DNA of 64,000 nucleotides from Limimaricola variabilis (GTDB taxonomy: Bacteria; Pseudomonadota; Alphaproteobacteria; Rhodobacterales; Rhodobacteraceae), in contig NZ_JACIBX010000002.1 in the NCBI RefSeq assembly GCF_014195545.1, positions 186,001 through 250,000 of the forward strand, written 5' to 3'. Of this stretch, positions 1 to 64,000 are shown piece after piece (position 1 is the first letter of the stretch; every line of letters begins with the position of its first letter). A program made the position numbers and the translations under genes. The notes under the pieces were generated by a model. That model was not told the DNA's origin. It searched no databases and worked only from the letters and a program-made list of their open reading frames with translations.

Positions 1-2295
1 GGGCTCGACCTCATGGGCGACGGCCGTGCCTTCGACGTCTCGGTGCATATGTCGCAGGACCTCTATGTCTTCGAGTTCGAGCCCAAGGAGCAGTCCGCGG
101 CGCGCGACGAGATGGCACTGGTCCAGCCGCTGATCGCGCGGGTCCGCCGCCGCCCCGAGATCGACGCCATGGCGCGCGAGGCGGCGCGCGCCGTGCGGGC
201 CATGACCGGCTTCGACCGGGTGATGATCTACCAGTTCCAGCGCGACGACAGCGGCCGGGTGATCGCCGAGGCGGCGGCACCGGGGCTGACACCGTTCCTC
301 GGGCTGCGCTTTCCGGCCAGCGACATCCCCTCGCAGGCACGCGCGCTCTATGTCCGCAACCCGATCCGGCTGATCCGCGACGTCGATGCGGAGCCGCAGC
401 CGATCGAACCGGCGCTGACCGGGGCGGGCCAGCCGCTCGACCTTTCGATGTCGGTCACCCGGGCCGTCTCCCCGATCCACCTCGAATATCTGCGCAACAT
501 GAACGTCGCGGCCTCGATGTCGGTGTCGATCCTGCGCGATGGCGAGCTGTGGGGGCTGATCGCCTGCCATCACGGCGCGCCGCATGCGGTGGATTACGAG
601 AAGCGTTCGGCGGTGGAGCTGTTCACCCAGCTGCTCTCCTACGAGATCGCCGCCGTCGAGAACGCCGCCGAGCGCGCCAGCGTGGCACGGGCGCGGGTGC
701 TGCACGGCACCTTGCTGTCGCGGATGACCGACGGCGCGGCGATCGCCGACAATTTCGGCACCATCGCGCAGGAGATCGGCGAGGTGATCCCCTTCGACGG
801 GATGGCGATCTGGATCAACGACCGCTTCCACGCGGTGGGCGCCACCCCCACCGAGGAGGAATTCACCGGTCTGCAGCGCCACCTCGCCCGCAGGCAGGCC
901 CGGCAGGTGCATTCCAATGACCGGCTGGTCGACGAATACCCGCCCGCGGCGGCCTTTGCCGAGCGCGCCGCCGGCATGCTCGCCCTGCCGATCGGGCGGG
1001 GCCTGCGCGACTACATCGTGCTGTTCCGCCGCGAGCAGATCCAGGACGTGACCTGGGCGGGTGATCCGGCCAAGCCGGCGCAGCCCGGACCCAACGGGCT
1101 GCGGCTCACGCCGCGCAAGAGCTTCGAGGCCTGGACCGAGACCGTGCGCCAGCAAAGCGCGCCCTGGACCGACAGCGAGATCGCCGCCGCCGAGATCCTG
1201 CGCATCACCCTGCTCGAAGTGGTGCTCAAGATCGCCGACGACTCGATCGCCGAGCGCAAGCGCGCGCAGGAGCGTCAGGAGCTGCTGATCGCCGAGCTGA
1301 ACCACCGGGTGCGCAACATCCTCAACCTGGTCCGCAGCCTGGTGTCGCAAAGCCGCGCCGAGGCGAATTCGGTGGCCGAATACGGCCGCGTGCTCGACGG
1401 CCGGATCGACGCGCTGGCGCGGGCGCATGACCAGCTCACCACCGCCCAGAAGGACGGCGCCTCGCTGCGCGCGCTGATCGAGACCGAGATCGACGCCTTC
1501 GTCGCCGACCGCGCGACCCGGCTGCGGATCGAAGGCGCCGACGTGGCGCTGTCGACCGAGGCCTTTTCGACCCTGGCGCTGGTGGTGCACGAGCTGGTCA
1601 CCAACGCCGCGAAATACGGGGCGCTGCGGGACGGGCATGGCCGGGTCGAGGTGCGGCTGCGGCGCGAGGCCGACGGGACGCTCGGGATCGAGTGGCGCGA
1701 ACGCGGCGGCGCGCCGCTCCGCGCCTCCCAGGGCAGCGGTCGCGGCTTCGGCACCACGGTGATCGAACGCTCGGTGCCCTTCGAGCTGGGCGGCGAAGCC
1801 GAGTTGCGCTTCGCGCTGACCGGGGTCGAGGCGCGGTTCCGGATCCCGGCGCGCTTCGTCTCGGACGCGGCGCCGCGCGGCAAGGAGCAGGAGGCCGAGG
1901 ATCTGGCCGGTGGCGCAGCCGACGCGCCGCGCCTTTCGGGCCGGGCGCTGATCGTCGAAGACAACATGATCATCGCGATGGACGCCTCCGACATCCTGAC
2001 CGAGCTGGGCTGCGAGGCGGTGGAGACCGCCAGCGGCGTCGGCGCGGCGCTGCGCCTGATCGAGGCGCAGCAGTTCGACATCGCGCTGCTCGACGTCAAT
2101 CTCGGCCACGAGACCTCGGTGCCGGTGGCGGAGGTGCTGCGTGCGCGGGGGGTGCCCTTCCTGCTCGCCACCGGTTACGGCGCGACCGAGGACATCGCCG
2201 CCGCCTATCCCCCGGCCCCCACCATCAAGAAGCCCTTCACCAAGCGCAGCATGCGGCAGGGATTTTCGAAGCTTCTGGCGGAGTCCGCGGCGTGA
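1..2295 (+). CDS. bphP: Bacteriophytochrome: PAS/GAF-PHY-HWE histidine kinase-receiver (5' truncated by window edge)
   Basis: A red/far-red light sensor kinase whose reading frame is open through base 1, so the N-terminus, including the expected biliverdin-binding cysteine, lies outside the window. Visible order: end of the PAS domain, GAF domain with the phytochrome-typical PASDIP motif (about bases 316-333), PHY domain, a HisKA_2/HWE-type dimerisation region with ELNHRVRN (candidate phospho-histidine codon at 1303-1305), an HATPase domain with an HELVTNAAKYG N-box (about 1590-1620), and a C-terminal receiver domain beginning near base 1948. The receiver has the acidic pocket VEDN, phospho-acceptor Asp in ALLDVNLG (codon 2092-2094) and a conserved Lys in IKKPF. 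The in-cis receiver is seen in several alphaproteobacterial phytochromes. Cytoplasmic. Family assignment is firm; spectral type and partner are unknown. Confidence 0.92.
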   Translation, partial: GLDLMGDGRAFDVSVHMSQDLYVFEFEPKEQSAARDEMALVQPLIARVRRRPEIDAMAREAARAVRAMTGFDRVMIYQFQRDDSGRVIAEAAAPGLTPFLGLRFPASDIPSQARALYVRNPIRLIRDVDAEPQPIEPALTGAGQPLDLSMSVTRAVSPIHLEYLRNMNVAASMSVSILRDGELWGLIACHHGAPHAVDYEKRSAVELFTQLLSYEIAAVENAAERASVARARVLHGTLLSRMTDGAAIADNFGTIAQEIGEVIPFDGMAIWINDRFHAVGATPTEEEFTGLQRHLARRQARQVHSNDRLVDEYPPAAAFAERAAGMLALPIGRGLRDYIVLFRREQIQDVTWAGDPAKPAQPGPNGLRLTPRKSFEAWTETVRQQSAPWTDSEIAAAEILRITLLEVVLKIADDSIAERKRAQERQELLIAELNHRVRNILNLVRSLVSQSRAEANSVAEYGRVLDGRIDALARAHDQLTTAQKDGASLRALIETEIDAFVADRATRLRIEGADVALSTEAFSTLALVVHELVTNAAKYGALRDGHGRVEVRLRREADGTLGIEWRERGGAPLRASQGSGRGFGTTVIERSVPFELGGEAELRFALTGVEARFRIPARFVSDAAPRGKEQEAEDLAGGAADAPRLSGRALIVEDNMIIAMDASDILTELGCEAVETASGVGAALRLIEAQQFDIALLDVNLGHETSVPVAEVLRARGVPFLLATGYGATEDIAAAYPPAPTIKKPFTKRSMRQGFSKLLAESAA

Positions 2296-2360
2296 TCGGC
2301 TCTGGACGCCGCCTGCGCGGCGCGGCAGTCTGCGCCGGCAATCGGCAAAGGAGAGACGGC

Positions 2361-2681
2361 ATGGCGGGATTCACGGCGCGCAAGGCGGCACTGGCGCTCA
2401 TCGGGGCGGCGACGCTGGCAGGTTGCGAGGCCGCCTCGCTTGCGCCCACGCCGGTCGACCAGGAGGTGCCGATGGCCTTCCCGCAATGCCTGTCGCGGAT
2501 CGAGGAAACGGCGGCGCGGATCGGCCAGGAGCCCGCCGTGCTGGCCGAGACCTCCGAGATCCGCATCGTCCGCTTCAACGACGAGGGCGAGATCGTCACC
2601 GTGAGCTGCGACGCGCTCGGCGGGCGGATGGTGGTGCAGACCCGGCCCGCCCCGGCGGCCGCCCCTGCCGCGGCGATCTGA
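2361..2681 (+). CDS. Small putative lipoprotein, 106 aa, unknown function
   Basis: The ATG at 2361 follows a good ribosome site (AAAGGAGA at 2347-2354). Residues 1-22 form a lipoprotein signal: a positively charged start, a hydrophobic Ala/Leu/Ile stretch, and the lipobox LAGC with Cys22 as the probable lipidated residue. The mature part is about 85 residues, ends in an Ala/Pro-rich tail and shows two cysteines (in QCLSRI and VSCDALGG) that might form a disulfide. I do not recognise the family. It sits 65 bases after the phytochrome stop and 13 bases before idi, so it may be cotranscribed with either. Likely anchored in a membrane facing the periplasm. Confidence 0.75.
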   Translation: MAGFTARKAALALIGAATLAGCEAASLAPTPVDQEVPMAFPQCLSRIEETAARIGQEPAVLAETSEIRIVRFNDEGEIVTVSCDALGGRMVVQTRPAPAAAPAAAI

Positions 2682-2694
2682 ACCGGACGCGCCG

Positions 2695-3219
2695 ATGCCG
2701 GAGAACCCAGACGCCTTCGAGATCCCGGCATGGGTCGACGACCGGCTGGTCCCGGTCGACAAGCTCGAGGTGCATCGGCGCGGGCTGCGCCACCCGGCGG
2801 TCAGCGTCTTCGTGATCTGGCAGGGCGAGACGCTGCTGCAGCAGCGCGCGGCGGCCAAGTACCACACCCCCGGGCTGTGGACCAACAGCTGCTGCACCCA
2901 CCCGCTCTGGGGCGAGGCGCCCGAGGAATGCGCGCGACGGCGGTTGGGCGAGGAACTGGGATTGCACGACCTGCCGCTGCAACCGGCGGGGCAGATCGAA
3001 TACCGCGCCGATGTCGGGGCCGGCCTGATCGAGCACGAGCTGGTCGAGGTCTTTGTCAGCCGCCCGGCGGCCCGTCCCGAACCGCGCCCCGATCCGGCCG
3101 AGGTTCAGGACACTATTTGGATCGCGCCCGAGGCGTTGCGTGCCGACTTGGCGGCGCGACCCGGCCGCTACACCCCCTGGCTGGGTGTCTACATGCGGCA
3201 GCCGGGCCTACTGGGCTGA
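2695..3219 (+). CDS. idi: Isopentenyl-diphosphate delta-isomerase, type 1 (Nudix fold)
   Basis: Interconverts isopentenyl and dimethylallyl diphosphate in isoprenoid synthesis, feeding carotenoids, quinones and, where present, bacteriochlorophyll. The 174-residue length fits the type 1 enzyme. The hallmark TNSCCTHP (about residues 62-69) matches the TNxCCSHP motif holding the catalytic Cys and a metal-ligand His. It is followed by a Nudix-like region (RRRLGEELG) and a Tyr/Trp-rich C-terminus. The start ATG is 13 bases after the upstream lipoprotein gene, suggesting cotranscription. In phototrophic Rhodobacter, idi is found near photosynthesis genes; here its neighbour is a phytochrome, but no photosynthesis cluster is visible. 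Confidence 0.95.
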   Translation: MPENPDAFEIPAWVDDRLVPVDKLEVHRRGLRHPAVSVFVIWQGETLLQQRAAAKYHTPGLWTNSCCTHPLWGEAPEECARRRLGEELGLHDLPLQPAGQIEYRADVGAGLIEHELVEVFVSRPAARPEPRPDPAEVQDTIWIAPEALRADLAARPGRYTPWLGVYMRQPGLLG

Positions 3220-3223
3220 CGCC

Positions 3224-3682
3224 CTATTGCTGTGCTTCGGCCGACTCGGCCGGGGCGAGGCCCGTCAGATAGGCATAGATATCGGCGGCATCCTTGGCAT
3301 CGCGCACCCGGTAGGCCATCTTGCCGCGCGCCCGCCGGTCGTCGAGTTCGGCCCGCAGCCAGGCGGTCGGATCCATGACATAGGCCACGAAGCGCTCCTC
3401 GTTCCATTCGACGCCGCGCTCGCCCAGCGCGGTGATCGCGTCGCCGTAGCGGAATCCCTCCACCGAACCCAATTTCCGGCCTTCGAGGCCGTGCAGGTTG
3501 GGACCGGTCCGGGCATTGCGCCCGGCGAGCACGCGGCCGTCCTCGTCGCGCACCACGTGACAGGCCACGCATTGCCGGCCGAACTGCAACTCGCCATTGG
3601 CGATATCCTGCGCCGCGACCGGTGCCGCACCGAGCCCCAGCCCGGCCAAGGCCAGCGCCGCGCCTCTAGACAGCAAATCCAT
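3224..3682 (-). CDS. Exported class I c-type cytochrome
   Basis: A small periplasmic electron carrier of 152 residues. The chosen ATG (3682) follows an AAGGAG site; an upstream in-frame extension lacks a signal and is rejected. Residues 1-24 form a Sec signal peptide ending in AAPVAAQ. Heme is bound covalently at CVACH (about residues 36-40), and the sixth ligand is probably the Met in RGKMAYRV near residue 120. The spacing between heme site and Met and the overall size resemble cytochromes of the c2/c-550 type. The gene converges on idi with only 4 bases between stops. The redox partner cannot be deduced from sequence. Confidence 0.88.
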   Translation of the reverse strand: MDLLSRGAALALAGLGLGAAPVAAQDIANGELQFGRQCVACHVVRDEDGRVLAGRNARTGPNLHGLEGRKLGSVEGFRYGDAITALGERGVEWNEERFVAYVMDPTAWLRAELDDRRARGKMAYRVRDAKDAADIYAYLTGLAPAESAEAQQ

Positions 3683-3785
3683 CGAGATCTCCTTGAACCC
3701 GTAAGTGACCGTTGCCCCAGTCAGTCTAGCAGATACAGGCTCCGGCCGGGGCTTCCAATCCCCGGCGCGACACGGGATCGTGTCG

Positions 3786-4358
3786 TCACTCCGCACGCCC
3801 CTCCGTCGTCACCGCTCCCTGCCACAGACCCGGGTCGGCGGTCACGAAGCCGCATTCGTGCAAGGACAGCCGCGCGTCGCGGCCCAGCGCCGGGATCGCG
3901 TGGTCGAGCCCGCCACGCAGCCGCGCGAAGCTGTGCCCCAGAGGCTCCAGCCGGCCGCCATCGCTGGCGCGCAACCGCGCCGTCTCGACCAAGCGGGGCC
4001 GCGCGTCCGGCAGGGTGAGCCGGTTCAGCGGCACCACCATCCAGGCCGGGGTGAAGCCGAGGTCGAGATCCTCGCCCTGCACCGGCGCCTGCCCCTCGAG
4101 CGCGAAGCCCGCCCCCTCACGCGATATCCGGTAGGCCACCGGCGCCTGACCGCGCAGCCCGGTCACGTCGGCGCCGAGGCAGCGCCAGTCGGAATCGCAA
4201 CGCAGCGCGTAGTCGAGCGCGACCTCCTCGCCCGCCTCGTCCCAGCGCGCATGACCCATGATCAGCCAGCCCTCGTCGAGCCGGGCGAGACGGCAGCGAT
4301 CGGTGCCGTCGCGGTCGAGCCTGTGCCAGATCACGCTGGCGACGGTGGTGCCGGTCAT
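3786..4358 (-). CDS. Putative glycolipid-binding family protein
   Basis: A 190-residue soluble protein without a signal peptide. The pattern of an N-terminal WHRLDRDG segment, a central acidic/aromatic LDYALRCDSDWRC segment, and a C-terminal half with VVPLNRLTLP resembles the putative glycolipid-binding family (Pfam Glycolipid_bind, formerly DUF1089), a beta-barrel fold of uncertain role. The assignment is from memory of the family pattern, not a search. It starts at 4358 and ends about 100 bases upstream of the cytochrome start, on the same strand; cotranscription is possible. Substrate unknown. Confidence 0.6.
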   Translation of the reverse strand: MTGTTVASVIWHRLDRDGTDRCRLARLDEGWLIMGHARWDEAGEEVALDYALRCDSDWRCLGADVTGLRGQAPVAYRISREGAGFALEGQAPVQGEDLDLGFTPAWMVVPLNRLTLPDARPRLVETARLRASDGGRLEPLGHSFARLRGGLDHAIPALGRDARLSLHECGFVTADPGLWQGAVTTEGRAE

Positions 4359-4465
4359 CGCGGAAACCTCCTGCGGCGTTCGCCCGATGCTGGCATGGCC
4401 CCGGCCATCCTGTCCACGATTCTAGGCACTTGCCGGGCAGGCCCGGCCTGCCTAGCCTCCCGGTC

Positions 4466-4918
4466 ATGACCCCGCCCTTCCGCCCCCGCGCGATAGGAGA
4501 AATCGCCATTCGCTGCGCCGATCCGGCACGCATGGCCCGGTTCTACGAGGAGGTGATCGGGCTGGAACGACTCTCCGGCGCGGATGATGACCCGATCATC
4601 TTTCTCAAGGTCGCCGAGGGCCATGCCGGCCATACCGCCGTGATCGCGCTCTTTGCCCATGACGCGGGCGGCGTGGCGGTGCCCGCACCCGCAGGTACGC
4701 CCGAGACCGGCGCACGCTCCTCGCTGCATCATATCGCGCTGTCGATGGACTACGCCGAGCAGGACAAGGTGGTGGCGTGGTACGAGCGGATCGGTCAGGC
4801 CTACCGGGTCCAGCATTTCGGCTGGATCGGCTGGCGCGGCGTGTTCACCACCGATCCCGAGGGCAACACGGTCGAGTTGGTGGCCTATGATTCCTCGGAG
4901 CTTTCCTCGAAGACCTGA
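4466..4918 (+). CDS. VOC family (glyoxalase/dioxygenase fold) protein
   Basis: A 150-residue protein of the vicinal-oxygen-chelate superfamily. It shows the two usual halves: an opening IGEIAIRCADPARMARFYEEVIGL, a middle LHHIALSM segment providing a probable metal-ligand His, and the terminal TTDPEGNTVELVAY with a probable metal-ligand Glu. The ATG at 4466 is preferred because homology begins directly after it; a TTG 36 bases upstream is also in frame. There is no strong ribosome site. The substrate cannot be told (lyase, dioxygenase or resistance role are all possible). The last 34 bases overlap the end of recQ on the opposite strand. Confidence 0.8.
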   Translation: MTPPFRPRAIGEIAIRCADPARMARFYEEVIGLERLSGADDDPIIFLKVAEGHAGHTAVIALFAHDAGGVAVPAPAGTPETGARSSLHHIALSMDYAEQDKVVAWYERIGQAYRVQHFGWIGWRGVFTTDPEGNTVELVAYDSSELSSKT

Positions 4919-6933
4919 AGAAAGGCCGCGCCGAACCGCTCGGCATGGCGTGGGCCGAGCAGCCGCTCCATGTCGGCCATGTCGCGCGGCCGGGCGGCGG
5001 CCACGCGTGCCAGTTCCTTGGCCGAGCAGCTCATCGGCTTGTCATGGCCCTCTGGCCCGCGCAGCAGCTCCGCCTGCGTCGCCATCAGCCGGTCGTAGAG
5101 CGAGCCCGCGCCGCGCGTGGCAAGCTTGCGCCGGGCCGGGTGGATTTCCTCGACCGCCCCGGTGATGACCGCGAGGAATTCGCGCCCGTAGCTTTCGAGC
5201 TTCTTGGCGCCCACGCCGCCGATCCGCGCCATTTCGTCGAGATTGGCGGGTTTGCGCTCGGCCATCTCGATCAGGGTGCGGTCGGTGAAGATGATGTAGG
5301 CGGGCAGGCTCGCCGCCTCGGCCAGCGCGCGCCGCTTGGCCTTGAGCGCCGACAGCAGCGGCGCGTCCTCCTCCGACACCATCTCGCGCACCTTGGGGCC
5401 GGAGCGGGCGGATTTGATTGTGTCCTTCCTCAGCGTGATGCTCTCCTCGCCGCGCAGGATCGGCCGCGCGGCTTCGGTCATCCGGAGCGCGCCGTGGCGT
5501 TCCGGATCGGGGCGCATCAGATCGCGGCCCATGATCTGCCGGAAGATCGCCTGCCACTGGGCCTTGGAATGGCCCTTGCCGACGCCGAAGGTCGGCAGGT
5601 CCTCGTGGCCGCGCTGCTTCACCTTGTCGGTGGCGTTGCCCATGACAATGTCGATCAGGTGCCCGGCGCCGAAGCTTTCGCCGGTGCGCAGCGCCGCGGA
5701 GAGGGCCATGCGCACCGGCTGCGTGGCGTCGAATGTCTCGGGCGGCTTGTCGCACAGGTCGCAATGGCCGCAGGGCTCGCCCGGCGCCTCGCCGAAATAG
5801 GCGAGCAGCACCTTGCGGCGGCATTCCAGCGCCTCGGCGAGACCGAGGAGCGCATTGAGACGGCCGTGATCGGCGGCCCGACGCTCGGGCGGGGCGAGCC
5901 CCTCGTCGATCTGCTGGCGCCGGTAGCGGATGTCGTCAGGGCCGTAGAGCGTCAGGGTCTCGGCCGGCGCGCCGTCCCGGCCGGCGCGGCCGATCTCCTG
6001 GTAATAGGCCTCGATGGATTTCGGCAGGTCGGCATGGGCGACCCAGCGAATGTCGGGCTTGTCGATCCCCATGCCGAAGGCGACGGTGGCCGCGACGATG
6101 AGACCGTCCTCGCGCTGGAACCGGGTCTCGGCGTCGCGCCGGTCCCCGGCCTCCATGCCGCCGTGATAGTGCAGCGCCGAATGCCCCGCCTCGCGCAGCG
6201 CAGCGGCCAGCGCCTCGGTCTTGGCGCGGGTGCCGCAATAGACGATGCCCGACTGCCCCCGCCGCCGGTCGGCGAAGTCGAGGATCTGGCGGCGCGGCCC
6301 GTCCTTGACCGCGAAGGCGAGGTGGATGTTGGGCCGGTCGAAGCCGCGCAGGAAGGTCTCGGGCTGGCGGCCGTCGAACAGCTTGCGGGTGATCTCTTCG
6401 CGGGTCTCGGCATCGGCGGTGGCGGTGAAGGCGGCGAGCGGCACGCCGAGCTGCCGCTTCAGATCGCCGATACGCAGGTAGTCGGGCCGGAAGTCGTGGC
6501 CCCACTGGCTGACGCAATGCGCCTCGTCGACCGCGATGAGAGAGGCGCCCGCGCGCTGCAGGAGCGGGACCGTGGCGCCGGAAGCCAGACGCTCGGGCGC
6601 GATGTAGAGAAGCTTGAGCCGCCCCTCGCGCAGGCTCTCGAGCACGGCATCGGTCTCTTCGGGCGTGTTGCCGGAGGTGAGCGCGCCCGCCTCGACACCG
6701 GCCTCGCGCAGCCCGCGCACCTGGTCGCGCATCAGGGCGATCAGCGGCGAGATCACCACCGTCACGCCGTCGCGCATCAGCGCCGGCAGCTGGTAGCACA
6801 GCGACTTGCCGCCGCCGGTGGGCATGATCGCGAGCACGTCGTGCCCGGCCGCCACCGCCGCGACGATCTCCTCCTGCCCGGGGCGGAAGGCGTCGAAGCC
6901 GAAAACGTCGCGCAGGTGGCTCACCGGGCTCAT
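4885..6933 (-). CDS. recQ: ATP-dependent DNA helicase RecQ
   Basis: A 3'-5' DNA helicase for recombination and fork repair. The 682 residues carry motif I TGGGKS (39-44), motif II DEAH (136-139) within VDEAHCVSQWGHDFR, and the conserved helicase motifs after it, including AFGMGIDKPDIRWV and the arginine-finger segment IGRAGRDG. A RecQ zinc-binding segment with four cysteines follows (CRRKVLL to CGHCDLC). Next come a winged-helix region and an HRDC domain (about 515-590, IIFTDRTLIEMA to GVGAKKLESYG). About 80 extra C-terminal residues follow the HRDC. The ATG at 6933 is the only sensible start. Confidence 0.97.
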   Translation of the reverse strand: MSPVSHLRDVFGFDAFRPGQEEIVAAVAAGHDVLAIMPTGGGKSLCYQLPALMRDGVTVVISPLIALMRDQVRGLREAGVEAGALTSGNTPEETDAVLESLREGRLKLLYIAPERLASGATVPLLQRAGASLIAVDEAHCVSQWGHDFRPDYLRIGDLKRQLGVPLAAFTATADAETREEITRKLFDGRQPETFLRGFDRPNIHLAFAVKDGPRRQILDFADRRRGQSGIVYCGTRAKTEALAAALREAGHSALHYHGGMEAGDRRDAETRFQREDGLIVAATVAFGMGIDKPDIRWVAHADLPKSIEAYYQEIGRAGRDGAPAETLTLYGPDDIRYRRQQIDEGLAPPERRAADHGRLNALLGLAEALECRRKVLLAYFGEAPGEPCGHCDLCDKPPETFDATQPVRMALSAALRTGESFGAGHLIDIVMGNATDKVKQRGHEDLPTFGVGKGHSKAQWQAIFRQIMGRDLMRPDPERHGALRMTEAARPILRGEESITLRKDTIKSARSGPKVREMVSEEDAPLLSALKAKRRALAEAASLPAYIIFTDRTLIEMAERKPANLDEMARIGGVGAKKLESYGREFLAVITGAVEEIHPARRKLATRGAGSLYDRLMATQAELLRGPEGHDKPMSCSAKELARVAAARPRDMADMERLLGPRHAERFGAAFLQVFEESSEES

Positions 6934-7034
6934 CTGGATCGTGCCTCGTTGGGACGGCGGCCGCGCCCCATCCGGCCCGGCCCTTCGGTTACTTCTGGCT
7001 CATGGCGCGGCAGGCGCCGCGCCGGGCGGCACGA

Positions 7035-7322
7035 TCAGTAGAAGGCGGCGACGTTGTTCCGCAGCACGATCTCGATGGCGTAGATACCGACCAGCACGAC
7101 CAGCGGCGCGAGGTCGAGCCCGCCCATCTGCGGCAGGATGCGGCGCACCGGGGCGTAGAGCGGCTCCAGCAGGCGGGTCAGACCGTCCCAGACCTGGGCC
7201 ACGAAGGGCTGGCGCAGGTTCAGAACCTGGAAGCTGATCAGCCAGCTCATGATGAAATGCGCGAAAATGAAGAAGGTCGCGATGTCGAGGATCAACATCA
7301 GGATCTGAAAGAGCGAGGTCAT
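7035..7322 (-). CDS. YggT family membrane protein
   Basis: A 95-residue integral membrane protein of the YggT family. There are two predicted membrane helices (about residues 3-28 and 65-88) flanking the family-typical central stretch with LEPLYAPVRRILP, where the signature is a Pro-rich RxxLP turn. The start ATG at 7322 (MTSLFQ) is preferred over a longer upstream frame that is not hydrophobic. YggT proteins have been linked to ion homeostasis and cell-division or septum functions in other bacteria; nothing here sharpens that. Spaced 101 bases from recQ, same strand. Confidence 0.88.
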   Translation of the reverse strand: MTSLFQILMLILDIATFFIFAHFIMSWLISFQVLNLRQPFVAQVWDGLTRLLEPLYAPVRRILPQMGGLDLAPLVVLVGIYAIEIVLRNNVAAFY

Positions 7323-7486
7323 GGCGGTCCGTCCGGGGCTTCTGGGGTCGCCAAGACAGGTAAGGAGCGAAGCCCCCGAGAGCAATCCCGAAGGGCCCCA
7401 ACGCGACGATCGGTCCCCGCGTCACCCGTTGACCTTCGCGTCACCCTCGCGCAGCCTGCGCCGCGATCCTCGCCACGGAGTTTTCG

Positions 7487-8059
7487 ATGTATCCCTTCGT
7501 CCGCATGTTCTGGCAGTTCTGGCGCCACCGGGGCGACGCCCCGCTGCCCATCACCGGCACGCATGAAAGCCGCCACGTCGTGATGCCGTGGGATCTCGAC
7601 TTCTGGAACGAGCTGAACAACGGCCGGACGCTGACGCTGTTCGATCTGGGCCGGATGCCGCTGTCGAAGCGGATCGGCGTGATCGGCGCGCTGAGAAAGC
7701 AGGGCTGGGGCATGGCCGTGGCCGGCGTTTCGGTGCGCTACCGTCGCCGGGTGCAGGGCTTCGCGAGGCTGACCATGCGGTCGCGCGCGATCTGCTGGGA
7801 CGACCGCTATGTCTATACCGAGCAGGGGATGTTCCGCGGCGATGGCGAATGCACCAGCCACGCGCTGGTGCGGCTGGCGATCACCGACCGCAAGCGCGGT
7901 GGCGTGGTCAACCCGGCGCGTCTGATGGAGGTGCTGGGCCAGGACCCGGCCTCGCCGCCGATGCCCGACTGGATCGCCGACTGGGTGCGCGCCGAGGCCG
8001 AGCGGCCCTGGCCCCCGATGGCGGATGCCAGCCCCGCGACCGACACTCTCGCCGCCTGA
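7487..8059 (+). CDS. Thioesterase-fold (4HBT-like) family protein
   Basis: A 190-residue protein whose central segment (ESRHVVMPWDLDFWNELNNGRTLTLFDLGR, residues 27-56 approximately) matches the acyl-CoA thioesterase / 4-hydroxybenzoyl-CoA thioesterase-like family that includes eukaryotic THEM6. The conserved DLDxxxELNNGR is the expected active-site helix with an Asp/Asn. The rest of the hot-dog fold follows (RYRRRVQGFARLTMRSRAI). There is no signal peptide. Probably cytoplasmic and acting on an unknown acyl thioester; enzymatic function is inferred from family only. Divergent from yggT, 164 bases apart. Confidence 0.78.
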   Translation: MYPFVRMFWQFWRHRGDAPLPITGTHESRHVVMPWDLDFWNELNNGRTLTLFDLGRMPLSKRIGVIGALRKQGWGMAVAGVSVRYRRRVQGFARLTMRSRAICWDDRYVYTEQGMFRGDGECTSHALVRLAITDRKRGGVVNPARLMEVLGQDPASPPMPDWIADWVRAEAERPWPPMADASPATDTLAA

Positions 8060-8105
8060 ACGGCAGCGGGCGGGCGCCGGGCGCCCACCCGCTGGGTCGG
8101 ACCGC

Positions 8106-8237
8106 TCAGCGGCCCTTCTTCTCTCCGAGCGAAAGCGGCTTGGCCGCGCCGGAATTCGCCGTGGCCAGCACCTTCGGCTTTTCCTGCTTGGGCTTCTTCG
8201 CTTCGCGGTTGCCGCGCTTGTTGTCGCCTTTTCCCAT
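8106..8237 (-). CDS. Small basic Lys-rich protein conserved in alphaproteobacteria
   Basis: A 43-residue protein starting MGKGDNKRGNREAKKPKQ, then rich in Lys and Ala with no cysteines and no hydrophobic segment. Short proteins with this start are widespread in alphaproteobacteria as conserved hypotheticals; I know of no function. The start at 8237 is chosen because the longer frame to 8303 adds an unrelated stretch. Charge and size suggest nucleic-acid or ribosome association, but that is speculation. Confidence 0.75.
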   Translation of the reverse strand: MGKGDNKRGNREAKKPKQEKPKVLATANSGAAKPLSLGEKKGR

Positions 8238-8260
8238 CACGATCTCACAGGCTGAAAGGA

Positions 8261-8283
8261 CCGTCCGGCGACAGGCCGGACGG
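8261..8283. other. Hairpin in the leader of the small Lys-rich gene
   Basis: A perfect 8-bp inverted repeat (CCGTCCGG at 8261-8268 and CCGGACGG at 8276-8283, 7-base loop) lies 23-46 bases upstream of the minus-strand start at 8237. It could form in the 5' leader of that mRNA. The rest of 8284-8553 holds no credible gene: open frames there have no homology-like features. It does contain a weaker imperfect inverted repeat around 8345-8377. Confidence 0.45.
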
Positions 8284-8553
8284 ATCGTCCCGATGCAAAT
8301 CAAGGTTGCCTGACGAAAAGGTCAGGGCGGTGATCCTGGCAGGGCGCGCGGGGTCCTTTGGGACCGTATCGCGCGCAAGTCGAATCTACGCCCGCGCCCG
8401 GCGCCCCGCAAGCGCGCTCATGCGCGCTGCCCCGCCTCGTGACGCGGCGTTCGGGCCGCGCTCGGCCACCGATGCGCCGCCGATGGCCTGCCGCGCTTGC
8501 CCCGCCCCCCGCCGCCCTGTCAGATCCGCCGCGACAGGCGCGAGGGGACCGGC

Positions 8554-9915
8554 ATGGCGACGAAGAAGCGGATCTGGGGCTGGATGATCTTCGACCTCGC
8601 CCAGCAGCCCTATGCCACGCTGGGCCTGACCTTCATCTTCGGCCCCTATTTCGCCGCCATCGCCACCGCGCGCTTTGCCCGCGAGGGGATGGGCGCGTCC
8701 GAGGCCGACGCGGCGGCGCAATCCCTGTGGGGCATGGGCCAGACCGTCGCCGGGCTGGTCATCGCCTTTACCGCACCGGTGCTGGGCGCGCTGGCCGATG
8801 CCTCGGGACGGCGGATGCCGTGGATCGCCGGCTTTTCGGTGATCACCGTGCTTTGCGCGGCGGGGCTGTGGGTGCTGACCCCGGACGGGTCGATGCTGAT
8901 CCCGGCGCTGGTGCTGTTCTTCGCGGGCTTCGTCGCCGCCGAATCGGCCACCAACGTCAACAACGCGCTGCTGCCCTCGCTGGCCACCGGTCCGATGATC
9001 GGCCGGATCTCGGGCTCGGGCGCGGCGCTGGGCTATTGGGGCGGGGTGGTGTCGCTGATCCTGATGCTGCTGTTTCTTGCCGAGAACGAGGCGGGGGTGA
9101 CGCTCCTCGGCAAGCCGCCCGCCTTCGGTCTCGACGCGGAGGCGCGCGAGGGCACCCGTGCCGTCGGGCCGGTGATCGCGCTGTGGTACGCGGTGTTCAT
9201 CATCCCCTTCTTCGCCTGGGTGCGCGACGCAGGTCCCAAGACGCGCGATCCGGTCGGCCCGCGCGCGGTGGCGGCACGGCTGCGCGAGACGCTGCGCGAC
9301 GTGATCCACAGGCCCAGCCTGGCAGCGTTTCTCGGCGCGTCGATGCTCTACCGCGACGCGTTGGCGGCGGTTTATGCCTTTGGCGGGCTCTACGCGACAC
9401 TGGTGCTGCGCTGGTCGGTGATACAGATTGGCGTGTTCGGCATCATCGGCGCGGTCTCTGCGGCGATCCTCACCTTTGCCGGGGGGCTGGCGGATGCGCG
9501 GCTCGGCCCCAAGCCGGTGATCCGCGCCGCGATCTGGATCCTGATCGCGGTCTGCCTGCTGGTCGTCTCGATGACCCGCGACAGCCTGTTCGGCATGGCC
9601 CTGCCCGCCGGCTCGACCCTGCCCGACCTGCTGTTCTACCTCTGCGGGGCGCTGATCGGCGGCGCCGGCGGGGCGCTCTACTCGGCCTCCCGCAGCCTAA
9701 TGGTGCGCCATGCCGACCCGGCGCGGGCGACCGAGGCCTTCGGCCTGTTCGCGCTGTCGGGCCGGGCCACGGCCTTTCTCGCACCAATGGCAATCACGCT
9801 CGCCACATGGATGAGCGGATCGGTGCGCGCCGGGCTCGTGCCGGTGATCGTGCTGTTTGCTCTGGGGCTGTTTCTGCTAGGGTGGGTCAACAAGAACGGA
9901 GACCGAGCAGAATGA
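8554..9915 (+). CDS. MFS transporter, Atg22/UMF1-like
   Basis: A 453-residue inner-membrane transporter with about 11-12 hydrophobic segments. The opening WGWMIFDLAQQPYATLGLTFIFGPYF is typical of the UMF1/Atg22-like branch of the major facilitator superfamily. Conserved loop motifs GALADASGRRMPW (between helices 2 and 3) and the mid-protein GGLADARLGPK fit the MFS repeat. The ATG at 8554 has a GAGGGGA site upstream. The substrate is unknown; Atg22 relatives are tied to amino-acid efflux in yeast, which does not transfer safely. Its stop overlaps the mepA start (ATGA). Confidence 0.88.
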   Translation: MATKKRIWGWMIFDLAQQPYATLGLTFIFGPYFAAIATARFAREGMGASEADAAAQSLWGMGQTVAGLVIAFTAPVLGALADASGRRMPWIAGFSVITVLCAAGLWVLTPDGSMLIPALVLFFAGFVAAESATNVNNALLPSLATGPMIGRISGSGAALGYWGGVVSLILMLLFLAENEAGVTLLGKPPAFGLDAEAREGTRAVGPVIALWYAVFIIPFFAWVRDAGPKTRDPVGPRAVAARLRETLRDVIHRPSLAAFLGASMLYRDALAAVYAFGGLYATLVLRWSVIQIGVFGIIGAVSAAILTFAGGLADARLGPKPVIRAAIWILIAVCLLVVSMTRDSLFGMALPAGSTLPDLLFYLCGALIGGAGGALYSASRSLMVRHADPARATEAFGLFALSGRATAFLAPMAITLATWMSGSVRAGLVPVIVLFALGLFLLGWVNKNGDRAE

Positions 9916-10829
9916 TCCGCCCCCTCTTCGCCGCCCTGATGGGGATCGGCCTCCTCGCGGCTTGCGAGCGCGAGGCCCCCGCCCCGCGCGCGGTCGTATC
10001 GACCCACAACACCAGCGACACGCGCGTCGCCAAGCAACTTTTCGGTCATGTCTCGACGGCCTCGTCGCAGCGCTCCGAATCGATCGGCTTCTACTCCAAG
10101 GGGTGCCAGGCCGGTGCCGCGCAGCTGCCCGAGACCGGGCCGACCTGGCAGGCGATGCGGTTGTCGCGTAACCGGAACTGGGCCCAGCCCGAAACCATCG
10201 ACTTCATCCAGGATCTGTCGCGCAAGGCGGCCGCCCTGCCGGGATGGAACGGCATCTATGTCGGCGATATGAGCCAGCCGCGCGGCGGCCCGATGCTGAC
10301 CGGCCATGCCAGCCACCAGACCGGCATCGACGCCGACATCTGGCTGCGCCGGACCGACCGTCTGAACCTGTCGGTGGCCGAGCGCGAGGCGATCTCCTCG
10401 ACCGACATGCAGGCCCGCGGTGGCGCCTATACCAACGCCAACTGGACGCCGCAGCACATGGCGCTGGTCAAGGCCGCGGCCTCCGACCCGCGCACCGCGC
10501 GGATCTTCATCTTCCCGGGCGCCAAGGTGGCGATGTGCGACGCCGAGACCGGCGACCGCGCCTGGCTCTCCAAGGTCCGGCCCTGGTACGGCCACAACAC
10601 CCATTTCCATGTCCGGCTGAACTGCCTGCCCGGTGACCCGTCCTGCGAGCCGCAGGATCCGCCGCCGCCGGGCGACGGCTGCGCCGAGGCGCGTGAGTGG
10701 CAGGCCAACATCCTGAACCCCAAGCCCGCGCCGCCAGCCGATCCCGACGCCCCCGAGCCCGAGCCCAAGCGCGAGATCACCATGGCCGACCTGCCCGCCC
10801 AATGCGCGGCCGTGCTGGCGAGCGACTGA
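9912..10829 (+). CDS. mepA: Penicillin-insensitive murein endopeptidase (lipoprotein form)
   Basis: A zinc metallopeptidase (family M74) that cuts D-Ala-meso-DAP cross-links in peptidoglycan. 305 residues. Instead of a plain Sec signal it has a lipobox LLAAC with Cys18, so it is probably membrane-tethered in the periplasm. Metal-site motifs are visible: [14 protein letters not shown] (His and Asp ligands, about residues 131-144) and HFHVRL (about 232-237). Several cysteines in the C-terminal part ([13 protein letters not shown]) may pair. The C-terminus carries a Pro-rich linker and an extra 20-residue segment ending in PAQCAAVL. Translationally coupled to the MFS gene; followed 4 bases later by the esterase-like gene. 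Confidence 0.94.
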
Positions 10830-10833
10830 TCCG

Positions 10834-11682
10834 ATGAAAGCACTCGTACTCGCGGCCCTGCTCACCGGCGGGGCCTCCGACCAGCAGCGCGCCGACTACA
10901 TCGGCAGCCATGTCTGGCCGACCACCGAACACCATTCCGGCGGCTTCTCGGCGATCGAGACCGACGGCACCGGCTTCGTCGCGCTGAGCGACCGGGCGCG
11001 GATCTTCGACGGCCGTTTCGAACGCGACGCCGAAGGCCGGATCACCGGCATCGAGATCCTGCATGACGACCCGCTGCGCTCGGGAAGCGAGGGGATCATG
11101 ACCGGCAGCCTCGCCGACAGCGAGGGGCTGGCGATCGGCCCGGACGGGCGGCGCTGGATCTCCTTCGAGGCGCGGGCGCGGGTGCGCTCGGAGACCGGCC
11201 CGGACGGGCCCGAGCTGCTGCCCCGGCCGCAGGCCTTCCGCGACATGCAGTTCAACAGCGCGCTCGAGGCGCTGGCGATCGACGAGGCGGGCGCGCTCTA
11301 CACCATCCCCGAACGCTCCGGTCGGCTCGACCGGCCCTTTCCGGTCTATCGCTGGAAGGACGGCGAATGGAGCTTGCCGTTCAGCCTGCCACGACGCGGC
11401 GCCTATCTCGTCACCGGCGCGGATTTCGGCCCCGACGGCAAGCTCTACCTGCTCGAGCGCGATTTCGCGGGCATCGGCTTTCGCAGCCGGGTGCGGCGTT
11501 TCGCGCCCGACGGCACCAGCGAGGAGGTGCTTCTCGAGACCGGTCTGGGGGTGCATGACAACCTCGAGGGGATCTCTGTCTGGCGCGACGATCTGGGCCG
11601 AATTCGGCTCACCATGATCTCCGATGACAATTTCCGCTTTTTCCAACGCACCGAGATCGTCGAGTACGCGCTCGACGAATGA
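10834..11682 (+). CDS. Esterase-like activity of phytase family protein
   Basis: A 282-residue beta-propeller-like protein with a short N-terminal hydrophobic stretch ([15 protein letters not shown]) that is probably a signal peptide. Recurrent acidic/aromatic motifs such as [19 protein letters not shown]-like and NLEGISVW fit the phytase-like esterase family (Pfam Phytase-like, PF13449). The family is named for esterase activity; the substrate here is unknown. It starts 4 bases after the mepA stop (10829), so the three genes MFS-mepA-this look like one operon. Confidence 0.75.
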
Positions 11683-11740
11683 GCTGTCCGCGATCGGCCA
11701 CACTTCGCCTTCCGCCGCGTAATGTCACATAAATTTCTGT

Positions 11741-11769
11741 TTGACGATCGCCCATCCCGTGCCAGCTTT
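11741..11769 (+). promoter_or_regulatory. Candidate sigma-70-type promoter for the downstream RNA
   Basis: TTGACG at 11741-11746 matches a -35 hexamer; 17 bases downstream is AGCTTT (11764-11769), a poor -10. It lies in a locally AT-richer stretch between the esterase gene and the structured RNA. Transcription would start around 11776, ahead of the extended Shine-Dalgarno. The weak -10 makes this tentative. Confidence 0.3.
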
Positions 11770-11789
11770 GGATCAGGCGAAACCAACTG

Positions 11790-11918
11790 AAAGGAGGTGA
11801 TCCAGTGTCGAGAAGGGTATTGGAGAAATGTGTCGGGACAGCTTGGGAGGCGCGCGGCTGAGGCAGCCCTCGGGCGCACACCCCCCAGGTGGATCACGGT
11901 CTAACCGACCCACCTCCT
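11790..11918 (+). ncRNA. Structured RNA element with 16S rRNA tail antisense and split 16S-tail mimic
   Basis: Bases 11790-11805 (AAAGGAGGTGATCCAG) are the exact reverse complement of the canonical 3' end of 16S rRNA (CTGGATCACCTCCTTT), far longer than a normal Shine-Dalgarno. Downstream, TGGATC (11890-11895) and ACCTCCT (11912-11918) reproduce the same rRNA tail in two pieces. They can pair with 11799-11804 and 11792-11798, forming a helix of 13 bp whose 3' strand is interrupted by a 16-base insert holding a small hairpin (GGTC 11898-11901 with GACC 11907-11910). A further small hairpin (GGCTG/CAGCC, 11856-11868) sits inside. A strong terminator follows. The pairing is seen directly; the function (leader RNA, sRNA or ribosome decoy) is inferred. 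Confidence 0.5.
11805..11861 (+). CDS. Possible 18-codon ORF behind an ultra-strong Shine-Dalgarno
   Basis: A GTG at 11805 opens a frame encoding MSRRVLEKCVGTAWEARG, then TGA at 11859-11861. The spacing from AGGAGG (11792-11797) is 7 bases, ideal for initiation. The peptide has one Cys and one Trp and no signal. I do not recognise it. An alternative overlapping frame starts at ATG 11828 and ends at 11919 (30 codons), but it has no ribosome site of its own. Whether the peptide is made, or the initiation region acts only as an RNA element, cannot be told. Confidence 0.35.
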   Translation: MSRRVLEKCVGTAWEARG

Positions 11919-11928
11919 GATCTTCGAA

Positions 11929-11963
11929 GGGTCGTCCCCCATTCGCCGGGGACGGCCCTTTTT
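11929..11963 (+). terminator. Rho-independent terminator
   Basis: An 11-bp stem (GGGTCGTCCCC at 11929-11939 with GGGGACGGCCC at 11948-11958, one G-U pair), 8-base loop, followed by TTTTT. It ends the structured RNA 53 bases before arfB, so either the RNA is separate or it is an attenuated leader. Confidence 0.85.
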
Positions 11964-12015
11964 GTATGTCCGCGCAGGGCAGGCTATCTCGGGGGCGAGA
12001 GCTTTGGAGACAGGC

Positions 12016-12426
12016 ATGCTGAGGATCGACGACCGTATCACCATCGAGGATTGGGAGCTGACCGAGCAGTTCACCCGCGCGTCCGGCCCCGGCGGCCAGA
12101 ACGTCAACAAGGTGAGCACCGCGGTGGAGCTGCGCTTCGAGGCGGAGCGCTCGCCCAACCTGCCCGACCCGGTCAAGCGGCGGCTGAAGCGGCTGGCGGG
12201 GCGGCGCTGGACCAATGACGGCGCGGTGGTGATCTTCGTGCAGGACACCCGCCACCAGCCCCGCAACCGCGAGATCGCCCGCGAGCGGCTGGCCGAGCTG
12301 ATCACCAAGGCGACCGAGGTGCCGAAGCGCCGGATTCCGACCAAGCCGACCAAGGGAAGCGTCAGGCGGCGGCTGGAGGCGAAGAAGCAGCGGGGCGAGG
12401 TGAAGGCGCTGCGGCGCGACCCCTAG
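12016..12426 (+). CDS. arfB: Alternative ribosome-rescue factor (peptidyl-tRNA hydrolase ArfB/YaeJ)
   Basis: Releases the nascent chain from ribosomes stalled on broken mRNA. The 136-residue protein has the catalytic GGQ in SGPGGQNVNKVS (GGQ near residues 27-29), the class I release-factor-like domain, and a C-terminal basic tail (from about residue 100: KATEVPKRR to KALRRDP) that in ArfB enters the empty mRNA channel. Length fits ArfB. The start ATG at 12016 is preceded by TTTGGAGACAGGC, a usable ribosome site. The gene lies just downstream of a structured RNA that mimics and complements the 16S tail. Confidence 0.93.
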   Translation: MLRIDDRITIEDWELTEQFTRASGPGGQNVNKVSTAVELRFEAERSPNLPDPVKRRLKRLAGRRWTNDGAVVIFVQDTRHQPRNREIARERLAELITKATEVPKRRIPTKPTKGSVRRRLEAKKQRGEVKALRRDP

Positions 12427-12499
12427 CTTCGGATCTTCCCATGGGCGCCGGGGCGATGCGCTGGGGCTCAGGCTGGCGCTCCCGGTTTTCGGCAGACCC

Positions 12500-12739
12500 T
12501 CAAAACACCCTGAACGTCTGCGTCGTCAGCGTCCGCTCGATCCCCTCGATGCCCATCAGGTGCTCGTTGAGATACATGCCGATATCCTCGCCCTCGGGGA
12601 CGTAGATCTTCACCAGCAGGTCGAAGGCACCCGAGGTCGAATACAGCTCGGAGTGGATCTCCTTGAGCGCGATGGCGTCGGCCACCTTGTAGGTGGTGCC
12701 GGGCTTGCAGCGGATCTGGACGAAAAGCGGGAGCGACAT
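12500..12739 (-). CDS. Stand-alone Lrp/AsnC ligand-binding (RAM) domain protein
   Basis: A 79-residue protein consisting only of the Lrp/AsnC effector-binding domain (beta-alpha-beta-beta-alpha-beta, with SGAFDLLVKIYV and the terminal TQTFRVF). It lacks a helix-turn-helix. Such lone RAM proteins oligomerise and bind amino acids, and some act as enzymes or modulators. The start is ATG 12739, only 8 bases after the pncB stop (12748 on the minus strand), so it appears to be the last gene of a pncA-pncB operon. The ligand is unknown. Confidence 0.82.
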   Translation of the reverse strand: MSLPLFVQIRCKPGTTYKVADAIALKEIHSELYSTSGAFDLLVKIYVPEGEDIGMYLNEHLMGIEGIERTLTTQTFRVF

Positions 12740-12747
12740 GGCGGACC

Positions 12748-14034
12748 TCAGACGGTGACGGGGATGGGGGATTGCGGGCCGACGTCGAAGACGCGCTTGT
12801 AGCGGGCGATCTCGTCCGCCGGGCCCATCGCCTTCTCGGGGTTGTCGGAGAGCTTCACGGTGGGCCGCCCCTCGGCCGCCACCGCCTTGCAGACGAGGCT
12901 GAAGGGCGCCAGCGCGTCGCCGGCCAGCCCCTTGAAGTCGTTGGTCAGCATCGTGCCCCAGCCGAAGCTCACCTTCACGCGGTCCGAGAAGCGGGCATGC
13001 AGTTCGAGGATCTTCTCGGCGTCGAGCCCGTCGGAGAAGATCACCAGCTTCTCGCGCGGGTCCTCGCCGCGGTCCTGCCACCAGCGGATCGCCGTCTCGG
13101 CCCCGGTCGCGGGATCGCCGCTGTCGATGCGGATGCCGGTCCAGCCGGCGAGCCAGTCGGGCGCGCGCTCGAGGAAACCTTCGGTGCCATAGGTGTCGGG
13201 CAGGATGATGCGCAGGTTGCCCTCGTGCTCGTCATGCCAGTCGGCCAGCACCTTGTAGGGCGCCTCGGCCAGCTCGGCGTCGCTGTCGGCGAGCGCGGCA
13301 TAGACCATCGGCAGCTCGTGCGCGTTTGTGCCGATCGCCTCGAGATCGCGGTTCTTGGCGATCAGGCAGTTCGAGGTGCCGGCAAAGCTCGTCCCCATGC
13401 CTTCGAGCATCGCCTGCACGCACCAGTCCTGCCACAGGAAGGAATGGCGGCGGCGGGTGCCGAAATCGGCGATCCTGAGGCCCTGGGTGCCGCGCAGCCG
13501 CTCGACCTTCTCCCAGGTGCGGGTCATGGCGCGGGCATAGAGCACCTGCAGCTCGAACCGGCCCATGTCGTTGAGCACGGCGCGCGAGCGCAGCTCCATC
13601 AGCACGGCGAGCGCCGGAATCTCCCACAGCATCACCTCGGGCCAGGCGCCCTCGAAGGTCAGCTCGTATTGCCCGTCGCGCTTCTCGAGATGGTAGGGCG
13701 GCAGGCGCAGCCCCTCGAACCACTCCATGAAGTCGGGGCGGAACATCTGCCGCTTGCCGTAGAAGGTGTTGCCCCTGAGCCAGGTGCTTTCGCCACGGGT
13801 GAGCGAGAGCGAGCGGATATGGTCGAGCTGCTCGCGCAGCTCGCCCTCATCGATCAGCTCGGCAAGGCGGATCGACTTGGTGCGGTTGATCAGGCTGAAG
13901 GTGACCTGCGTGGTCGGGTGGTTGCGAAACACCGACTGGCACATCAGCAGCTTGTAGAAATCGGTGTCGATGAGCGAGCGGACGATCGGGTCGATCTTCC
14001 ACTTGTGGTTCCAGACGCGGGTCGCGATGTCCAT
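12748..14034 (-). CDS. pncB: Nicotinate phosphoribosyltransferase
   Basis: Converts nicotinic acid and PRPP to nicotinate mononucleotide (NAD salvage). 428 residues, usual length. The opening [17 protein letters not shown] and the [10 protein letters not shown] segment are family-typical. The segment [11 protein letters not shown] contains the His that is autophosphorylated by ATP in PncB. A second conserved region, [12 protein letters not shown], binds the phosphoribosyl moiety. It overlaps the pncA stop by one base (TGATG), showing translational coupling of consecutive steps: nicotinamide deamidation, then phosphoribosylation. Confidence 0.97.
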
Positions 14035-14636
14035 CAGCCCAGCACCACGCCGGCGTCACCCATCGCCTGCCGCGCCGCGCCAAGGCTGCCGTCGAGGTCG
14101 ATCCCGCGCGAGAGGCTCTCGATCACCGTGACCGCGTAGCCGAGCTTCGCCCCGTCGAGCGCGGAGTAGTTGACGCAGAAATCGGTGGCGAGACCGACCA
14201 GCGTGATCGCGGTGATGCCGCGCTCGGAGAGGTATCCGTGCAGGCCGGTCGGGGTGGCGCGGTCGTTCTCGAAGAAGGCCGAGTAGCTGTCGATCTCGCG
14301 GCGAAACCCCTTGCGGATGATCAGGTCGGCATCGAGGCGCAGGTCAGGGTGGAAGGCGGCACCCTGCGAGCCCTGAACGCAATGATCGGGCCAGAGCACC
14401 TGCGGGCCATAGGGCATCTCGGTCATCGTCATCGGCGCCGCATCGTCATGCTGGCTCGCGAAGGAGAGGTGGTCGGCCGGGTGCCAGTCCTGCGTCAGCA
14501 CCACGGCGCGAAACTCGTCCATCAGCGCGTTGATGCCCGGAACGATCTCGTCGCCGCCCTGCACCGCGAGCGCGCCGCCGGGGCAGAAGTCGTTCTGCAT
14601 GTCGATGACGATCAATGCCTCGTTGGCGGGGCGCAT
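14034..14636 (-). CDS. pncA: Nicotinamidase
   Basis: Hydrolyses nicotinamide to nicotinic acid. 200 residues of the isochorismatase fold. Catalytic elements visible: the Asp in IDMQNDF (about residue 12), the metal-binding [10 protein letters not shown] (Asp/His/His), and the nucleophile Cys in [13 protein letters not shown]. The catalytic Lys is likely in LIIRKG. It lies first in the pncA-pncB-RAM operon. No regulatory site was identified upstream (14637-14687). Confidence 0.95.
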
Positions 14637-14687
14637 GGCTCTCTCCTCAGCTCTGTGCCACCGAGGTAAGCCCCTCGCCTGCCTGCG

Positions 14688-15740
14688 TCAAATGCCGCGC
14701 ATGGCCGCCGCGATGGCATCGGCCGCCCGCTCGAGCCCGGCCGCGTCGAGCGTCTCGGCCTCGACCCGCGCCGCGAAGACCGGCGCATGCGCCGCGCGGG
14801 AGCGGGCATAGGCGGGGTCGTAATGCTCGACCATCAGCGCGGCCGAAAGCTCGACCATGCGGCCCTCGGCCAGCAGCTTCTGCCAGCCATCGACCACCTC
14901 GTGACCGCGATGCGCGCGCAGCTGGTCGAGCAGATGCGACAGCCGCGCAGGGTCGGCGCTGACATCCTCGTATTGCCGGGCGAGGAACGCGGCGCGCGCC
15001 TCGATCGGCGCGGTGATCTCGATGCGCGGCGCACGGGTCATCAGCGCCCAGAGCGAGGGCGGCAGGGTGATCCGGCCGATCTTGGAGCTTTCGGCCTCCA
15101 CCAGCACCGGGCGGGTGGGGTCGAGCCGGGCGAGGCCTTCGGCGAGCCGGCTCTCGAAGCCCTTCTGCGCCGGCTGCTCGTCGGGATCGCCGCCCAGCAG
15201 CGAGCCGCGATGATGGGCCAGCCCCTCGAGGTCGAGCACCTGCCCGCCGCGCGCCTCGACCAGCGGCAGCAGCGCCGTCTTGGCGGTGCCGGTAAAGCCG
15301 TCGAGCAGCACGAAGCGATGCGGCAGCGGCGTCTCGTAAAGCGCGTCATGCACCAGGCGGCGCCAGGTCTGGTAGCCGCCCTCGACGACCTCGGCGCGCC
15401 AGCCGATCTGGGTCAGGATCGAGGCGAAGGAGTTCGACCGTTGCCCGCCGCGCCAGCAATAGACCAGCGGCTTCCAGCGATACTCCCGGTCCGCCAGCGG
15501 CCCCGAGATGTGCGCGGCGGCGTTCTTGGCCACCAGCGCTGCGCCGATCTTGCGCGCATCGAAGGGCGAGACCTGCTTGTAAATCGTGCCGACCTCGGCG
15601 CGCTCGGCGTTGGACAGCACCGGCAGGCTGATCGCGCCCGGGACGTGGTCCTCGGCGTATTCGGCGGGGCTGCGCACGTCGATCACGTCGTCGAAGCCGT
15701 GGTCGAGAAAGGCGGGAATGGTGTCGAAGCGGGTGCTCAT
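14688..15740 (-). CDS. selU: tRNA 2-selenouridine synthase
   Basis: Replaces sulfur with selenium in 5-methylaminomethyl-2-thiouridine at the wobble position of certain tRNAs, using selenophosphate (also called mnmH/ybbB). 350 residues. An N-terminal rhodanese domain holds the active Cys95 in VYCWRGGQRS. The following P-loop domain has a Walker A-like motif GFTGTAKT (148-155), with Ala where GxxxxGKT expects Gly. The start ATG at 15740 directly begins the rhodanese fold. No selD is in the window. Function needs selenophosphate from elsewhere. Confidence 0.9.
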   Translation of the reverse strand: MSTRFDTIPAFLDHGFDDVIDVRSPAEYAEDHVPGAISLPVLSNAERAEVGTIYKQVSPFDARKIGAALVAKNAAAHISGPLADREYRWKPLVYCWRGGQRSNSFASILTQIGWRAEVVEGGYQTWRRLVHDALYETPLPHRFVLLDGFTGTAKTALLPLVEARGGQVLDLEGLAHHRGSLLGGDPDEQPAQKGFESRLAEGLARLDPTRPVLVEAESSKIGRITLPPSLWALMTRAPRIEITAPIEARAAFLARQYEDVSADPARLSHLLDQLRAHRGHEVVDGWQKLLAEGRMVELSAALMVEHYDPAYARSRAAHAPVFAARVEAETLDAAGLERAADAIAAAMRGI

Positions 15741-15892
15741 GCGAGCCTCTCTACAGGTGCGGTGCCGGGGCGGGAAGCGGCGTCCCCGGCCGATGGGGCG
15801 GGATCTGCGTATTTGAAGAATGGTGAAGAGGGGGGCGCGCTTCTCGTTCGACGGTCCGCAGATGTGCGGTGCGTTCGTCGGGGTCCGGAACG

Positions 15893-15924
15893 ACAAAGGG
15901 GCCGCGGCATCCGCCGCGGCCCCC
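15893..15924 (-). terminator. Terminator after serA
   Basis: A perfect 10-bp stem (GGGGCCGCGG at 15898-15907 with CCGCGGCCCC at 15914-15923), six-base loop. Read on the minus strand it is followed by TTTG. It lies 23 bases downstream of the serA stop. Confidence 0.75.
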
Positions 15925-15946
15925 TGCCCCGTCCCTTGCGGGCGGA

Positions 15947-17542
15947 TTATTCCTCGACGTCGAAGGTCAGCGCCTTGACCTGCTGGAACTTGCCGGTGTC
16001 GCGCAGCTTCTGCAGCACCTCCTCGGAGACCGCTTCGTCGGCGTAGAGGATGGCGATCGCCTCGCCGGCGCGCTGGTTGCGGCCCAGGGTGAAGTTGGCG
16101 ATGTTGACACCGTTCTCGCCCATCATGGTGCCCAGCACGCCGATGATGCCCGGCACGTCCTGGTTGGTGGTGTAGACCATGTGGCGGCCGATCTCGGCGT
16201 CGATGTTGATGCCCTTGATCTGGATGAAGCGTGGCTTGCCGTCCGAGAACACCGTGCCCGCGACCGAACGCTCGCGCTTGTCGGTGACCACGGTGACCTT
16301 CACGTAGCCCTCGAAGGTGCCGGACTGGTCCTGCTTGGTGGTCGAGATCTGGATGCCGCGCTCCTTGGCGATCACCGGGGCGGAAACCATGTTCACGTCC
16401 GGGTTCACCTTGCGCATGATGCCCGCGACCAGCGCCGAGTTCAGCGCGGCGAGGTTCATCTCCGAGACCACGCCGTCATAGAGGATGTTGATTGCCTTGA
16501 CCGGCTCGTCGGTCATCTGACCGATGAAGTTGCCGAGGTGGCCCGACAGGCCGATCCACGGCCCCATGATCTTCGCCTCTTCGGCCGTGATCGAGGGCAT
16601 GTTGATGGCGTTGGTGACGGCGCCGGTCAGCAGGTAGTCGGACATCTGCTCGGCCACCTGCAGGGCGACGTTCTCCTGCGCCTCGGTGGTGGCGGCGCCC
16701 AGATGCGGGGTGACCACGACGTTGGGCAGGTTGAACAGCGGCGAGTTGGTCGCCGGCTCCTCGGCGAAGACGTCGAAGGCGGCACCGGCGACGCGGCCCT
16801 CGGTGATCGCCTCGGCCAGCGCCGCCTCGTCGACGAGGCCGCCGCGGGCGCAGTTGACGATCCGCACGCCCGGCTTGAGCTTGGCGATGTTCTCCTTGGA
16901 GAGGATGTTGCGGGTCTGGTCGGTCAGCGGCACGTGCAGCGTGATGAAGTCGGCGCGCTTCAGCAGCTCGTCCAGCTCCAGCTTCTCGACGCCGATCTCG
17001 GTGGCGCGCTCTTCCGACAGGAAGGGATCATAGGCCACGACCTTCATCTTCAGGCCATGCGCGCGGTCGATCACGATCGAGCCGATGTTGCCGGCGCCGA
17101 TCACGCCCAGCGTCTTGCCGGTGACCTCGACGCCCATGAAGCGCGACTTCTCCCACTTGCCCGCATGGGTCGAGGCGTTCGCCTCGGGGATCTGGCGCGC
17201 CACGGCCATCAGCATCGAGATCGCGTGCTCGGCGGTGGTGATCGAGTTGCCGAAGGGCGTGTTCATCACGATGATGCCCTTCTTCGACGCGGCCGGGATG
17301 TCGACGTTGTCGACGCCGATGCCGGCGCGGCCGATGACCTTGAGGTTGGTGGCCTTCTCGATCAGCTTCTCGGTCGCCTTGGTGGCCGAGCGGATCGCGA
17401 GACCGTCGTAATTTCCGATGATCTCGGCGAGCTTTTCCTTGTCCTTGCCGAGCTTCGGCTGGAAATCGACCTCGATGCCGCGATCGCGGAAGATCTGCAC
17501 GGCGGCGTCGGAGAGGGCGTCGGAAATGAGAACCTTGGGCAT
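15947..17542 (-). CDS. serA: D-3-phosphoglycerate dehydrogenase
   Basis: First committed step of serine synthesis: oxidises 3-phosphoglycerate with NAD+. 531 residues, the long form. Substrate and NAD domains come first (GKTLGVIGAGNIGS, Rossmann motif about residues 141-154). Catalytic His is in TPHLGAAT (about 280-287), with Arg and Glu in NCARGGLVDEAAL. Then an intervening ASB domain and a C-terminal ACT domain (HMVYTTNQDVPGIIGVLGTMMGENGVNIANF) that likely gives serine feedback. Downstream of serC on the same strand, 85 bases apart. Confidence 0.97.
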   Translation of the reverse strand: MPKVLISDALSDAAVQIFRDRGIEVDFQPKLGKDKEKLAEIIGNYDGLAIRSATKATEKLIEKATNLKVIGRAGIGVDNVDIPAASKKGIIVMNTPFGNSITTAEHAISMLMAVARQIPEANASTHAGKWEKSRFMGVEVTGKTLGVIGAGNIGSIVIDRAHGLKMKVVAYDPFLSEERATEIGVEKLELDELLKRADFITLHVPLTDQTRNILSKENIAKLKPGVRIVNCARGGLVDEAALAEAITEGRVAGAAFDVFAEEPATNSPLFNLPNVVVTPHLGAATTEAQENVALQVAEQMSDYLLTGAVTNAINMPSITAEEAKIMGPWIGLSGHLGNFIGQMTDEPVKAINILYDGVVSEMNLAALNSALVAGIMRKVNPDVNMVSAPVIAKERGIQISTTKQDQSGTFEGYVKVTVVTDKRERSVAGTVFSDGKPRFIQIKGINIDAEIGRHMVYTTNQDVPGIIGVLGTMMGENGVNIANFTLGRNQRAGEAIAILYADEAVSEEVLQKLRDTGKFQQVKALTFDVEE

Positions 17543-17592
17543 GGAATGCTCCTGTGGCGGTCGGACGGGAGGCGTCCGGGGAAATGGGAGAG

Positions 17593-17620
17593 CGGGGCGC
17601 GCCGTCGCGCGCGCGCCCCG
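17593..17620. other. Strong hairpin between serC and serA
   Basis: CGGGGCGCGC (17593-17602) and GCGCGCCCCG (17611-17620) form a perfect 10-bp stem with an 8-base loop in the 85-base gap between the serC stop and the serA start. There is no U-tract on the minus strand, so it is more likely an mRNA-stabilising or processing hairpin than a terminator. Confidence 0.5.
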
Positions 17621-17627
17621 AAGGGGA

Positions 17628-18782
<1,155 letters not shown>

Positions 18783-18785
18783 TGC

Positions 18786-18844
18786 TGGTATCCTTGCAGA
18801 TAAGCGCCTCTCGTTGGGGAGAGGTGTCCCGTCGCCGCAGATAC
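18786..18844 (-). ncRNA. serC leader RNA candidate
   Basis: Alphaproteobacteria are known to carry a conserved structured leader before serC (Rfam serC motif) whose last stem covers the ribosome site. Here the leader RNA contains a 6-bp hairpin (plus-strand CCTCTC 18807-18812 with GAGAGG 18819-18824) and a GTATC segment (complement of 18840-18844) able to pair with GATAC, which overlaps the AAGGA ribosome site 5-14 bases from the serC start. A second TTATC segment (complement of 18799-18803) can pair with the same target, giving alternatives. Identity rests on position and this architecture, not on a covariance search. Confidence 0.6.
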
Positions 18845-18941
18845 GCCCCTCGACGCGCTTTCACAACGGGGAAATTGCCGTTAAGGCACCGCCAAACGTC
18901 GCAAGCGGGCCATCCCGCGCCACTATCGGAAACTTTTCCCC

Positions 18942-19814
18942 ATGCTCACCGCGCTCCTTCTCTCCGCCCCCGGTACCCAGCTCGATCCGATTCTCGCCGA
19001 GAACCTGCGCAGTGCCTGGGGCGGCAGCGCGCTCGACTGGCTGTCGCCGGGCGAGGCGGTGGAATTCGGCCTCCCGGCGTGGCCGGACAATCGATGGGAC
19101 GTCTGGGCCGATCTGCAGCAGGCGCGCGTCGATCTGGTGATCCAGCGGACCGACGGACGCCGCAAGAAGATGCTGCTCGCCGACATGGACAGCACGATGA
19201 TCCAGCAGGAATGCATCGACGAGCTGGCCGCCGAGGCGGGCGTGGGCGAGCGCGTGGCCGAGATCACCCGGCGCGCGATGAACGGCGAGCTGGATTTCGA
19301 GGGCGCGCTGATCGAGCGCGTGGGCCTGCTCAAGGATCTCGACGAGGCGGTGATCGCCCGCGTGCTGTCGGAGCGGATCACCCACATGCCGGGTGGTCGC
19401 GAGCTCATCGCCACGATGAAGGCCAATGGCGGCTACGCGGCGCTGGTCTCGGGCGGTTTCACCGCCTTCACCGAGAACGTGGCCGAGGCGCTGGGCTTTC
19501 ACGAGCATCGCGCCAACACGCTGCTGGCCGCGGGCGGCAAACTCACCGGCGAGGTGGCCCGCCCGATTCTCGGCCGGGAGGCCAAGGTGCAGGCGCTGCA
19601 CGAGATCACCGCGCGGCTGGGAATCACCCCGGATGACGTCATCGCGGTGGGCGACGGCGCCAATGATCTCGGCATGCTCGGCCTCGCCGGGACCGGGGTG
19701 GCGCTGCACGCCAAGCCGGTGGTGGCCGAGCAATGCGAGGTCCGTGTGAATCACGGCGACCTGACGGCGCTGCTCTACATCCAGGGCTATCGCCGGGAAA
19801 TGTTCGCCATTTGA
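18942..19814 (+). CDS. serB: Phosphoserine phosphatase
   Basis: Last step of serine synthesis. 290 residues of the HAD superfamily: motif I DMDSTM (about residues 82-87, nucleophile Asp), motif II Ser in VSGGFTAFTENVA, and motifs III/IV with Lys in GREAKVQAL and GDGANDLGML. The N-terminal 75 residues form a regulatory extension typical of the longer SerB. Divergently transcribed from serC with a 159-base gap that holds the serC leader. Confidence 0.96.
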   Translation: MLTALLLSAPGTQLDPILAENLRSAWGGSALDWLSPGEAVEFGLPAWPDNRWDVWADLQQARVDLVIQRTDGRRKKMLLADMDSTMIQQECIDELAAEAGVGERVAEITRRAMNGELDFEGALIERVGLLKDLDEAVIARVLSERITHMPGGRELIATMKANGGYAALVSGGFTAFTENVAEALGFHEHRANTLLAAGGKLTGEVARPILGREAKVQALHEITARLGITPDDVIAVGDGANDLGMLGLAGTGVALHAKPVVAEQCEVRVNHGDLTALLYIQGYRREMFAI

Positions 19815-19887
19815 TCTTGCGCGACTCGGTTCGTGGCCCGACACTGACGCAGGGGCAGACCCGCCCCGCGTCACCTGGGAGGACGAC

Positions 19888-20211
19888 ATGACCGGCAAGC
19901 GTTTCATGTATATCTACCACGGCAACGGGATGGGCCCGCCCGAGAGCGAGGAAGCGGGCCGCGAGGCGATGGCCCGCTGGCAGGGCTGGATGGACGGCAT
20001 CCGCGACAACATCGTCGACGAGGGGGCCCCCGCCGGAAAATCGCACACCGTGAGCCAGAGCGGCGTGACCCATGACGGCGGCGCCAACCCCGTCTATGGC
20101 TACACGCTCGTCACCGCGCCCGACATCGACGCGGCGATCGCCATGGCCAAGGACTGCCCGATGGTCGCCGATGGCGGCAGCGTCGAGGTCTGCGAAGCGA
20201 TCCAGATGTAA
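19888..20211 (+). CDS. YCII-related domain protein
   Basis: A 107-residue protein of the YCII-related (DUF1330-like ferredoxin-fold) type: opening MYIYHGNG, a central ARWQGWMDGIRDNIVDEG, and a terminal APDIDAAIAMAKDCPMV segment typical of the family. Often annotated as putative sigma-factor-associated or antibiotic-biosynthesis-monooxygenase-like small proteins; no activity is known. No signal peptide. It stands 73 bases after serB with a GGGAGGA site before the ATG. Confidence 0.75.
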   Translation: MTGKRFMYIYHGNGMGPPESEEAGREAMARWQGWMDGIRDNIVDEGAPAGKSHTVSQSGVTHDGGANPVYGYTLVTAPDIDAAIAMAKDCPMVADGGSVEVCEAIQM

Positions 20212-20218
20212 ATCGGCC

Positions 20219-20274
20219 ACCGTGGCGTTGCGCTGACGCCACGGTTCCGCCCGGCGGTTTTCGCCGGGCGCTTT
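20219..20274 (+). terminator. Two tandem hairpins ending in a short T-run
   Basis: The first stem is ACCGTGGCG/CGCCACGGT (20219-20227 with 20237-20245). The second is CGCCCGGCG/CGCCGGGCG (20248-20256 with 20262-20270), followed by CTTTG. Both lie right after the YCII gene. The weak T-run makes termination probable but not certain. Confidence 0.6.
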
Positions 20275-20294
20275 GCGCGGATATCCGCGCAAAG
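20271..20294. repeat. Perfect 24-bp palindrome
   Basis: Two 12-base halves, CTTTGCGCGGAT and ATCCGCGCAAAG, abut with no spacer. It overlaps the T-run of the preceding hairpin. It lies 131 bases ahead of the IalB-like gene. It could be an operator or a cruciform/bidirectional terminator. No ORF occupies 20212-20424. Confidence 0.7.
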
Positions 20295-20424
20295 ACGTGA
20301 GCGCGCGGGGCTTTCACAAAGCCGGGGAATCTTGGTAAGCCTCTGGCCATCGAGTTGAACCCGCCCCTTCCAGTCGAAAAGGCGCCGGGGGCATCCAAGA
20401 GGCCAGACAGCTGGAGGCTGCTAC

Positions 20425-20961
20425 ATGATGTCACGACTTTTCCGCGCGTTCGGGTCCCTGACGGCAGGTGCGCTCATCGCCGCCGCCACGAGCGCCGTCG
20501 CGCAGGAGGCGTCGAACCGCGTCGCCGCAGAGACCGACTGGAGCGTGTTTCAGGAAACCGATCCGGTCGAATGCTTCGGCGTCTCGGCCCCCAAGAGCCA
20601 GCTCAACACCAAGGACGGCCAGCCCGTCACCGTGAACCGCGGCGAGACGCTGCTCTTCGTGTTCTATCGCCCGGCGCAGGGCGTGAACGGTCAAGTGACC
20701 TTCACCGGCGGCTATCCCTTCGCGTCCGGCTCGACCGTGACGCTTGAAGTCGGCGGGCAGGACTTCCAGCTCTTCACCGAAGGCGACTGGGCCTGGCCCG
20801 CGACGCCGCAGGACGACGCGGCCATCGTCGCGGCGATGAAGCGCGGCGCCGAAGCCGTGCTCACCGGCGTGTCCGGCCGCGGCACCCAGACCAAGGACAC
20901 CTTCTCGCTGCTGGGCTTCACCGCGGCCGTGGACGAGGCCGCCAAGCGCTGCACCAGCTGA
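20425..20961 (+). CDS. Invasion-associated locus B (IalB) family exported protein
   Basis: A 178-residue protein with a Sec signal peptide (residues 1-27, ending SAVAQ). The mature part has the IalB pattern: WSVFQETDPVECFGVSAPKS, a following beta-rich region with FVFYRP, and a C-terminal cysteine (KRCTS) that probably pairs with the first. Family members are periplasmic or surface proteins; the invasion role comes from Bartonella and need not apply. ATG at 20425 or 20428; GGAGG at 20413-20417 suits the first. Followed by a strong terminator. Confidence 0.78.
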   Translation: MMSRLFRAFGSLTAGALIAAATSAVAQEASNRVAAETDWSVFQETDPVECFGVSAPKSQLNTKDGQPVTVNRGETLLFVFYRPAQGVNGQVTFTGGYPFASGSTVTLEVGGQDFQLFTEGDWAWPATPQDDAAIVAAMKRGAEAVLTGVSGRGTQTKDTFSLLGFTAAVDEAAKRCTS

Positions 20962-20996
20962 TCCACCGCCCTTCCGGGGCGGCCCCATGACATGAG

Positions 20997-21034
20997 AGCG
21001 GGTCCGGTTTTCCTTGATGACCGGGCCCGCTTTC
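20997..21034 (+). terminator. Rho-independent terminator before rlmN
   Basis: AGCGGGTCCGGT (20997-21008) pairs with ACCGGGCCCGCT (21020-21031), 12 bp with one G-U, then TTTCCC. It separates the IalB-like gene from rlmN. Confidence 0.7.
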
Positions 21035-21073
21035 CCATATGAGCCGGGCAGCCCCGGCCCCGAGGTACCCCCG

Positions 21074-22261
21074 ATGACCGCCCCCGTCACACCGACCGCC
21101 CCCATCACCCAGGACGTCCACACCATCCCGCGCAAGGCGCCGGAAGGTCCGACCAACCTCGTCGGCCTGCGCCGCGAGGCGATGCGCGATGCGCTGATCG
21201 CGGCCGGCACGCCCGAAAAGCAGGCGAAGATGCGGGTGAACCAGATCTGGCAGTGGATCTACCACTGGGGCGTGCGCGATTTCGACGCGATGACCAACCT
21301 CGCCAAACCCTATCGCGAGCTGCTGGCGCGCAACTTCGTCATCTCCCTGCCCGAGATCGTCTCCAAGCAGGTCTCCTCCGACGGCACCCGCAAGTATCTG
21401 GTCCGGATCGCCGGCGGCCACGAGGTCGAGACGGTCTACATCCCCGAAGAGGATCGCGGCACGCTGTGCATCTCCAGCCAAGTGGGCTGCACGCTGACCT
21501 GCTCGTTCTGCCATACCGGTACCCAGAAGCTGGTCCGCAACCTGACCCCGGCCGAGATCGTGGGCCAGGTGATGCTGGCGCGCGACGACCTCGGCGAATG
21601 GCCGCAGCCGGGCGCGCCCAAGGACGAGACGCGGCTTCTGTCGAACATCGTGCTGATGGGCATGGGCGAGCCGCTCTACAATTTCGAGGGCGTGCGCGAC
21701 GCGATGAAGATCGCCATGGATGGCGAGGGCATCGCCCTGTCGCGCCGTCGCATCACGCTGTCGACCAGCGGCGTCGTGCCCGAGATCGCGCGCACGGCCG
21801 AAGAGATCGGCTGCATGCTCGCCGTCAGCTTCCACGCCACCACCGACGAGGTGCGCGACAAGCTGGTGCCGATCAACAAGAAGTGGAACATCGAAAAGCT
21901 GCTCGAGGCGCTGAAATCTTATCCCAAGCTGTCGAACTCCGAGCGCATCACCTTTGAATACGTGATGCTCAAGGACGTGAACGACAGCGACGAGGATGCG
22001 CGCCGCCTGGTCAAGCTGATCGAGGGCATCCCGGCCAAGATCAACCTGATCCCCTTCAACGAATGGCCCGGCTCGCCCTACCAGCGTTCGTCGAACAATC
22101 GCATCCACGCCTTTGCCGACATCATCTACAAGGCGGGCTATGCGAGCCCGATCCGCACGCCGCGCGGCGAGGACATCATGGCCGCCTGCGGCCAGCTCAA
22201 ATCCGCGACCGAGCGCGCCCGCAAGAGCCGCGCCGAGATCGCGGCCGAAGTACAGGGATAA
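21074..22261 (+). CDS. rlmN: Dual-specificity rRNA/tRNA adenine-C2 methyltransferase RlmN
   Basis: Radical-SAM enzyme making m2A2503 in 23S rRNA and m2A37 in some tRNAs. 395 residues from the chosen ATG at 21074 (a start 60 bases earlier would add an unlikely Pro-rich stretch). The 4Fe-4S motif CTLTCSFC (CxxxCxxC) is clear, as is the SAM-binding [10 protein letters not shown]. The resolving Cys is in DIMAACGQL near the C-terminus; the methyl-accepting Cys would be the one in RTPRGED...AACG, as in the family. Also GTC binding [18 protein letters not shown]. Isolated transcription unit by terminator. Confidence 0.96.
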
Positions 22262-22300
22262 GGCGCCGGACCAACCGGGCGCCATCAGGGGGAGAGAGCG

Positions 22301-23092
22301 GTGAAGATCAAGCTCAACGGGATCGAGTTCGAGGTCACGGCGGTGGAGCCCGCCCTGCGGGAGGCGATCCTCGGCGATCCGGTGATCGCCAAGGCGGTCT
22401 GGCGCGACGTCTATGCCTGGGACGCGGCCGCGCAGGAGGGCAAGAACACCGGCCCCGTGACCCAGAACGGCGCGATCCCGCTGGCCAACGGCCTCTCCTT
22501 CTTCGTGCCCAAGGGCGAGGGCGCCGAGAAGAACGAGAGCGCCTCGCGCACCTCCGGTGAGCGGTTCCTCAAGGCGCTGAACGTGAAGTCGACCATCGAC
22601 GTGCTCAAGGCGATGGCGCGGCTTCTGGGCATGCCGCAGAAGATCCTGCCCAAGGAGTTCGACCCGCTCCGCCCGGTGGCCTCCTTTACGGTGAAGATGC
22701 ATGTCGAGCACTCGGTGCTGCGGCTCCGCAACGCCAGTCGCAACCTGCAGGCCTATCTGCTAGTGCCCGGACAGATCGGCTTTCACCACGAGATCACGGC
22801 GATCCACGACCAGGCGGGCTATGACGCGCTGATCGCCGAAAAGCCCGAGCTGAAGACGCTGACGCCGCTCTTCCTGGTGCCCGCGCGCACCAAGGCCAAC
22901 CGCGAGATGCGCGCCACCGCGCTGATGGCGCAGACCCGCGACCTCGCGGAGCAGGCCAAAGGCAAATCCGTCGAGGAGCTGCCGGAAGCGCTGCGCATCG
23001 GTCGCAACCAGGCCGAGCTGCGGATGCTGGCCCAGGCCGCGAACCAGGCGCGCCAGGGTCAGACCGGCGCCAAGCCCCGCGCCACCGCCTGA
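22301..23092 (+). CDS. Hypothetical protein, 263 aa
   Basis: GTG start at 22301 behind a GGGGGAGAGAG site, 39 bases after rlmN, so likely cotranscribed. No signal peptide or membrane helix. N-terminal half has MKIKLNGIEFEVTAVEPALREAI; middle is rich in charged residues with KILPKEFDPL; C-terminus is Ala/Gln-rich (ALRIGRNQAELRMLAQAANQ), plausibly helical or coiled. I do not recognise a family, so function is unassigned. Codon use fits its neighbours. Confidence 0.7.
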   Translation: MKIKLNGIEFEVTAVEPALREAILGDPVIAKAVWRDVYAWDAAAQEGKNTGPVTQNGAIPLANGLSFFVPKGEGAEKNESASRTSGERFLKALNVKSTIDVLKAMARLLGMPQKILPKEFDPLRPVASFTVKMHVEHSVLRLRNASRNLQAYLLVPGQIGFHHEITAIHDQAGYDALIAEKPELKTLTPLFLVPARTKANREMRATALMAQTRDLAEQAKGKSVEELPEALRIGRNQAELRMLAQAANQARQGQTGAKPRATA

Positions 23093-23148
23093 GGAACCGC
23101 CACCCGACTGGCCAGTTGGCCGTGCATCCCCGAAGCGGAGGCACGGCC

Positions 23149-23361
23149 ATGAGCTATTCGACAGGTGACAAGGTGACGTGGAACTGGGCCAACGGCACCG
23201 GTAGCGGCAAGATCACCAAGGTCTACACGCGCAAGATCACCCGCACGATCAAGGGCTCCGAGATCACCCGCAACGCCAGCGAGGACGAGCCCGCCTACCT
23301 GATCGAGCAGGAGGATGGCGACGAGGTGCTCAAGAGCGGCTCCGAGCTATCCAAGGCCTGA
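23149..23361 (+). CDS. DUF2945 family small protein (hypervirulence-associated TUDOR domain)
   Basis: A 70-residue protein from ATG 23149, behind GGAGG at 23137-23141. Pattern MSYSTGDKVTWNW..GTGSGKITKVYTRKITRTIKGSEI and terminal ...YLIEQEDGDEVLKSGSEL matches the DUF2945/HVA1 TUDOR family, a small beta-barrel. Function in bacteria unknown. No signal peptide. Separated from the previous gene by 56 bases. Confidence 0.85.
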   Translation: MSYSTGDKVTWNWANGTGSGKITKVYTRKITRTIKGSEITRNASEDEPAYLIEQEDGDEVLKSGSELSKA

Positions 23362-23469
23362 GGGCGCGACGGGTCAAACCAGCCGGGCGCGCAAGCTCGG
23401 AAGGGTCAGGCGGAGCGCGGCGCGCCCCGCCCTCACCCTGCCGCGAAGACGCTCCTTCGCGGCGGAGCG

Positions 23470-24321
23470 TTATTCCGCCCGGCCGGGGATATGCTCGCGC
23501 CGCTCGCCCGCATGGGTCCAGCTGCGCATCGCCTCGAAGGCCTCGTCGGCGGTTTCCACGAACTTGAACAGCTGCAGGTCCTCCTCGGCGATGGTGCCGG
23601 CCTCGGCCAGCGCCTCCCAGTTCACGATCTTCTCCCAGAAGGCCCGGCCGAAGAGCAGGAAGGGCACGCGCTTCATCCGCCCGGTCTGGATCAGCGTCAG
23701 CGTCTCGAACAGCTCGTCGAGCGTGCCGAAGCCGCCGGGGAACACGCAGACCGCCTTGGCGCGCATCAGGAAATGCATCTTACGGATCGCGAAGTAGTGG
23801 AAGTTGAACGCCAGCTCCGGCGTGACATAGGGGTTGGGCGCCTGCTCGTGCGGCAGCACGATGTTGAGCCCGACCGAGCGGCCGCCCGCCTCCTCCGCGC
23901 CGCGGTTGCCCGCCTCCATCACACCCGGGCCGCCGCCCGTCACGATGACGTTCTCGCTGCCGCCGGTCTCAAGCGACCATTCGGTGACGCGCCGCGCGAA
24001 GAGCCGCGCCTCCTCGTAGAACGCCGACAGCTCCGCCAGCGTCTGGGTCCGCGCCGTGTGCTTCTTGGCGGGCTCGGGAATCCGCGCGCCGCCGAACAGC
24101 ACCACGGTCGAATGCACCCCGGCCTCGTTCATCAGCAGCTCGGGCTTGAGAAGTTCGAGCTGCCAGCGGACCGGACGCAGGTCGTCACGCAGCAGGAAAT
24201 CCTCGTCGGTGAAGGCCAGCCGGTAGGAGGGAGAGGTGGTCTGCGGCGTCTGCGGGACCTGCCCTGCGGTGCGCTGGTCCTCCTGGCTGTCGCGCATCAG
24301 GTGTCGTCTGTCCTTGGTCAT
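23470..24321 (-). CDS. LOG-family/TIGR00730 Rossmann-fold protein
   Basis: A 283-residue protein of the lysine-decarboxylase-like/LOG family: the PGGFGTLDELFETLT motif (about residues 196-210) and GGGPGVMEAGNRGA (about 130-143) are hallmarks. In the cytokinin-activating LOG enzymes these bind AMP-ribose, and the Glu in the PGGxGTxxE motif is catalytic. Bacterial members of this long form are often nucleotide 5'-monophosphate nucleosidases (PpnN-like). It has an N-terminal extension of about 70 residues. Divergent from dapD by 90 bases. Substrate untested. Confidence 0.85.
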   Translation of the reverse strand: MTKDRRHLMRDSQEDQRTAGQVPQTPQTTSPSYRLAFTDEDFLLRDDLRPVRWQLELLKPELLMNEAGVHSTVVLFGGARIPEPAKKHTARTQTLAELSAFYEEARLFARRVTEWSLETGGSENVIVTGGGPGVMEAGNRGAEEAGGRSVGLNIVLPHEQAPNPYVTPELAFNFHYFAIRKMHFLMRAKAVCVFPGGFGTLDELFETLTLIQTGRMKRVPFLLFGRAFWEKIVNWEALAEAGTIAEEDLQLFKFVETADEAFEAMRSWTHAGERREHIPGRAE

Positions 24322-24345
24322 GCCGGTCCCTTACCCTAGGGCGCG

Positions 24346-24375
24346 TTGCGCCGATTACCGCATCCGGTCTATAGC
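24346..24375 (+). promoter_or_regulatory. Candidate promoter for dapD
   Basis: TTGCGC (24346-24351) and TATAGC (24370-24375) with 18 bases between, ending 36 bases before the dapD ATG. The gap 24322-24411 is short and divergent, so a promoter must be near. Confidence 0.4.
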
Positions 24376-24411
24376 CGCCTGCGAGCCGCATCACAAACCG
24401 GAGCCCATCCC

Positions 24412-25245
<834 letters not shown>

Positions 25246-25270
25246 GCCGCGGCGCAACGACCATCGGAGA

Positions 25271-25295
25271 AGGGGCGCCACGGCGCCCCTTTTTG
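25271..25295 (+). terminator. Terminator after dapD
   Basis: An 8-bp stem AGGGGCGC/GCGCCCCT (25271-25278 with 25283-25290), 4-base loop, then TTTTT-like tail; 25 bases after the dapD stop. Confidence 0.8.
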
Positions 25296-25369
25296 GTATC
25301 AATGGCACCGGATTCGCGAAACCGGCCCGATGGGCGGAACCCCGTTCCCGCCCATGCGCTTGGGCCGCC

Positions 25370-26401
25370 ATGATCCAGAACCTGCCCCTTCCGCTTCTTC
25401 TGGTCGCCTTCGCCCTTGCTGCAGCGGCCGTCATCTTCTCCTCGATCCGGGCCACGCGGCTGGCCGACATCATCGCCGACCGGACCCGGATGGGTGAGGC
25501 GATGGCAGGCGGGATCATCCTCGGCGGCGCGACCTCGCTGGCCGGTGTGGTGGTCTCGGTCAACGCCGCGCTGAACGGCGACGCTTCCTTCGCCTTCTCG
25601 AACGCGGTGGGCGGAATCGCGGCGCAGACCCTGTTTCTCGCCATCGCCGACCTGATCTACCGGCGCGCCAATCTCGAACATGCCGCGGCCGAACCGGCCA
25701 ACCTGTTCCAGGCGGTGATGCTGATGATCCTGCTCAGCCTGCCGCTCTGCGCCATCGCCGGGCCCGAGGTCGCCTATTTCGGCGTGCACCCCGTCTCGGT
25801 GGCGCTGTTTCTCACCTATCTCTACGGCGTGCGCGTCTCGGCCCAAGTCTCGGAGAAGCCGATGTGGCGGCCGGTGATGACCTCCGAGACCCGCACCGAC
25901 GAGCCCGAGGATGACGACGAGGCGGGCCGCTCCGTCACCGGCCCGGCGCTGCGCTTCGCGGCTCTGGTCGCGGTGATGGGGTTGGGCGGCTTCGTGATCG
26001 CGCAGGTCGGCAGCACCTTCATCGAACGCTTCGGGCTGCGTTCGAGCCTCGTCGGCTCGCTGATCACCGCCGTCGTCACCTCGCTGCCCGAATTCGTCAC
26101 CACCATCGTCGCGGTGCGGCGCGGCGCGCTGCAACTCGCCGTGGGCGGCATCATCGGCGGTAACACCTTCGACACGCTGTTCCTGGTGATCTCTGACGTA
26201 AGCCTGCGCGAGGGGTCGCTCTACCACGCGGTCGGCACCACCGACCTCTACTGGCTCGGCACCGGGCTGCTGATGACCGGCATCCTGCTGGCCGGCCTGA
26301 TCGCCCGACAGCGCGAGGGTCCGGCCCGGATCGGCTTCGAAAGCGTCGCGATGCTCGCGGTTTATGGGATCGCGGCCACGATCGAAGTGCTGAACGGATA
26401 G
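25370..26401 (+). CDS. Sodium/calcium exchanger-like membrane protein (CaCA family)
   Basis: A 343-residue membrane protein with about 9-10 helices in two homologous halves. The two alpha-repeat-like motifs are visible: GGATSLAGVVVSVNAALN...FSNAVGGIAAQ in the first half and VVTSLPEFVTTIVAVRRGALQLAVGGIIGGNTFDTLF in the second, with the polar T-S-L-P and GN motifs expected for cation binding. Between them a cytoplasmic acidic loop (DEPEDDDEAG). Ion specificity cannot be read. The ATG 25370 lies 75 bases beyond the dapD terminator, so it is probably a separate unit. Confidence 0.85.
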   Translation: MIQNLPLPLLLVAFALAAAAVIFSSIRATRLADIIADRTRMGEAMAGGIILGGATSLAGVVVSVNAALNGDASFAFSNAVGGIAAQTLFLAIADLIYRRANLEHAAAEPANLFQAVMLMILLSLPLCAIAGPEVAYFGVHPVSVALFLTYLYGVRVSAQVSEKPMWRPVMTSETRTDEPEDDDEAGRSVTGPALRFAALVAVMGLGGFVIAQVGSTFIERFGLRSSLVGSLITAVVTSLPEFVTTIVAVRRGALQLAVGGIIGGNTFDTLFLVISDVSLREGSLYHAVGTTDLYWLGTGLLMTGILLAGLIARQREGPARIGFESVAMLAVYGIAATIEVLNG

Positions 26402-26480
26402 GTTCGGAACGCAACCTCACCTTCGCGTGTTCACGCTTGGAAGGACCGGGCATGCCGGTCGGAATATTGGAGTGGACGAC

Positions 26481-26738
26481 ATGACGGGTGTGGGCTGGTT
26501 CATGACCATCATCATCGGCGCGATCGCCGGATGGCTGGCCGAGAAAGTGATGAAGGCGGATATGGGCCTTCTGATGAACATCATCATCGGGATCCTCGGC
26601 GCGATCCTGTTCAACTGGCTGCTGAGCCTGATCATGGGCGAGGCGCTGGTCGGCTGGCTCGGCTCGCTGATCGCGGGCTTCATCGGCGCCTGCATCCTGA
26701 TCTTCCTGGCGCGGCTGGTGCGCGGCAAACGCGCCTGA
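26481..26738 (+). CDS. GlsB/YeaQ/YmgE-family stress membrane protein
   Basis: An 85-residue protein with three membrane helices (about residues 5-22, 29-47, 53-75) and the Gly-rich pattern IIIGAIAGWLAEKVM of the GlsB/YeaQ/YmgE (transglycosylase-associated) family. The start ATG 26481 is chosen because the earlier frame lacks homology. Typically stress-induced; no specific regulatory site is visible. Confidence 0.87.
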   Translation: MTGVGWFMTIIIGAIAGWLAEKVMKADMGLLMNIIIGILGAILFNWLLSLIMGEALVGWLGSLIAGFIGACILIFLARLVRGKRA

Positions 26739-26761
26739 CGCTTCGAACGACGACGCCTTCG

Positions 26762-26791
26762 GACCCCGCGCCGGCAACGGCGCGGGGTCTT
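26762..26791 (+). terminator. Hairpin after the GlsB-like gene
   Basis: An 11-bp stem (GACCCCGCGCC at 26762-26772 with GGCGCGGGGTC at 26779-26789), 6-base loop, followed by TT only; a possible terminator. Confidence 0.5.
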
Positions 26792-26842
26792 GCGTCCGGG
26801 GCGCTTGGGTGCCACCTGCAGGCCCAGCAGATGGAGGGCGCC

Positions 26843-27208
26843 ATGGCCGAGAAGAAGGACAAGCCGAAGCGCGAGCAGCAGGTCTACACGCTGCTGGTCG
26901 AGGTCGGCCGCAAGAACGGTGACGGGCTGCCCGAGGGCGCGACCGGCGCCGCGCTGATGTGCTATGCCTCGGGCGTGGACGAGGCCGAGGCGGTGCGCGA
27001 GACCGTGGCCATCCTCAAACAGGCCGATCTCGCGCCGCTCGACGTCACCGGCTACGGCACGCTCGACGAGCGCCTCGCCGAGGGCCACGATATCGACGAG
27101 GAGGAGCGCGCGCTGATGGGCCGCGCCCTCGAGGAGAACTCGGTGATCGTGGCGCAGATGACCCCCTTCTACGAGGACGCCAAGGGCGGCTCCGACACGG
27201 TGCACTGA
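26843..27208 (+). CDS. Hypothetical soluble protein, 121 aa
   Basis: The ATG at 26843 follows GGAGGGC at 26833-26839. An in-frame ATG at 26831 would lack a ribosome site. The protein has a basic start (MAEKKDKPKREQ), then an alpha/beta-like body with VYTLLVEVGRK, MCYASGVDEAEAVRETVAILKQADLAPLDVTGYG and a C-terminal acidic segment (AEGHDIDEEERALM). No signal, no membrane helix. I do not recognise the family. It sits before dapE, 72 bases apart, in the same direction, so it may be cotranscribed. Confidence 0.65.
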   Translation: MAEKKDKPKREQQVYTLLVEVGRKNGDGLPEGATGAALMCYASGVDEAEAVRETVAILKQADLAPLDVTGYGTLDERLAEGHDIDEEERALMGRALEENSVIVAQMTPFYEDAKGGSDTVH

Positions 27209-27280
27209 CCGCGCCGAGTGGGCGAGATTGAAACCATGCCCGCCCCGCGCTACCCCTTCGCCAATCGAAGGAGTGACCGG

Positions 27281-28429
27281 ATGCCCCAGACCATCGACCC
27301 CGCCGACCTGACCGCGCGGCTGATCCGCTGCCCCTCGGTCACGCCCGAGGAGGGCGGCGCGCTGGTGTTGCTGCAGCAGGAGTTGGAGGCGGCCGGGTTC
27401 GACTGCACCCGCGTCGATCGCGGCGATGTCGCCAACCTCTTCGCCCGCTGGGGTGAGAAGGGTGCAACCAAGACCTTCGGATTCAACGGTCACACCGACG
27501 TCGTCCCGGTGGGCAATCGCGACGACTGGTCGGTCGATCCCTTCGGTGCCGAGGAAAAGGACGGCCAGCTCTATGGCCGGGGCGCCTGCGACATGAAATC
27601 GGGCCTCGCGGCCTTCGTCGCCGCCGCCATCGACTTCGTCCGGGAGACGCCCCCCGAGGGCGCGGTGATCCTCGCCATCACCGGCGACGAGGAGGGCGAG
27701 GCGCGCGACGGCACGACCGCGCTGCTTGACTGGATGAATGATGCGGGCGAGCGGATGGATGTCTGCCTCGTGGGCGAGCCGACCTGCCCCGAGACCTTCG
27801 GCGAGATGATCAAGATCGGTCGGCGCGGCTCGCTCAACGCCTTTCTCACCGTCACCGGGGTGCAGGGCCATTCCGCCTATCCGCACCGCGCCAACAACCC
27901 GATCCCGGCGATGGCGCGGCTGGTCGATCACCTGTCGAGCCACGCGCTCGACCAGGGCACCGAGCATTTCGACGCCTCGACGCTGGCCGTGGTGACCGTC
28001 GACACCGGCAACCCGGCCACCAACGTGATCCCGCGCCAGTGCCGCGCCACGCTCAACATCCGCTTCAACGACCTGCACAGCGGCACCAAGCTGACCGAAT
28101 GGCTGCGCGCCGAGGCCGATTGGGTGGCCGAGGAATTCGGCGTCGAGATCGGGCTCGAGGTGAAGATCTCTGGCGAGGCCTTCCTGACCCCGCCGGGCCG
28201 GCTGTCGGAACTGGTGGCGGGCGCCGTCGAGGCCGAGACCGGGCTGCGCCCGGCGCTGTCGACCACCGGCGGCACCTCGGATGCGCGCTTCGTGAAGGCC
28301 CATTGCCCGGTGGTCGAGTTCGGCCTGGTCGGCCAGACCATGCATCAGGTCGACGAGCGGGTGGAGATCGCCCAGATCCACCGATTGAAATCGGTCTATG
28401 CCCGCATCCTCAAGGACTACTTCACGTGA
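27281..28429 (+). CDS. dapE: Succinyl-diaminopimelate desuccinylase
   Basis: Removes succinate from N-succinyl-DAP to give L,L-DAP for lysine and peptidoglycan. A binuclear zinc hydrolase of 382 residues. Metal and catalytic motifs: [11 protein letters not shown] (His, Asp), [10 protein letters not shown] (Asp), TGDEEGEA (Glu base and ligand), and the C-terminal [13 protein letters not shown] with the last His ligand. A lid/dimer domain lies between. The ATG at 27281 has AAGGAGTG upstream. Its stop overlaps the next GNAT gene start (GTGA at 28426-28429). Confidence 0.96.
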
Positions 28430-28854
28430 AACACGAGATCACCGAGACCACCGACCTCACCCATTGCCACGCGCTGCGCCGCACCGTCTTCATCGAGGAG
28501 CAGAACGTCTCCGAAGCCGACGAGATGGACGGGCTCGACGCCGAGGCGATCCACCTGATCGCCACCTGCGACGGCAAGCCCGCCGGCACCGCACGGCTGC
28601 TGATCCGCGGCGAAACCGGCAAGATCGGCCGCGTCGCGGTGCTGCGCGAGCATCGCGGCACCGGGCTTGGCGCCGCGATCATGCGCCAGGCCGAGGAGGC
28701 GCTGCGCTCGCGGCCCGGCGTCACCCGGCTCTACCTCTCGGCCCAGACCCAGGCCCTGCCCTTCTACGAGAAGCTCGGCTACACCGCCTACGGGCCGGAA
28801 TACGACGATGCCGGCATCCCGCATCGCGACATGGAGAAGCGGCTCGACCACTGA
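28426..28854 (+). CDS. GNAT family N-acetyltransferase
   Basis: A 142-residue acyltransferase. The start GTG 28426 overlaps the dapE stop by 4 bases. Visible motif [26 protein letters not shown] (Q/RxxGxG/A acetyl-CoA loop, R-GTGLG). The N-terminal ELR-like [19 protein letters not shown] resembles the FR47/ElaA-type GNAT. C-terminal [26 protein letters not shown]. Substrate unknown; coupling to dapE might point to an amine metabolite but is not evidence. Confidence 0.85.
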
Positions 28855-28908
28855 GGCTTCGCCACGTGATCGCGTGACGACCCCCCATGTGCGTGCTACC
28901 TGCTGCGC

Positions 28909-31173
28909 ATGAACAGATTGCCCTCCCGCGAGGAGATCCTGCAGTGGATCTCCGACAACCCGACCCAGACCGCCAAACGCGACATCGCCCGTGCCTTCGG
29001 CATCAAGGGCGCGGCGCGGATCGACCTCAAGCGCCTGCTGCGCGATCTCGAGGATGAGGGGCATCTCCAGAAGAAACGCCGGACCTATCGCGACCCGGAC
29101 CGGCTGCCGCCCGTCTCGGTGCTCTCGGTGCTGCCGCCCGATCCGGATGGCGATCTCTGGGCGCGGCCGCTGGAGTGGCATGGCGAGGGCGCCGAACCGA
29201 CCGTCCTGATCCTGCCCCGCGAGAGCGATGCGAGCCTGGGCGCGGGCGACCGCATCCTCGCCAAGCTCACCGCCACCCCGGGCGAGGATCAGGACTACAC
29301 CGCGCGGCTGATCCGCAAGATCGGCACCAACCCGCTGCGCATCCTCGGCATCTTCAAGAAGAGCTCCGAGGGCGGACACATCATGCCGATCGACAAGGGC
29401 GTCGACAAACAGTGGATCGTCCCCGCCGGGGCCGAGCACGGCGCCAAGGACGGCGAGCTCGTGGAGGCCGAGCAGTCGGGCCCCAAGGGCCGGCTCGGCC
29501 TGCCCAAGGCGCGCGTGACCTCGCGGCTCGGCGATCCGTCCGCCCCGCGCGCCGTCTCGCTGATCGCGATCCACCAGCACGGCATCCCCGACCATTTCCC
29601 CGACGCGGTGCTGGCCGAGACCGACAAGATGAAGCCCGCCGGTCTCAAGGGCCGGGTGGATCTGCGCGAACTGCCGCTCGTCACCATCGACCCGTCGGAT
29701 GCGCGCGACCATGACGACGCGGTGCTGGCCCAACCCGACGACGCGCCCGACAACGAGGGCGGCCACGTCCTCTGGGTCGCGATCGCCGACGTCGCGCATT
29801 ACGTCACGCCGGGCTCCGAACTCGACCGCGAGGCGCGCAAGCGCGGTAACTCCACCTATTTCCCGGACCGGGTGGTGCCGATGCTGCCCGACCGGCTCTC
29901 CGGGGATCTGTGCTCGCTGCATGAGGGCGTGCCGCGCGCGGTGATCGCGCTGCGCATCCGCATCGACGCCGAGGGCCACAAGCTCGACCACCGCTTCGAA
30001 CGGGCGCTGATGCGCTCGGCCGCTTCGCTCTCCTACGAGGAGGCGCAGGAGGCCATCGACGGCCAGCCCAGCGACCGCGCCGCCACCCTGCTCGACACGG
30101 TGCTGCGCCCGCTCTGGGCGGCCTATGCGGCGCTGGTGAAGGCCCGCGACCGGCGCCAGCCGCTGGAGCTCGACCTGCCCGAGCGGCGGATCGAGCTGAA
30201 CGAAATGGGCCAGGTGACCTCGATCTCCTTCAAGGACCGGCTCGACGCGCACCGGCTGATCGAGGAATTCATGGTGCTGGCCAATGTCTGCGCCGCCGAG
30301 ACGCTGATCGCCAAGCGCACGCCGCTGCTGTTCCGCGTCCATGAGGAGCCCAACCCCGACAAGCTCGACGCGCTGCGCGAGGTGGCCAAGGGGGCGGGGC
30401 TGGTGCTGGCCAAGGGGCAAGTGCTCAAGACCGCGCATCTCAACCGGCTGCTGGCCCAGGCCGAGGGCACCGAGACCGACGAGCTGATCAACCTCGCCAC
30501 GCTGCGCTCGATGACCCAGGCCTATTACAACCCCGAGAATTTCGGGCATTTCGGCTTGGCGCTCGCCAATTACGCCCATTTCACCTCGCCGATCCGGCGC
30601 TACTCCGACCTGATCGTGCATCGCGGCCTGATCTCGGCCCATGGCTGGGGCAAGGACGGGCTTTCGCCGGTCGACATCGAACAGCTCGACGCCACCGCCA
30701 AGCAGATCTCGGACACCGAGCGCCGCTCGATGCTGGCCGAGCGCGACACCACCGACCGCTACCTCGCCGCCTTCATGTCCGACCGGATCGGCGCGGAGCT
30801 TCCCGGAAGGATCAGCGGCATCGCCCGCTTCGGTGTCTTCGTGAAGCTCGATGAGACCGGCGCCGACGCGCTGGTGCCGATCCGCTCGCTGGGCAACGAG
30901 TTCTTCCACTTCGACGCCGAGGACCAGACCCTGATGGGCTCGGACAGCGGCCGGGTGATCGCGCTGGGACAGCGCGTCACCGCGCGGCTGGTGGAGGCCG
31001 CGCCGATCTCCGGCGGGCTGATCGCGGAGCTGGTGGAGATCGACGGCGCGACCATGCCCCGTGGCCCCTCCCGCCGCTCCGGCAAGCCGGCCAAGCGCAA
31101 GCTCGGCGCCGCCAAGAAGAAGGCGGCGGCCAAGGCCAAGAAGGAAAAGCGCAAGGTCACGCGCAAGCGTTGA
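28909..31173 (+). CDS. rnr: Ribonuclease R
   Basis: A 3'-5' exoribonuclease for structured RNA and rRNA quality control. 754 residues. N-terminal winged helix-like and cold-shock domains, then the RNB catalytic domain with DARDHDDAV (metal Asp residues, near 262-270) and ...GNSTYFPDRVVPMLPDRL, then an S1 domain (about 620-690, ISGIARFGVFVKLDETGADALVPIRSLG), then a basic Lys-rich tail (AKRKLGAAKKKAAAKAKKEKRKV-like) typical of RNase R. The ATG 28909 lies 55 bases after the GNAT gene. Confidence 0.97.
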   Translation: MNRLPSREEILQWISDNPTQTAKRDIARAFGIKGAARIDLKRLLRDLEDEGHLQKKRRTYRDPDRLPPVSVLSVLPPDPDGDLWARPLEWHGEGAEPTVLILPRESDASLGAGDRILAKLTATPGEDQDYTARLIRKIGTNPLRILGIFKKSSEGGHIMPIDKGVDKQWIVPAGAEHGAKDGELVEAEQSGPKGRLGLPKARVTSRLGDPSAPRAVSLIAIHQHGIPDHFPDAVLAETDKMKPAGLKGRVDLRELPLVTIDPSDARDHDDAVLAQPDDAPDNEGGHVLWVAIADVAHYVTPGSELDREARKRGNSTYFPDRVVPMLPDRLSGDLCSLHEGVPRAVIALRIRIDAEGHKLDHRFERALMRSAASLSYEEAQEAIDGQPSDRAATLLDTVLRPLWAAYAALVKARDRRQPLELDLPERRIELNEMGQVTSISFKDRLDAHRLIEEFMVLANVCAAETLIAKRTPLLFRVHEEPNPDKLDALREVAKGAGLVLAKGQVLKTAHLNRLLAQAEGTETDELINLATLRSMTQAYYNPENFGHFGLALANYAHFTSPIRRYSDLIVHRGLISAHGWGKDGLSPVDIEQLDATAKQISDTERRSMLAERDTTDRYLAAFMSDRIGAELPGRISGIARFGVFVKLDETGADALVPIRSLGNEFFHFDAEDQTLMGSDSGRVIALGQRVTARLVEAAPISGGLIAELVEIDGATMPRGPSRRSGKPAKRKLGAAKKKAAAKAKKEKRKVTRKR

Positions 31174-31228
31174 GCCGGAACCACCCGTCCTTCCGCCGGT
31201 TCGCCCAGAGCTACCGGCGGAGGGCGAC

Positions 31229-32743
31229 ATGGCACGGCACGATATCGGCACGCTCGAGGATTTCGAGGAGAACCGCCCGATCAAGGGGATGGCGGGCGAG
31301 ACCGCCATCCTGGTGATCCGGCGCGGGTCGGAGGTGACGGCGCTGGCCCATGCCTGCCCGCATTTCGGACTGCCCCTCTCCAAGGGGCATCTGGAAGGCG
31401 ACCGGCTGATCTGCCCGTTCCACCATGCCTGCTTCGACGTCTCGTCCGGCCGGCAGACCCAACCGCCGGGCCATGGCGACCTGGCCCGCTACGCGGTCGC
31501 CATCGCGGATGGGCGGGTGACGGTGGAGATCCCCGAAGGCGCTGATCCGCATCCTGCTCCGGCGCATGTGCGGCGCGGCGCGGACAACCGCCGCGTCGTC
31601 ATCGCGGGCACCGGCGCCGCCGCCGATGCCTGCGCGCTGACCCTGCGCGAGGAGGGCTTTGAGGGGAGCATCGCGATGATCTCGCCCGAGGGACAACCGC
31701 CCTATGACCGCACCTTGCTCAGCAAGGCGGTGCTGGCCACGGGCGACCTGCCGCGTCATCTCACCCTGACGCCGCCGGAGGCGCTGGCCGCGCGCGACAT
31801 CGACCTGATCGAGGGCCGGGTCGCGGCGATTGACGCCGCCCGGCACGAGATCCGTACCGAAACCGGCGCGGTCCATGGCTACGATTCGCTGCTCATCGCC
31901 ACCGGCGGCACCGCCAACCGCCTCGACCTGCCCGGCAGCGATCTGGGCGGGCTGCACCACCTGCGCTCACGCCAGGAGGGCGAGGTGCTGGCCCGCGACG
32001 CCGGCACGGCGCGCCAGGCGGTCGTGGTCGGCGGCGGCTTCACCGGCATGGAGGCGGCGCTGAGCATCGCCAAGCGCGGGCTCGAGGTCACCGTCGCGCT
32101 GCGCGAAGCGGTGCCGCTGGCTCGGATCGTGGGCGAAGCGGTGGGCCGGGCGATCATGGCCGAGCATGAGGCCAAGGGCGTGCGCTTCGTCACCGGCGCG
32201 AAAGTTGCGGGCTTCGAGGGCGACGGCCGGGTCGCGGCGGTGCGGCTGGAGGACGGGTCCCGACTCGACGCCGATCTGGTGCTGCTCGCCATCGGGGTGC
32301 GGCCCGCCACCGATATCGAGGGGCTGTCGCCCGAGGATGATGGCGGGCTGGCAACCGGTCCAGACCTCGCGGTTGAGGGGCTGGAGGGGGTCTGGGCCGC
32401 GGGCGACGTCGCCCGCCTGCCGACCCCATGGGGCCGCACTCGGATCGAGCATTGGCGGCTCGCGCGCCAGCACGGCGCGCGCGCGGCGCGGGCCATGCTG
32501 GGACACGACACCGGCGCGCCGGACATCCCCTTCTTCTGGACCGCGCTGGGCCGGCAATACCGCTATCTCGGCCATGCCGAGGATTGGGACGAGATACGCA
32601 TCGACGGCGAGGCATCCGGCGATTTCGTCGCGCGCTTCATCCGGGACGGCCGGGTCATGGCGCTGCTCGGGGCGGGCTGCGACGCCGAGATCGCCCGCGC
32701 CCATGCCGAGATGGCGCGCGTTGGTGGGCCGCTACCGCTCTAG
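31229..32743 (+). CDS. Rieske-ferredoxin/FAD-dependent NAD(P)H oxidoreductase (AifA-like)
   Basis: A 504-residue enzyme fusing an N-terminal Rieske [2Fe-2S] domain (CPHFGLPLSKG then CPFHHACFD, residues about 42-70: Cys-His and Cys-His ligands) to a pyridine-nucleotide-disulfide-type FAD reductase. FAD motif VVIAGTGAAADACALTLREEG (about 108-130), NAD motif AVVVGGGFTGMEAALSIAKRG (about 250-270) and the second FAD segment GVWAAGDVARL. It resembles apoptosis-inducing-factor-like proteins and ferredoxin reductases of multi-component oxygenases. The ATG 31229 has CGGAGGG upstream. Partner and substrate unknown. The start frame upstream (31061) is an artefact overlapping rnr. Confidence 0.9.
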   Translation: MARHDIGTLEDFEENRPIKGMAGETAILVIRRGSEVTALAHACPHFGLPLSKGHLEGDRLICPFHHACFDVSSGRQTQPPGHGDLARYAVAIADGRVTVEIPEGADPHPAPAHVRRGADNRRVVIAGTGAAADACALTLREEGFEGSIAMISPEGQPPYDRTLLSKAVLATGDLPRHLTLTPPEALAARDIDLIEGRVAAIDAARHEIRTETGAVHGYDSLLIATGGTANRLDLPGSDLGGLHHLRSRQEGEVLARDAGTARQAVVVGGGFTGMEAALSIAKRGLEVTVALREAVPLARIVGEAVGRAIMAEHEAKGVRFVTGAKVAGFEGDGRVAAVRLEDGSRLDADLVLLAIGVRPATDIEGLSPEDDGGLATGPDLAVEGLEGVWAAGDVARLPTPWGRTRIEHWRLARQHGARAARAMLGHDTGAPDIPFFWTALGRQYRYLGHAEDWDEIRIDGEASGDFVARFIRDGRVMALLGAGCDAEIARAHAEMARVGGPLPL

Positions 32744-32828
32744 GCGATTTCCCGCCGCCCGGTGCCGCGCCCCTGTGGCGACTCACCTGCATCGCGGTAG
32801 TGCTGCCACAAACGAAAAGGAGCAGTCG

Positions 32829-34094
32829 GTGCGGAACTTGACGACATTTGGACGGGCGGGCCTTCTGGGCCTCGCACTCGCGGCGCTGGCCTCGTGCGGG
32901 GCGGTCTCCGGACCCCTCGACAGCTCGCTCCGCCCCCCCGCCCGCGCGGAAAAGATGGACGAGAACATGCGCCCCCGCCCCAATGCCGGTTTTTCGAACT
33001 GGGTCGCAGGCTACCGCCCGCGCGCGCTGTCGGCCGGCGTCTCCGGCGCCACCTTCGACCACGCCTTCGCCTCCGCCGGCTATATCCCCGGCGTGATCGA
33101 GAAGGACCGCAACCAGGCCGAGTTCACCAAGACTCTGGGCGAGTACCTCTCCACCGCCGCCTCCGACACCCGTGTCGAGACCGGCCGGGCGATGCTGTCG
33201 CAATATTCGAGCCTGCTGTCGGAGATCGAAGCCCGCTACGGCGTCGACCGGCAGACCGTGCTCGCGGTCTGGGGCATGGAGAGCAATTTCGGCAAGCGAC
33301 GCGGCGACGTGCCCGTGGTCTCGGCGCTCGCGACCCTCGCCTATGAGGGCCGCAGGGGCCGCTTCTTCGAGCAGCAGCTCACCTCGGCGCTCAAGATCCT
33401 GCAGAACGGCGATGTCAGCCCCGAGAACATGAAGGGCAGCTGGGCCGGGGCGATGGGCCACACCCAGTTCATCCCCACCTCCTACGAGGCCTATGCCGCC
33501 GATTTCCGCGGCGACGGGCGGCGCGACATCTGGTCGGACGATCCGACCGACGGTCTCGCCTCGACCGCGAAATACCTCTCCAGCTTCGGCTGGCGCCGCG
33601 GCCAGCCCTGGGGCGTCGAAGTGGTGCTGCCCGCGGGCTTCAACTACGGCCTCGCCGGCGGCACCAAGAAGAGCGCCGCCGAATGGCAGGCGCTGGGCGT
33701 GCAGGCGGCGACCGGCGGGCGGATCGGCGATTTCGGCGCGGCCGAGATCCTGGTGCCCGAGGGCGCGCAGGGCGCGGCCTTCATGACCTTCAAGAACTTC
33801 GACGTCATCAAGCGCTACAACGCCGCCGATGCCTATGCGATCGGCGTCGGCCATCTGGGCGACCGGATCGCCGGAGCCGGGCCGTTCCGCACGCCGATGG
33901 CCACCGGCCGGGCGCTGAACCGGGCCGAACGCTCCGAGGTGCAGCGCCGCCTGACCGCGCTGGGCTTCGACACCGGCGGTGCCGACGGCATCATCGGCCC
34001 GAACACCACCGCCGCGATCCGCCGCTACCAGCAGGTCAACGGCCTGCCGGTCGACGGCTTCGCCTCGGAATCGCTGCTCAAGCGGCTGCGCTGA
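32829..34094 (+). CDS. Lytic murein transglycosylase, MltB type, lipoprotein with peptidoglycan-binding domain
   Basis: Cuts peptidoglycan strands between MurNAc and GlcNAc. 421 residues from GTG 32829 (AAAAGGAG upstream). Residues 1-23 form a lipoprotein signal ending LAALASCG (lipidated Cys). The SLT_2 catalytic domain (about 50-330) has VWGMESNFGKRRG with the catalytic Glu, and GAMGHTQFIPTSYEAYA. The C-terminal PG_binding_1 domain (about 350-420) has VQRRLTALGFDTGGADGIIGPNTTAAIRRYQ. No active-site residues appear missing. Confidence 0.95.
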   Translation: MRNLTTFGRAGLLGLALAALASCGAVSGPLDSSLRPPARAEKMDENMRPRPNAGFSNWVAGYRPRALSAGVSGATFDHAFASAGYIPGVIEKDRNQAEFTKTLGEYLSTAASDTRVETGRAMLSQYSSLLSEIEARYGVDRQTVLAVWGMESNFGKRRGDVPVVSALATLAYEGRRGRFFEQQLTSALKILQNGDVSPENMKGSWAGAMGHTQFIPTSYEAYAADFRGDGRRDIWSDDPTDGLASTAKYLSSFGWRRGQPWGVEVVLPAGFNYGLAGGTKKSAAEWQALGVQAATGGRIGDFGAAEILVPEGAQGAAFMTFKNFDVIKRYNAADAYAIGVGHLGDRIAGAGPFRTPMATGRALNRAERSEVQRRLTALGFDTGGADGIIGPNTTAAIRRYQQVNGLPVDGFASESLLKRLR

Positions 34095-34110
34095 ACGCTG
34101 GGGTGGCGGT

Positions 34111-34641
34111 TCAGCCCGCCACCCTCGCAGGCCCCGGCTCCGGCCAGACCAACCCCATGATCAGCATGTCGTCGGTCGTCCCGTCGAAGCGGCATGCGGC
34201 GAGCTTTCGCCCCTCGTGGCGAAAGCCCATCCGCTCGTAGAGCGCGATGGCCGGGGTGTTGGAGCCGCGTACCTCAAGCTCGACCCGCAGCATGCCTGCC
34301 ACCCGCGCCGCGCTCAGCGCGGCGCCCAGAAGCGCCCGCCCGATCCCGGCGCCACGATGCCCGGCCACGACCCCCATGCCGAGCACGCCGCAATGCGCCC
34401 GCAGCGGCGAGCGATGGCGGGTGATGTCGCACCAGCCGAGGAGACGATCACCGCCGCGGGCCACGACATGCGGGTTGCCCTCGCGCAGATTGGTTTCGAC
34501 GAAGGCGCGCACCTGTTCGATCGGCGGCGCCTCGAAGGCCGCGAGGTAGAGCCTCTCCCGCGCCACGGAGTCGAGCGCCGCGCAGAAATCCTCGACATCC
34601 TTCGGGGAGATCGGCTCGATCCGGACAGGCATCTCGCTCAT
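34111..34641 (-). CDS. GNAT family N-acetyltransferase
   Basis: A 176-residue acyltransferase with a Val/Gly-rich acetyl-CoA site (LGMGVVAGHRGAGIGRALLGAALSAARVAG, motif A) and the C-terminal ALYERMGFRHEGRK. Its start overlaps the stop of the upstream hypothetical gene by 4 bases (ATGA at 34638-34641), indicating one transcript with it. Substrate unknown; RimI/RimJ-like ribosomal targets are possible but not shown. Confidence 0.88.
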   Translation of the reverse strand: MSEMPVRIEPISPKDVEDFCAALDSVARERLYLAAFEAPPIEQVRAFVETNLREGNPHVVARGGDRLLGWCDITRHRSPLRAHCGVLGMGVVAGHRGAGIGRALLGAALSAARVAGMLRVELEVRGSNTPAIALYERMGFRHEGRKLAACRFDGTTDDMLIMGLVWPEPGPARVAG

Positions 34642-35204
34642 TGATCCGGCAGGCAGTCCTCGCCGCGCATGCAGGCGGCCAGCCTCTCGCGCATGGCGGC
34701 ATCCGGCGCGCCCTGCACCTTGCCCGGGCAGGGTTCGAGATCGACGATCAGCCGCCCGTCCTCCTCGCGCGCGAAGACCAGCACCTCGTCGCCGGGGGAC
34801 AGGCTGCCACACCAAGGCCCGGCGCAGGAGGGTTGCAGGATCATCGGCGCCTCGACCGGCGTGTCGAAGCCGGTCGGCCCGAGCTGGCGACCGGCGAATT
34901 CGGCCGGCACCGGATTCGGGGTCGCGGTCACCGGCTGAGACAGATCCTGCATCGGCGGCAGCTTGTCCGCGTCGAAGGCGAAGCTTCCGACATAGGCGCG
35001 GTAGCTTTCGGGCGCGGCGTGAATCTCCGCGAAGCTGCGGATCGGGTCGGGCACGAGGCAGGACAGGGCGGTGGCAGGCTGCGCCACCGCTGCCAGAACG
35101 AGGCTCAGACCAGCGGCCCGAGCTGCTCCAGAACCTGTTCGTAGACGCGCCGCTTGAAGGGCACGATGGCCGAGACCAGCTCGGCGGGGTCGATCCATTT
35201 CCAT
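34638..35204 (-). CDS. Hypothetical exported protein; start uncertain
   Basis: An exported-looking protein: a hydrophobic segment [18 protein letters not shown] (about 60 residues after the ATG used here) looks like a signal peptide with cleavage after ATA. The mature part has conserved-looking cysteine pairs (CAGPWC, PCPGKVQ, CMRGEDC). The start is difficult: in-frame ATGs exist only at 35204 and 35198, inside rppH, or a GTG at 35087 that would lose the signal; the natural start might be the CTG at 35106-35108 overlapping the rppH stop. Function unknown. Operon with GNAT downstream. Confidence 0.55.
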
Positions 35205-35587
35205 GCGCTGAACTCCGGGTGCTCGGTGGCGATGTCGATGTCGGAATCCCGCCCCGTGAAGCGCATCAGCACCCATGTCTGGGCCTGGCCGCGATAGCGG
35301 CCGCCCCAGATATGCGGCACCACGTCGGCGGGCAGATCATAACGCAGCGGCGCCTCGGTCTGGGCCACCATGATCACCTTGTCGGGCGTCACGCCGGTCT
35401 CCTCGCGCAGCTCGCGCAGCGCCGCCCCGGTCACGTCCTCGCCCGGGTCGATGCCGCCTTGCGGCATCTGCCAGGCATCCTGGTCGCGATCGATCCGCTG
35501 GCCGACGAAGACCTTGCCCTCGGCATTGACCAGCATGACGCCCACGCAGGGGCGGAACGGCAGCGCGGCGATGCTCGATGGCCTCAC
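35105..35587 (-). CDS. rppH: RNA pyrophosphohydrolase (Nudix)
   Basis: Removes pyrophosphate from triphosphorylated mRNA 5' ends, starting decay. 160 residues. The Nudix box [23 protein letters not shown] (about residues 44-66) is intact, with the REEETG-type Glu cluster, and the family-typical opening [20 protein letters not shown] and [10 protein letters not shown]-terminal [12 protein letters not shown]. The start overlaps the ctpA stop by 4 bases (ATGA), linking rppH to the envelope genes upstream. Confidence 0.93.
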
Positions 35588-36975
35588 TGCGCCTCCTCCT
35601 CCTCCGCGGCCTCGGCCCGCTTCTCGGGGTCGGGCAGCGACCGGGGACCGAGCGCGGAGAGGCCCTTGAGGATGTCGATCGCATAGGCGAGCTGGTAGTC
35701 CTGCTCGCGCAGTTCCGCCGCCTTCTCGGCCCGCTCGCGGTCGGCCTCGAGCTGCTTGATCTCGTCCTCGGTCAGGCTGTCATTGTCGAGGCTGCCGCGC
35801 AGATCGGCCTCCGACCGCAGCGGACGCGGCGTCGTGTTCTCCTCCTCGGTCTCCGCGACGGGCTTGGGCCGGGGCTGCTCGACGATGATGTCGGGCGAGA
35901 TGCCCAGCGCCTGGATCGAGCGGCCCGACGGCGTGTAGTAGCGCGCCGTGGTCAGCCGCATCGCGCCTTCGCCCCGCAGCGGCATCACCGTCTGGACCGA
36001 GCCCTTGCCGAAGCTCTGGGTGCCGACGACGATGGCGCGGCGATGGTCCTGCAGCGCGCCGGCGACGATCTCGGAGGCCGAGGCGGAGCCGCCATTGACC
36101 AGCACCACCATCGGCTTGCCGTCGATCAGGTCGCCTGGGGTGGCGTTGTTGCGCTCGGACTGGATCACGTCGCGGCCACGGGTCGAGACGATCTCTCCTG
36201 CCTCGAGGAAGGCGTCGGAGACGTAGATCGCCTGGTTCAGCAGACCGCCGGGGTTGTTGCGCAGGTCGAGCACCACGCCGTTGACGTTGTCGAGCCCGCC
36301 CGCCTTCTCGATCTCCTCGGCCAGACCCTTTTTCAGGTCGGGATAGGTCTGGTCGTTGAAGGTGGTGACGCGGACCACGATGGTGTCGCCCTCGGTCCGG
36401 GCGCGCACGGCGTTGAGCTTGATCGTGTCGCGGATGATCGAGACGTCGAAGGGCTCTTCCTCGCCCTCGCGCACCACGGTGATGATGATCTCGGAGCCGA
36501 CCGGCCCGCGCATCAGGTCGACCGCCTCGTCGAGGGTCAGGCCGAGCACGCTTTCGCCATCGACGGCGGTGATGAAGTCACCGGCGAGGATGCCGGCGGC
36601 GTCGGCAGGGGTGCCGTCCATCGGCGAGACGACCTTGACGATCCCCTCCTCCTGCGTGACCTCGATCCCGAGGCCGCCGAACTCGCCGCGCGTCTGGGTG
36701 CGCATGTCGGCGGCATCCTCGGGCGACAGGTAGGAGGAATGCGGGTCGAGCGATGTCAGCATGCCGTTGATCGCGGCCTCGATCAGCTCGCTCTCCTCGA
36801 CTTCCTCGACATATTCGGCGCGGATCCGTTCGAAGATGTCTCCGAACAGATCGAGTTGTTCGTAGACGCTGGCGTTGCGCTCGGCCTCCTGCGCGACGAG
36901 CGGCCCGGCCACCTGCGTCGTGACGACCAGCCCGAGCGCAGTTCCGCCCAGCGCGGCCAGTAGCAGTTTCCTCAT
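35584..36975 (-). CDS. ctpA: C-terminal processing serine protease (S41 family)
   Basis: A 463-residue periplasmic protease of the CtpA/tail-specific family. ATG 36975 begins a signal peptide ([24 protein letters not shown]). PDZ domain about residues 90-170 ([31 protein letters not shown]). The catalytic Ser-Lys dyad: Ser in [15 protein letters not shown] (about 305-320) and Lys in [12 protein letters not shown]-terminal acidic tail (ETEEENTTP and EEEEAQ). In alphaproteobacteria it cuts peptidoglycan-related targets; adjacent to EnvC here, consistent with cell-wall remodelling. Confidence 0.95.
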
Positions 36976-37033
36976 GCGCGACCTTCCCTCTCGTTTCCGG
37001 CGCTGCGGCCGTTTCCGTCGTGCCCCCGGCAGA

Positions 37034-38152
37034 TCAGCCGGACACGAACCACGTGGCGGGGTCGACCGGCGCGTCGCCCTCCCGCACTTCCAGATAAAGC
37101 GTTTCCGGGCGCGGCGCGCCACCGCCCTGCGCCGTTTCGGTCAAGATTTCGTGCGGGGCTGGCAGCTCTCCGCCCATCAGCCCCACCGCCGCGCCCTCGG
37201 GCAGGATCTCTCCCGGGGTGCCATAGACCTCGGCGAGCCCGGCCAGAATCACAAGAACTCCTGCCGCCGGCTCGAGGATCGCGACATTGCCGTAATCGAG
37301 CAGCTCGCCGCGGAACCGCAGCGTCGCCGCGACCGGCGTGGTGACGAGGCTGCGCGGCGCGGTCGCGATCACGAGGCCGGGCCGGGTCACCCCGGCGGCG
37401 TCGGCCTGGCCGAAGCCGCGCAGCACCTGTCCCTGCACCGGCAGCGGGATCGATCCCTTGCGGTCGCTGGCATCCGGCGCGTTGGCCGACAGCTCGGCAT
37501 CCACCGTCTGCGCCAGCCCGGAGGCAAAGGCGTCGAGCGTGTCGGTCGAGGCGATCAGCAGCGCCGTGGCGACCGGGTCCTCGGTGAAACGGCGCGGCAG
37601 GTCGGTGCGCTCCGAGATCGCCTCGGAGAGCGCGCTGCGCGCGGCCTGGGCCCCGGCCAGCCCCTCTTCCAGAGTGACGATCGCGCTTTGCTGCAGGGCG
37701 GCGAGATCGGCCGCCTCCTGCAGGTCGAGGCGCAGCTTCTCGGCCTCGGCCTGCAATGCCGGGGTAACTTCGGCGGCGATCAGGCCGGCCCGCGCGGTGC
37801 CCAGCGGCCCTGCCGGGTGCAACAGCAAGGCCGGCGCCGGAGCGCGCGACATCGCCTGCAGCGCGCCCAGAAGCGCCGCGATCTCCTCGCGCCGCGCGTC
37901 GAGTTCCACCGCGATGGCCCGCTCGCGGATCGCTGCGCGCCGCAGCCCGTCGCGCAGCGCCTCGAGACCGGTCTCGTAGGCGCGCACCGTCTCGGTCAGC
38001 GCGGCGACCCGGTCACGCGCGGCCTGCGCCGCGTCGAGCTGTTCCGAGGCGGCGGCGAGACGTGCGGCGGCCTCGCGCGCCGCAGTGGCGGTGTCCTGCG
38101 CGGCGGCGGGTGTGGCGAGCAGCGCCAGCGCGAGGGCGAGCGCCGCCCTCAT
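37034..38152 (-). CDS. envC: Murein hydrolase activator EnvC-like, M23 (LytM) family
   Basis: A 372-residue exported protein: signal peptide residues 1-20 (ALALALLATPAAAQ), a long coiled-coil (about 20-200, AAAREAAARLAAASEQL and following heptads), then a LytM domain (about 245-355). Canonical LytM zinc ligands (HxxxD and HxH) are absent: GLVIATAP and LVILAGL replace them. That matches EnvC, an activator of amidases in division rather than an enzyme. Overlaps the gpmI stop by 4 bases; ctpA follows 58 bases later. Confidence 0.88.
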   Translation of the reverse strand: MRAALALALALLATPAAAQDTATAAREAAARLAAASEQLDAAQAARDRVAALTETVRAYETGLEALRDGLRRAAIRERAIAVELDARREEIAALLGALQAMSRAPAPALLLHPAGPLGTARAGLIAAEVTPALQAEAEKLRLDLQEAADLAALQQSAIVTLEEGLAGAQAARSALSEAISERTDLPRRFTEDPVATALLIASTDTLDAFASGLAQTVDAELSANAPDASDRKGSIPLPVQGQVLRGFGQADAAGVTRPGLVIATAPRSLVTTPVAATLRFRGELLDYGNVAILEPAAGVLVILAGLAEVYGTPGEILPEGAAVGLMGGELPAPHEILTETAQGGGAPRPETLYLEVREGDAPVDPATWFVSG

Positions 38153-39663
38153 TCGATGAGGCTGCGCCCGGTCATCTCGGACGGCAGGTCGAGGCCCATC
38201 AGGTCCAGCAGCGTCGGCGCCAGATCGGCCAGCCGCCCGTCGCGCAGCCGCGCACCCTCGGGCCCGCCGAACAGCGCCACCGGCACCGGGTTCAGCGTGT
38301 GCGAGGTGTGCGGCCCGCCGGTCTCGGGGTCGATCATCATCTCGCAATTGCCGTGATCGGCGGTGACGATCATCGCGCCGCCCGCCTGCTCCAGGGCCTC
38401 GCAGACCCGCGCGAGGCCCTGATCCACCGCCTCGCAGGCGCGGATCGCGGCGTCGAGATCGCCGGTATGGCCGACCATGTCGGGGTTGGCGAAGTTGGTG
38501 ACGATCAGGTCGTAGCCCTGGCCGATCGCCTCGACGAACTTCTCGGTCACTTCGCCGGCCGACATCTCGGGCTGTATGTCATAGGTGGCGACGTTCGGCG
38601 ATTTCGGCATGAAGCGGTCCTCGCCCGGCTCGGCCTCTTCCTTGCCGCCATTGAGGAAGAAGGTGACATGCGGGTATTTCTCGGTCTCGGCGAGACGGAA
38701 CTGCCGCAGCCCCTTGGACGCGACCCAGGCGCCCAGCGTGTTGGCGATGTCGCGCTTGGGAAACACGGTCTTGTACCAGGCGACATGCTTGTCGGAGTAT
38801 TCGACCATGCCGAGGCGCGCGGCCAGCGCCGGGGCCTCGCCGCGATCCCAGCCGTCGAACTCCGGATCGGCAATGGCAGCGAGGATCTCGCGCGCACGGT
38901 CGGCCCGGAAGTTGAGGCAGAACAACCCGTCCTGCGGCTGCATGCCGGCATAGTCGCCGATCACCGTGGCGGGGATGAACTCGTCGGTCTTGCCGGCATC
39001 CCAGGCCGCCTTCACCGCCGCGAGCGGATCCTCGGCGCGGTTGCCTTTGCCTGCCACGATGGCCTCGTAGGCGGTCTTCACCCGGTCCCAGCGGTTGTCG
39101 CGATCCATCGCGAAGTAGCGGCCGATCACGGTGGCGATCCGGGTGCCCTCGGGCAACTTCTGCAGCAGATCCTCGACATAGGCGTCGGCCGAAGAGGGCG
39201 CGACGTCGCGCCCGTCGGTGATGGCGTGGATCGTCACCGCGACGTCGCGGTCGCGCAGCGCCTTGGCCGCCGCGACGATATGGTCGAGATGGCCGTGCAC
39301 GCCGCCATCCGAGACGACACCGAACAGATGCGCGGTGCCGCCCGAATCCTGCAGGGTCTTGGCGAAATCGACGATCGCCTCGGCGTCGTGGAAGGAGCCG
39401 TCCTCGACCGCGAGGTCGATCTGCCCGAGATCCATGGCGACCACCCGCCCGGCGCCGATATTGGTGTGACCGACCTCGGAGTTGCCCATCTGCCCGGAAG
39501 GCAGCCCGACATCCGGCCCATGCGTCACCAGCGTGGCGTTCGGACCTTGCATGATCCGGTCGAAAGCGGGGGTCTTGGCCAATGCGGGCGCGTTGCCCTC
39601 GCGCTCCGCGCGCAGGCCCCAGCCGTCGAGGATACACAGGACCACGGGTTTGGGTGTCGTCAT
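38149..39663 (-). CDS. gpmI: 2,3-bisphosphoglycerate-independent phosphoglycerate mutase
   Basis: Glycolytic/gluconeogenic enzyme interconverting 3- and 2-phosphoglycerate. 504 residues, Mn-dependent alkaline-phosphatase fold. The phospho-Ser lies in GQMGNSEVGHTNIGAG (about residues 58-73), and the opening VVLCILDGWGLR has the metal-ligand Asp. C-terminal ADHGNCEMM and HTLNPVPVALFGG hold further metal ligands. Supplies 3-phosphoglycerate balance relevant to the ser genes. Head of the gpmI-envC-ctpA-rppH block. Confidence 0.97.
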   Translation of the reverse strand: MTTPKPVVLCILDGWGLRAEREGNAPALAKTPAFDRIMQGPNATLVTHGPDVGLPSGQMGNSEVGHTNIGAGRVVAMDLGQIDLAVEDGSFHDAEAIVDFAKTLQDSGGTAHLFGVVSDGGVHGHLDHIVAAAKALRDRDVAVTIHAITDGRDVAPSSADAYVEDLLQKLPEGTRIATVIGRYFAMDRDNRWDRVKTAYEAIVAGKGNRAEDPLAAVKAAWDAGKTDEFIPATVIGDYAGMQPQDGLFCLNFRADRAREILAAIADPEFDGWDRGEAPALAARLGMVEYSDKHVAWYKTVFPKRDIANTLGAWVASKGLRQFRLAETEKYPHVTFFLNGGKEEAEPGEDRFMPKSPNVATYDIQPEMSAGEVTEKFVEAIGQGYDLIVTNFANPDMVGHTGDLDAAIRACEAVDQGLARVCEALEQAGGAMIVTADHGNCEMMIDPETGGPHTSHTLNPVPVALFGGPEGARLRDGRLADLAPTLLDLMGLDLPSEMTGRSLIE

Positions 39664-39735
39664 CGGGGGGCCTCCTGCAATGGGTCGGGCAAGTCCTGAG
39701 CCAAAGCGCCCCGTTTGTCCACCGAGGGCCCCGGT

Positions 39736-40206
39736 TCAGACCCGGTGATAGGGCGCGCCCGCGAGGATCGAGGCGGCGCGGTAGAGCTGCTCGGTCAGCA
39801 TCGCCCGCACCAGCATATGCGGCCAGACCATCGGCCCGAAGGAGAGCATCGCGTCGGCGCGCGACCTGAGCGCCGGGTCGATCCCGTCGGCGCCGCCGAT
39901 CACGAAGGCGACCTCGGAGCGACCCTGGTCGCGCCAACCGGCCAGCATCTCGGCAAAATCGGGGGAGGACATCTGGCGACCGCGCTCGTCCATGGCGCAG
40001 ATCACCGCGCCTTGCGGGATCGCGCGCTCCAGCAGCGCCGCCTCGGCGGCCATGCCGCCGCCCTTACGGTCGTCGACCTCGGAGACGGCGAGCGGGCCGA
40101 GGCCCAGCGCCCGCCCGGTCCGGTCGAACCGAGCAGTATAGTCATCAACCAGAGCGCGTTCGGGGCCGGCTTTCATCCGGCCCACCGCGCAGATCCTCAC
40201 GCGCAT
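39736..40206 (-). CDS. rlmH: 23S rRNA pseudouridine-1915 N3-methyltransferase
   Basis: A 156-residue SPOUT methyltransferase acting on helix 69. Conserved segments MRVRICAVGRMKAGPERALVDDYTARF, then the SAM-binding deep-knot IGGADGIDPALRSRADAMLSFGPMVWPHMLVRAMLTEQLYRA-like end. The start at 40206 shares one base with the rsfS stop (TGATG). The neighbour rsfS-rlmH pair is common in bacteria. Length matches the family. Confidence 0.95.
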   Translation of the reverse strand: MRVRICAVGRMKAGPERALVDDYTARFDRTGRALGLGPLAVSEVDDRKGGGMAAEAALLERAIPQGAVICAMDERGRQMSSPDFAEMLAGWRDQGRSEVAFVIGGADGIDPALRSRADAMLSFGPMVWPHMLVRAMLTEQLYRAASILAGAPYHRV

Positions 40207-40643
40207 CAGCGGAAGGCGTCGGCGGCCGCCCCCTGGGGCGCCCACATCTTCTCCAGCTGGTAGAACTCGCGCACCTCGGGCCGGAACACGTGAACGATCA
40301 CGTCGCCGGTATCGATCAGCACCCAGTCGCCGGTCTCCTTGCCCTCGGTCTTCGAGAGCACGCCGAACTCCTGCTTGAGCTTGTCGGTGAGATGCTCGGC
40401 AATGGCCGCGACCTGGCGGGTCGAACGGCCCGATGCGATCACCATGTAATCGCCCATCTCCGAGCGTCCGCGCAGATCGATCTGCACGATCTCTTCGGCC
40501 TTGTCGTCATCGAGGGAAGCGAGGATTGCTGCGAGCAGCGTTTCACTCGTCGCGGAGGGCGCCCCGGCCATCAGGCCCGCGCCCCGGGAAGCGGCTTGCG
40601 CCGCATGGGTGGAAAGGGACAGGTCATCATCCTCCGGTTTCAC
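40206..40643 (-). CDS. rsfS: Ribosome silencing factor
   Basis: Binds uL14 and blocks subunit joining in starvation (Iojap family). 145 residues from GTG 40643; homology itself starts near MAGAPSATSETLL (ATG 40571), with the core ILASLDDDKAEEIVQIDLRGRSEMGDYMVIASGRSTRQVAAIAEHL. Neither start has a convincing ribosome site, so the true start may be 40571. Coupled to rlmH. The C-terminal REFYQLEKMW is family-typical. Confidence 0.9.
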   Translation of the reverse strand: MKPEDDDLSLSTHAAQAASRGAGLMAGAPSATSETLLAAILASLDDDKAEEIVQIDLRGRSEMGDYMVIASGRSTRQVAAIAEHLTDKLKQEFGVLSKTEGKETGDWVLIDTGDVIVHVFRPEVREFYQLEKMWAPQGAAADAFR

Positions 40644-40729
40644 GCCGCCGACTTTGCCCCGGCGCCAGGCATGGTTTCAATGTAGCAAGGGGGGTGGCCG
40701 TTTTCAACGATCCCGCCCCTCTCGTCCGA

Positions 40730-42154
40730 TCACTCGGCGGTGCGTTGCGCGACCTGCAAGGCGGAGCCATCGAGCACCCGAACCTCGCGCTGCGGAAAGG
40801 GAATTGAGATGCCCTCGGCCTTGAACGCGTCCCACAAGGCGAGGAACACGTCGCCGCGGATATTGGTGAGTCCCGCCGTCGCGTCGTCGATCCAGAAGCG
40901 CAACGTGTAATCCACGCTCGAATCGCCGAAGGCGGTGATATGGCAGACCGGCGCGGGCTTTTCCAGAACCCGTCCGCAGCCCGCCGCCGCGGCCACCGCC
41001 ACCCGCCGCACGAGATGCGGATCGTCGCCATAGGAGGCGCCGAAGGCGATGTCGATCCGCACCGAGTTGTCGGAATGGGTCCAGTTGACCACCTGCGTGG
41101 TGATCAGGTCCTCGTTCGGGATCAGGTATTCCTTGCCGTCTCGGGTGACGACGCTGGCGTAGCGCGCGCCCAGCGTCGAGATCCAGCCGAAGGTCTCGCC
41201 CAGCGAGATCACGTCCCCGGGCTTGATCGACTTGTCGAGCAGGATGATCAGGCCCGAGACGAGGTTCGACACCACCTTCTGCAGGCCGAAGCCGAGACCC
41301 ACGCCGATCGCGCCCGACAGTACCGCGAGACCGGTGAGGTCCACCCCCACCGCGCGCAGCCCGACGAAGACCGCGATGCCGTAGAACAGCAGCTGCGACA
41401 GCTTCACCGCCAGCACCTGCATCGAGGGGCTGATCTCGGCATTGCTCTCGATCCGGTGCGCCGAGGTCCGCGCCAGCAGCCGCGCCAGGAAGAAGGCGAC
41501 GCCGAGCACCAGCGCCGCCTTGAGCACCAAGAGCACCGAGATCCGCAGATCGCCGGTCTGGATCGACAGGCTGTCGAGCAGCCGCGAGGTCTCCTCCGTC
41601 AGGTCGAGGATGCGCAGGGTGATCCAACTCCAGGCGCCGTAGCGCACGATGCCGCGCAGGATCGGGTTGACGATCATCCGCGCCACCAGCGCCACGATCA
41701 GCCAACCGGTGGCGAGGTTGGCCACGATCCTGAGCACCCCGGCCCCGCCGCCGGGGTCGATCTGCCGCACCACCGCCAGCGCGATCCACAGCAGCAGCAC
41801 GAACAGCACCCCGCGCAGCCGCCGGTGCAGCGTCACCGCGTAGCGCATCCGCCAGCGCGGCCAGCCCGTGCGGTGCCGCATCCAGTCATGCAGCTTCGGC
41901 CCGAGCCAGGCCCGGCCCAGATGCGCCAGCACGAAGACGCCGAGCACGATCACCAGCTGCCAGGCGTTCCAGGGCTGCATCACGCCCTGCGCCACCCGCT
42001 CGGCATCCGCGAGCAGCCGGTCGCCCAGATCGGTCGCCGCCTGGGCGATCACCTCGGGCGCCTCCTCGGCCTGACGGGCCATCTCGGCGGCGGCCGCCTC
42101 GGCTTCCTGCGCCGCGGTCCCGGCCACCTCGTCCACGCCCGTCTCCGGCTCCAT
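40730..42154 (-). CDS. MscS-family mechanosensitive channel
   Basis: A 474-residue inner-membrane channel protein. N-terminal stretch is acidic/Ala-rich (a possible periplasmic or linker part, 1-60), followed by about five membrane helices, then the MscS pore helix region (LSGAIGVGLGFGLQKVVSNLVSGLIILLDKSIKPGD, about 300-340) and the cytoplasmic beta domain (WISTLGARYASVVTRDGKEYLIPNEDLI). Start ATG 42154 with a GGGG purine stretch upstream. Osmotic-stress release is inferred from family. Minus-strand, divergent from leuC. Confidence 0.92.
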   Translation of the reverse strand: MEPETGVDEVAGTAAQEAEAAAAEMARQAEEAPEVIAQAATDLGDRLLADAERVAQGVMQPWNAWQLVIVLGVFVLAHLGRAWLGPKLHDWMRHRTGWPRWRMRYAVTLHRRLRGVLFVLLLWIALAVVRQIDPGGGAGVLRIVANLATGWLIVALVARMIVNPILRGIVRYGAWSWITLRILDLTEETSRLLDSLSIQTGDLRISVLLVLKAALVLGVAFFLARLLARTSAHRIESNAEISPSMQVLAVKLSQLLFYGIAVFVGLRAVGVDLTGLAVLSGAIGVGLGFGLQKVVSNLVSGLIILLDKSIKPGDVISLGETFGWISTLGARYASVVTRDGKEYLIPNEDLITTQVVNWTHSDNSVRIDIAFGASYGDDPHLVRRVAVAAAAGCGRVLEKPAPVCHITAFGDSSVDYTLRFWIDDATAGLTNIRGDVFLALWDAFKAEGISIPFPQREVRVLDGSALQVAQRTAE

Positions 42155-42264
42155 CACCCATCCCCTGCCCGTTCGACTGTCCGAAGAATGTAGCGCCCCG
42201 CCCCCCCGGTCCAGCGGCTGCACAGGCTCTTGTGCCGCAGGGTCCGAAGGAGTATCTGGACGCC

Positions 42265-42351
42265 ATGACACGGGTCTTCGACATGGATGATCGCGCGCGG
42301 CTGCCCTGGCGGTTCTTTGGCGCGACCTGCACGATCCTCGCGCGACTCTGA
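42265..42351 (+). CDS. Possible 28-aa small ORF ahead of leuC
   Basis: ATG 42265 behind AAGGAG (42247-42252, spacing 12) encodes a 28-residue peptide with an MDDRARLPWRFFG core, ending TILARL. It has three Leu and one Ile, including ILARL at its end, followed within a few bases by an imperfect GC hairpin (GCGGGGCGC/GCGCCCGC, about 42353-42374). This could be a leader peptide for leuC, but Leu codons are not strongly clustered and no terminator T-run follows. Confidence 0.35.
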   Translation: MTRVFDMDDRARLPWRFFGATCTILARL

Positions 42352-42435
42352 CGCGGCGGGGCGCTTTCGCGCCCGCACGACCCCCGGCGCCAGCGCGCGC
42401 CCGTCACACATATCCAGCCGCAAGAGGACCACTCC

Positions 42436-43838
<1,403 letters not shown>

Positions 43839-43839
<1 letters not shown>

Positions 43840-44444
43840 TGGACAAGTTCGAAAGCTTCAGCGGCATCGCCGCGCCGATGCCGTTGGTCAACATCGACAC
43901 GGACATGATCATCCCCAAGCAGTTCCTCAAGACCATCAAGCGGTCGGGGCTCGGGGTGAACCTGTTTGCCGAGATGCGCTACCTCGACGACGGCTCCGAG
44001 AACCCGGATTTCGTGCTCAACAACCCGGCCTACCGGAACGCCGAGATCATCGTCGCCGGCGACAATTTCGGCTGCGGCTCCTCGCGCGAGCACGCGCCTT
44101 GGGCGATCAAGGATTTCGGGATCAAATGCGTGATCTCGACCAGCTTCGCCGACATCTTCTTCAACAACTGCTTCAAGAACGGCATCCTGCCGATCACCCT
44201 CCCCGAGGAGCAGGTCGAGGTGCTGATGCGCGACGCCGAGAAGGGCGCCAACGCCCGGCTCGACATCGACCTCGAGAACCAGACCGTGACCACCTCGGAG
44301 GGCGAGAGCTTCCACTTCGAAGTCGACCCCTTCCGCAAGCACTGCCTGCTCGAGGGGCTCGACGATATCGGCCTGACCATGGAGAAGGCCGCCGCGATCG
44401 ACAGCTTTGAAAGCCAAGCCGCGCAAGCCCGTCCCTGGGTCTGA
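43839..44444 (+). CDS. leuD: 3-isopropylmalate dehydratase, small subunit
   Basis: Swivelling domain subunit partnering LeuC. 201 residues with the typical [22 protein letters not shown] opening and [17 protein letters not shown] (substrate-binding Ser/Arg). Coupled by one base to leuC. Followed by a strong terminator, so the dehydratase genes form their own unit, apart from leuB about 2.4 kb downstream. Confidence 0.98.
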
Positions 44445-44492
44445 TTGAGGCAGCACGCCCCGGCGCGGGCGGGCGATGATTCGGACAAGAAT

Positions 44493-44522
44493 GGGGCGGC
44501 CCGCCGGGGTCGCCCCGTTTTT
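44493..44522 (+). terminator. Terminator after leuD
   Basis: A 10-bp stem (GGGGCGGCCC 44493-44502 with GGGTCGCCCC 44507-44516, one G-U), 4-base loop, followed by GTTTTT. Confidence 0.85.
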
Positions 44523-44543
44523 CGTGGGGCCCAATCCAAAAGA

Positions 44544-44562
44544 ATATGACGTAAAGTCATAT
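44544..44562. promoter_or_regulatory. 7-bp inverted repeat in an AT-rich intergenic stretch
   Basis: ATATGAC (44544-44550) and GTCATAT (44556-44562), spacer GTAAA. It lies between the leuD terminator and the membrane-protein gene at 44847, in a run that is distinctly lower in GC than the rest of the window. It could be an operator or a small hairpin. Nothing else gene-like is seen in 44523-44846. Confidence 0.45.
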
Positions 44563-44846
44563 ATACCCACCGCTGGTAGGGCATCCCCCACCCTCTCCCA
44601 CAAGATATGGCCCGAATAAGGCATAGAATTGGGCGTACCCGTCCCATTATCGGACCAGTTCGGCTGCCTCCGCGTCGCAAAAGAGCCGCAGTTCGAGCGC
44701 TTCCTGAGTCTTGATCGTTGCGCCTGAACTCGGAAAGGGCCCAAATAGTGGCAGGATTGAGGCAAGCGGGCCTGCATGGGCCGCACATCGCCGATGAAGA
44801 GCCGCGGATTTCAATCGTGGCCGCTCGGCACAGGAATGGGCAGACT

Positions 44847-45680
44847 ATGGTCACGCGACTGACAGGAGGACTCCTGCGCGCGGCGCTGATGATGTTGCTG
44901 ATCGCGACACCATCGATGCTGTTGCAGACCGGCGCCTCGGGCACCCCCGAGATCGTCGCGCTGGTCGCGCTCGGCGCCGGCCTGTTCACGGCGGTGGAAT
45001 ATACCTCGGTTTCGCCCAGCCTGGTGGAGTTCCGGGACGCGCCGCCCTTCAACCGCATCCGCTTCGTCACCCTCGGCGCGGCGGTGTTCCTGCTGTCGCT
45101 GCTGGCGCGCGACGCCAGCGAGCCCGCGACCATCACCGCGCTGGTCGCCGCGCTGACCGCGCCGCTGGGCCACCTGCTCGACATTCCCTATTCGCCGGTG
45201 CGGCTACTGATGCTGACCCTGCCCGACGGCACGCCCGGCGCGCTCGCCGACCAGGTCCGGGCCGGCGCGGCGCTGAGCTACCTGCTCTCGCTCGCCTCGA
45301 TGGCGCTGTTTGCCGGGCTGCTGCGGTTCCGCGGCTGGCCGATGCGCTCGGGCAATTTCAACGTTTGGATCAACCTGCCGACCTTCGACCCGACCTCGGG
45401 GCCGGACGTGATCTGGCGGCTGCGCCGCGACGGTCAGGTGAACCTGGTGCTGGGCTTCCTGCTGCCCTTCGTGATCCCGGCGCTGCTCAGCCTCGGCATG
45501 CCGATGTTCGGCCAGCTCGACCTGTCCAACCCGCACACGATGATCTGGGCGCTGACCGGCTGGGCCTTCCTGCCCGCCAGCCTGCTGATGCGCGGCGTCG
45601 CGCTGCAGCGCGTCGCCGACATGATCGGCGCCCAGCGCGAGCGCGCCTCGGCCCGCGAGGCCGGGCTGATCCCGGCCTGA
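44847..45680 (+). CDS. Hypothetical polytopic membrane protein, 277 aa
   Basis: About five to six membrane helices (approximately residues 8-27, 35-53, 72-88, 138-157, 198-220, 233-252) with short loops, a NPHTMIWALTG loop and an Arg-rich C-terminus (LQRVADMIGAQRERASAREAG) on the cytoplasmic side. I do not recognise a family. A longer reading from 44718 (TTG) adds no plausible domain. Its stop overlaps the next gene start (TGATG at 45678-45682), so the two are coupled. Confidence 0.7.
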   Translation: MVTRLTGGLLRAALMMLLIATPSMLLQTGASGTPEIVALVALGAGLFTAVEYTSVSPSLVEFRDAPPFNRIRFVTLGAAVFLLSLLARDASEPATITALVAALTAPLGHLLDIPYSPVRLLMLTLPDGTPGALADQVRAGAALSYLLSLASMALFAGLLRFRGWPMRSGNFNVWINLPTFDPTSGPDVIWRLRRDGQVNLVLGFLLPFVIPALLSLGMPMFGQLDLSNPHTMIWALTGWAFLPASLLMRGVALQRVADMIGAQRERASAREAGLIPA

Positions 45681-46765
45681 TGCGCGGGGCGCGGCTCGGC
45701 GCCCTGCTCTCCACGCTTGCCCTCCCGCTTGCGGCCGAACCGATCCGGATCGCCAGCTACGACCCCGAACTGAGCCGCGACGGCCCCGGCCTGCTTTTGC
45801 GCGATCTGCAGCGCGGCGAGGATCCGCAGATCGCCGCCATGGCCCGGATCGTCGCCCATGCCGCCCCCGACATCCTGCTGCTCACGGGCGTCGACCGCGA
45901 CGCGCAGGGCGCGACGCTCGACGCGCTCGCGGCGCGGCTGCAGGCGGCGGGCGCGCCGGACTATCCGCACCGCCTCGCCCCGCCCTCCAATGCGGGGCTG
46001 GCCTCCGGGCTCGATCTCGACGGCGATGGCCGCATCGACGGGGCGCGCGATTCCCATGGCTACGGCCGCTCCACCGGCGACGGGGCCATGGCGCTGCTGT
46101 CGCGCTTCCCGCTGCGGCTGGAGCGCGACCTGACCGGGCTGCTCTGGCGCGACCTGCCGGGCGCGGAGCAGCCCGCAATCGAGGGCACACCGTTTCCCTC
46201 CGCCGAAGCGCAGGCGGCGCGGCGGCTGTCGAGCGCGGGACACTGGGTGGTGCGGGCCGAGACCCCGTCCGGGCCGCTCCGGCTGCTGGCCTTCGCCGCG
46301 ACCCCGCCGGTCTTCGACGGGCCCGAGGATCTCAACGGGCTGCGCAACCGCGACGAGATCCGGCTGTGGCCGCGCCTCATGGACGGGGATCTCGGCCCCG
46401 CCCCCGCGCCGCCCTTCGTCATCCTGGGCCTTGCCAATCTCGACCCCGCCGATGGGGAAGGACGCCGCGAGGCGATGCGCGCGCTGCTCGGCGACCCGCG
46501 TCTCGCCGACCCCCTCCCCGGCAGCGAGGGCGGCCGCGCGGCGGCCGATCCCGCCCATGCGGGCGACCCCTCGCACGACACGGCCGACTGGGATGCCCCC
46601 CCGGACGGCCCCGGCAACCTGCGGGTCGATTACGTCCTGCCCTCGCGCGACGGGCTGGCCGTCATCGATGCCGGCGTGGTCTGGCCCGCCACCGGCCCGC
46701 TGGCCGAGGCCGCGGCGCGCGCCTCGGCGCACCGGCTGGTCTGGGTCGATCTCGAACTGGAGTGA
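45680..46765 (+). CDS. Endonuclease/exonuclease/phosphatase-family protein
   Basis: A 361-residue exported protein with a Sec-like signal (MRGARLGALLSTLALPLAAE). The fold of the EEP (DNase I-like) family is indicated by RIASYDPEL near the start, NGLRNRDEIRLWPRLMDGDL mid-protein, FVILGLANLDPADGEGRREAM with an N-D pair (metal/catalytic), and the terminal RVDYVLPSRDGL (Asp). A Gly/Asp-rich insert DLDGDGRIDGARDSHGYGR may bind calcium. Phosphodiesterase activity is inferred from family; substrate unknown. Coupled to the upstream membrane protein. Confidence 0.75.
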   Translation: MRGARLGALLSTLALPLAAEPIRIASYDPELSRDGPGLLLRDLQRGEDPQIAAMARIVAHAAPDILLLTGVDRDAQGATLDALAARLQAAGAPDYPHRLAPPSNAGLASGLDLDGDGRIDGARDSHGYGRSTGDGAMALLSRFPLRLERDLTGLLWRDLPGAEQPAIEGTPFPSAEAQAARRLSSAGHWVVRAETPSGPLRLLAFAATPPVFDGPEDLNGLRNRDEIRLWPRLMDGDLGPAPAPPFVILGLANLDPADGEGRREAMRALLGDPRLADPLPGSEGGRAAADPAHAGDPSHDTADWDAPPDGPGNLRVDYVLPSRDGLAVIDAGVVWPATGPLAEAAARASAHRLVWVDLELE

Positions 46766-46787
46766 GCGCGGGCGGCCGGGCGCGAAC

Positions 46788-46816
46788 TTGACCCGAGGGC
46801 GACCACGGGCTACCGC
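46788..46816 (+). promoter_or_regulatory. Candidate promoter for leuB
   Basis: TTGACC (46788-46793), 17 bases, then TACCGC (46811-46816), 36 bases before the leuB start. The -35 is good, the -10 weak. Confidence 0.35.
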
Positions 46817-46852
46817 ATCGCCATTCCATTCGTTTCAACCCGGAGCGCCAAA

Positions 46853-47959
46853 GTGTCCAATCCTTCCCTTCTGATCCTCGCCGGCGACGGCATCGGTCCC
46901 GAAGTCATGAACGAGGTGAAGAAGATCATCGGCTGGTACGGCGAGAAGCGCGATCTCGCCTTCGACGTCGAGGAGGACCTCGTCGGCGGCGCGGCCTATG
47001 ACGCGCATGGCACCCCGCTCACCGACGCCACCATGGAGCGTGCCCAGAACGCCGACGCCGTGCTGCTCGGCGCCGTGGGCGGCCCGAAATACGACACGCT
47101 CGACTTCTCGGTGAAGCCCGAGCGCGGCCTGCTGCGCCTGCGCAAGGAAATGGACCTGTTCTCGAACCTGCGCCCGGCGCAGTGCTTCGACGCGCTGGCC
47201 GATTTCTCCTCGCTCAAGCGCGAGGTGGTTGCCGGCCTCGACATCATGATCGTGCGCGAGCTGACCTCGGGCGTCTATTTCGGCGAGCCGCGCGGCATCC
47301 ACAAGGAAGGCAACGAGCGCGTCGGCATCAACACCCAGCGCTACACCGAGAGCGAGATCGCCCGCGTCGCGCGCTCCGCCTTCGAGCTGGCCCGCCGCCG
47401 GAACAACAAGGTCTGCTCGATGGAGAAGGCCAACGTCATGGAGTCGGGCGTGCTCTGGCGCCAGGTGGTGACCGAGATCCACGAGGCCGAGTATCCGGAT
47501 GTCGAGCTGAGCCACATGTATGCCGATGCCGGCGCCATGCAGCTCTGCCGCTGGCCCAAGCAGTTCGACGTGATCGTCACCGACAACCTGTTCGGCGACC
47601 TGCTCTCGGACGCCGCGGCGATGCTGACCGGTAGCCTGGGCATGCTGCCCTCCGCGTCCCTGGGTGCACCGATGGCCAATGGCCGTCCCAAGGCGCTCTA
47701 CGAGCCGGTGCACGGCTCGGCTCCCGACATCGCGGGTCAGGGCAAGGCCAACCCGATCGCCTGCATCCTGTCGTTCGCCATGGCGCTGCGCTACAGCTTC
47801 GACAATGGCGACGAGGCGACCCGCCTCGAGCAGGCCGTCGAGAAGGTGCTGGCCGATGGCAAGCGCACCGCCGACCTGCTCGGCCCCGAGGGCGGCACGC
47901 CGATCTCCACCGCCGAGATGGGCGACGCCATCATCGCCGCGCTCGACGCCTCGATCTGA
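46853..47959 (+). CDS. leuB: 3-isopropylmalate dehydrogenase
   Basis: Oxidatively decarboxylates 3-isopropylmalate in leucine synthesis. 368 residues from GTG 46853. Conserved motifs: NAD-related [19 protein letters not shown], substrate region [16 protein letters not shown]-like, and the Asp/Lys site [28 protein letters not shown]. Metal-ligand Asp residues lie in [10 protein letters not shown] and further. A GGAGC site lies 9-13 bases upstream. Separate from leuCD. Confidence 0.97.
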
Positions 47960-48072
47960 CACCGGTCATGCGGGCGGGGAAACCTGCCCGCATAACCCTC
48001 CCCGGCTTGCATCGCGCGCGGGGCTCGGACAATGGTGGCGCTATCATCGCCATTTCGACCGGGAGAACGCGC

Positions 48073-49038
48073 ATGGGTGACAATGCGAGAGGCGCGCTGC
48101 TGGCGCTTGCTTCCTTCGGCGTCTTCGCCACGCATGACGTGGTCATCAAGGTGCTGGGCAGCGGCTACTCGCCGGTGCAGCTGATCTTCTTCTCGGTGAC
48201 GCTCGCCTTCCCGCTGGCGCTGGTGATGATCATCGGCGATCCCGAACCCGGCACCCTGCGTCCGCGTCACCCCTGGTGGGTCGCGCTGCGGACCGCCGCC
48301 GGCTTCCTGACCGCGACATCCGCCTTCTACGCCTTCTCGCAGCTGCCATTGGCACAGGTCTACGCGCTGATCTTCGCGACGCCGCTGCTGATCACCGTGC
48401 TGGCCATCCCCGTGCTGGGTGAAACCGTCGGCATCCACCGCTGGGCGGCGGTCCTGGTGGGTCTCGCGGGGGTGCTGGTGGTGCTCAGGCCCGGCCAGAC
48501 CGAGCTGTCGCTGGGCCATCTCGCGGCGCTCGGCGTGGCGATCGGCGGCTCCACCGCGTCGATCGTGGTGCGCAAGATCGGCCATGACGAGCGCCCCGTC
48601 GTGCTGCTGCTCTACCCGATGATCGCCAATTTCGTGCTGATGGGCGCGGCTCTGGCCTTCGTCTACAAGCCGATGCCGATCTCGGATTTCGGGCTGATGG
48701 CGCTGATCGCGGTGCTGGGCTGGATCGGCGGGCGGATCATGGTCGCGGCCTATTCCACCGGCGAGGCGGTCGTGGTCGCGCCGATGCAGTACAGCCAGAT
48801 CATCTGGGCCACCGCCTATGGCGCGCTGTTCTTCGACGAGCTGCCCGACGGGGCGACCATCCTCGGCACCGGAATCATCATCGCCTCCGGCATCTACATC
48901 GTGCTGCGCGAGGGCCGCGGCGGCAGGTCGGCGCACCGCCCCGTCTCGCAGACGCGGCTGCGCTGGGAGACCGGTAGCGCGCCGCGCGCCAGCGTGCTCA
49001 AGCGGTTCCTGCGGCCCGGACGGTTCCGCCAGGAATGA
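48073..49038 (+). CDS. DMT-superfamily (EamA) transporter
   Basis: A 321-residue permease of the drug/metabolite transporter superfamily with ten predicted helices in two EamA repeats (GALLALASFGVFATHDVVIKVL and GHLAALGVAIGGSTASIVVRKI-type starts), and a basic cytoplasmic C-tail (about 40 residues). The start ATG 48073 has GGGAGAAC upstream. The exporter substrate is not deducible. 113 bases after leuB, with a hairpin between (TGCGGGC/GCCCGCA, about 47968-47991) that lacks a T-run. Confidence 0.88.
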   Translation: MGDNARGALLALASFGVFATHDVVIKVLGSGYSPVQLIFFSVTLAFPLALVMIIGDPEPGTLRPRHPWWVALRTAAGFLTATSAFYAFSQLPLAQVYALIFATPLLITVLAIPVLGETVGIHRWAAVLVGLAGVLVVLRPGQTELSLGHLAALGVAIGGSTASIVVRKIGHDERPVVLLLYPMIANFVLMGAALAFVYKPMPISDFGLMALIAVLGWIGGRIMVAAYSTGEAVVVAPMQYSQIIWATAYGALFFDELPDGATILGTGIIIASGIYIVLREGRGGRSAHRPVSQTRLRWETGSAPRASVLKRFLRPGRFRQE

Positions 49039-49051
49039 TCGCCACCCCCTC

Positions 49052-49079
49052 TTGCAAAGCGGCAAACAAGGCGTTAGGT
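49052..49079 (+). promoter_or_regulatory. Candidate promoter for tRNA-Pro
   Basis: TTGCAA (49052-49057), 16 bases, then TTAGGT (49074-49079), ending 12 bases before the tRNA. The position fits a tRNA promoter. Confidence 0.4.
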
Positions 49080-49091
49080 CGGCGCCACGGT

Positions 49092-49168
49092 CGGAGTGTA
49101 GCGCAGCCTGGTAGCGCACCTGCTTCGGGAGCAGGGGGTCGGAGGTTCGAATCCTCTCACTCCGACCA
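49092..49168 (+). tRNA. tRNA-Pro (anticodon CGG)
   Basis: A complete 77-base cloverleaf: acceptor CGGAGTG/CACTCCG (49092-49098 with 49158-49164), discriminator A, encoded CCA (49166-49168). D-arm GCGC...GCGC type, anticodon stem CCTGC/GCAGG (49119-49123 with 49131-49135) with loop TTCGGGA; anticodon CGG at 49126-49128. T-arm with GGTTCGAATCC. Followed by GTTTTT, a likely end signal. Confidence 0.97.
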
Positions 49169-49266
49169 GTTTTTCCCCACATGACAGCCTCGATGCGCAG
49201 CCGGGCGCTTTCCCTTCCGTCGCGAAACGTGTAGGGACCGCTCGAACTTTCAGGAGGCTCCAGAAC

Positions 49267-50289
49267 ATGGGCTACAAGGTCGTCGTCGTCGGCGCCACGG
49301 GCAACGTGGGTCGCGAAATGCTCAACATCCTGGACGAGCGCGCGTTTCCGATCGAGGAAATCGCCGTTCTCGCCAGCCGCCGCTCGCTCGGCACCGAGGT
49401 GAGCTTCGGCGACCGAACTTTGAAAACCCAGGACCTCGCTGCCTTCGATTTCACCGGCTGGGACATCGCGCTCTTCGCCGTGGGCTCCGAGGCCACCAAG
49501 GAATACGCCCCCAAGGCCGCCTCGCAGGGCTGCGTGGTGATCGACAACTCGTCGCTCTACCGCATGGACCCCGACGTCCCGCTGGTGGTGCCCGAGGTCA
49601 ACGCCGACGCCGTGCTGGGCTACACCAAGAAGAACATCATCGCGAACCCGAACTGCTCGACCGCGCAGATGGTGGTGGCGCTCAAGCCGCTGCATGACCG
49701 CGCCAAGATCAAGCGGGTCGTCGTCTCGACCTACCAGTCGGTCTCCGGCACCGGCAAGGACGCGATCGACGAGCTGTGGAACCAGACCAAGGGCATGTAC
49801 GTGCCCGGCCAGGAGGTCGCGCCTTCGGTCTATCCGCGTCAGATCGCCTTCAACGTGATCCCGCATATCGACGTCTTCATGGAGGATGGCGGGACCAAGG
49901 AAGAGTGGAAGATGATGGTCGAGACCAAGAAGATCCTCGACCCGTCGATCAAGCTCACCGCCACCTGCGTGCGGGTGCCGGTCTTCGTCGGTCACTCCGA
50001 GGCGATCAACATCGAGTTCGAGGAATTCCTCGACGAGGACGAGGCCCGCGACATCCTGCGCGAGGCCCCGGGCGTCATGGTGATCGACAAGCGCGAGCCC
50101 GGTGGCTACGTGACCCCGGTCGAATGCGTGGGCGACTTCGCCACCTTCATCAGCCGGATCCGCCAGGACTCGACCATCGAGAACGGCCTGAACCTGTGGT
50201 GCGTCTCCGACAACTTGCGCAAGGGCGCGGCGCTCAACGCGGTGCAGATCGCCGAAGTGCTCGGCCAGAAGGCCCTCAAGAAAGGGTAA
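49267..50289 (+). CDS. asd: Aspartate-semialdehyde dehydrogenase
   Basis: Second step from aspartate towards lysine/DAP, threonine and methionine. 340 residues. NADP motif VVVGATGNVGREM (about residues 6-18), catalytic Cys in IIANPNCSTAQMV (about 126-138), and a substrate Arg/His region near TCVRVPVFVGHSEA (His about 245). Ribosome site AGGAGG 9-14 bases upstream. Supplies the pathway that uses dapD and dapE elsewhere in the window. Confidence 0.97.
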   Translation: MGYKVVVVGATGNVGREMLNILDERAFPIEEIAVLASRRSLGTEVSFGDRTLKTQDLAAFDFTGWDIALFAVGSEATKEYAPKAASQGCVVIDNSSLYRMDPDVPLVVPEVNADAVLGYTKKNIIANPNCSTAQMVVALKPLHDRAKIKRVVVSTYQSVSGTGKDAIDELWNQTKGMYVPGQEVAPSVYPRQIAFNVIPHIDVFMEDGGTKEEWKMMVETKKILDPSIKLTATCVRVPVFVGHSEAINIEFEEFLDEDEARDILREAPGVMVIDKREPGGYVTPVECVGDFATFISRIRQDSTIENGLNLWCVSDNLRKGAALNAVQIAEVLGQKALKKG

Positions 50290-50299
50290 GGCGCGCCCC

Positions 50300-50358
50300 G
50301 ATGAGGCTCCGCCGGAGCCTCGTCAGCGCCGAACGGCCCCATGCAGACGCATGGGGCC
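50300..50358. other. Two tandem hairpins after asd
   Basis: GATGAGGCTCC.../GGAGCCTCGTC (50300-50323) and GGCCCCATGC/GCATGGGGCC (50335-50344 with 50349-50358). Neither has a T-run. They could act as bidirectional end structures for asd and the minus-strand PepSY-like gene. Confidence 0.5.
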
Positions 50359-50427
50359 GCCCATCACACGCACTGAACGGTCAGAGGCGAAACCACGTCG
50401 CGGAGGCGTTCTCCTTCCCTCCCGATC

Positions 50428-50697
50428 TCAACGATCGTGGGAACGGACATAATCCAACGACGAAATGCTGCCGTTGCGTGGGTGGATGGTCAGGGCGACC
50501 TCGCTGCCGTTTCGGTCGAAGGCGACGATCCTGCGGGCGTCGGTGTCGACCAGCCGCACATGGCGGTAGCCGTTCTCCTGCAACTGCGAGGCGACTCCCT
50601 CCAGATAGCCCGGCACGGCCGCATCCTGCGCCGCCGCGGCCCATGGCTGCACCAGCACGGCGAGCCCGAGGCCCGTCGCGAGAATTGCGATTCTCAT
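50428..50697 (-). CDS. Small exported PepSY-like protein
   Basis: An 89-residue protein (start ATG 50697; an ATG at 50715 would add six residues). Signal peptide residues 1-24 ending PWAAAAQ. Mature part: GYLEGVASQLQENGYRHVRLVDTDARRIVAFDRNGSEVALTIHPRNGSISSL, which fits the PepSY fold (an alpha-beta unit with a basic/acidic groove), a domain thought to inhibit or chaperone secreted enzymes. Ribosome site is weak (GGAAA). Standalone gene; target unknown. Confidence 0.72.
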   Translation of the reverse strand: MRIAILATGLGLAVLVQPWAAAAQDAAVPGYLEGVASQLQENGYRHVRLVDTDARRIVAFDRNGSEVALTIHPRNGSISSLDYVRSHDR

Positions 50698-50982
50698 AAA
50701 ATTTCCAATCATCAAGCAAGAGCGTCCCGGCCCTGCACCACGGCATGGGGCACGGTCGTCATGACGCCGTTCATGGACTTCGGATGACGCGCCCCCGAGA
50801 GAAGTGACGCAGGGTAACACGCATCGTCATCGTGCCAGCGCGGGCCCTTCGATGCAATCGCACCACGATCCGGTGGCGGTACGGATCGCCGATGGGACAG
50901 AGCTGTGCAAGGGACAAGCCGATGCAATCGGACGGCATTTCCCGCGCCCGCAGAGTTCGAAGATCGACGTGTGCACCACTCG

Positions 50983-51007
50983 CACCGGGCGAAGTTTTCA
51001 CCCGGTG
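50983..51007. other. Hairpin downstream of the receiver gene; contents of 50698-51030
   Basis: CACCGGG (50983-50989) and CCCGGTG (51001-51007), 11-base loop, lies 24 bases beyond the end of the minus-strand receiver gene and may end its transcript. The rest of 50698-51030 has no convincing gene. It does contain two copies of CGATGCAATCG (50850-50860 and 50930-50940). Confidence 0.45.
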
Positions 51008-51030
51008 AATGCAGCGGTGGAGAGCCTAAT

Positions 51031-51453
51031 CTACCCGCGGCTGCGAATCGCGCCCGGCTGCGCGCTGCCGACCGCTTCCTGCAGCGCCTCGATGATCATC
51101 CCCATGTCGCAGGGCTTCTCCAGCACCGGCGCACCGATATTGGAGATGGTCTCCCCCAGACGCTGCAAATCGCCCGAATGCAGGACGAAGGGCACCCCGC
51201 GCGCCCGCAGCGCCTCGACGATCGGCAGGCAGGTTTCCGAGCGGCCGAGGGTCACGTCGAGCAGCGCCACGTCGAGTTCCTGCTCCAGCCGCTGCATCCC
51301 CTGGCGCAGGTTGCGGCCATAGACCACCTCGGCCCCCGCCTCCTCCAGCGTCTCGTTGATGTCCATGGCGATCAGCACCTCGTCCTCGACCACCAGGACG
51401 GTCAGGCCTGCGAGCGGGCGATGGCCGGACCCCGGCCTGTTGATCTCGGTCAT
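51031..51453 (-). CDS. Single-domain response regulator (receiver only)
   Basis: A 140-residue receiver domain without output domain, start ATG 51453 with GAGGG ahead. Acidic pocket VVEDE, phospho-Asp in ALLDVTLG, Lys in LEKPCD. It lies immediately downstream of the LOV kinase (its GTG alternative start at 51465 would overlap the kinase stop at 51462), so it is the probable phosphate acceptor of that kinase. Downstream output is unknown; such receivers often act as sinks or pass phosphate to others. Confidence 0.88.
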   Translation of the reverse strand: MTEINRPGSGHRPLAGLTVLVVEDEVLIAMDINETLEEAGAEVVYGRNLRQGMQRLEQELDVALLDVTLGRSETCLPIVEALRARGVPFVLHSGDLQRLGETISNIGAPVLEKPCDMGMIIEALQEAVGSAQPGAIRSRG

Positions 51454-51461
51454 GACGTCCC

Positions 51462-52538
51462 TCACAGGCTGGTCGGAAAGCTTATCTCGACCCGCAACCC
51501 TTCTGGGCGCCAGTCATGGCTGATTTCGCCGTCGCCCATGGCGAGCATGCGGCGGATGATGGTGGTGCCGACCCCGCGGCGCTTGGGCGGCCCCTCGGGC
51601 GCAGGCCCGCCGCTCTCGCGCCAGTCGAGCCGCAGTCGCTCCTCGCCCTCGGCATCGGTCTCGCGCGCCCAGGCAAGCCGGACATGGCCATCCGGCACCG
51701 AATAGGCGCCGTGCTTGACGGCGTTGATCGCCAGCTCGTGCAGCGTCAGCGCCAGCACCGAGACGATGTTGCTGTCGAGCGGGACCGCCCCGCCCTCCAG
51801 CGTCAAACCCGCCTCGCCGCTCGGCGCATAGGGCAGCAGCAGGTCGCGGAACAGCGGGTGGGGATCGGTCGGGCCCTCGGTGAAGGACACCTCCAGCATC
51901 GCCTCGTGGGCGCGCCCCAGCGACCGGATCCGGGCATTGATCTTCTCGGCCAGCTCCTCGGCGTCGTCGAGCTTGCCGGTCATGGTGACGACCGACGAGA
52001 TCACCGCGAACATGTTCTTCATGCGGTGGCTGATCTCGCGCTCCATCATCCGCGCATGTTTCTCGTCGGCGCGGGCGGCGTGGACGTCGGTCACGTCCCA
52101 TTGCGACCCGAACAGATACCGCACCGAGCCGTCCTCGTTGTAGATCGGCCCCAGATGCAGCGCGTTCCAAAAGGCCGAGCCGTCCTTGCGGTAGTTGAGC
52201 AGTTCGACCACCACCACGTCTTCGTTGGCGATCGCCTGGCGCAGCTTGCGCACCTGCTCGGGATCGGTGCCCGGCCCCTGCAGGAAGCGGCAGTTCCGGC
52301 CGATGATCTCCTCTTCCTCATAGCCGGTCAGATCGCGGAAGGCGCGATTGACGAAGACGAGCGGCTGGTCGGGCAGGTTCGGGTCGGCGAGGCAGATCGC
52401 CATGCGGGTCTGGGCCATCGCCTGCTCGAACAGCACCCCGGACTCGGAATGGATCGGCATGCGCTGCGCCTGGTTGCGCGCCCGGTCGAATTCCTTGCCG
52501 TGCTCGTCCCGCGTGCTGCGATGTGCTTGGTCGCTCAT
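51462..52538 (-). CDS. LOV-domain blue-light sensor histidine kinase (HWE/HisKA_2 type)
   Basis: 358 residues, soluble. LOV domain about 35-150: flavin-adduct Cys83 in GRNCRFLQGP, NYRKDG (Asn115), FWN (Asn125) and the Gln of LFGSQWDVT (Gln146) that reads flavin protonation. A short linker follows, then a HisKA_2/HWE kinase: EISHRMKNMFAVISS with His171 as the phospho-His, HELAINAVKHGAYS (N-box) and GVGTTIIRRMLA. Blue-light activation is expected from the family. Partner is the receiver at 51031-51453. A related HWE kinase with a phytochrome sensor lies at the left end of the window. Confidence 0.93.
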   Translation of the reverse strand: MSDQAHRSTRDEHGKEFDRARNQAQRMPIHSESGVLFEQAMAQTRMAICLADPNLPDQPLVFVNRAFRDLTGYEEEEIIGRNCRFLQGPGTDPEQVRKLRQAIANEDVVVVELLNYRKDGSAFWNALHLGPIYNEDGSVRYLFGSQWDVTDVHAARADEKHARMMEREISHRMKNMFAVISSVVTMTGKLDDAEELAEKINARIRSLGRAHEAMLEVSFTEGPTDPHPLFRDLLLPYAPSGEAGLTLEGGAVPLDSNIVSVLALTLHELAINAVKHGAYSVPDGHVRLAWARETDAEGEERLRLDWRESGGPAPEGPPKRRGVGTTIIRRMLAMGDGEISHDWRPEGLRVEISFPTSL

Positions 52539-52655
52539 GTCAAACCCATGCGTCTCGCCGGATCGCGGCCCGGCTCGTCATACGAAGGCAGAAGATAAGA
52601 CAACGCCGGCGGCAGTCCAGCCTCCCCCACGCGGCCGTTACGTCGTGACCCGGGG

Positions 52656-53153
52656 TCAGCCCTGCTGACGTCGCGACGAATGATCCGACGGTTCCGCGCC
52701 GCTCAGCGCCTCGACCATCCGCTCGTAGAAGCGCGCATAGCCCTCGACCCGCTGCCAGATCCCGGCGCAGCCATCGGGCAACTGTTCGAGGGTCGCGCCG
52801 ATCTCGGCCCGGGCCCGCTCAAGGCTCGCGGCCTCGGCCGCCAGCATGCTCTCATAAGGGTCGTCGGCGAGGCGAAAGAAGTCCTGCCGCTGGCCGGGCT
52901 TGCCGACGCGCTTGATCATGCCCCGATCCTCGAGCAGCCGGGTGGCCGAGCTGACGCTGCCGCGGCTGACGCCGAGCCGGGTGGCGAGATCGGCGAAGGA
53001 GACGGTCTCGCCGTCGAAGACCAGCAGCGCGAAGACCCGCCCCGCGATGCGCGGCAAACCCTTGGATTGCGCGATCAGGCCGACCTTCTCGATGAATTCG
53101 CTGCGGATCGCCGCGAGATCGTCGCCCGTCTTCGCGGTGTCGGTGTCGCTCAT
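52656..53153 (-). CDS. GbsR/MarR-family transcriptional regulator
   Basis: A 165-residue winged-helix protein. The DNA-binding part is about residues 35-95: FALLVFDGETVSFADLATRLGVSRGSVSSATRLLEDRGMIKRVGKPGQRQDFFRL, and a C-terminal helical dimerisation region follows. Start ATG 53153 behind AGGAGGG. The wHTH layout and tail resemble GbsR-type MarR relatives. It is divergent from the RND efflux pair, with an inverted repeat in the shared gap, so repression of that pair is the simplest guess. Confidence 0.88.
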   Translation of the reverse strand: MSDTDTAKTGDDLAAIRSEFIEKVGLIAQSKGLPRIAGRVFALLVFDGETVSFADLATRLGVSRGSVSSATRLLEDRGMIKRVGKPGQRQDFFRLADDPYESMLAAEAASLERARAEIGATLEQLPDGCAGIWQRVEGYARFYERMVEALSGAEPSDHSSRRQQG

Positions 53154-53240
53154 CACGGGCCCTCCTAGGCCTTGAAATTAGTCGCAAGGCCCGCGAGGGT
53201 CCATATAGCGCCGGGTGCCGCACATCGTATTTACAGATCG

Positions 53241-53256
53241 TTCAGTCAATACTGAA
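53241..53256. promoter_or_regulatory. Likely operator between regulator and RND genes
   Basis: TTCAGT (53241-53246) and ACTGAA (53251-53256) around CAAT: a perfect 6-bp inverted repeat in a 190-base divergent gap, next to a TTTACA -35-like hexamer (53230-53235). Similar short, AT-richer repeats are typical MarR-family sites. Confidence 0.6.
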
Positions 53257-53343
53257 ACCACTGGACGGATACCTGCCCGCTACCTATATGCGGCCTCGAC
53301 GCGCGCAAGGGCCGCCCTTCGGCGCGGCTGCAGGAGAGCCTCC

Positions 53344-54537
53344 ATGACCATCGAGACCGAGACCGCCCCCGCGCCGCTGCGCTTCGACGACGATGCCGGC
53401 AGCGGGCGGGCCAAATACGTCGCGGGCGGGCTCGTGCTGGCGCTGGTCGGCTGGATGGGCAGCGGCCTCGTGCTGCCGTCGGAACCTGCCCCCGAGGCGG
53501 CGGTCCCCGATCCCGCCCCGCGCCGCGTCGCGGTCGAGGTCCAGCCCTCCCGAGCCCGCGCCGTGGCGCAGGTCTTCGCCGCCGAAGGCCAAGCCCTGCC
53601 CGAGCGCGACACCCAGGTGCTCGCCGAGACCCGTGGCCAGATCGCCGAGGTGCCTGTGCGGCGCGGCGACAGCGTTGTGGCGGGCGACGTCATCGCCCGT
53701 TTCGAGACCACCCGCAGCGCGGCCGATCTGACCCGGGCGGAGGAAGAGCGCACACGCGCCGCGCGCGAGCTCGAGAATGCCCGCACCCTGCTCGAGCGGG
53801 GCAGCGCCACGCAGGACCGCGTCACCGAGGCCCGCGCCGATCTGGCCGCCGCCGAGGCCGCCCTCGCCGCCGCGCAGGAGGCGATGGACGAAACCGTGGT
53901 GCGCGCGCCCTTCGATGGCCGGATCGAGGATCTCGAGGTCGAGGCGGGCGAATTCGTCACCGCCGGCGCCGCGATCGCCCGGGTGGTCGACGCCACCCCG
54001 CTCAGGATCGAGATCCAGGTCCCGCAGCAGCAGCTCTCCCAGATCACCTCGGGGCTGGAGGCGGAGGTGGTCTTCATCACCGGCGACACCGCCCCCGGCG
54101 AGGTCCGTTTCGTCAGCCGTAGCGCCGATCCCCAGACCCGCACCTTCACCGCCGAGATCGAGGTCGCCAACCCCGAGGGCGCGATCCCGGCCGGGGTCAG
54201 CGCCCAGGTCCGCATCGCCACCGGCGAGCGGACCGGGCATTTCGTCTCACCGGCGATCCTGTCGCTCGACACCGACGGCACGCTCGGGGTCAAGACAGTC
54301 GACGACGCGGCGCGGGTGGTGTTCCAACCCGTCCAGATCATCCGCGCCCAGACCGACGGGGTCTGGCTCGCCGGGCTGCCAGACGAGGCGCGGATCATCA
54401 CCGTGGGACAGGGCTTCGTGAATGACGGCGAGCTGGTCGACCCGCGCGACCCGGCCGCCGACACGGCCTCGGCCGAGGGCGCCGCCGCCGTGCAGGACGA
54501 CGCGGCGCCGCGCGTGCTGGTCGAGGCGGCCCGATGA
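53344..54537 (+). CDS. RND efflux periplasmic adaptor (membrane fusion protein)
   Basis: A 397-residue adaptor. A single N-terminal membrane anchor (about 24-45, VAGGLVLALVGWMGSGLVL) tethers it. Lipoyl halves: VPVRRGDSVVAGDVIARFET, and the coiled-coil hairpin (ADLTRAEEERTRAARELENARTL) then APFDGRIEDLEVEAGEFVTAG. Beta-barrel with LRIEIQVPQQQLSQI and SPAILSLDTDG. An acidic C-terminal stretch (AADTASAEGAA...). The start ATG 53344 has CAGGAGAG upstream. Stop overlaps the permease start (ATGA). No outer-membrane channel gene is in the window; it may use a shared TolC. Confidence 0.93.
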   Translation: MTIETETAPAPLRFDDDAGSGRAKYVAGGLVLALVGWMGSGLVLPSEPAPEAAVPDPAPRRVAVEVQPSRARAVAQVFAAEGQALPERDTQVLAETRGQIAEVPVRRGDSVVAGDVIARFETTRSAADLTRAEEERTRAARELENARTLLERGSATQDRVTEARADLAAAEAALAAAQEAMDETVVRAPFDGRIEDLEVEAGEFVTAGAAIARVVDATPLRIEIQVPQQQLSQITSGLEAEVVFITGDTAPGEVRFVSRSADPQTRTFTAEIEVANPEGAIPAGVSAQVRIATGERTGHFVSPAILSLDTDGTLGVKTVDDAARVVFQPVQIIRAQTDGVWLAGLPDEARIITVGQGFVNDGELVDPRDPAADTASAEGAAAVQDDAAPRVLVEAAR

Positions 54538-57500
54538 ACCGTCTGATCGACGCCGCCTTCGGGCGCACCCGGACGGTGATGCTGGCGCTGATCGCGATCC
54601 TCGGGGTTGGCGCGGTCTCCTACATGGCGATCCCCAAGGAAAGCTCGCCCGAGATCCCGATCCCGCTGGTCCATGTCTTCACCACGCTCGAGGGCATCGC
54701 CCCGCAGGACGCGGAACGGCTGCTGGTCGAGCCGATGGAGACCGAATTCGCGTCCCTCACCGGGCTGCGCAAGATGGAAGGCACGGCACGCGAGGGTCAC
54801 GGCGCGGTGATGCTGGAGTTTGAGCCCGGCTTCGACGCCGATCAGGCGCTCGACTCGGTGCGCGAGGCGGCCGATCGCGCCGCGAACGAGCTGCCGGAGG
54901 ACGCGGCCGAGCCGGTGGTGACCGAGACCAACACCGCGCTGTTCCCGATCCTGACCGCGATCCTGTCGGGCCCGGTGCCCGAGCGCACGCTCAACGGCCT
55001 CGCCGAGGATCTGCAGGACCGGATCGAAGGGCTGAGCGGCGTGCTCGAGGTCGACCTCGCCGGCGCCCGCGACGAGCTGCTTGAGGTGCTGATCGACCCC
55101 ACCGTCTTCGAGACCTACAACATCTCCTTCGAAGAGCTGATCGGCCAGATCAGCCGCAACAACCGGCTGATCGCCGCCGGCGCGATCGAGACCGGCGCCG
55201 GGCGCATCGTGCTCAAGGTGCCGGGGCTGATCGAGAACGTCGAGGACGTGATGGCGCTGCCGGTCAAGGTGCGCGGCGACACGGTCGTCACCTTCGGCGA
55301 CGTCGCCACGATCCGCCGCAGCTTTGCCGACCCATCCGGTTTCGCCCGCATCGACGGCCAGCCGGCGCTGGCACTCGAGATCAAGAAGCGGATCGGCGCC
55401 AACGTCATCGACACGGTCGAGGCGGTCAAGGCGGTGGTGGCCGAGGCCCAGGCCGACTGGCCCGACAGCGTCGACATCAACTACATGCAGGACGAGAGCG
55501 AGCAGGTGAAGACCATGCTCTCCGATCTCGAGGCCAACGTCATCGCCGCCGTCATCCTGGTGATGATCGTCATCGTCTGGGCGCTCGGCATCCGCTCGGC
55601 GCTGCTGGTCGGGCTGTCGATCCCGGGCGCCTTCCTCGCCGGCGTCGCGATGCTGTGGGCGATGGGCTACACGATGAACCTCGTGGTGCTGTTCTCGCTG
55701 ATCCTGGTGGTCGGCATGCTGGTCGACGGCGCCATCGTCACCACCGAGCTGGCCGACCGGCGGCTGCAGGAGGGGGCGAGCCCGAAGCAGGCCTATGCCG
55801 ACGCGGCCAAGCGCATGGCTTGGCCGGTGATCGCCTCGACCGCCACCACCTTGTCGGTGTTCTTCCCGCTGCTGTTCTGGAGCGGCACGGTCGGCGAGTT
55901 CATGAAGTTCCTGCCGATCACCGTGCTGCTGACACTGACCGCCTCGCTGTTCATGGCGCTGGTCTTCATCCCGGTGCTGGGCGGGCTGATCGGCCGCAGG
56001 CCGCCGCAATCGGCCATCGACAAGGCGGTGCTGCATGCCGCCGAGCGTGGCGACCCGCGCCGCCTGCCGGGCTTTACCGGCGCCTATGTGCGGCTCTTGG
56101 AAAAGGCGATCCTGCGCCCCGGCGCGACCCTTCTCTTCGCCGTGGCCTTCCTGCTGGCCGCCTTCGGCACCTATGGCCAGCTGGGCAACGGCGTCAGCTT
56201 CTTCCCCTCGGTCGAGCCGGATTTCATGCAGGTGCAGCTGCGCGCCCGCGACAACTTCTCGGTCTTCGAGCGCGACGCGCTGGTGCGCCGGGTCGAGGAG
56301 CGGCTGCTCGACGACCCCGAGATCGCCTCGGTCTATGCCCGCTCAAGCTCGGCCTCGGGCTTGGGCGACGAAGAGGTGATCGGCACGATCCAGCTCGAGC
56401 TGACCGAATGGGACAGCCGCCGCACGGCCGAGACGATCGGCGCCGAAATCCGCGAGGAAATGGCCGATATCGCCGGGATCGAGGTGCAGGTGCAGACCGC
56501 CTCGAACGGCCCCTCCGCCGGCAAGCCGGTGCGGCTCGAACTGCGCGGCTCCGACCCGGAGGCGCAGACCGCGGCGGTGGCCACGATCCGCGAGGAGATG
56601 GAGCGGCTCGGCGGCTTCACCGACGTCACCGACACCCGCCCCCTGCCCGGCGTCGAATGGAGCATCCGCGTCAATCGCTCGGAAGCGGCCCGCTTCGGTG
56701 CCGACGTCTCGCTCCTTGGCCAGGCGGTTCAGCTCCTGACCCAAGGCATCACCGTGGCCGACTACCGCCCCGCCGACGCCGAGGGTTCGGTCGACATCCG
56801 CGTGCGCTTTCCCTCCGACGCGCGCACGCTCGAGGAGCTACAGTCGCTGCGCGTGCCGACCAATGCCGGGCTGGTGCCGATCTCGAACTTCGTGACCTTC
56901 GAGCCCAGCCCGCGCACCGGCATCATCCGCCGCATCGATCAACGCCGGGTGCTGTCGATCGAGGCCAATGTCGCGCCGGGCGAACTGGTCGACGAGCGGA
57001 TCACCGCGCTGCGCGGGGCACTGGCCTCGGCCGAACTGCCCGACAGCGTGGAGTGGTCCTTCGGCGGCGAGGCACAGGACCAGGCCGAGGCGATGATCTT
57101 CCTCCTTGGCGCCTTCGTCTCGGCGATCTTGCTGATGTTCACGATCCTGCTGACCCAGTTCAACAGCGTCTGGCAGAGCCTCGTGGTGATGTCGGCGATC
57201 GTCTTCTCGGTCGCAGGAGTCCTGTTCGGCCTGATCGTCACCGGCCGCCCCTTTGGCGTCGTCATGGGCGGCATCGGTGTGATCGCGCTGGCCGGCATCG
57301 TGGTGAACAACAACATCGTGCTGATCGACACCTTCAACGATCTGCGCCGGTCGGGGATGAGCCCGCGCGAGGCGGCGCTGCGCAGCGGCGCGCAGCGTCT
57401 GCGGCCGGTGCTGCTCACTTCGGTGACCACGGCGCTGGGGCTGATGCCGATGGTGATCGGCGCGAACCTCAACTTCTTCACCCGCGAGATCGTGCTCGGC

Positions 57501-57662
57501 GCGCCCTCGACCCAATGGTGGACCGAGCTGTCGAGCGCGATCGCCGGCGGGCTGATCGTGGCGACGGTGCTGACGCTGGTGGTGACCCCCGCCATGCTGA
57601 TGCTGGGACAGGGTCGGGCCATCCGCGCGGCCGCCGCACCCCCCGAGCCCGCATCGGCCTGA
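54534..57662 (+). CDS. RND efflux permease (AcrB/MdtB-type)
   Basis: A 1042-residue proton-driven exporter with the twelve-helix RND layout and two large periplasmic loops. Proton-relay Asp in VVGMLVDGAIVTTELADRRLQ (about residues 395-415) and conserved GAFLAGVAMLWAMG before it; a second transmembrane block carries IGVIALAGIVVNNNIVLIDTFNDLRRSG. The substrate is not deducible; the permease is of a family that exports drugs, bile-like or lipid compounds. Coupled to the adaptor by a 4-base overlap and adjacent to its likely repressor. Confidence 0.95.
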   Translation: MNRLIDAAFGRTRTVMLALIAILGVGAVSYMAIPKESSPEIPIPLVHVFTTLEGIAPQDAERLLVEPMETEFASLTGLRKMEGTAREGHGAVMLEFEPGFDADQALDSVREAADRAANELPEDAAEPVVTETNTALFPILTAILSGPVPERTLNGLAEDLQDRIEGLSGVLEVDLAGARDELLEVLIDPTVFETYNISFEELIGQISRNNRLIAAGAIETGAGRIVLKVPGLIENVEDVMALPVKVRGDTVVTFGDVATIRRSFADPSGFARIDGQPALALEIKKRIGANVIDTVEAVKAVVAEAQADWPDSVDINYMQDESEQVKTMLSDLEANVIAAVILVMIVIVWALGIRSALLVGLSIPGAFLAGVAMLWAMGYTMNLVVLFSLILVVGMLVDGAIVTTELADRRLQEGASPKQAYADAAKRMAWPVIASTATTLSVFFPLLFWSGTVGEFMKFLPITVLLTLTASLFMALVFIPVLGGLIGRRPPQSAIDKAVLHAAERGDPRRLPGFTGAYVRLLEKAILRPGATLLFAVAFLLAAFGTYGQLGNGVSFFPSVEPDFMQVQLRARDNFSVFERDALVRRVEERLLDDPEIASVYARSSSASGLGDEEVIGTIQLELTEWDSRRTAETIGAEIREEMADIAGIEVQVQTASNGPSAGKPVRLELRGSDPEAQTAAVATIREEMERLGGFTDVTDTRPLPGVEWSIRVNRSEAARFGADVSLLGQAVQLLTQGITVADYRPADAEGSVDIRVRFPSDARTLEELQSLRVPTNAGLVPISNFVTFEPSPRTGIIRRIDQRRVLSIEANVAPGELVDERITALRGALASAELPDSVEWSFGGEAQDQAEAMIFLLGAFVSAILLMFTILLTQFNSVWQSLVVMSAIVFSVAGVLFGLIVTGRPFGVVMGGIGVIALAGIVVNNNIVLIDTFNDLRRSGMSPREAALRSGAQRLRPVLLTSVTTALGLMPMVIGANLNFFTREIVLGAPSTQWWTELSSAIAGGLIVATVLTLVVTPAMLMLGQGRAIRAAAAPPEPASA

Positions 57663-57779
57663 CCTGCCACAAACGATCCTGCCCCCGGACCGCTCTGGGA
57701 AGGACCGCGACATCGCGCCCACCCTGCAGTGATCGGCCACCCCTTGCGAAGCCCGAGGCGGCCCGGCCATAGTCGCCGC

Positions 57780-58100
57780 GTGACACGGATTCTCGCCATC
57801 TGCCTGCTGATTTTCGGCCTGCTGTTGCCGCTCGCGCCGACCGGCTCGGAGGCGGCGCAAGCCGGGCATGGCGAGATGGGCATGACCGATTGCACCGAAT
57901 GCGAGACCGGCGCACCGGTGGACCGCATGGGCTGCGGCGCCGCGGGCATGTGCCTTGCGCCTACGGCCATCACCACGGCCCGCGCGCCCGAGACACGATT
58001 TGCACCGCGCGCCCGCGCCCTGCCGCGCTTTTCGGACGCCGTGGCCCTGGCCGGCCTCCGCCCGGCCCCGATCCCGCGACCGCCACGTCACCTGTCCTGA
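57780..58100 (+). CDS. Exported Cys/Met-rich protein, probable copper-related
   Basis: 106 residues from GTG 57780, with a Sec signal (LAICLLIFGLLLPLAPTGSEAAQ). Mature segment GHGEMGMTDCTECETGAPVDRMGCGAAGMC is rich in Cys, Met and His in a pattern suited to binding Cu(I), and the rest is Arg/Pro-rich. I do not recognise the family. Position upstream of a DUF411 gene and near a CsoR operator supports a copper role; that is inference. Start alternatives upstream would dilute the signal. Confidence 0.6.
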   Translation: MTRILAICLLIFGLLLPLAPTGSEAAQAGHGEMGMTDCTECETGAPVDRMGCGAAGMCLAPTAITTARAPETRFAPRARALPRFSDAVALAGLRPAPIPRPPRHLS

Positions 58101-58138
58101 CGCCGTCCGGACCCACAGGGTCCCGGGCGAATGCTGCC

Positions 58139-58258
58139 ATGCGCGGCCCCTATGCGACCGAGGACCATCCACATGCACCCACGGGTTTCACCCGACGCGG
58201 CTTACTCGCCGGCGCTTCGGCGCCGGGTGGAGCGGCGCTGGCCCGCGTCGCAAATTGA
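58139..58258 (+). pseudogene. Tat-signal remnant, likely stump of a copper (multicopper) oxidase
   Basis: A 39-codon frame from ATG 58139 reads into a Tat-type signal, FTRRGLLAGASAPGGAALA, then ends at TGA 58256-58258 straight after the signal. Twin-Arg start, short hydrophobic stretch and A-x-A-like end resemble exported multicopper oxidases that sit between small Cys/Met proteins and DUF411 in other copper clusters. No body follows; the next 19 bases lead straight to DUF411. It is probably a deletion remnant. Confidence 0.5.
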
Positions 58259-58277
58259 TCCCTCCAAGGAGACACTG

Positions 58278-58709
58278 ATGAAGACCCTCAGGACCCTCAC
58301 CACCGCGACCCTGTTCAGCCTCACCGCCCTGCCGGTGCTGGCCGAGACCATGACCCTCTACAAGGATCCCAATTGCGGCTGCTGCGCCGCCCATGCCGAG
58401 TATCTGCGCGAGAACGGCTTCGAGGTGGAGATCGTCGAGACCTACGACCTCGTCACCGTCAACAAGGAAGCGGGCGTGCCGCTCGGCCAGCAGGGCTGCC
58501 ACACCGCGCTGATCGACGGCTACGCGGTGAGCGGTCACGTCCCCGCCGACATCCTGTCGCGCTTTCTCGCGGAAAAGCCAGAAGCGGTGGGCCTCAGCCT
58601 GCCCGGCATGCCGATGGGGGCGCCCGGCATGGGCGACGACCCCGAGGCCGAGCTCGACGTCGTGATGATCGGCACCGACGGCACCGTCACGCCCTGGCCG
58701 GCTGATTAA
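58278..58709 (+). CDS. DUF411 family exported metal-binding protein
   Basis: 143 residues. Signal peptide 1-22 (TATLFSLTALPVLAE), then DPNCGCCAAHAEYLRENGFEV with a CxCC metal motif (Cys residues about 31-34), and a later GQQGCHTALIDGYAVSGHVPADILSRFLAEKP that is the family signature. DUF411 proteins are copper-linked (CopG-like). Start ATG 58278 has AAGGAG at 58265-58270. Followed by a strong hairpin. Confidence 0.9.
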   Translation: MKTLRTLTTATLFSLTALPVLAETMTLYKDPNCGCCAAHAEYLRENGFEVEIVETYDLVTVNKEAGVPLGQQGCHTALIDGYAVSGHVPADILSRFLAEKPEAVGLSLPGMPMGAPGMGDDPEAELDVVMIGTDGTVTPWPAD

Positions 58710-58710
58710 C

Positions 58711-58746
58711 GAAAACGGGGCCCGGCGCCCCCATGCGCCGGGCCCC
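58711..58746 (-). terminator. Terminator for the L,D-transpeptidase gene
   Basis: GGGGCCCGGCGC (58717-58728) and GCGCCGGGCCCC (58735-58746), 12-bp perfect stem, loop CCCCAT. Read on the minus strand it is followed by GTTTTC, as expected after the gene ending at 58764. On the plus strand it also closes the DUF411 unit. Confidence 0.75.
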
Positions 58747-58763
58747 GCCCTGTCGGCTCGCAC

Positions 58764-59378
58764 TCAGCCGTGGTGGTCCATGCCATGCGCGTCGGGCCGA
58801 TAGGGATTGCCCGCCTTGGGATAGAGGAACACCTTGGTGCCCACCGGCACCTTCTCGTAGAGCTCGATCATATGCTCATTGATCAGGCGCGCGCAGCCGT
58901 TAGAGACCGCCCGGCCGATGGTCGAGGGCGCGTTGGTGCCGTGGATTCGCAGATAGGTGTCGCGGCCGTTGACGAACAGGTAGAGCGCCCGCGCGCCGAG
59001 CGGGTTGTCGATGCCGCCGGGCATGCCTTCTTCGGCGTATTTCTCGTATTTCTCGGGCTCACGCTTGATCATCGCGGGCGTCGGCTTCCAGCTCGGCCAT
59101 TCCTTCTTGGCGCCGACGACATAGCTGCCGGCATGGTAGAGATCGTTGCGGCCGATGCCGACGCTGTATCGGATCGCCCGGCTTCCGGGCAGCGTCCAGT
59201 AGAGCGCGAACTCGTCGGGCATGACGTGGATCTCACCCGGCGTCAGCCCGGTGGCGACATCCACCTCGCGCGGCAGGAAGCGCTCGGGCAGCGCCTCGGC
59301 CCCGTGTGCCCGTAGCAGCCCCGGCAGGGCGAGCATGCCCAGCCCGATCGCGCCTTTGAGGATATGCCGTCTGTCCAT
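58764..59378 (-). CDS. L,D-transpeptidase (YkuD domain), Tat-type export
   Basis: 204 residues. The start ATG 59378 gives MDRRHILKGAIGLGMLALPG, a twin-Arg-like signal. YkuD catalytic segment HGTNAPSTIGRAVSNGCARL (about residues 145-164) with the active Cys in SNGC and His in HGTN. Forms 3-3 peptidoglycan cross-links or attaches proteins. C-terminus has AHGMDHHG, a His/Met patch that could bind copper. Adjacent to csoR on the same strand (the stop-start gap is 47 bases), so csoR is probably upstream in the same unit. Confidence 0.92.
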   Translation of the reverse strand: MDRRHILKGAIGLGMLALPGLLRAHGAEALPERFLPREVDVATGLTPGEIHVMPDEFALYWTLPGSRAIRYSVGIGRNDLYHAGSYVVGAKKEWPSWKPTPAMIKREPEKYEKYAEEGMPGGIDNPLGARALYLFVNGRDTYLRIHGTNAPSTIGRAVSNGCARLINEHMIELYEKVPVGTKVFLYPKAGNPYRPDAHGMDHHG

Positions 59379-59425
59379 GATGGTCCTTTCGCTTGCATGG
59401 CTGTCCGGTCGTAGCAGGGTCGGCC

Positions 59426-59705
59426 TCAATCGCGGGCCTGTTCCAGAAGCGCGACCAGCTCACCGAACTTGGCGCGCTGTTCGTCCGGATCGCCCGAGAG
59501 GATGGCCTTCTCCATGCAGTGATCGGCGTGATCCGCGATGATCAGCCGCTCCACTGCCCGGAGCGCGGAACGCACTGCTGCCGTCTGCATCAGCACATCG
59601 ACGCAGTAGCGATCCGTCTCCACCATCTTGGTGATGCCGCGAAGCTGCCCTTCGAGCCGAGCCAGTCGTTTCAGAATGGCGGCCTTGTTCTTTTTTTTCC
59701 TGCAT
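59426..59705 (-). CDS. csoR: CsoR family copper-sensing repressor with apparent one-base frameshift at its start
   Basis: The conserved protein (KNKAAILKRLARLEGQLRGITKMVETDRYCVDVL...DHADHCMEKAIL) has the Cu(I) ligands Cys, His, Cys of CsoR. No ATG, GTG or TTG opens that frame near the start. An ideal start, ATG 59705, with GGAGG (59714-59718 on the plus strand as CCTCC) at 8 bases, encodes MQEKK but runs through a stretch of eight A and then is one base out of phase. With seven A the frame would be continuous. So either an indel, slippage on the A-run, or a sequencing error. The alternative long frame (to 59872) crosses the operator and is unlikely. Confidence 0.8.
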
Positions 59706-59754
59706 TCCCGGTGCCTCCGTTGATGGAACCATAGGGGAGGCGAAGGGTTCCCGC

Positions 59755-59773
59755 TATACCCGGCGAGGGTATA
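59755..59773. promoter_or_regulatory. CsoR-type operator between csoR and DUF305 genes
   Basis: TATACCCGGCGAGGGTATA: a perfect 7-bp inverted repeat around GGCGA, with C/G tracts flanked by TATA, as in CsoR/RcnR sites. It lies between the divergent csoR start (59705) and the DUF305 start (59914). TATACA at 59770-59775 may be part of the rightward -10. Confidence 0.7.
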
Positions 59774-59913
59774 CACAAAGGCTGCCCATTGTGGCGAGAC
59801 CGGTGCCATCCGAGGCGCCAAGCAGTCGCCTTTCTCCGGGCCAAGGCCGTTCCGAGATGGCAGGGCGGTCACGAGTTTTCCGGGGACGATCCCCGCAGTC
59901 GAAAGGAGTTCCC

Positions 59914-60810
59914 ATGTCCTACTGGCGTTTCGCCGCGATGATCGCGACCTCGACGGTGGTGATGTTCGGGCTGATGTACATCAACACCTACGCCTTCGAG
60001 CACATCTTCTTCAGCGAGACCCGGACCTACATGGCGCTCCTGATGGGCGGGGTGATGGCGGTGATCATGCTCAGCTTCATGCTGTCCATGTACGCGAACA
60101 AGGCGATCAACATCGCGATCTATGCCGGCGCGGTCGTGGTCTTCGGCGTGACGCTCTGGCTGATCCGCAGCCAGGAGACGGTGGACGATACCAGCTACAT
60201 GGCGGCGATGATCCCGCACCATTCGATCGCCATCATGACCTCCGAGCGGGCGCAGATCGAGGACCCGCGCGTGCGCAAGCTCGCCGACGAGATCATCGCC
60301 GCCCAGCGCAAGGAGATCGGCGAGATGCGCTACCTGATCGAGGATATCGAGCAGAACGGCATCGCCACCGACCCCGCCTTGGGCGAGCCGGAGGCCCCTG
60401 CCGAGGAAGGCAGCGTCGATGAGGCGCTGGGCGCGGCCGAGCTGGCCGGGATCGATCCCGCCGGTCTCAAGCCCGAGGAGATCGAGACCGTTCTGTCGTC
60501 CGGGGCCGCCTGCGAGTTTCGCCGCACCAATGCCGGCGAGCCGGTGCTGGCGATGGCAGGTGAGAGCGGTGCGATCAAGCTGTCGGGCACGCTGATCCAG
60601 CTCGCCGCCGACGCCCCCGTCGCGGTCGAGACGCTGGAGGATGGCGCGCGGCTCACCGCGCCGGGGACCGAGATCACGATCATGCCCGACCCCGAAGCCG
60701 ATTGGACCGACACCGGCGATAGCCTGCGTCGCGCCGAGGCCGACATGGTGTTCCATCTCGAACAGGGCCTGACCGTCGGCTATCGCGGCTTCCTCGACTG
60801 CGCCGCCTGA
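59914..60810 (+). CDS. DUF305-domain membrane protein
   Basis: 298 residues. Three membrane helices (about 5-27, 36-58, 64-82), then the DUF305 core MAAMIPHHSIAIMTSERAQIEDPRVRKLADEIIAAQRKEIGEMRYLIEDI (about 90-145; HH and M residues plausible copper ligands). Beyond it, an acidic linker and a C-terminal region of about 140 residues with a Cys (AACEFRRTN) and final DCAA, which I do not recognise. Start ATG 59914 has AAAGGAG upstream. DUF305 proteins are linked to copper; the operator nearby supports it. Confidence 0.85.
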   Translation: MSYWRFAAMIATSTVVMFGLMYINTYAFEHIFFSETRTYMALLMGGVMAVIMLSFMLSMYANKAINIAIYAGAVVVFGVTLWLIRSQETVDDTSYMAAMIPHHSIAIMTSERAQIEDPRVRKLADEIIAAQRKEIGEMRYLIEDIEQNGIATDPALGEPEAPAEEGSVDEALGAAELAGIDPAGLKPEEIETVLSSGAACEFRRTNAGEPVLAMAGESGAIKLSGTLIQLAADAPVAVETLEDGARLTAPGTEITIMPDPEADWTDTGDSLRRAEADMVFHLEQGLTVGYRGFLDCAA

Positions 60811-60832
60811 TCCCCGGACACTTAACATGCAA

Positions 60833-60857
60833 ACGGCCGCCCCACGGGGGCGGCCGT
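60833..60857. terminator. Bidirectional terminator after DUF305/regA
   Basis: ACGGCCGCCCC (60833-60843) and GGGGCGGCCGT (60847-60857), 11-bp stem with 3-base loop. A rightward CGTCGTTTTA tail is weak. It separates the convergent DUF305 and regA genes. Confidence 0.6.
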
Positions 60858-60921
60858 CGTCGTTTTAGTGCCGAATACGCGGTTGCAGCCCGTTTCCGCA
60901 GGTACCGTTCCGGTGCCGGGC

Positions 60922-61473
60922 CTATCGCGGGCTGCGCTTGGCGAGGATGCGTTGCAGGGTCCGGCGATGCATGCCCAGACGGCGGGCGGTCTCGCTGACA
61001 TTGCGGTCGCACAGCTCGTAGACCCGCTGGATATGCTCCCAGCGCACGCGGTCGGCGCTCATCGGGTTCTCGGGCGGCGGCGGCAGCGCGTCGCCTCGCG
61101 CCAAGAGCGCGTTGGTCACCTCGGTCGCGTCGGCGGGCTTCGACAGGTAGTCGGTCGCGCCGATCTTCACAGCGGCCACGGCGGTAGCGATGGCACCGTA
61201 ACCGGTGAGCACCACGATCCGCGCCTCGGGGCGCGCTTCGCGCAGCGCCTCGACCACGTCGAGCCCATTGCCATCCTCGAGCCGCAGGTCGACCACCGCG
61301 TAGGCCGGGGGCTGCTGGGTGGCGATGCGCCGCCCTTCCTCGACCGTGCCGGCCATGGTCACCGCGAAGCCGCGCTTCTCCATCGCCTTGCCGAGCCGCT
61401 TGAGAAACGCCTCGTCGTCATCGACGAGGAGCAGGCTCGGATCGGGGCCGAGATCGATCGCCTCCGCGTTCAT
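60922..61473 (-). CDS. regA: Redox response regulator RegA/PrrA/ActR
   Basis: Response regulator controlling photosynthesis, carbon/nitrogen fixation and respiration genes by redox state. 183 residues. Receiver 12-130 with phospho-Asp62 in VVDLRLEDGNG, and a Fis-type HTH (CDRNVSETARRLGMHRRTLQRILAKRSPR, about 155-183), which is nearly invariant in RegA. The Pro-rich linker (PPPPEN) is typical. ATG 61473 with AAGGAG ahead. senC and the divergent regB follow the known Rhodobacter arrangement. Confidence 0.98.
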   Translation of the reverse strand: MNAEAIDLGPDPSLLLVDDDEAFLKRLGKAMEKRGFAVTMAGTVEEGRRIATQQPPAYAVVDLRLEDGNGLDVVEALREARPEARIVVLTGYGAIATAVAAVKIGATDYLSKPADATEVTNALLARGDALPPPPENPMSADRVRWEHIQRVYELCDRNVSETARRLGMHRRTLQRILAKRSPR

Positions 61474-61525
61474 GGCCGGATCTCCTTGGTATCGTGTTGC
61501 GAAACTAGGTGCGGGCGCGGCCCGG

Positions 61526-62152
61526 TCAATCCGCGGCCTCGACGAGGCAGGCGGTGCGCTCCGCCACTTCCTCGGGCCCGTCGTCGCGGTTGAAGAACTC
61601 GACCGTGCCCAGCCCCGGCAGCGCCAGGTAGGTCATGGTCTGGTGGTTCATCAGGTAATAATCCGGGTCCTCGTCCGCCTTGGCGTAATAGGTGGAATAG
61701 GCCTTGGCCGCCGCGGCGATCTGCGACTCGCTGCCCGACAATCCGACCATCTCGGGATGCATGTTGGCGGCATAGTCGGCCATCACCTCGGGCGTGTCGC
61801 GGGCCGGATCGACCGTGATGAAGACCGGCTGCGCGTCGATGCCGTGATCCTCGGCGAGGATGTCGACCGCGGCGGCGTTGCGGGCGTTGTCGACCGGGCA
61901 GACATCCGGGCAGGAGGTGTAGCCAAAATAGATCAGGCTCGGCTCGGTAATGACATCCGCGTCGGTGACCTCGCGCCCGGCCCCGTCGAGCAGCGTGAAC
62001 GGCCCGCCCAACCGGTCGAACCCGCCCGCCACGTTGCTGGCCCGGCAGGCCGCCATCCGGTCCGCCGGGGCGAGTATCGTCGTGGCGATCAGCGCCCCCC
62101 CGGCGAAGGTGACGAGAATGCCGGCGGCGGCGAGGGCGACAGGGCGTTGCAT
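61526..62152 (-). CDS. senC: SCO1/SenC/PrrC copper chaperone-like protein
   Basis: A membrane-anchored thioredoxin-fold protein for cytochrome oxidase copper assembly and signal relay to RegB. 208 residues; the N-terminal membrane anchor is about 5-28 (ALAAAGILVTFAGGALIATTIL). Copper site CPDVCP (CxxxC) about residues 82-87, and a distal His in YYLMNHQTMTYL. It is transcribed with regA, upstream of it by 52 bases. The ATG 62152 is divergent to regB. Confidence 0.95.
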   Translation of the reverse strand: MQRPVALAAAGILVTFAGGALIATTILAPADRMAACRASNVAGGFDRLGGPFTLLDGAGREVTDADVITEPSLIYFGYTSCPDVCPVDNARNAAAVDILAEDHGIDAQPVFITVDPARDTPEVMADYAANMHPEMVGLSGSESQIAAAAKAYSTYYAKADEDPDYYLMNHQTMTYLALPGLGTVEFFNRDDGPEEVAERTACLVEAAD

Positions 62153-62243
62153 CGTATCTCCTGTGGGACGGGGCGCCGCATTGATGCCTGTCCGCCCCCG
62201 CCCTATCAATGGGCGAGATTGACGCACGAGCCGGAGCCGCGCC

Positions 62244-63617
62244 TTGCCCCCAGCCGATACCGAGCTCGCGATGCTGCGCGATCTGGGCCGCCGCAACCGC
62301 GTCCGGCTCAAGACACAGATCCTGCTGCGCTGGATCGCGGTCGCCGGGCAGACCGCGGCGGCGCTGGTGGCGGCGACGGTCTATGGCCTCGTTTTTCCCA
62401 GCGGACTCGTGGCGATCACCATCGGCGCGGCGGTGCTGGCCAACCTGCTCGCCGCCTTCCTGCTGCCGGCGACGCGCCGGCTGAGCGAGGGCGAGGCCGC
62501 CGCGATGCTGGTCTTCGACGTGGCGCAGCTCTCGGTACTCCTGTGGCTTACCGGCGGGCTCGACAATCCCTTCGCGCTGCTGATGCTGGCGCCGGTTACA
62601 ATCTCCGCCACCATGCTGCGGCTGCCCGGCGTGCTGCTGGTCAGCGGGCTGGCGTTGGTGTCGGTGACGGTGCTGTGGCTATGGAGCCGACCGGTGCTGT
62701 CGCCGCAGATGGTGGCGCTGTCGCTGCCCGAGCTCCTGCGCTTCGGCTTCTGGCTGGCGCTGGCGATCGGCATCCTGTTCATCGCCCTCTACGTGCGACG
62801 GGTGACGCTCGAGATGCAGGCGATGGGCGACGCGCTGGCCGCGACCCAGCTGGCTCTGGCGCGCGAGCAGAAGCTCACCGATCTGGGCGGCGTGGTGGCG
62901 GCGGCGGCGCATGAGCTGGGCACGCCGTTGGCCACCATCACCCTCACCGCCAGCGAGCTGGTCGACGATCTGGCCGACCGGCCCGACGCGGCCGAGGACG
63001 CGGCGCTGATCCGGGCCCAGGCGATCCGTTGCCGCGATATCCTGCGCTCCATGGGCCGGGCCGGCAAGGAGGACACCCACCTGCGGCAGGCGCCGCTCGA
63101 GGCGGTGGTGCGCGAGGCGGCCGAGCCGCATCTGGCGCGCGGCCGGGATGTCGTCTTCGCGGTCGGCGCAGAGCCCGGCAGCGGCGCCGAAGCCGAGCTG
63201 CAGCCGCTGATCCACCGCCGCCCCGAGATCGTCCATGGGCTGCGCAACCTGATCCAGAACGCGGTCGATTTCTCCCGTGGCCGGGTCGAGATCGACCTCT
63301 CCTGGACCCCCGAGGCGGTGATGGTGACGATCGAGGATGACGGGCCGGGCTTCCCGCCGGGACTGATCGGCCGGATCGGAGACCCCTTCATGCGCTCGCG
63401 CCGCAGGCCCGGCTATGAGGGGATGGGGTTGGGGCTGTTCATTGCCAAGACACTGCTCGAACGATCCGGCGCCCGGCTCAGTTTTGCCAATGGCGGCGAC
63501 CGGCTGCGCGCCAGCGGCGACGCGGCGGGGGGCGCCATCGTGATGATTGTCTGGCCGCGGGAGACCATCGAGGCGACCGACGCCGGCACCGCGCCGAACC
63601 CGCATTTCCTGCCCTGA
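62244..63617 (+). CDS. regB: Redox sensor histidine kinase RegB/PrrB/ActS
   Basis: 457 residues from TTG 62244 (GGAG site upstream; ATG 62271 is an alternative). Six membrane helices (about 28-180) precede the kinase. Family hallmarks: ubiquinone-linked GGLDNPF (104-110), phospho-His223 in AAAAHELGTPLATITL, and redox-active Cys263 in IRCRDIL; the ATP domain has NLIQNAVDFS and GMGLGLFIAK. Positions match those reported for Rhodobacter RegB within two residues. Divergent from senC-regA by 91 bases. Confidence 0.98.
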   Translation: MPPADTELAMLRDLGRRNRVRLKTQILLRWIAVAGQTAAALVAATVYGLVFPSGLVAITIGAAVLANLLAAFLLPATRRLSEGEAAAMLVFDVAQLSVLLWLTGGLDNPFALLMLAPVTISATMLRLPGVLLVSGLALVSVTVLWLWSRPVLSPQMVALSLPELLRFGFWLALAIGILFIALYVRRVTLEMQAMGDALAATQLALAREQKLTDLGGVVAAAAHELGTPLATITLTASELVDDLADRPDAAEDAALIRAQAIRCRDILRSMGRAGKEDTHLRQAPLEAVVREAAEPHLARGRDVVFAVGAEPGSGAEAELQPLIHRRPEIVHGLRNLIQNAVDFSRGRVEIDLSWTPEAVMVTIEDDGPGFPPGLIGRIGDPFMRSRRRPGYEGMGLGLFIAKTLLERSGARLSFANGGDRLRASGDAAGGAIVMIVWPRETIEATDAGTAPNPHFLP

Positions 63618-63630
63618 GCCGGCGCGGCTG

Positions 63631-63646
63631 GTTAACACACGGTTAA
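63631..63646. promoter_or_regulatory. CtrA-type binding box
   Basis: GTTAACACACGGTTAA; on the minus strand it reads TTAA-N7-TTAAC (positions 63646 to 63631), the full CtrA consensus; on the plus strand it reads TTAA-N7-TTAAG. It lies 48-63 bases upstream of the ATG at 63694. Confidence 0.65.
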
Positions 63647-63693
63647 GACTTCGCACACAATCTGGGCGCGATTTCGCTCTGGTTGCATGTTCC

Positions 63694-64000
63694 ATGACCT
63701 TGACCCCGCTCCTGCCCCTGTTGATCGTGATCTGCGTCTCGACCCTCGCGGCGGCGGCGATCGTGACGCTGCTGGCGCGGCTGGCCCCCGGCGGCCGGTC
63801 CCGTCCCGCTCCGGCGGAGCTGAGGTCGGTCTTCCTGTTCGACGGCGACTGCCTGATCGACGCCACAGCCCCGGCGCGGCGGCTGCTCGACCGGCTCGAG
63901 GGGCCGGGCACCGAGCGCGACCTGCTGGTATCGTTGCTCGATCACCGCTTTCCCGGTCTGGCGCGGCGGCTCGCGGCGCTCGAGGGCGACGGGCGGCGGC
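63694..64000 (+). CDS. N-terminal part of a probable DivL-like kinase (3' truncated by window edge)
   Basis: Open to the window end (102 codons). An N-terminal membrane helix (about 5-28, LTPLLPLLIVICVSTLAAAAIVTLLARL) is followed by a PAS-like start FLFDGDCLIDATAPARRLLDRLEGPG and DLLVSLLDHRFPGLARRLAAL. The layout (one helix, then a degenerate PAS) recalls DivL-type sensor kinases of Rhodobacterales; identity needs the rest of the gene. The preceding CtrA box fits, because DivL works in the CckA-CtrA pathway. Confidence 0.45.
   Translation, partial: MTLTPLLPLLIVICVSTLAAAAIVTLLARLAPGGRSRPAPAELRSVFLFDGDCLIDATAPARRLLDRLEGPGTERDLLVSLLDHRFPGLARRLAALEGDGRR

Follow-up and report, generated by a model that had tools for sequence, protein, structure and literature searches.

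A predicted Rhodobacteraceae small RNA distantly related to CC2171, with an extended Shine–Dalgarno head, an 18-codon ORF and a predicted fold that masks the translation start

The kind of RNA analyzed here is already known as CC2171, catalogued by Rfam as a Caulobacter sRNA (RF01867). In the portions of the literature available to us CC2171/RF01867 appears as table entries, and our search, with subscription papers mostly outside its coverage, found no description of its ORF or function. Nor did the literature search find in print a 16S-tail head serving as the start of a mini-ORF, a class-wide spread of such an RNA or a masked branch in Rhodobacteraceae. Caulobacter, the model member of the class, is reported to have Shine–Dalgarno (SD) sequences at only 24.6% of genes (PMC4117421, available part). 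A near-invariant ribosome-binding head on a usually single-copy RNA, spread through a class whose model member uses few SDs, gives the element its interest.

The rnTrpL/peTrpL leader RNA of Sinorhizobium, the subject of PMC7298713, resembles the RNA considered here: it is short, ends in a terminator and carries a small ORF preceded by an SD. Our RNA differs in that it is not an amino-acid attenuator before a matching operon, its ORF has no run of one amino acid, and its neighbours vary. Pos19 of Rhodobacter sphaeroides is also similar: it is 219 nt long, has a terminator and contains a small ORF that is translated. Its gene, however, is flanked by cxp and fadB, it depends on RpoE, and its candidate ORFs measure 135 and 150 nt (PMC5036791, available part). 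Pos19 was rejected as the identity of our RNA because the locus is different. In Staphylococcus aureus, extended SD sites with longer 16S-tail pairing aid weak start codons, according to the accessible part of PMC13009471; those sites belong to Firmicute mRNAs, whereas here we deal with one stand-alone RNA of a bacterial class.

An Rfam scan at cut-off of the window (the whole analyzed stretch of 64,000 nt from Limimaricola variabilis) gave nothing at the site. A permissive scan returned RF01867 with 39.8 bits, short of the 75 bits that Rfam's curated cut-off demands; the E-value was 5.1e-7 when 501 bases were searched and 8.8e-7 over the whole genome. The alignment is full-length (model positions 1-159): the head is identical letter for letter from GAAAGG to GUGUC, with GAAAGGAGGUGAUCCAGUGUC common to both RNAs, and a terminator stem ends both; however, the part between head and terminator aligns weakly and has different inner helices. 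Judged by this alignment, the RNA is a distant homologue of CC2171, from a branch that falls under the Rfam cut-off.

Matches to RF01867 at E 0.001 or better were found in 61 of 289 genomes of the class (9 above cut-off) and, among 14 control genomes, in one, Caulobacter vibrioides. The extended SD motif, searched in 398 genomes of the phylum, was present in 76 of 135 Alphaproteobacteria and in none of 263 genomes from other classes (the 135/263 split is a hand count of scan rows). There was one copy per genome, except in one genome with two (G048; C1:805112 and C1:2922051). The 21-mer GAAAGGAGGTGATCCRRTGTC matched at least 119 stretches; among the matches listed, 115 are from genera that we take to be alphaproteobacterial and four are labelled only Proteobacteria or Pseudomonadota. 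Within the family, a stricter pattern occurred in 124 of 198 genomes, once in each.

The locus set numbered 175, or 170 after merging of identical cores; L023, L074, L096 and L101 were lost in extraction. Comparisons within the family used 60 loci: 20 obtained from family genomes and 40 grouped by peptide pattern as clade R, of which a few carry no closer label than Alphaproteobacteria, Proteobacteria or Pseudomonadota. In the family, a model built from clade R (R1) gave matches at E 0.001 or better for 56 of 61 genomes, 49 of them at 1e-20 or better, partly by construction, as 17 of the 22 model rows came from same-family genomes; seven family matches were weak, and those of G696 and G713 may be chance. 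Of 46 loci given from other groups, R1 recovered 37 with an E of 0.001 or better, with rough E-values and again partly by construction, these loci having been fetched by the shared 21-mer. It also found loci above the RF01867 cut-off, e.g. L076, L130 and L106. Six contigs labelled viral (L183-L188) carry the 21-mer; five resemble the alphaproteobacterial RNA and are perhaps host flanks, and in L187 the same extended SD is followed by a longer, different ORF. An Inquilinus contig holds a Whalefall-1 RNA (RF01762, 44 bits; L118:7753-7804).

An earlier note on this DNA had described a 16-base antisense of the 16S rRNA tail. We saw that this sequence, AAAGGAGGTGATCCAG, is exact at 11790-11805 (+), but that the match is one base longer: over positions 11789-11805 (+), GAAAGGAGGTGATCCAG, all 17 nt are complementary to the 16S tail CTGGATCACCTCCTTTC, the reference being the 16S 3′ region of one same-family genome (L189). 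A 39-mer of S. meliloti in the available part of PMC6943124 contains the same tail. A 16S 3′-region probe matched in 1 of 31 relatives; an Rfam 16S search, positive in only 9 of 14 controls, gave no match in the window genome or in 7 other genomes of the genus, and none of three GGAGGTGATCCAG sites in the window genome is 16S. Other genome sites with GGAGGTGATCCAG (L002, L003) seem by eye to be internal to coding regions. We infer that the 16S tail of the window organism probably matches that of the family.

Within the window AAAGGAGGTGATCCAG is the only match at three or fewer mismatches (0.19 expected), and AAAGGAGGTGATCC has a single exact occurrence in the window genome. The computed duplex of the SD head with the 16S tail reached -32.8 kcal/mol, compared with -24.6 kcal/mol for the strongest of 42,639 window 18-mers sampled away from the element; that runner-up lies around 4546 (+). 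A chance origin of the complement was ruled out by the window match count, the class-restricted motif and the duplex energies. A true 16S end on the reverse strand was rejected too, since the RNA features map to the + strand and the Rfam scan of the window gave no rRNA match.

The 16S antisense is the SD region of an 18-codon ORF, a point absent from the earlier note. The core AGGAGG (11792-11797) of this extended SD precedes a GTG start (11805-11807) with a spacing of 7 nt, and the ORF (VSRRVLEKCVGTAWEARG; 11805..11861, +) ends in TGA at 11859-11861. The SD core was near-invariant among the loci, with the caveat that the extraction pattern itself fixed positions 0-8. Divergent members (L195, L199, L203-L205) kept AAAGGAGGTG and lost ATCC; thus, the full 17 nt is not essential.

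A length of 18 codons was kept in 56 of the 60 family loci. The clade-R rule demanded 18 codons, but the leftovers held no R-like peptide of other length; among the 20 family members added afterwards, four have another length. Codon 19, compared over 56 distinct ORFs, was TGA in 26, TAG in 21, TAA in 5 and another codon in 4; as it varies among stops and is never TGG, a stop is preserved at this place. The peptide is another matter. In clade R the three codon positions were equally variable, and synonymous changes showed a mild excess (0.358 vs 0.262 expected), one wrong frame giving a similar ratio; in the Sphingomonadales group S they were depleted (0.212 vs 0.261). These figures argue that the peptide is not strongly conserved. 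Core residues L, E, V, G and T do recur in clade-R peptides; the peptides of other groups differ in look, and ORF codons 1-2, 5-7 and 13-15 are at least partly inside conserved helices.

We consider the element a predicted stand-alone RNA gene of ∼190 nt with its own terminator. A possible -35 box, TTGACG at 11741..11746 (+), was read from the sequence and has a similar TTGAC at the same place in several relatives; it would set the RNA start near 11776. A sigma-70 consensus scan returned no promoter at its threshold. The predicted intrinsic terminator (11926..11963, +) has a 14-pair stem at 11926-11961 and a T run at 11959-11963, in agreement with the RNA end near 11963 proposed earlier. Its stem covaries in relatives, with both-sided changes in 8 of 13 pairs; 51 of 170 loci had no terminator by the rule used.

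The minimum free energy fold of the window RNA reached -89.3 kcal/mol (z -3.35), with 1 of 200 shuffles as good. The fold contains a start-codon hairpin (11801..11824, +; 11801-11808 with 11817-11824); over 22 relatives 97.7% of its cells are paired, and the changes are almost exclusively one-sided. The strongest covariation was observed in helix P2 (11841..11890, +), which joins ORF codons 13-15 (11841-11847) to the 3′ half of the RNA (11884-11890): five of its seven pairs change on both sides, and one pair is UA in 8 loci, CG in 7, AU in 2, GC in 1 and unpaired in 4. A small hairpin at the stop codon (11861..11870, +; 11861-11863 with 11868-11870) had 89.4% of cells paired. In the three inner helices, taken together for 22 loci (alignment A1), pairing was kept in 91.7% of cells, and both-sided cells numbered 26 vs 9.4 in shuffles (0/500), a count that leaves out the SD helix and the terminator; sliding the helix partner lowered pairing to 60.1% or less. 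Partition-function occupancy in clade R, computed for at most 26 loci per clade (26 of the 40 in R), was 0.95 for the SD core vs 0.71 in shuffles and 0.89 for the start codon vs 0.55. A closing helix of codons 3-5 with the pre-terminator segment gave -10.4 in 22 of the 40 clade-R loci, compared with -6.2 in between-group and -11.1 in within-group swaps; it is missing from the clade-R consensus fold. RNAalifold helices 1 and 2 pair the SD with ACCGRCC-CC instead of CACCTCC, an effect of a one-column shift of the anti-SD in some alignment rows; they were excluded as support.

In the window fold the SD is paired, through GGAGGTG (11793-11799), with a downstream anti-SD strand, CACCTCC (11911..11917, +). 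A 7-mer able to pair with GGAGGTG was present in 54 of the 60 loci vs 14.7 expected, and strict ACCTCC in 29 of 60 vs 3.3 expected. When anchored on TAAC (49 of 60 loci), the strand read CACCTCC in 17 loci, CATCTCC in 14 and CGCCTCC in 5, with other strings or none in 13; the three named forms differ only at positions where G-U keeps the pairing. The loci failing the 7-mer test were L191, L192 and L203, which keep ACCTCC, L197 and L198, which have lost it, and L071. At SD base 8, A stood opposite T in 3 of 39 loci, C opposite G in 3 of 6, and G opposite C or T in 9 of 9. Two-sided covariation of the SD:anti-SD helix is weak because the SD itself hardly varies.

The earlier note had also proposed that a mimic of the 16S tail in two pieces, TGGATC and ACCTCCT, separated by a GGTC/GACC hairpin, forms a 13-bp helix with the antisense. 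The pieces (11890-11895 and 11912-11918) and both arms are where it placed them, and its broader idea, one structured RNA holding the 16S-tail complement together with a possible masking strand, agrees with the conservation of both in the family. The fate of the two pieces in relatives was unequal: ACCTCC is kept beyond chance, but TGGATC (11890..11895, +) was found in 8 of 60 loci. The split helix itself is disfavoured, as TGGATC is rare and the bases of its partner GATCCA are in part claimed by the conserved start-codon hairpin; the mimic is thus better seen as a single anti-SD strand, to which TGGATC may add in the window genus. In two loci the sequence beyond the ORF was noticed to include an almost exact copy of the 16S tail (GGATCACCTCC in L124, z -5.0; GGATCACCTC in L202). 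One of the works that PMC6943124 cites states in its title that GAUCACCUCC is recognised by the GTPase Era, and one could speculate that Era might bind such copies.

The other loci were labelled by peptide pattern as groups C (CC2171-like), S (Sphingomonadales), M and B. In groups C and S a pairing joins the stretch that follows codon 2 to one that precedes a G-rich run, at or near the terminator start. This closing helix, which covaries, had at least 5 bp in 71 of 81 loci and at least 7 bp in 58 of 81 (control counts 21-33 with permuted strands, 2-10 with scrambled strands); one of its pairs is UA in 32 loci, GC in 31, CG in 6 and UG in 2, the 10 loci without the helix being left out. As the helix lies inside the ribosome footprint of the start codon, initiation and closure would be expected to be mutually exclusive. 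SD duplexes with downstream segments reached p < 0.05 in 52% of 40 loci in R, 40% of 47 in C, 43% of 28 in M, 3% of 34 in S and 0 of 7 in B; in C and M the SD-pairing segment mostly begins within the ORF. In S, M and B whole-RNA occupancy of the SD did not exceed that of the shuffles, and in C it fell below it (0.67 vs 0.75, p 0.011); in the seven loci of group B the start codon alone showed more pairing than its shuffled controls (p 0.016). A class-wide SD occlusion was therefore rejected. Seen in R, and not in C, S, M and B, masking appears on this evidence to be a Rhodobacteraceae trait, and it sets the window branch apart from the CC2171-like group C.

With SD and start codon both within conserved helices, the Rhodobacteraceae RNA resembles an SD-sequestering translational switch, which may be restricted to this family. 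We favour the reading that the element is a ribosome-gated mini-mRNA or sRNA; in its fuller form, an autonomous short RNA gene of the Rhodobacteraceae branch of the CC2171-related family that acts as a ribosome-gated mini-mRNA, we give it a probability of about 55%. Once transcribed, the RNA would by default keep its SD paired to the CACCUCC strand downstream and its GUG start closed in the local hairpin. The tail of a 30S subunit would then pair over 17 nt, take the SD and open the fold; it could win since the duplex energy of -32.8 kcal/mol compares with about -17.8 kcal/mol for the internal partner. Translation would run through 18 codons up to the fixed stop before the 3′ half, and the act of translation, not the peptide, would be what is selected. 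Against a mini-mRNA counts that most ncRNAs of Caulobacter arise from intergenic regions, which are reported to be untranslated (PMC4117421, in the part available). If ribosome gating is real, the element offers a directly testable case of an RNA sensing the translation machinery, easily deleted and probed.

A broader role, which we hold unlikely, is that of a class-wide RNA gauging free, mature 30S subunits, whose occupied and free forms would differ in fates or targets, the internal anti-SD of Rhodobacteraceae sharpening the threshold. Since the pairing of the SD with the 16S tail extends approximately to the end of the tail (the position of the mature end relative to the match being our assumption), occupancy would report ribosome supply. 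The same over-long SD could instead make the RNA a decoy that binds 30S subunits and stalls or titrates them, the ORF merely placing a start codon. The 17-nt complement with its start codon at 7-nt spacing, a duplex stronger than that of any site sampled elsewhere in the window (-32.8 vs -24.6 kcal/mol) and the near-invariant core, fixed in part by the extraction pattern (positions 0-8), all fit such a decoy; yet it has no need of a fixed 18-codon length or a preserved stop, some members have a shorter SD, and the RNA would have to be about as abundant as free 30S; we regard the decoy as unlikely. In a further reading the locus is a common protein-coding gene whose mRNA, equipped with a strong SD, specifies a peptide of 18 residues: 18 codons are kept in 56 of 60 loci while the stop codon varies, and the L, E, V, G, T core recurs in clade R. 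However, the equal variability of codon positions in R, the depletion of synonymous changes in S, the different-looking peptides of other groups and the codons at least partly engaged in conserved helices (1-2, 5-7, 13-15) make a selected peptide decidedly unlikely.

Very improbable, in our view, is a trans-acting sRNA whose CACCUCC silences the SDs of mRNAs, its own SD keeping it inactive until ribosomes bind. The C-rich strand is conserved in the family, and other alphaproteobacterial sRNAs (GsrN, CcsR) act through CCUCC loops; but in the predicted fold the strand is buried, and masking is not class-wide. Just as improbable is a leader or attenuator in which translation of the short ORF controls read-through into arfB, the gene of an alternative ribosome-rescue factor (12016..12426, +; NCBIfam NF006718, E 3e-55) that lies outside the RNA and starts ∼50 nt past the terminator. 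A ribosome sensor ahead of a ribosome-rescue gene would make sense, and in the stretch searched 30 of the 40 clade-R loci are followed by arfB; however, ∼1.5 kb downstream of L020, L021, L025 and L026 gave no arfB match, and neither the window fold nor the consensus fold contains a structure competing with the terminator. In the examples surveyed from the other groups the downstream Pfam matches were RNB-domain (RNase R-like; Bosea, Methylobacterium), DUF188, aminotransferase, DnaX and putative carbonic anhydrase genes. The varying neighbours and the terminator argue against an arfB leader.

That survey of other groups covered ten neighbours by Pfam, one of them without any match; it also met a TMEM175-like gene downstream on the opposite strand, and SMC or acetyl-CoA synthetase genes upstream. 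In the window the upstream neighbour is a phytase-like gene (PF13449). Downstream of one locus (L013) a full arfB match is followed, farther on, by three shorter partial matches to its C-terminal part. The window positions 12500-14636 carry, all on the minus strand, genes for a protein with an Lrp/AsnC ligand-binding domain (PF01037), a nicotinate phosphoribosyltransferase and a nicotinamidase, and a serC leader RNA (RF00517, 68.3 bits) was found at 18783-18834 (-).
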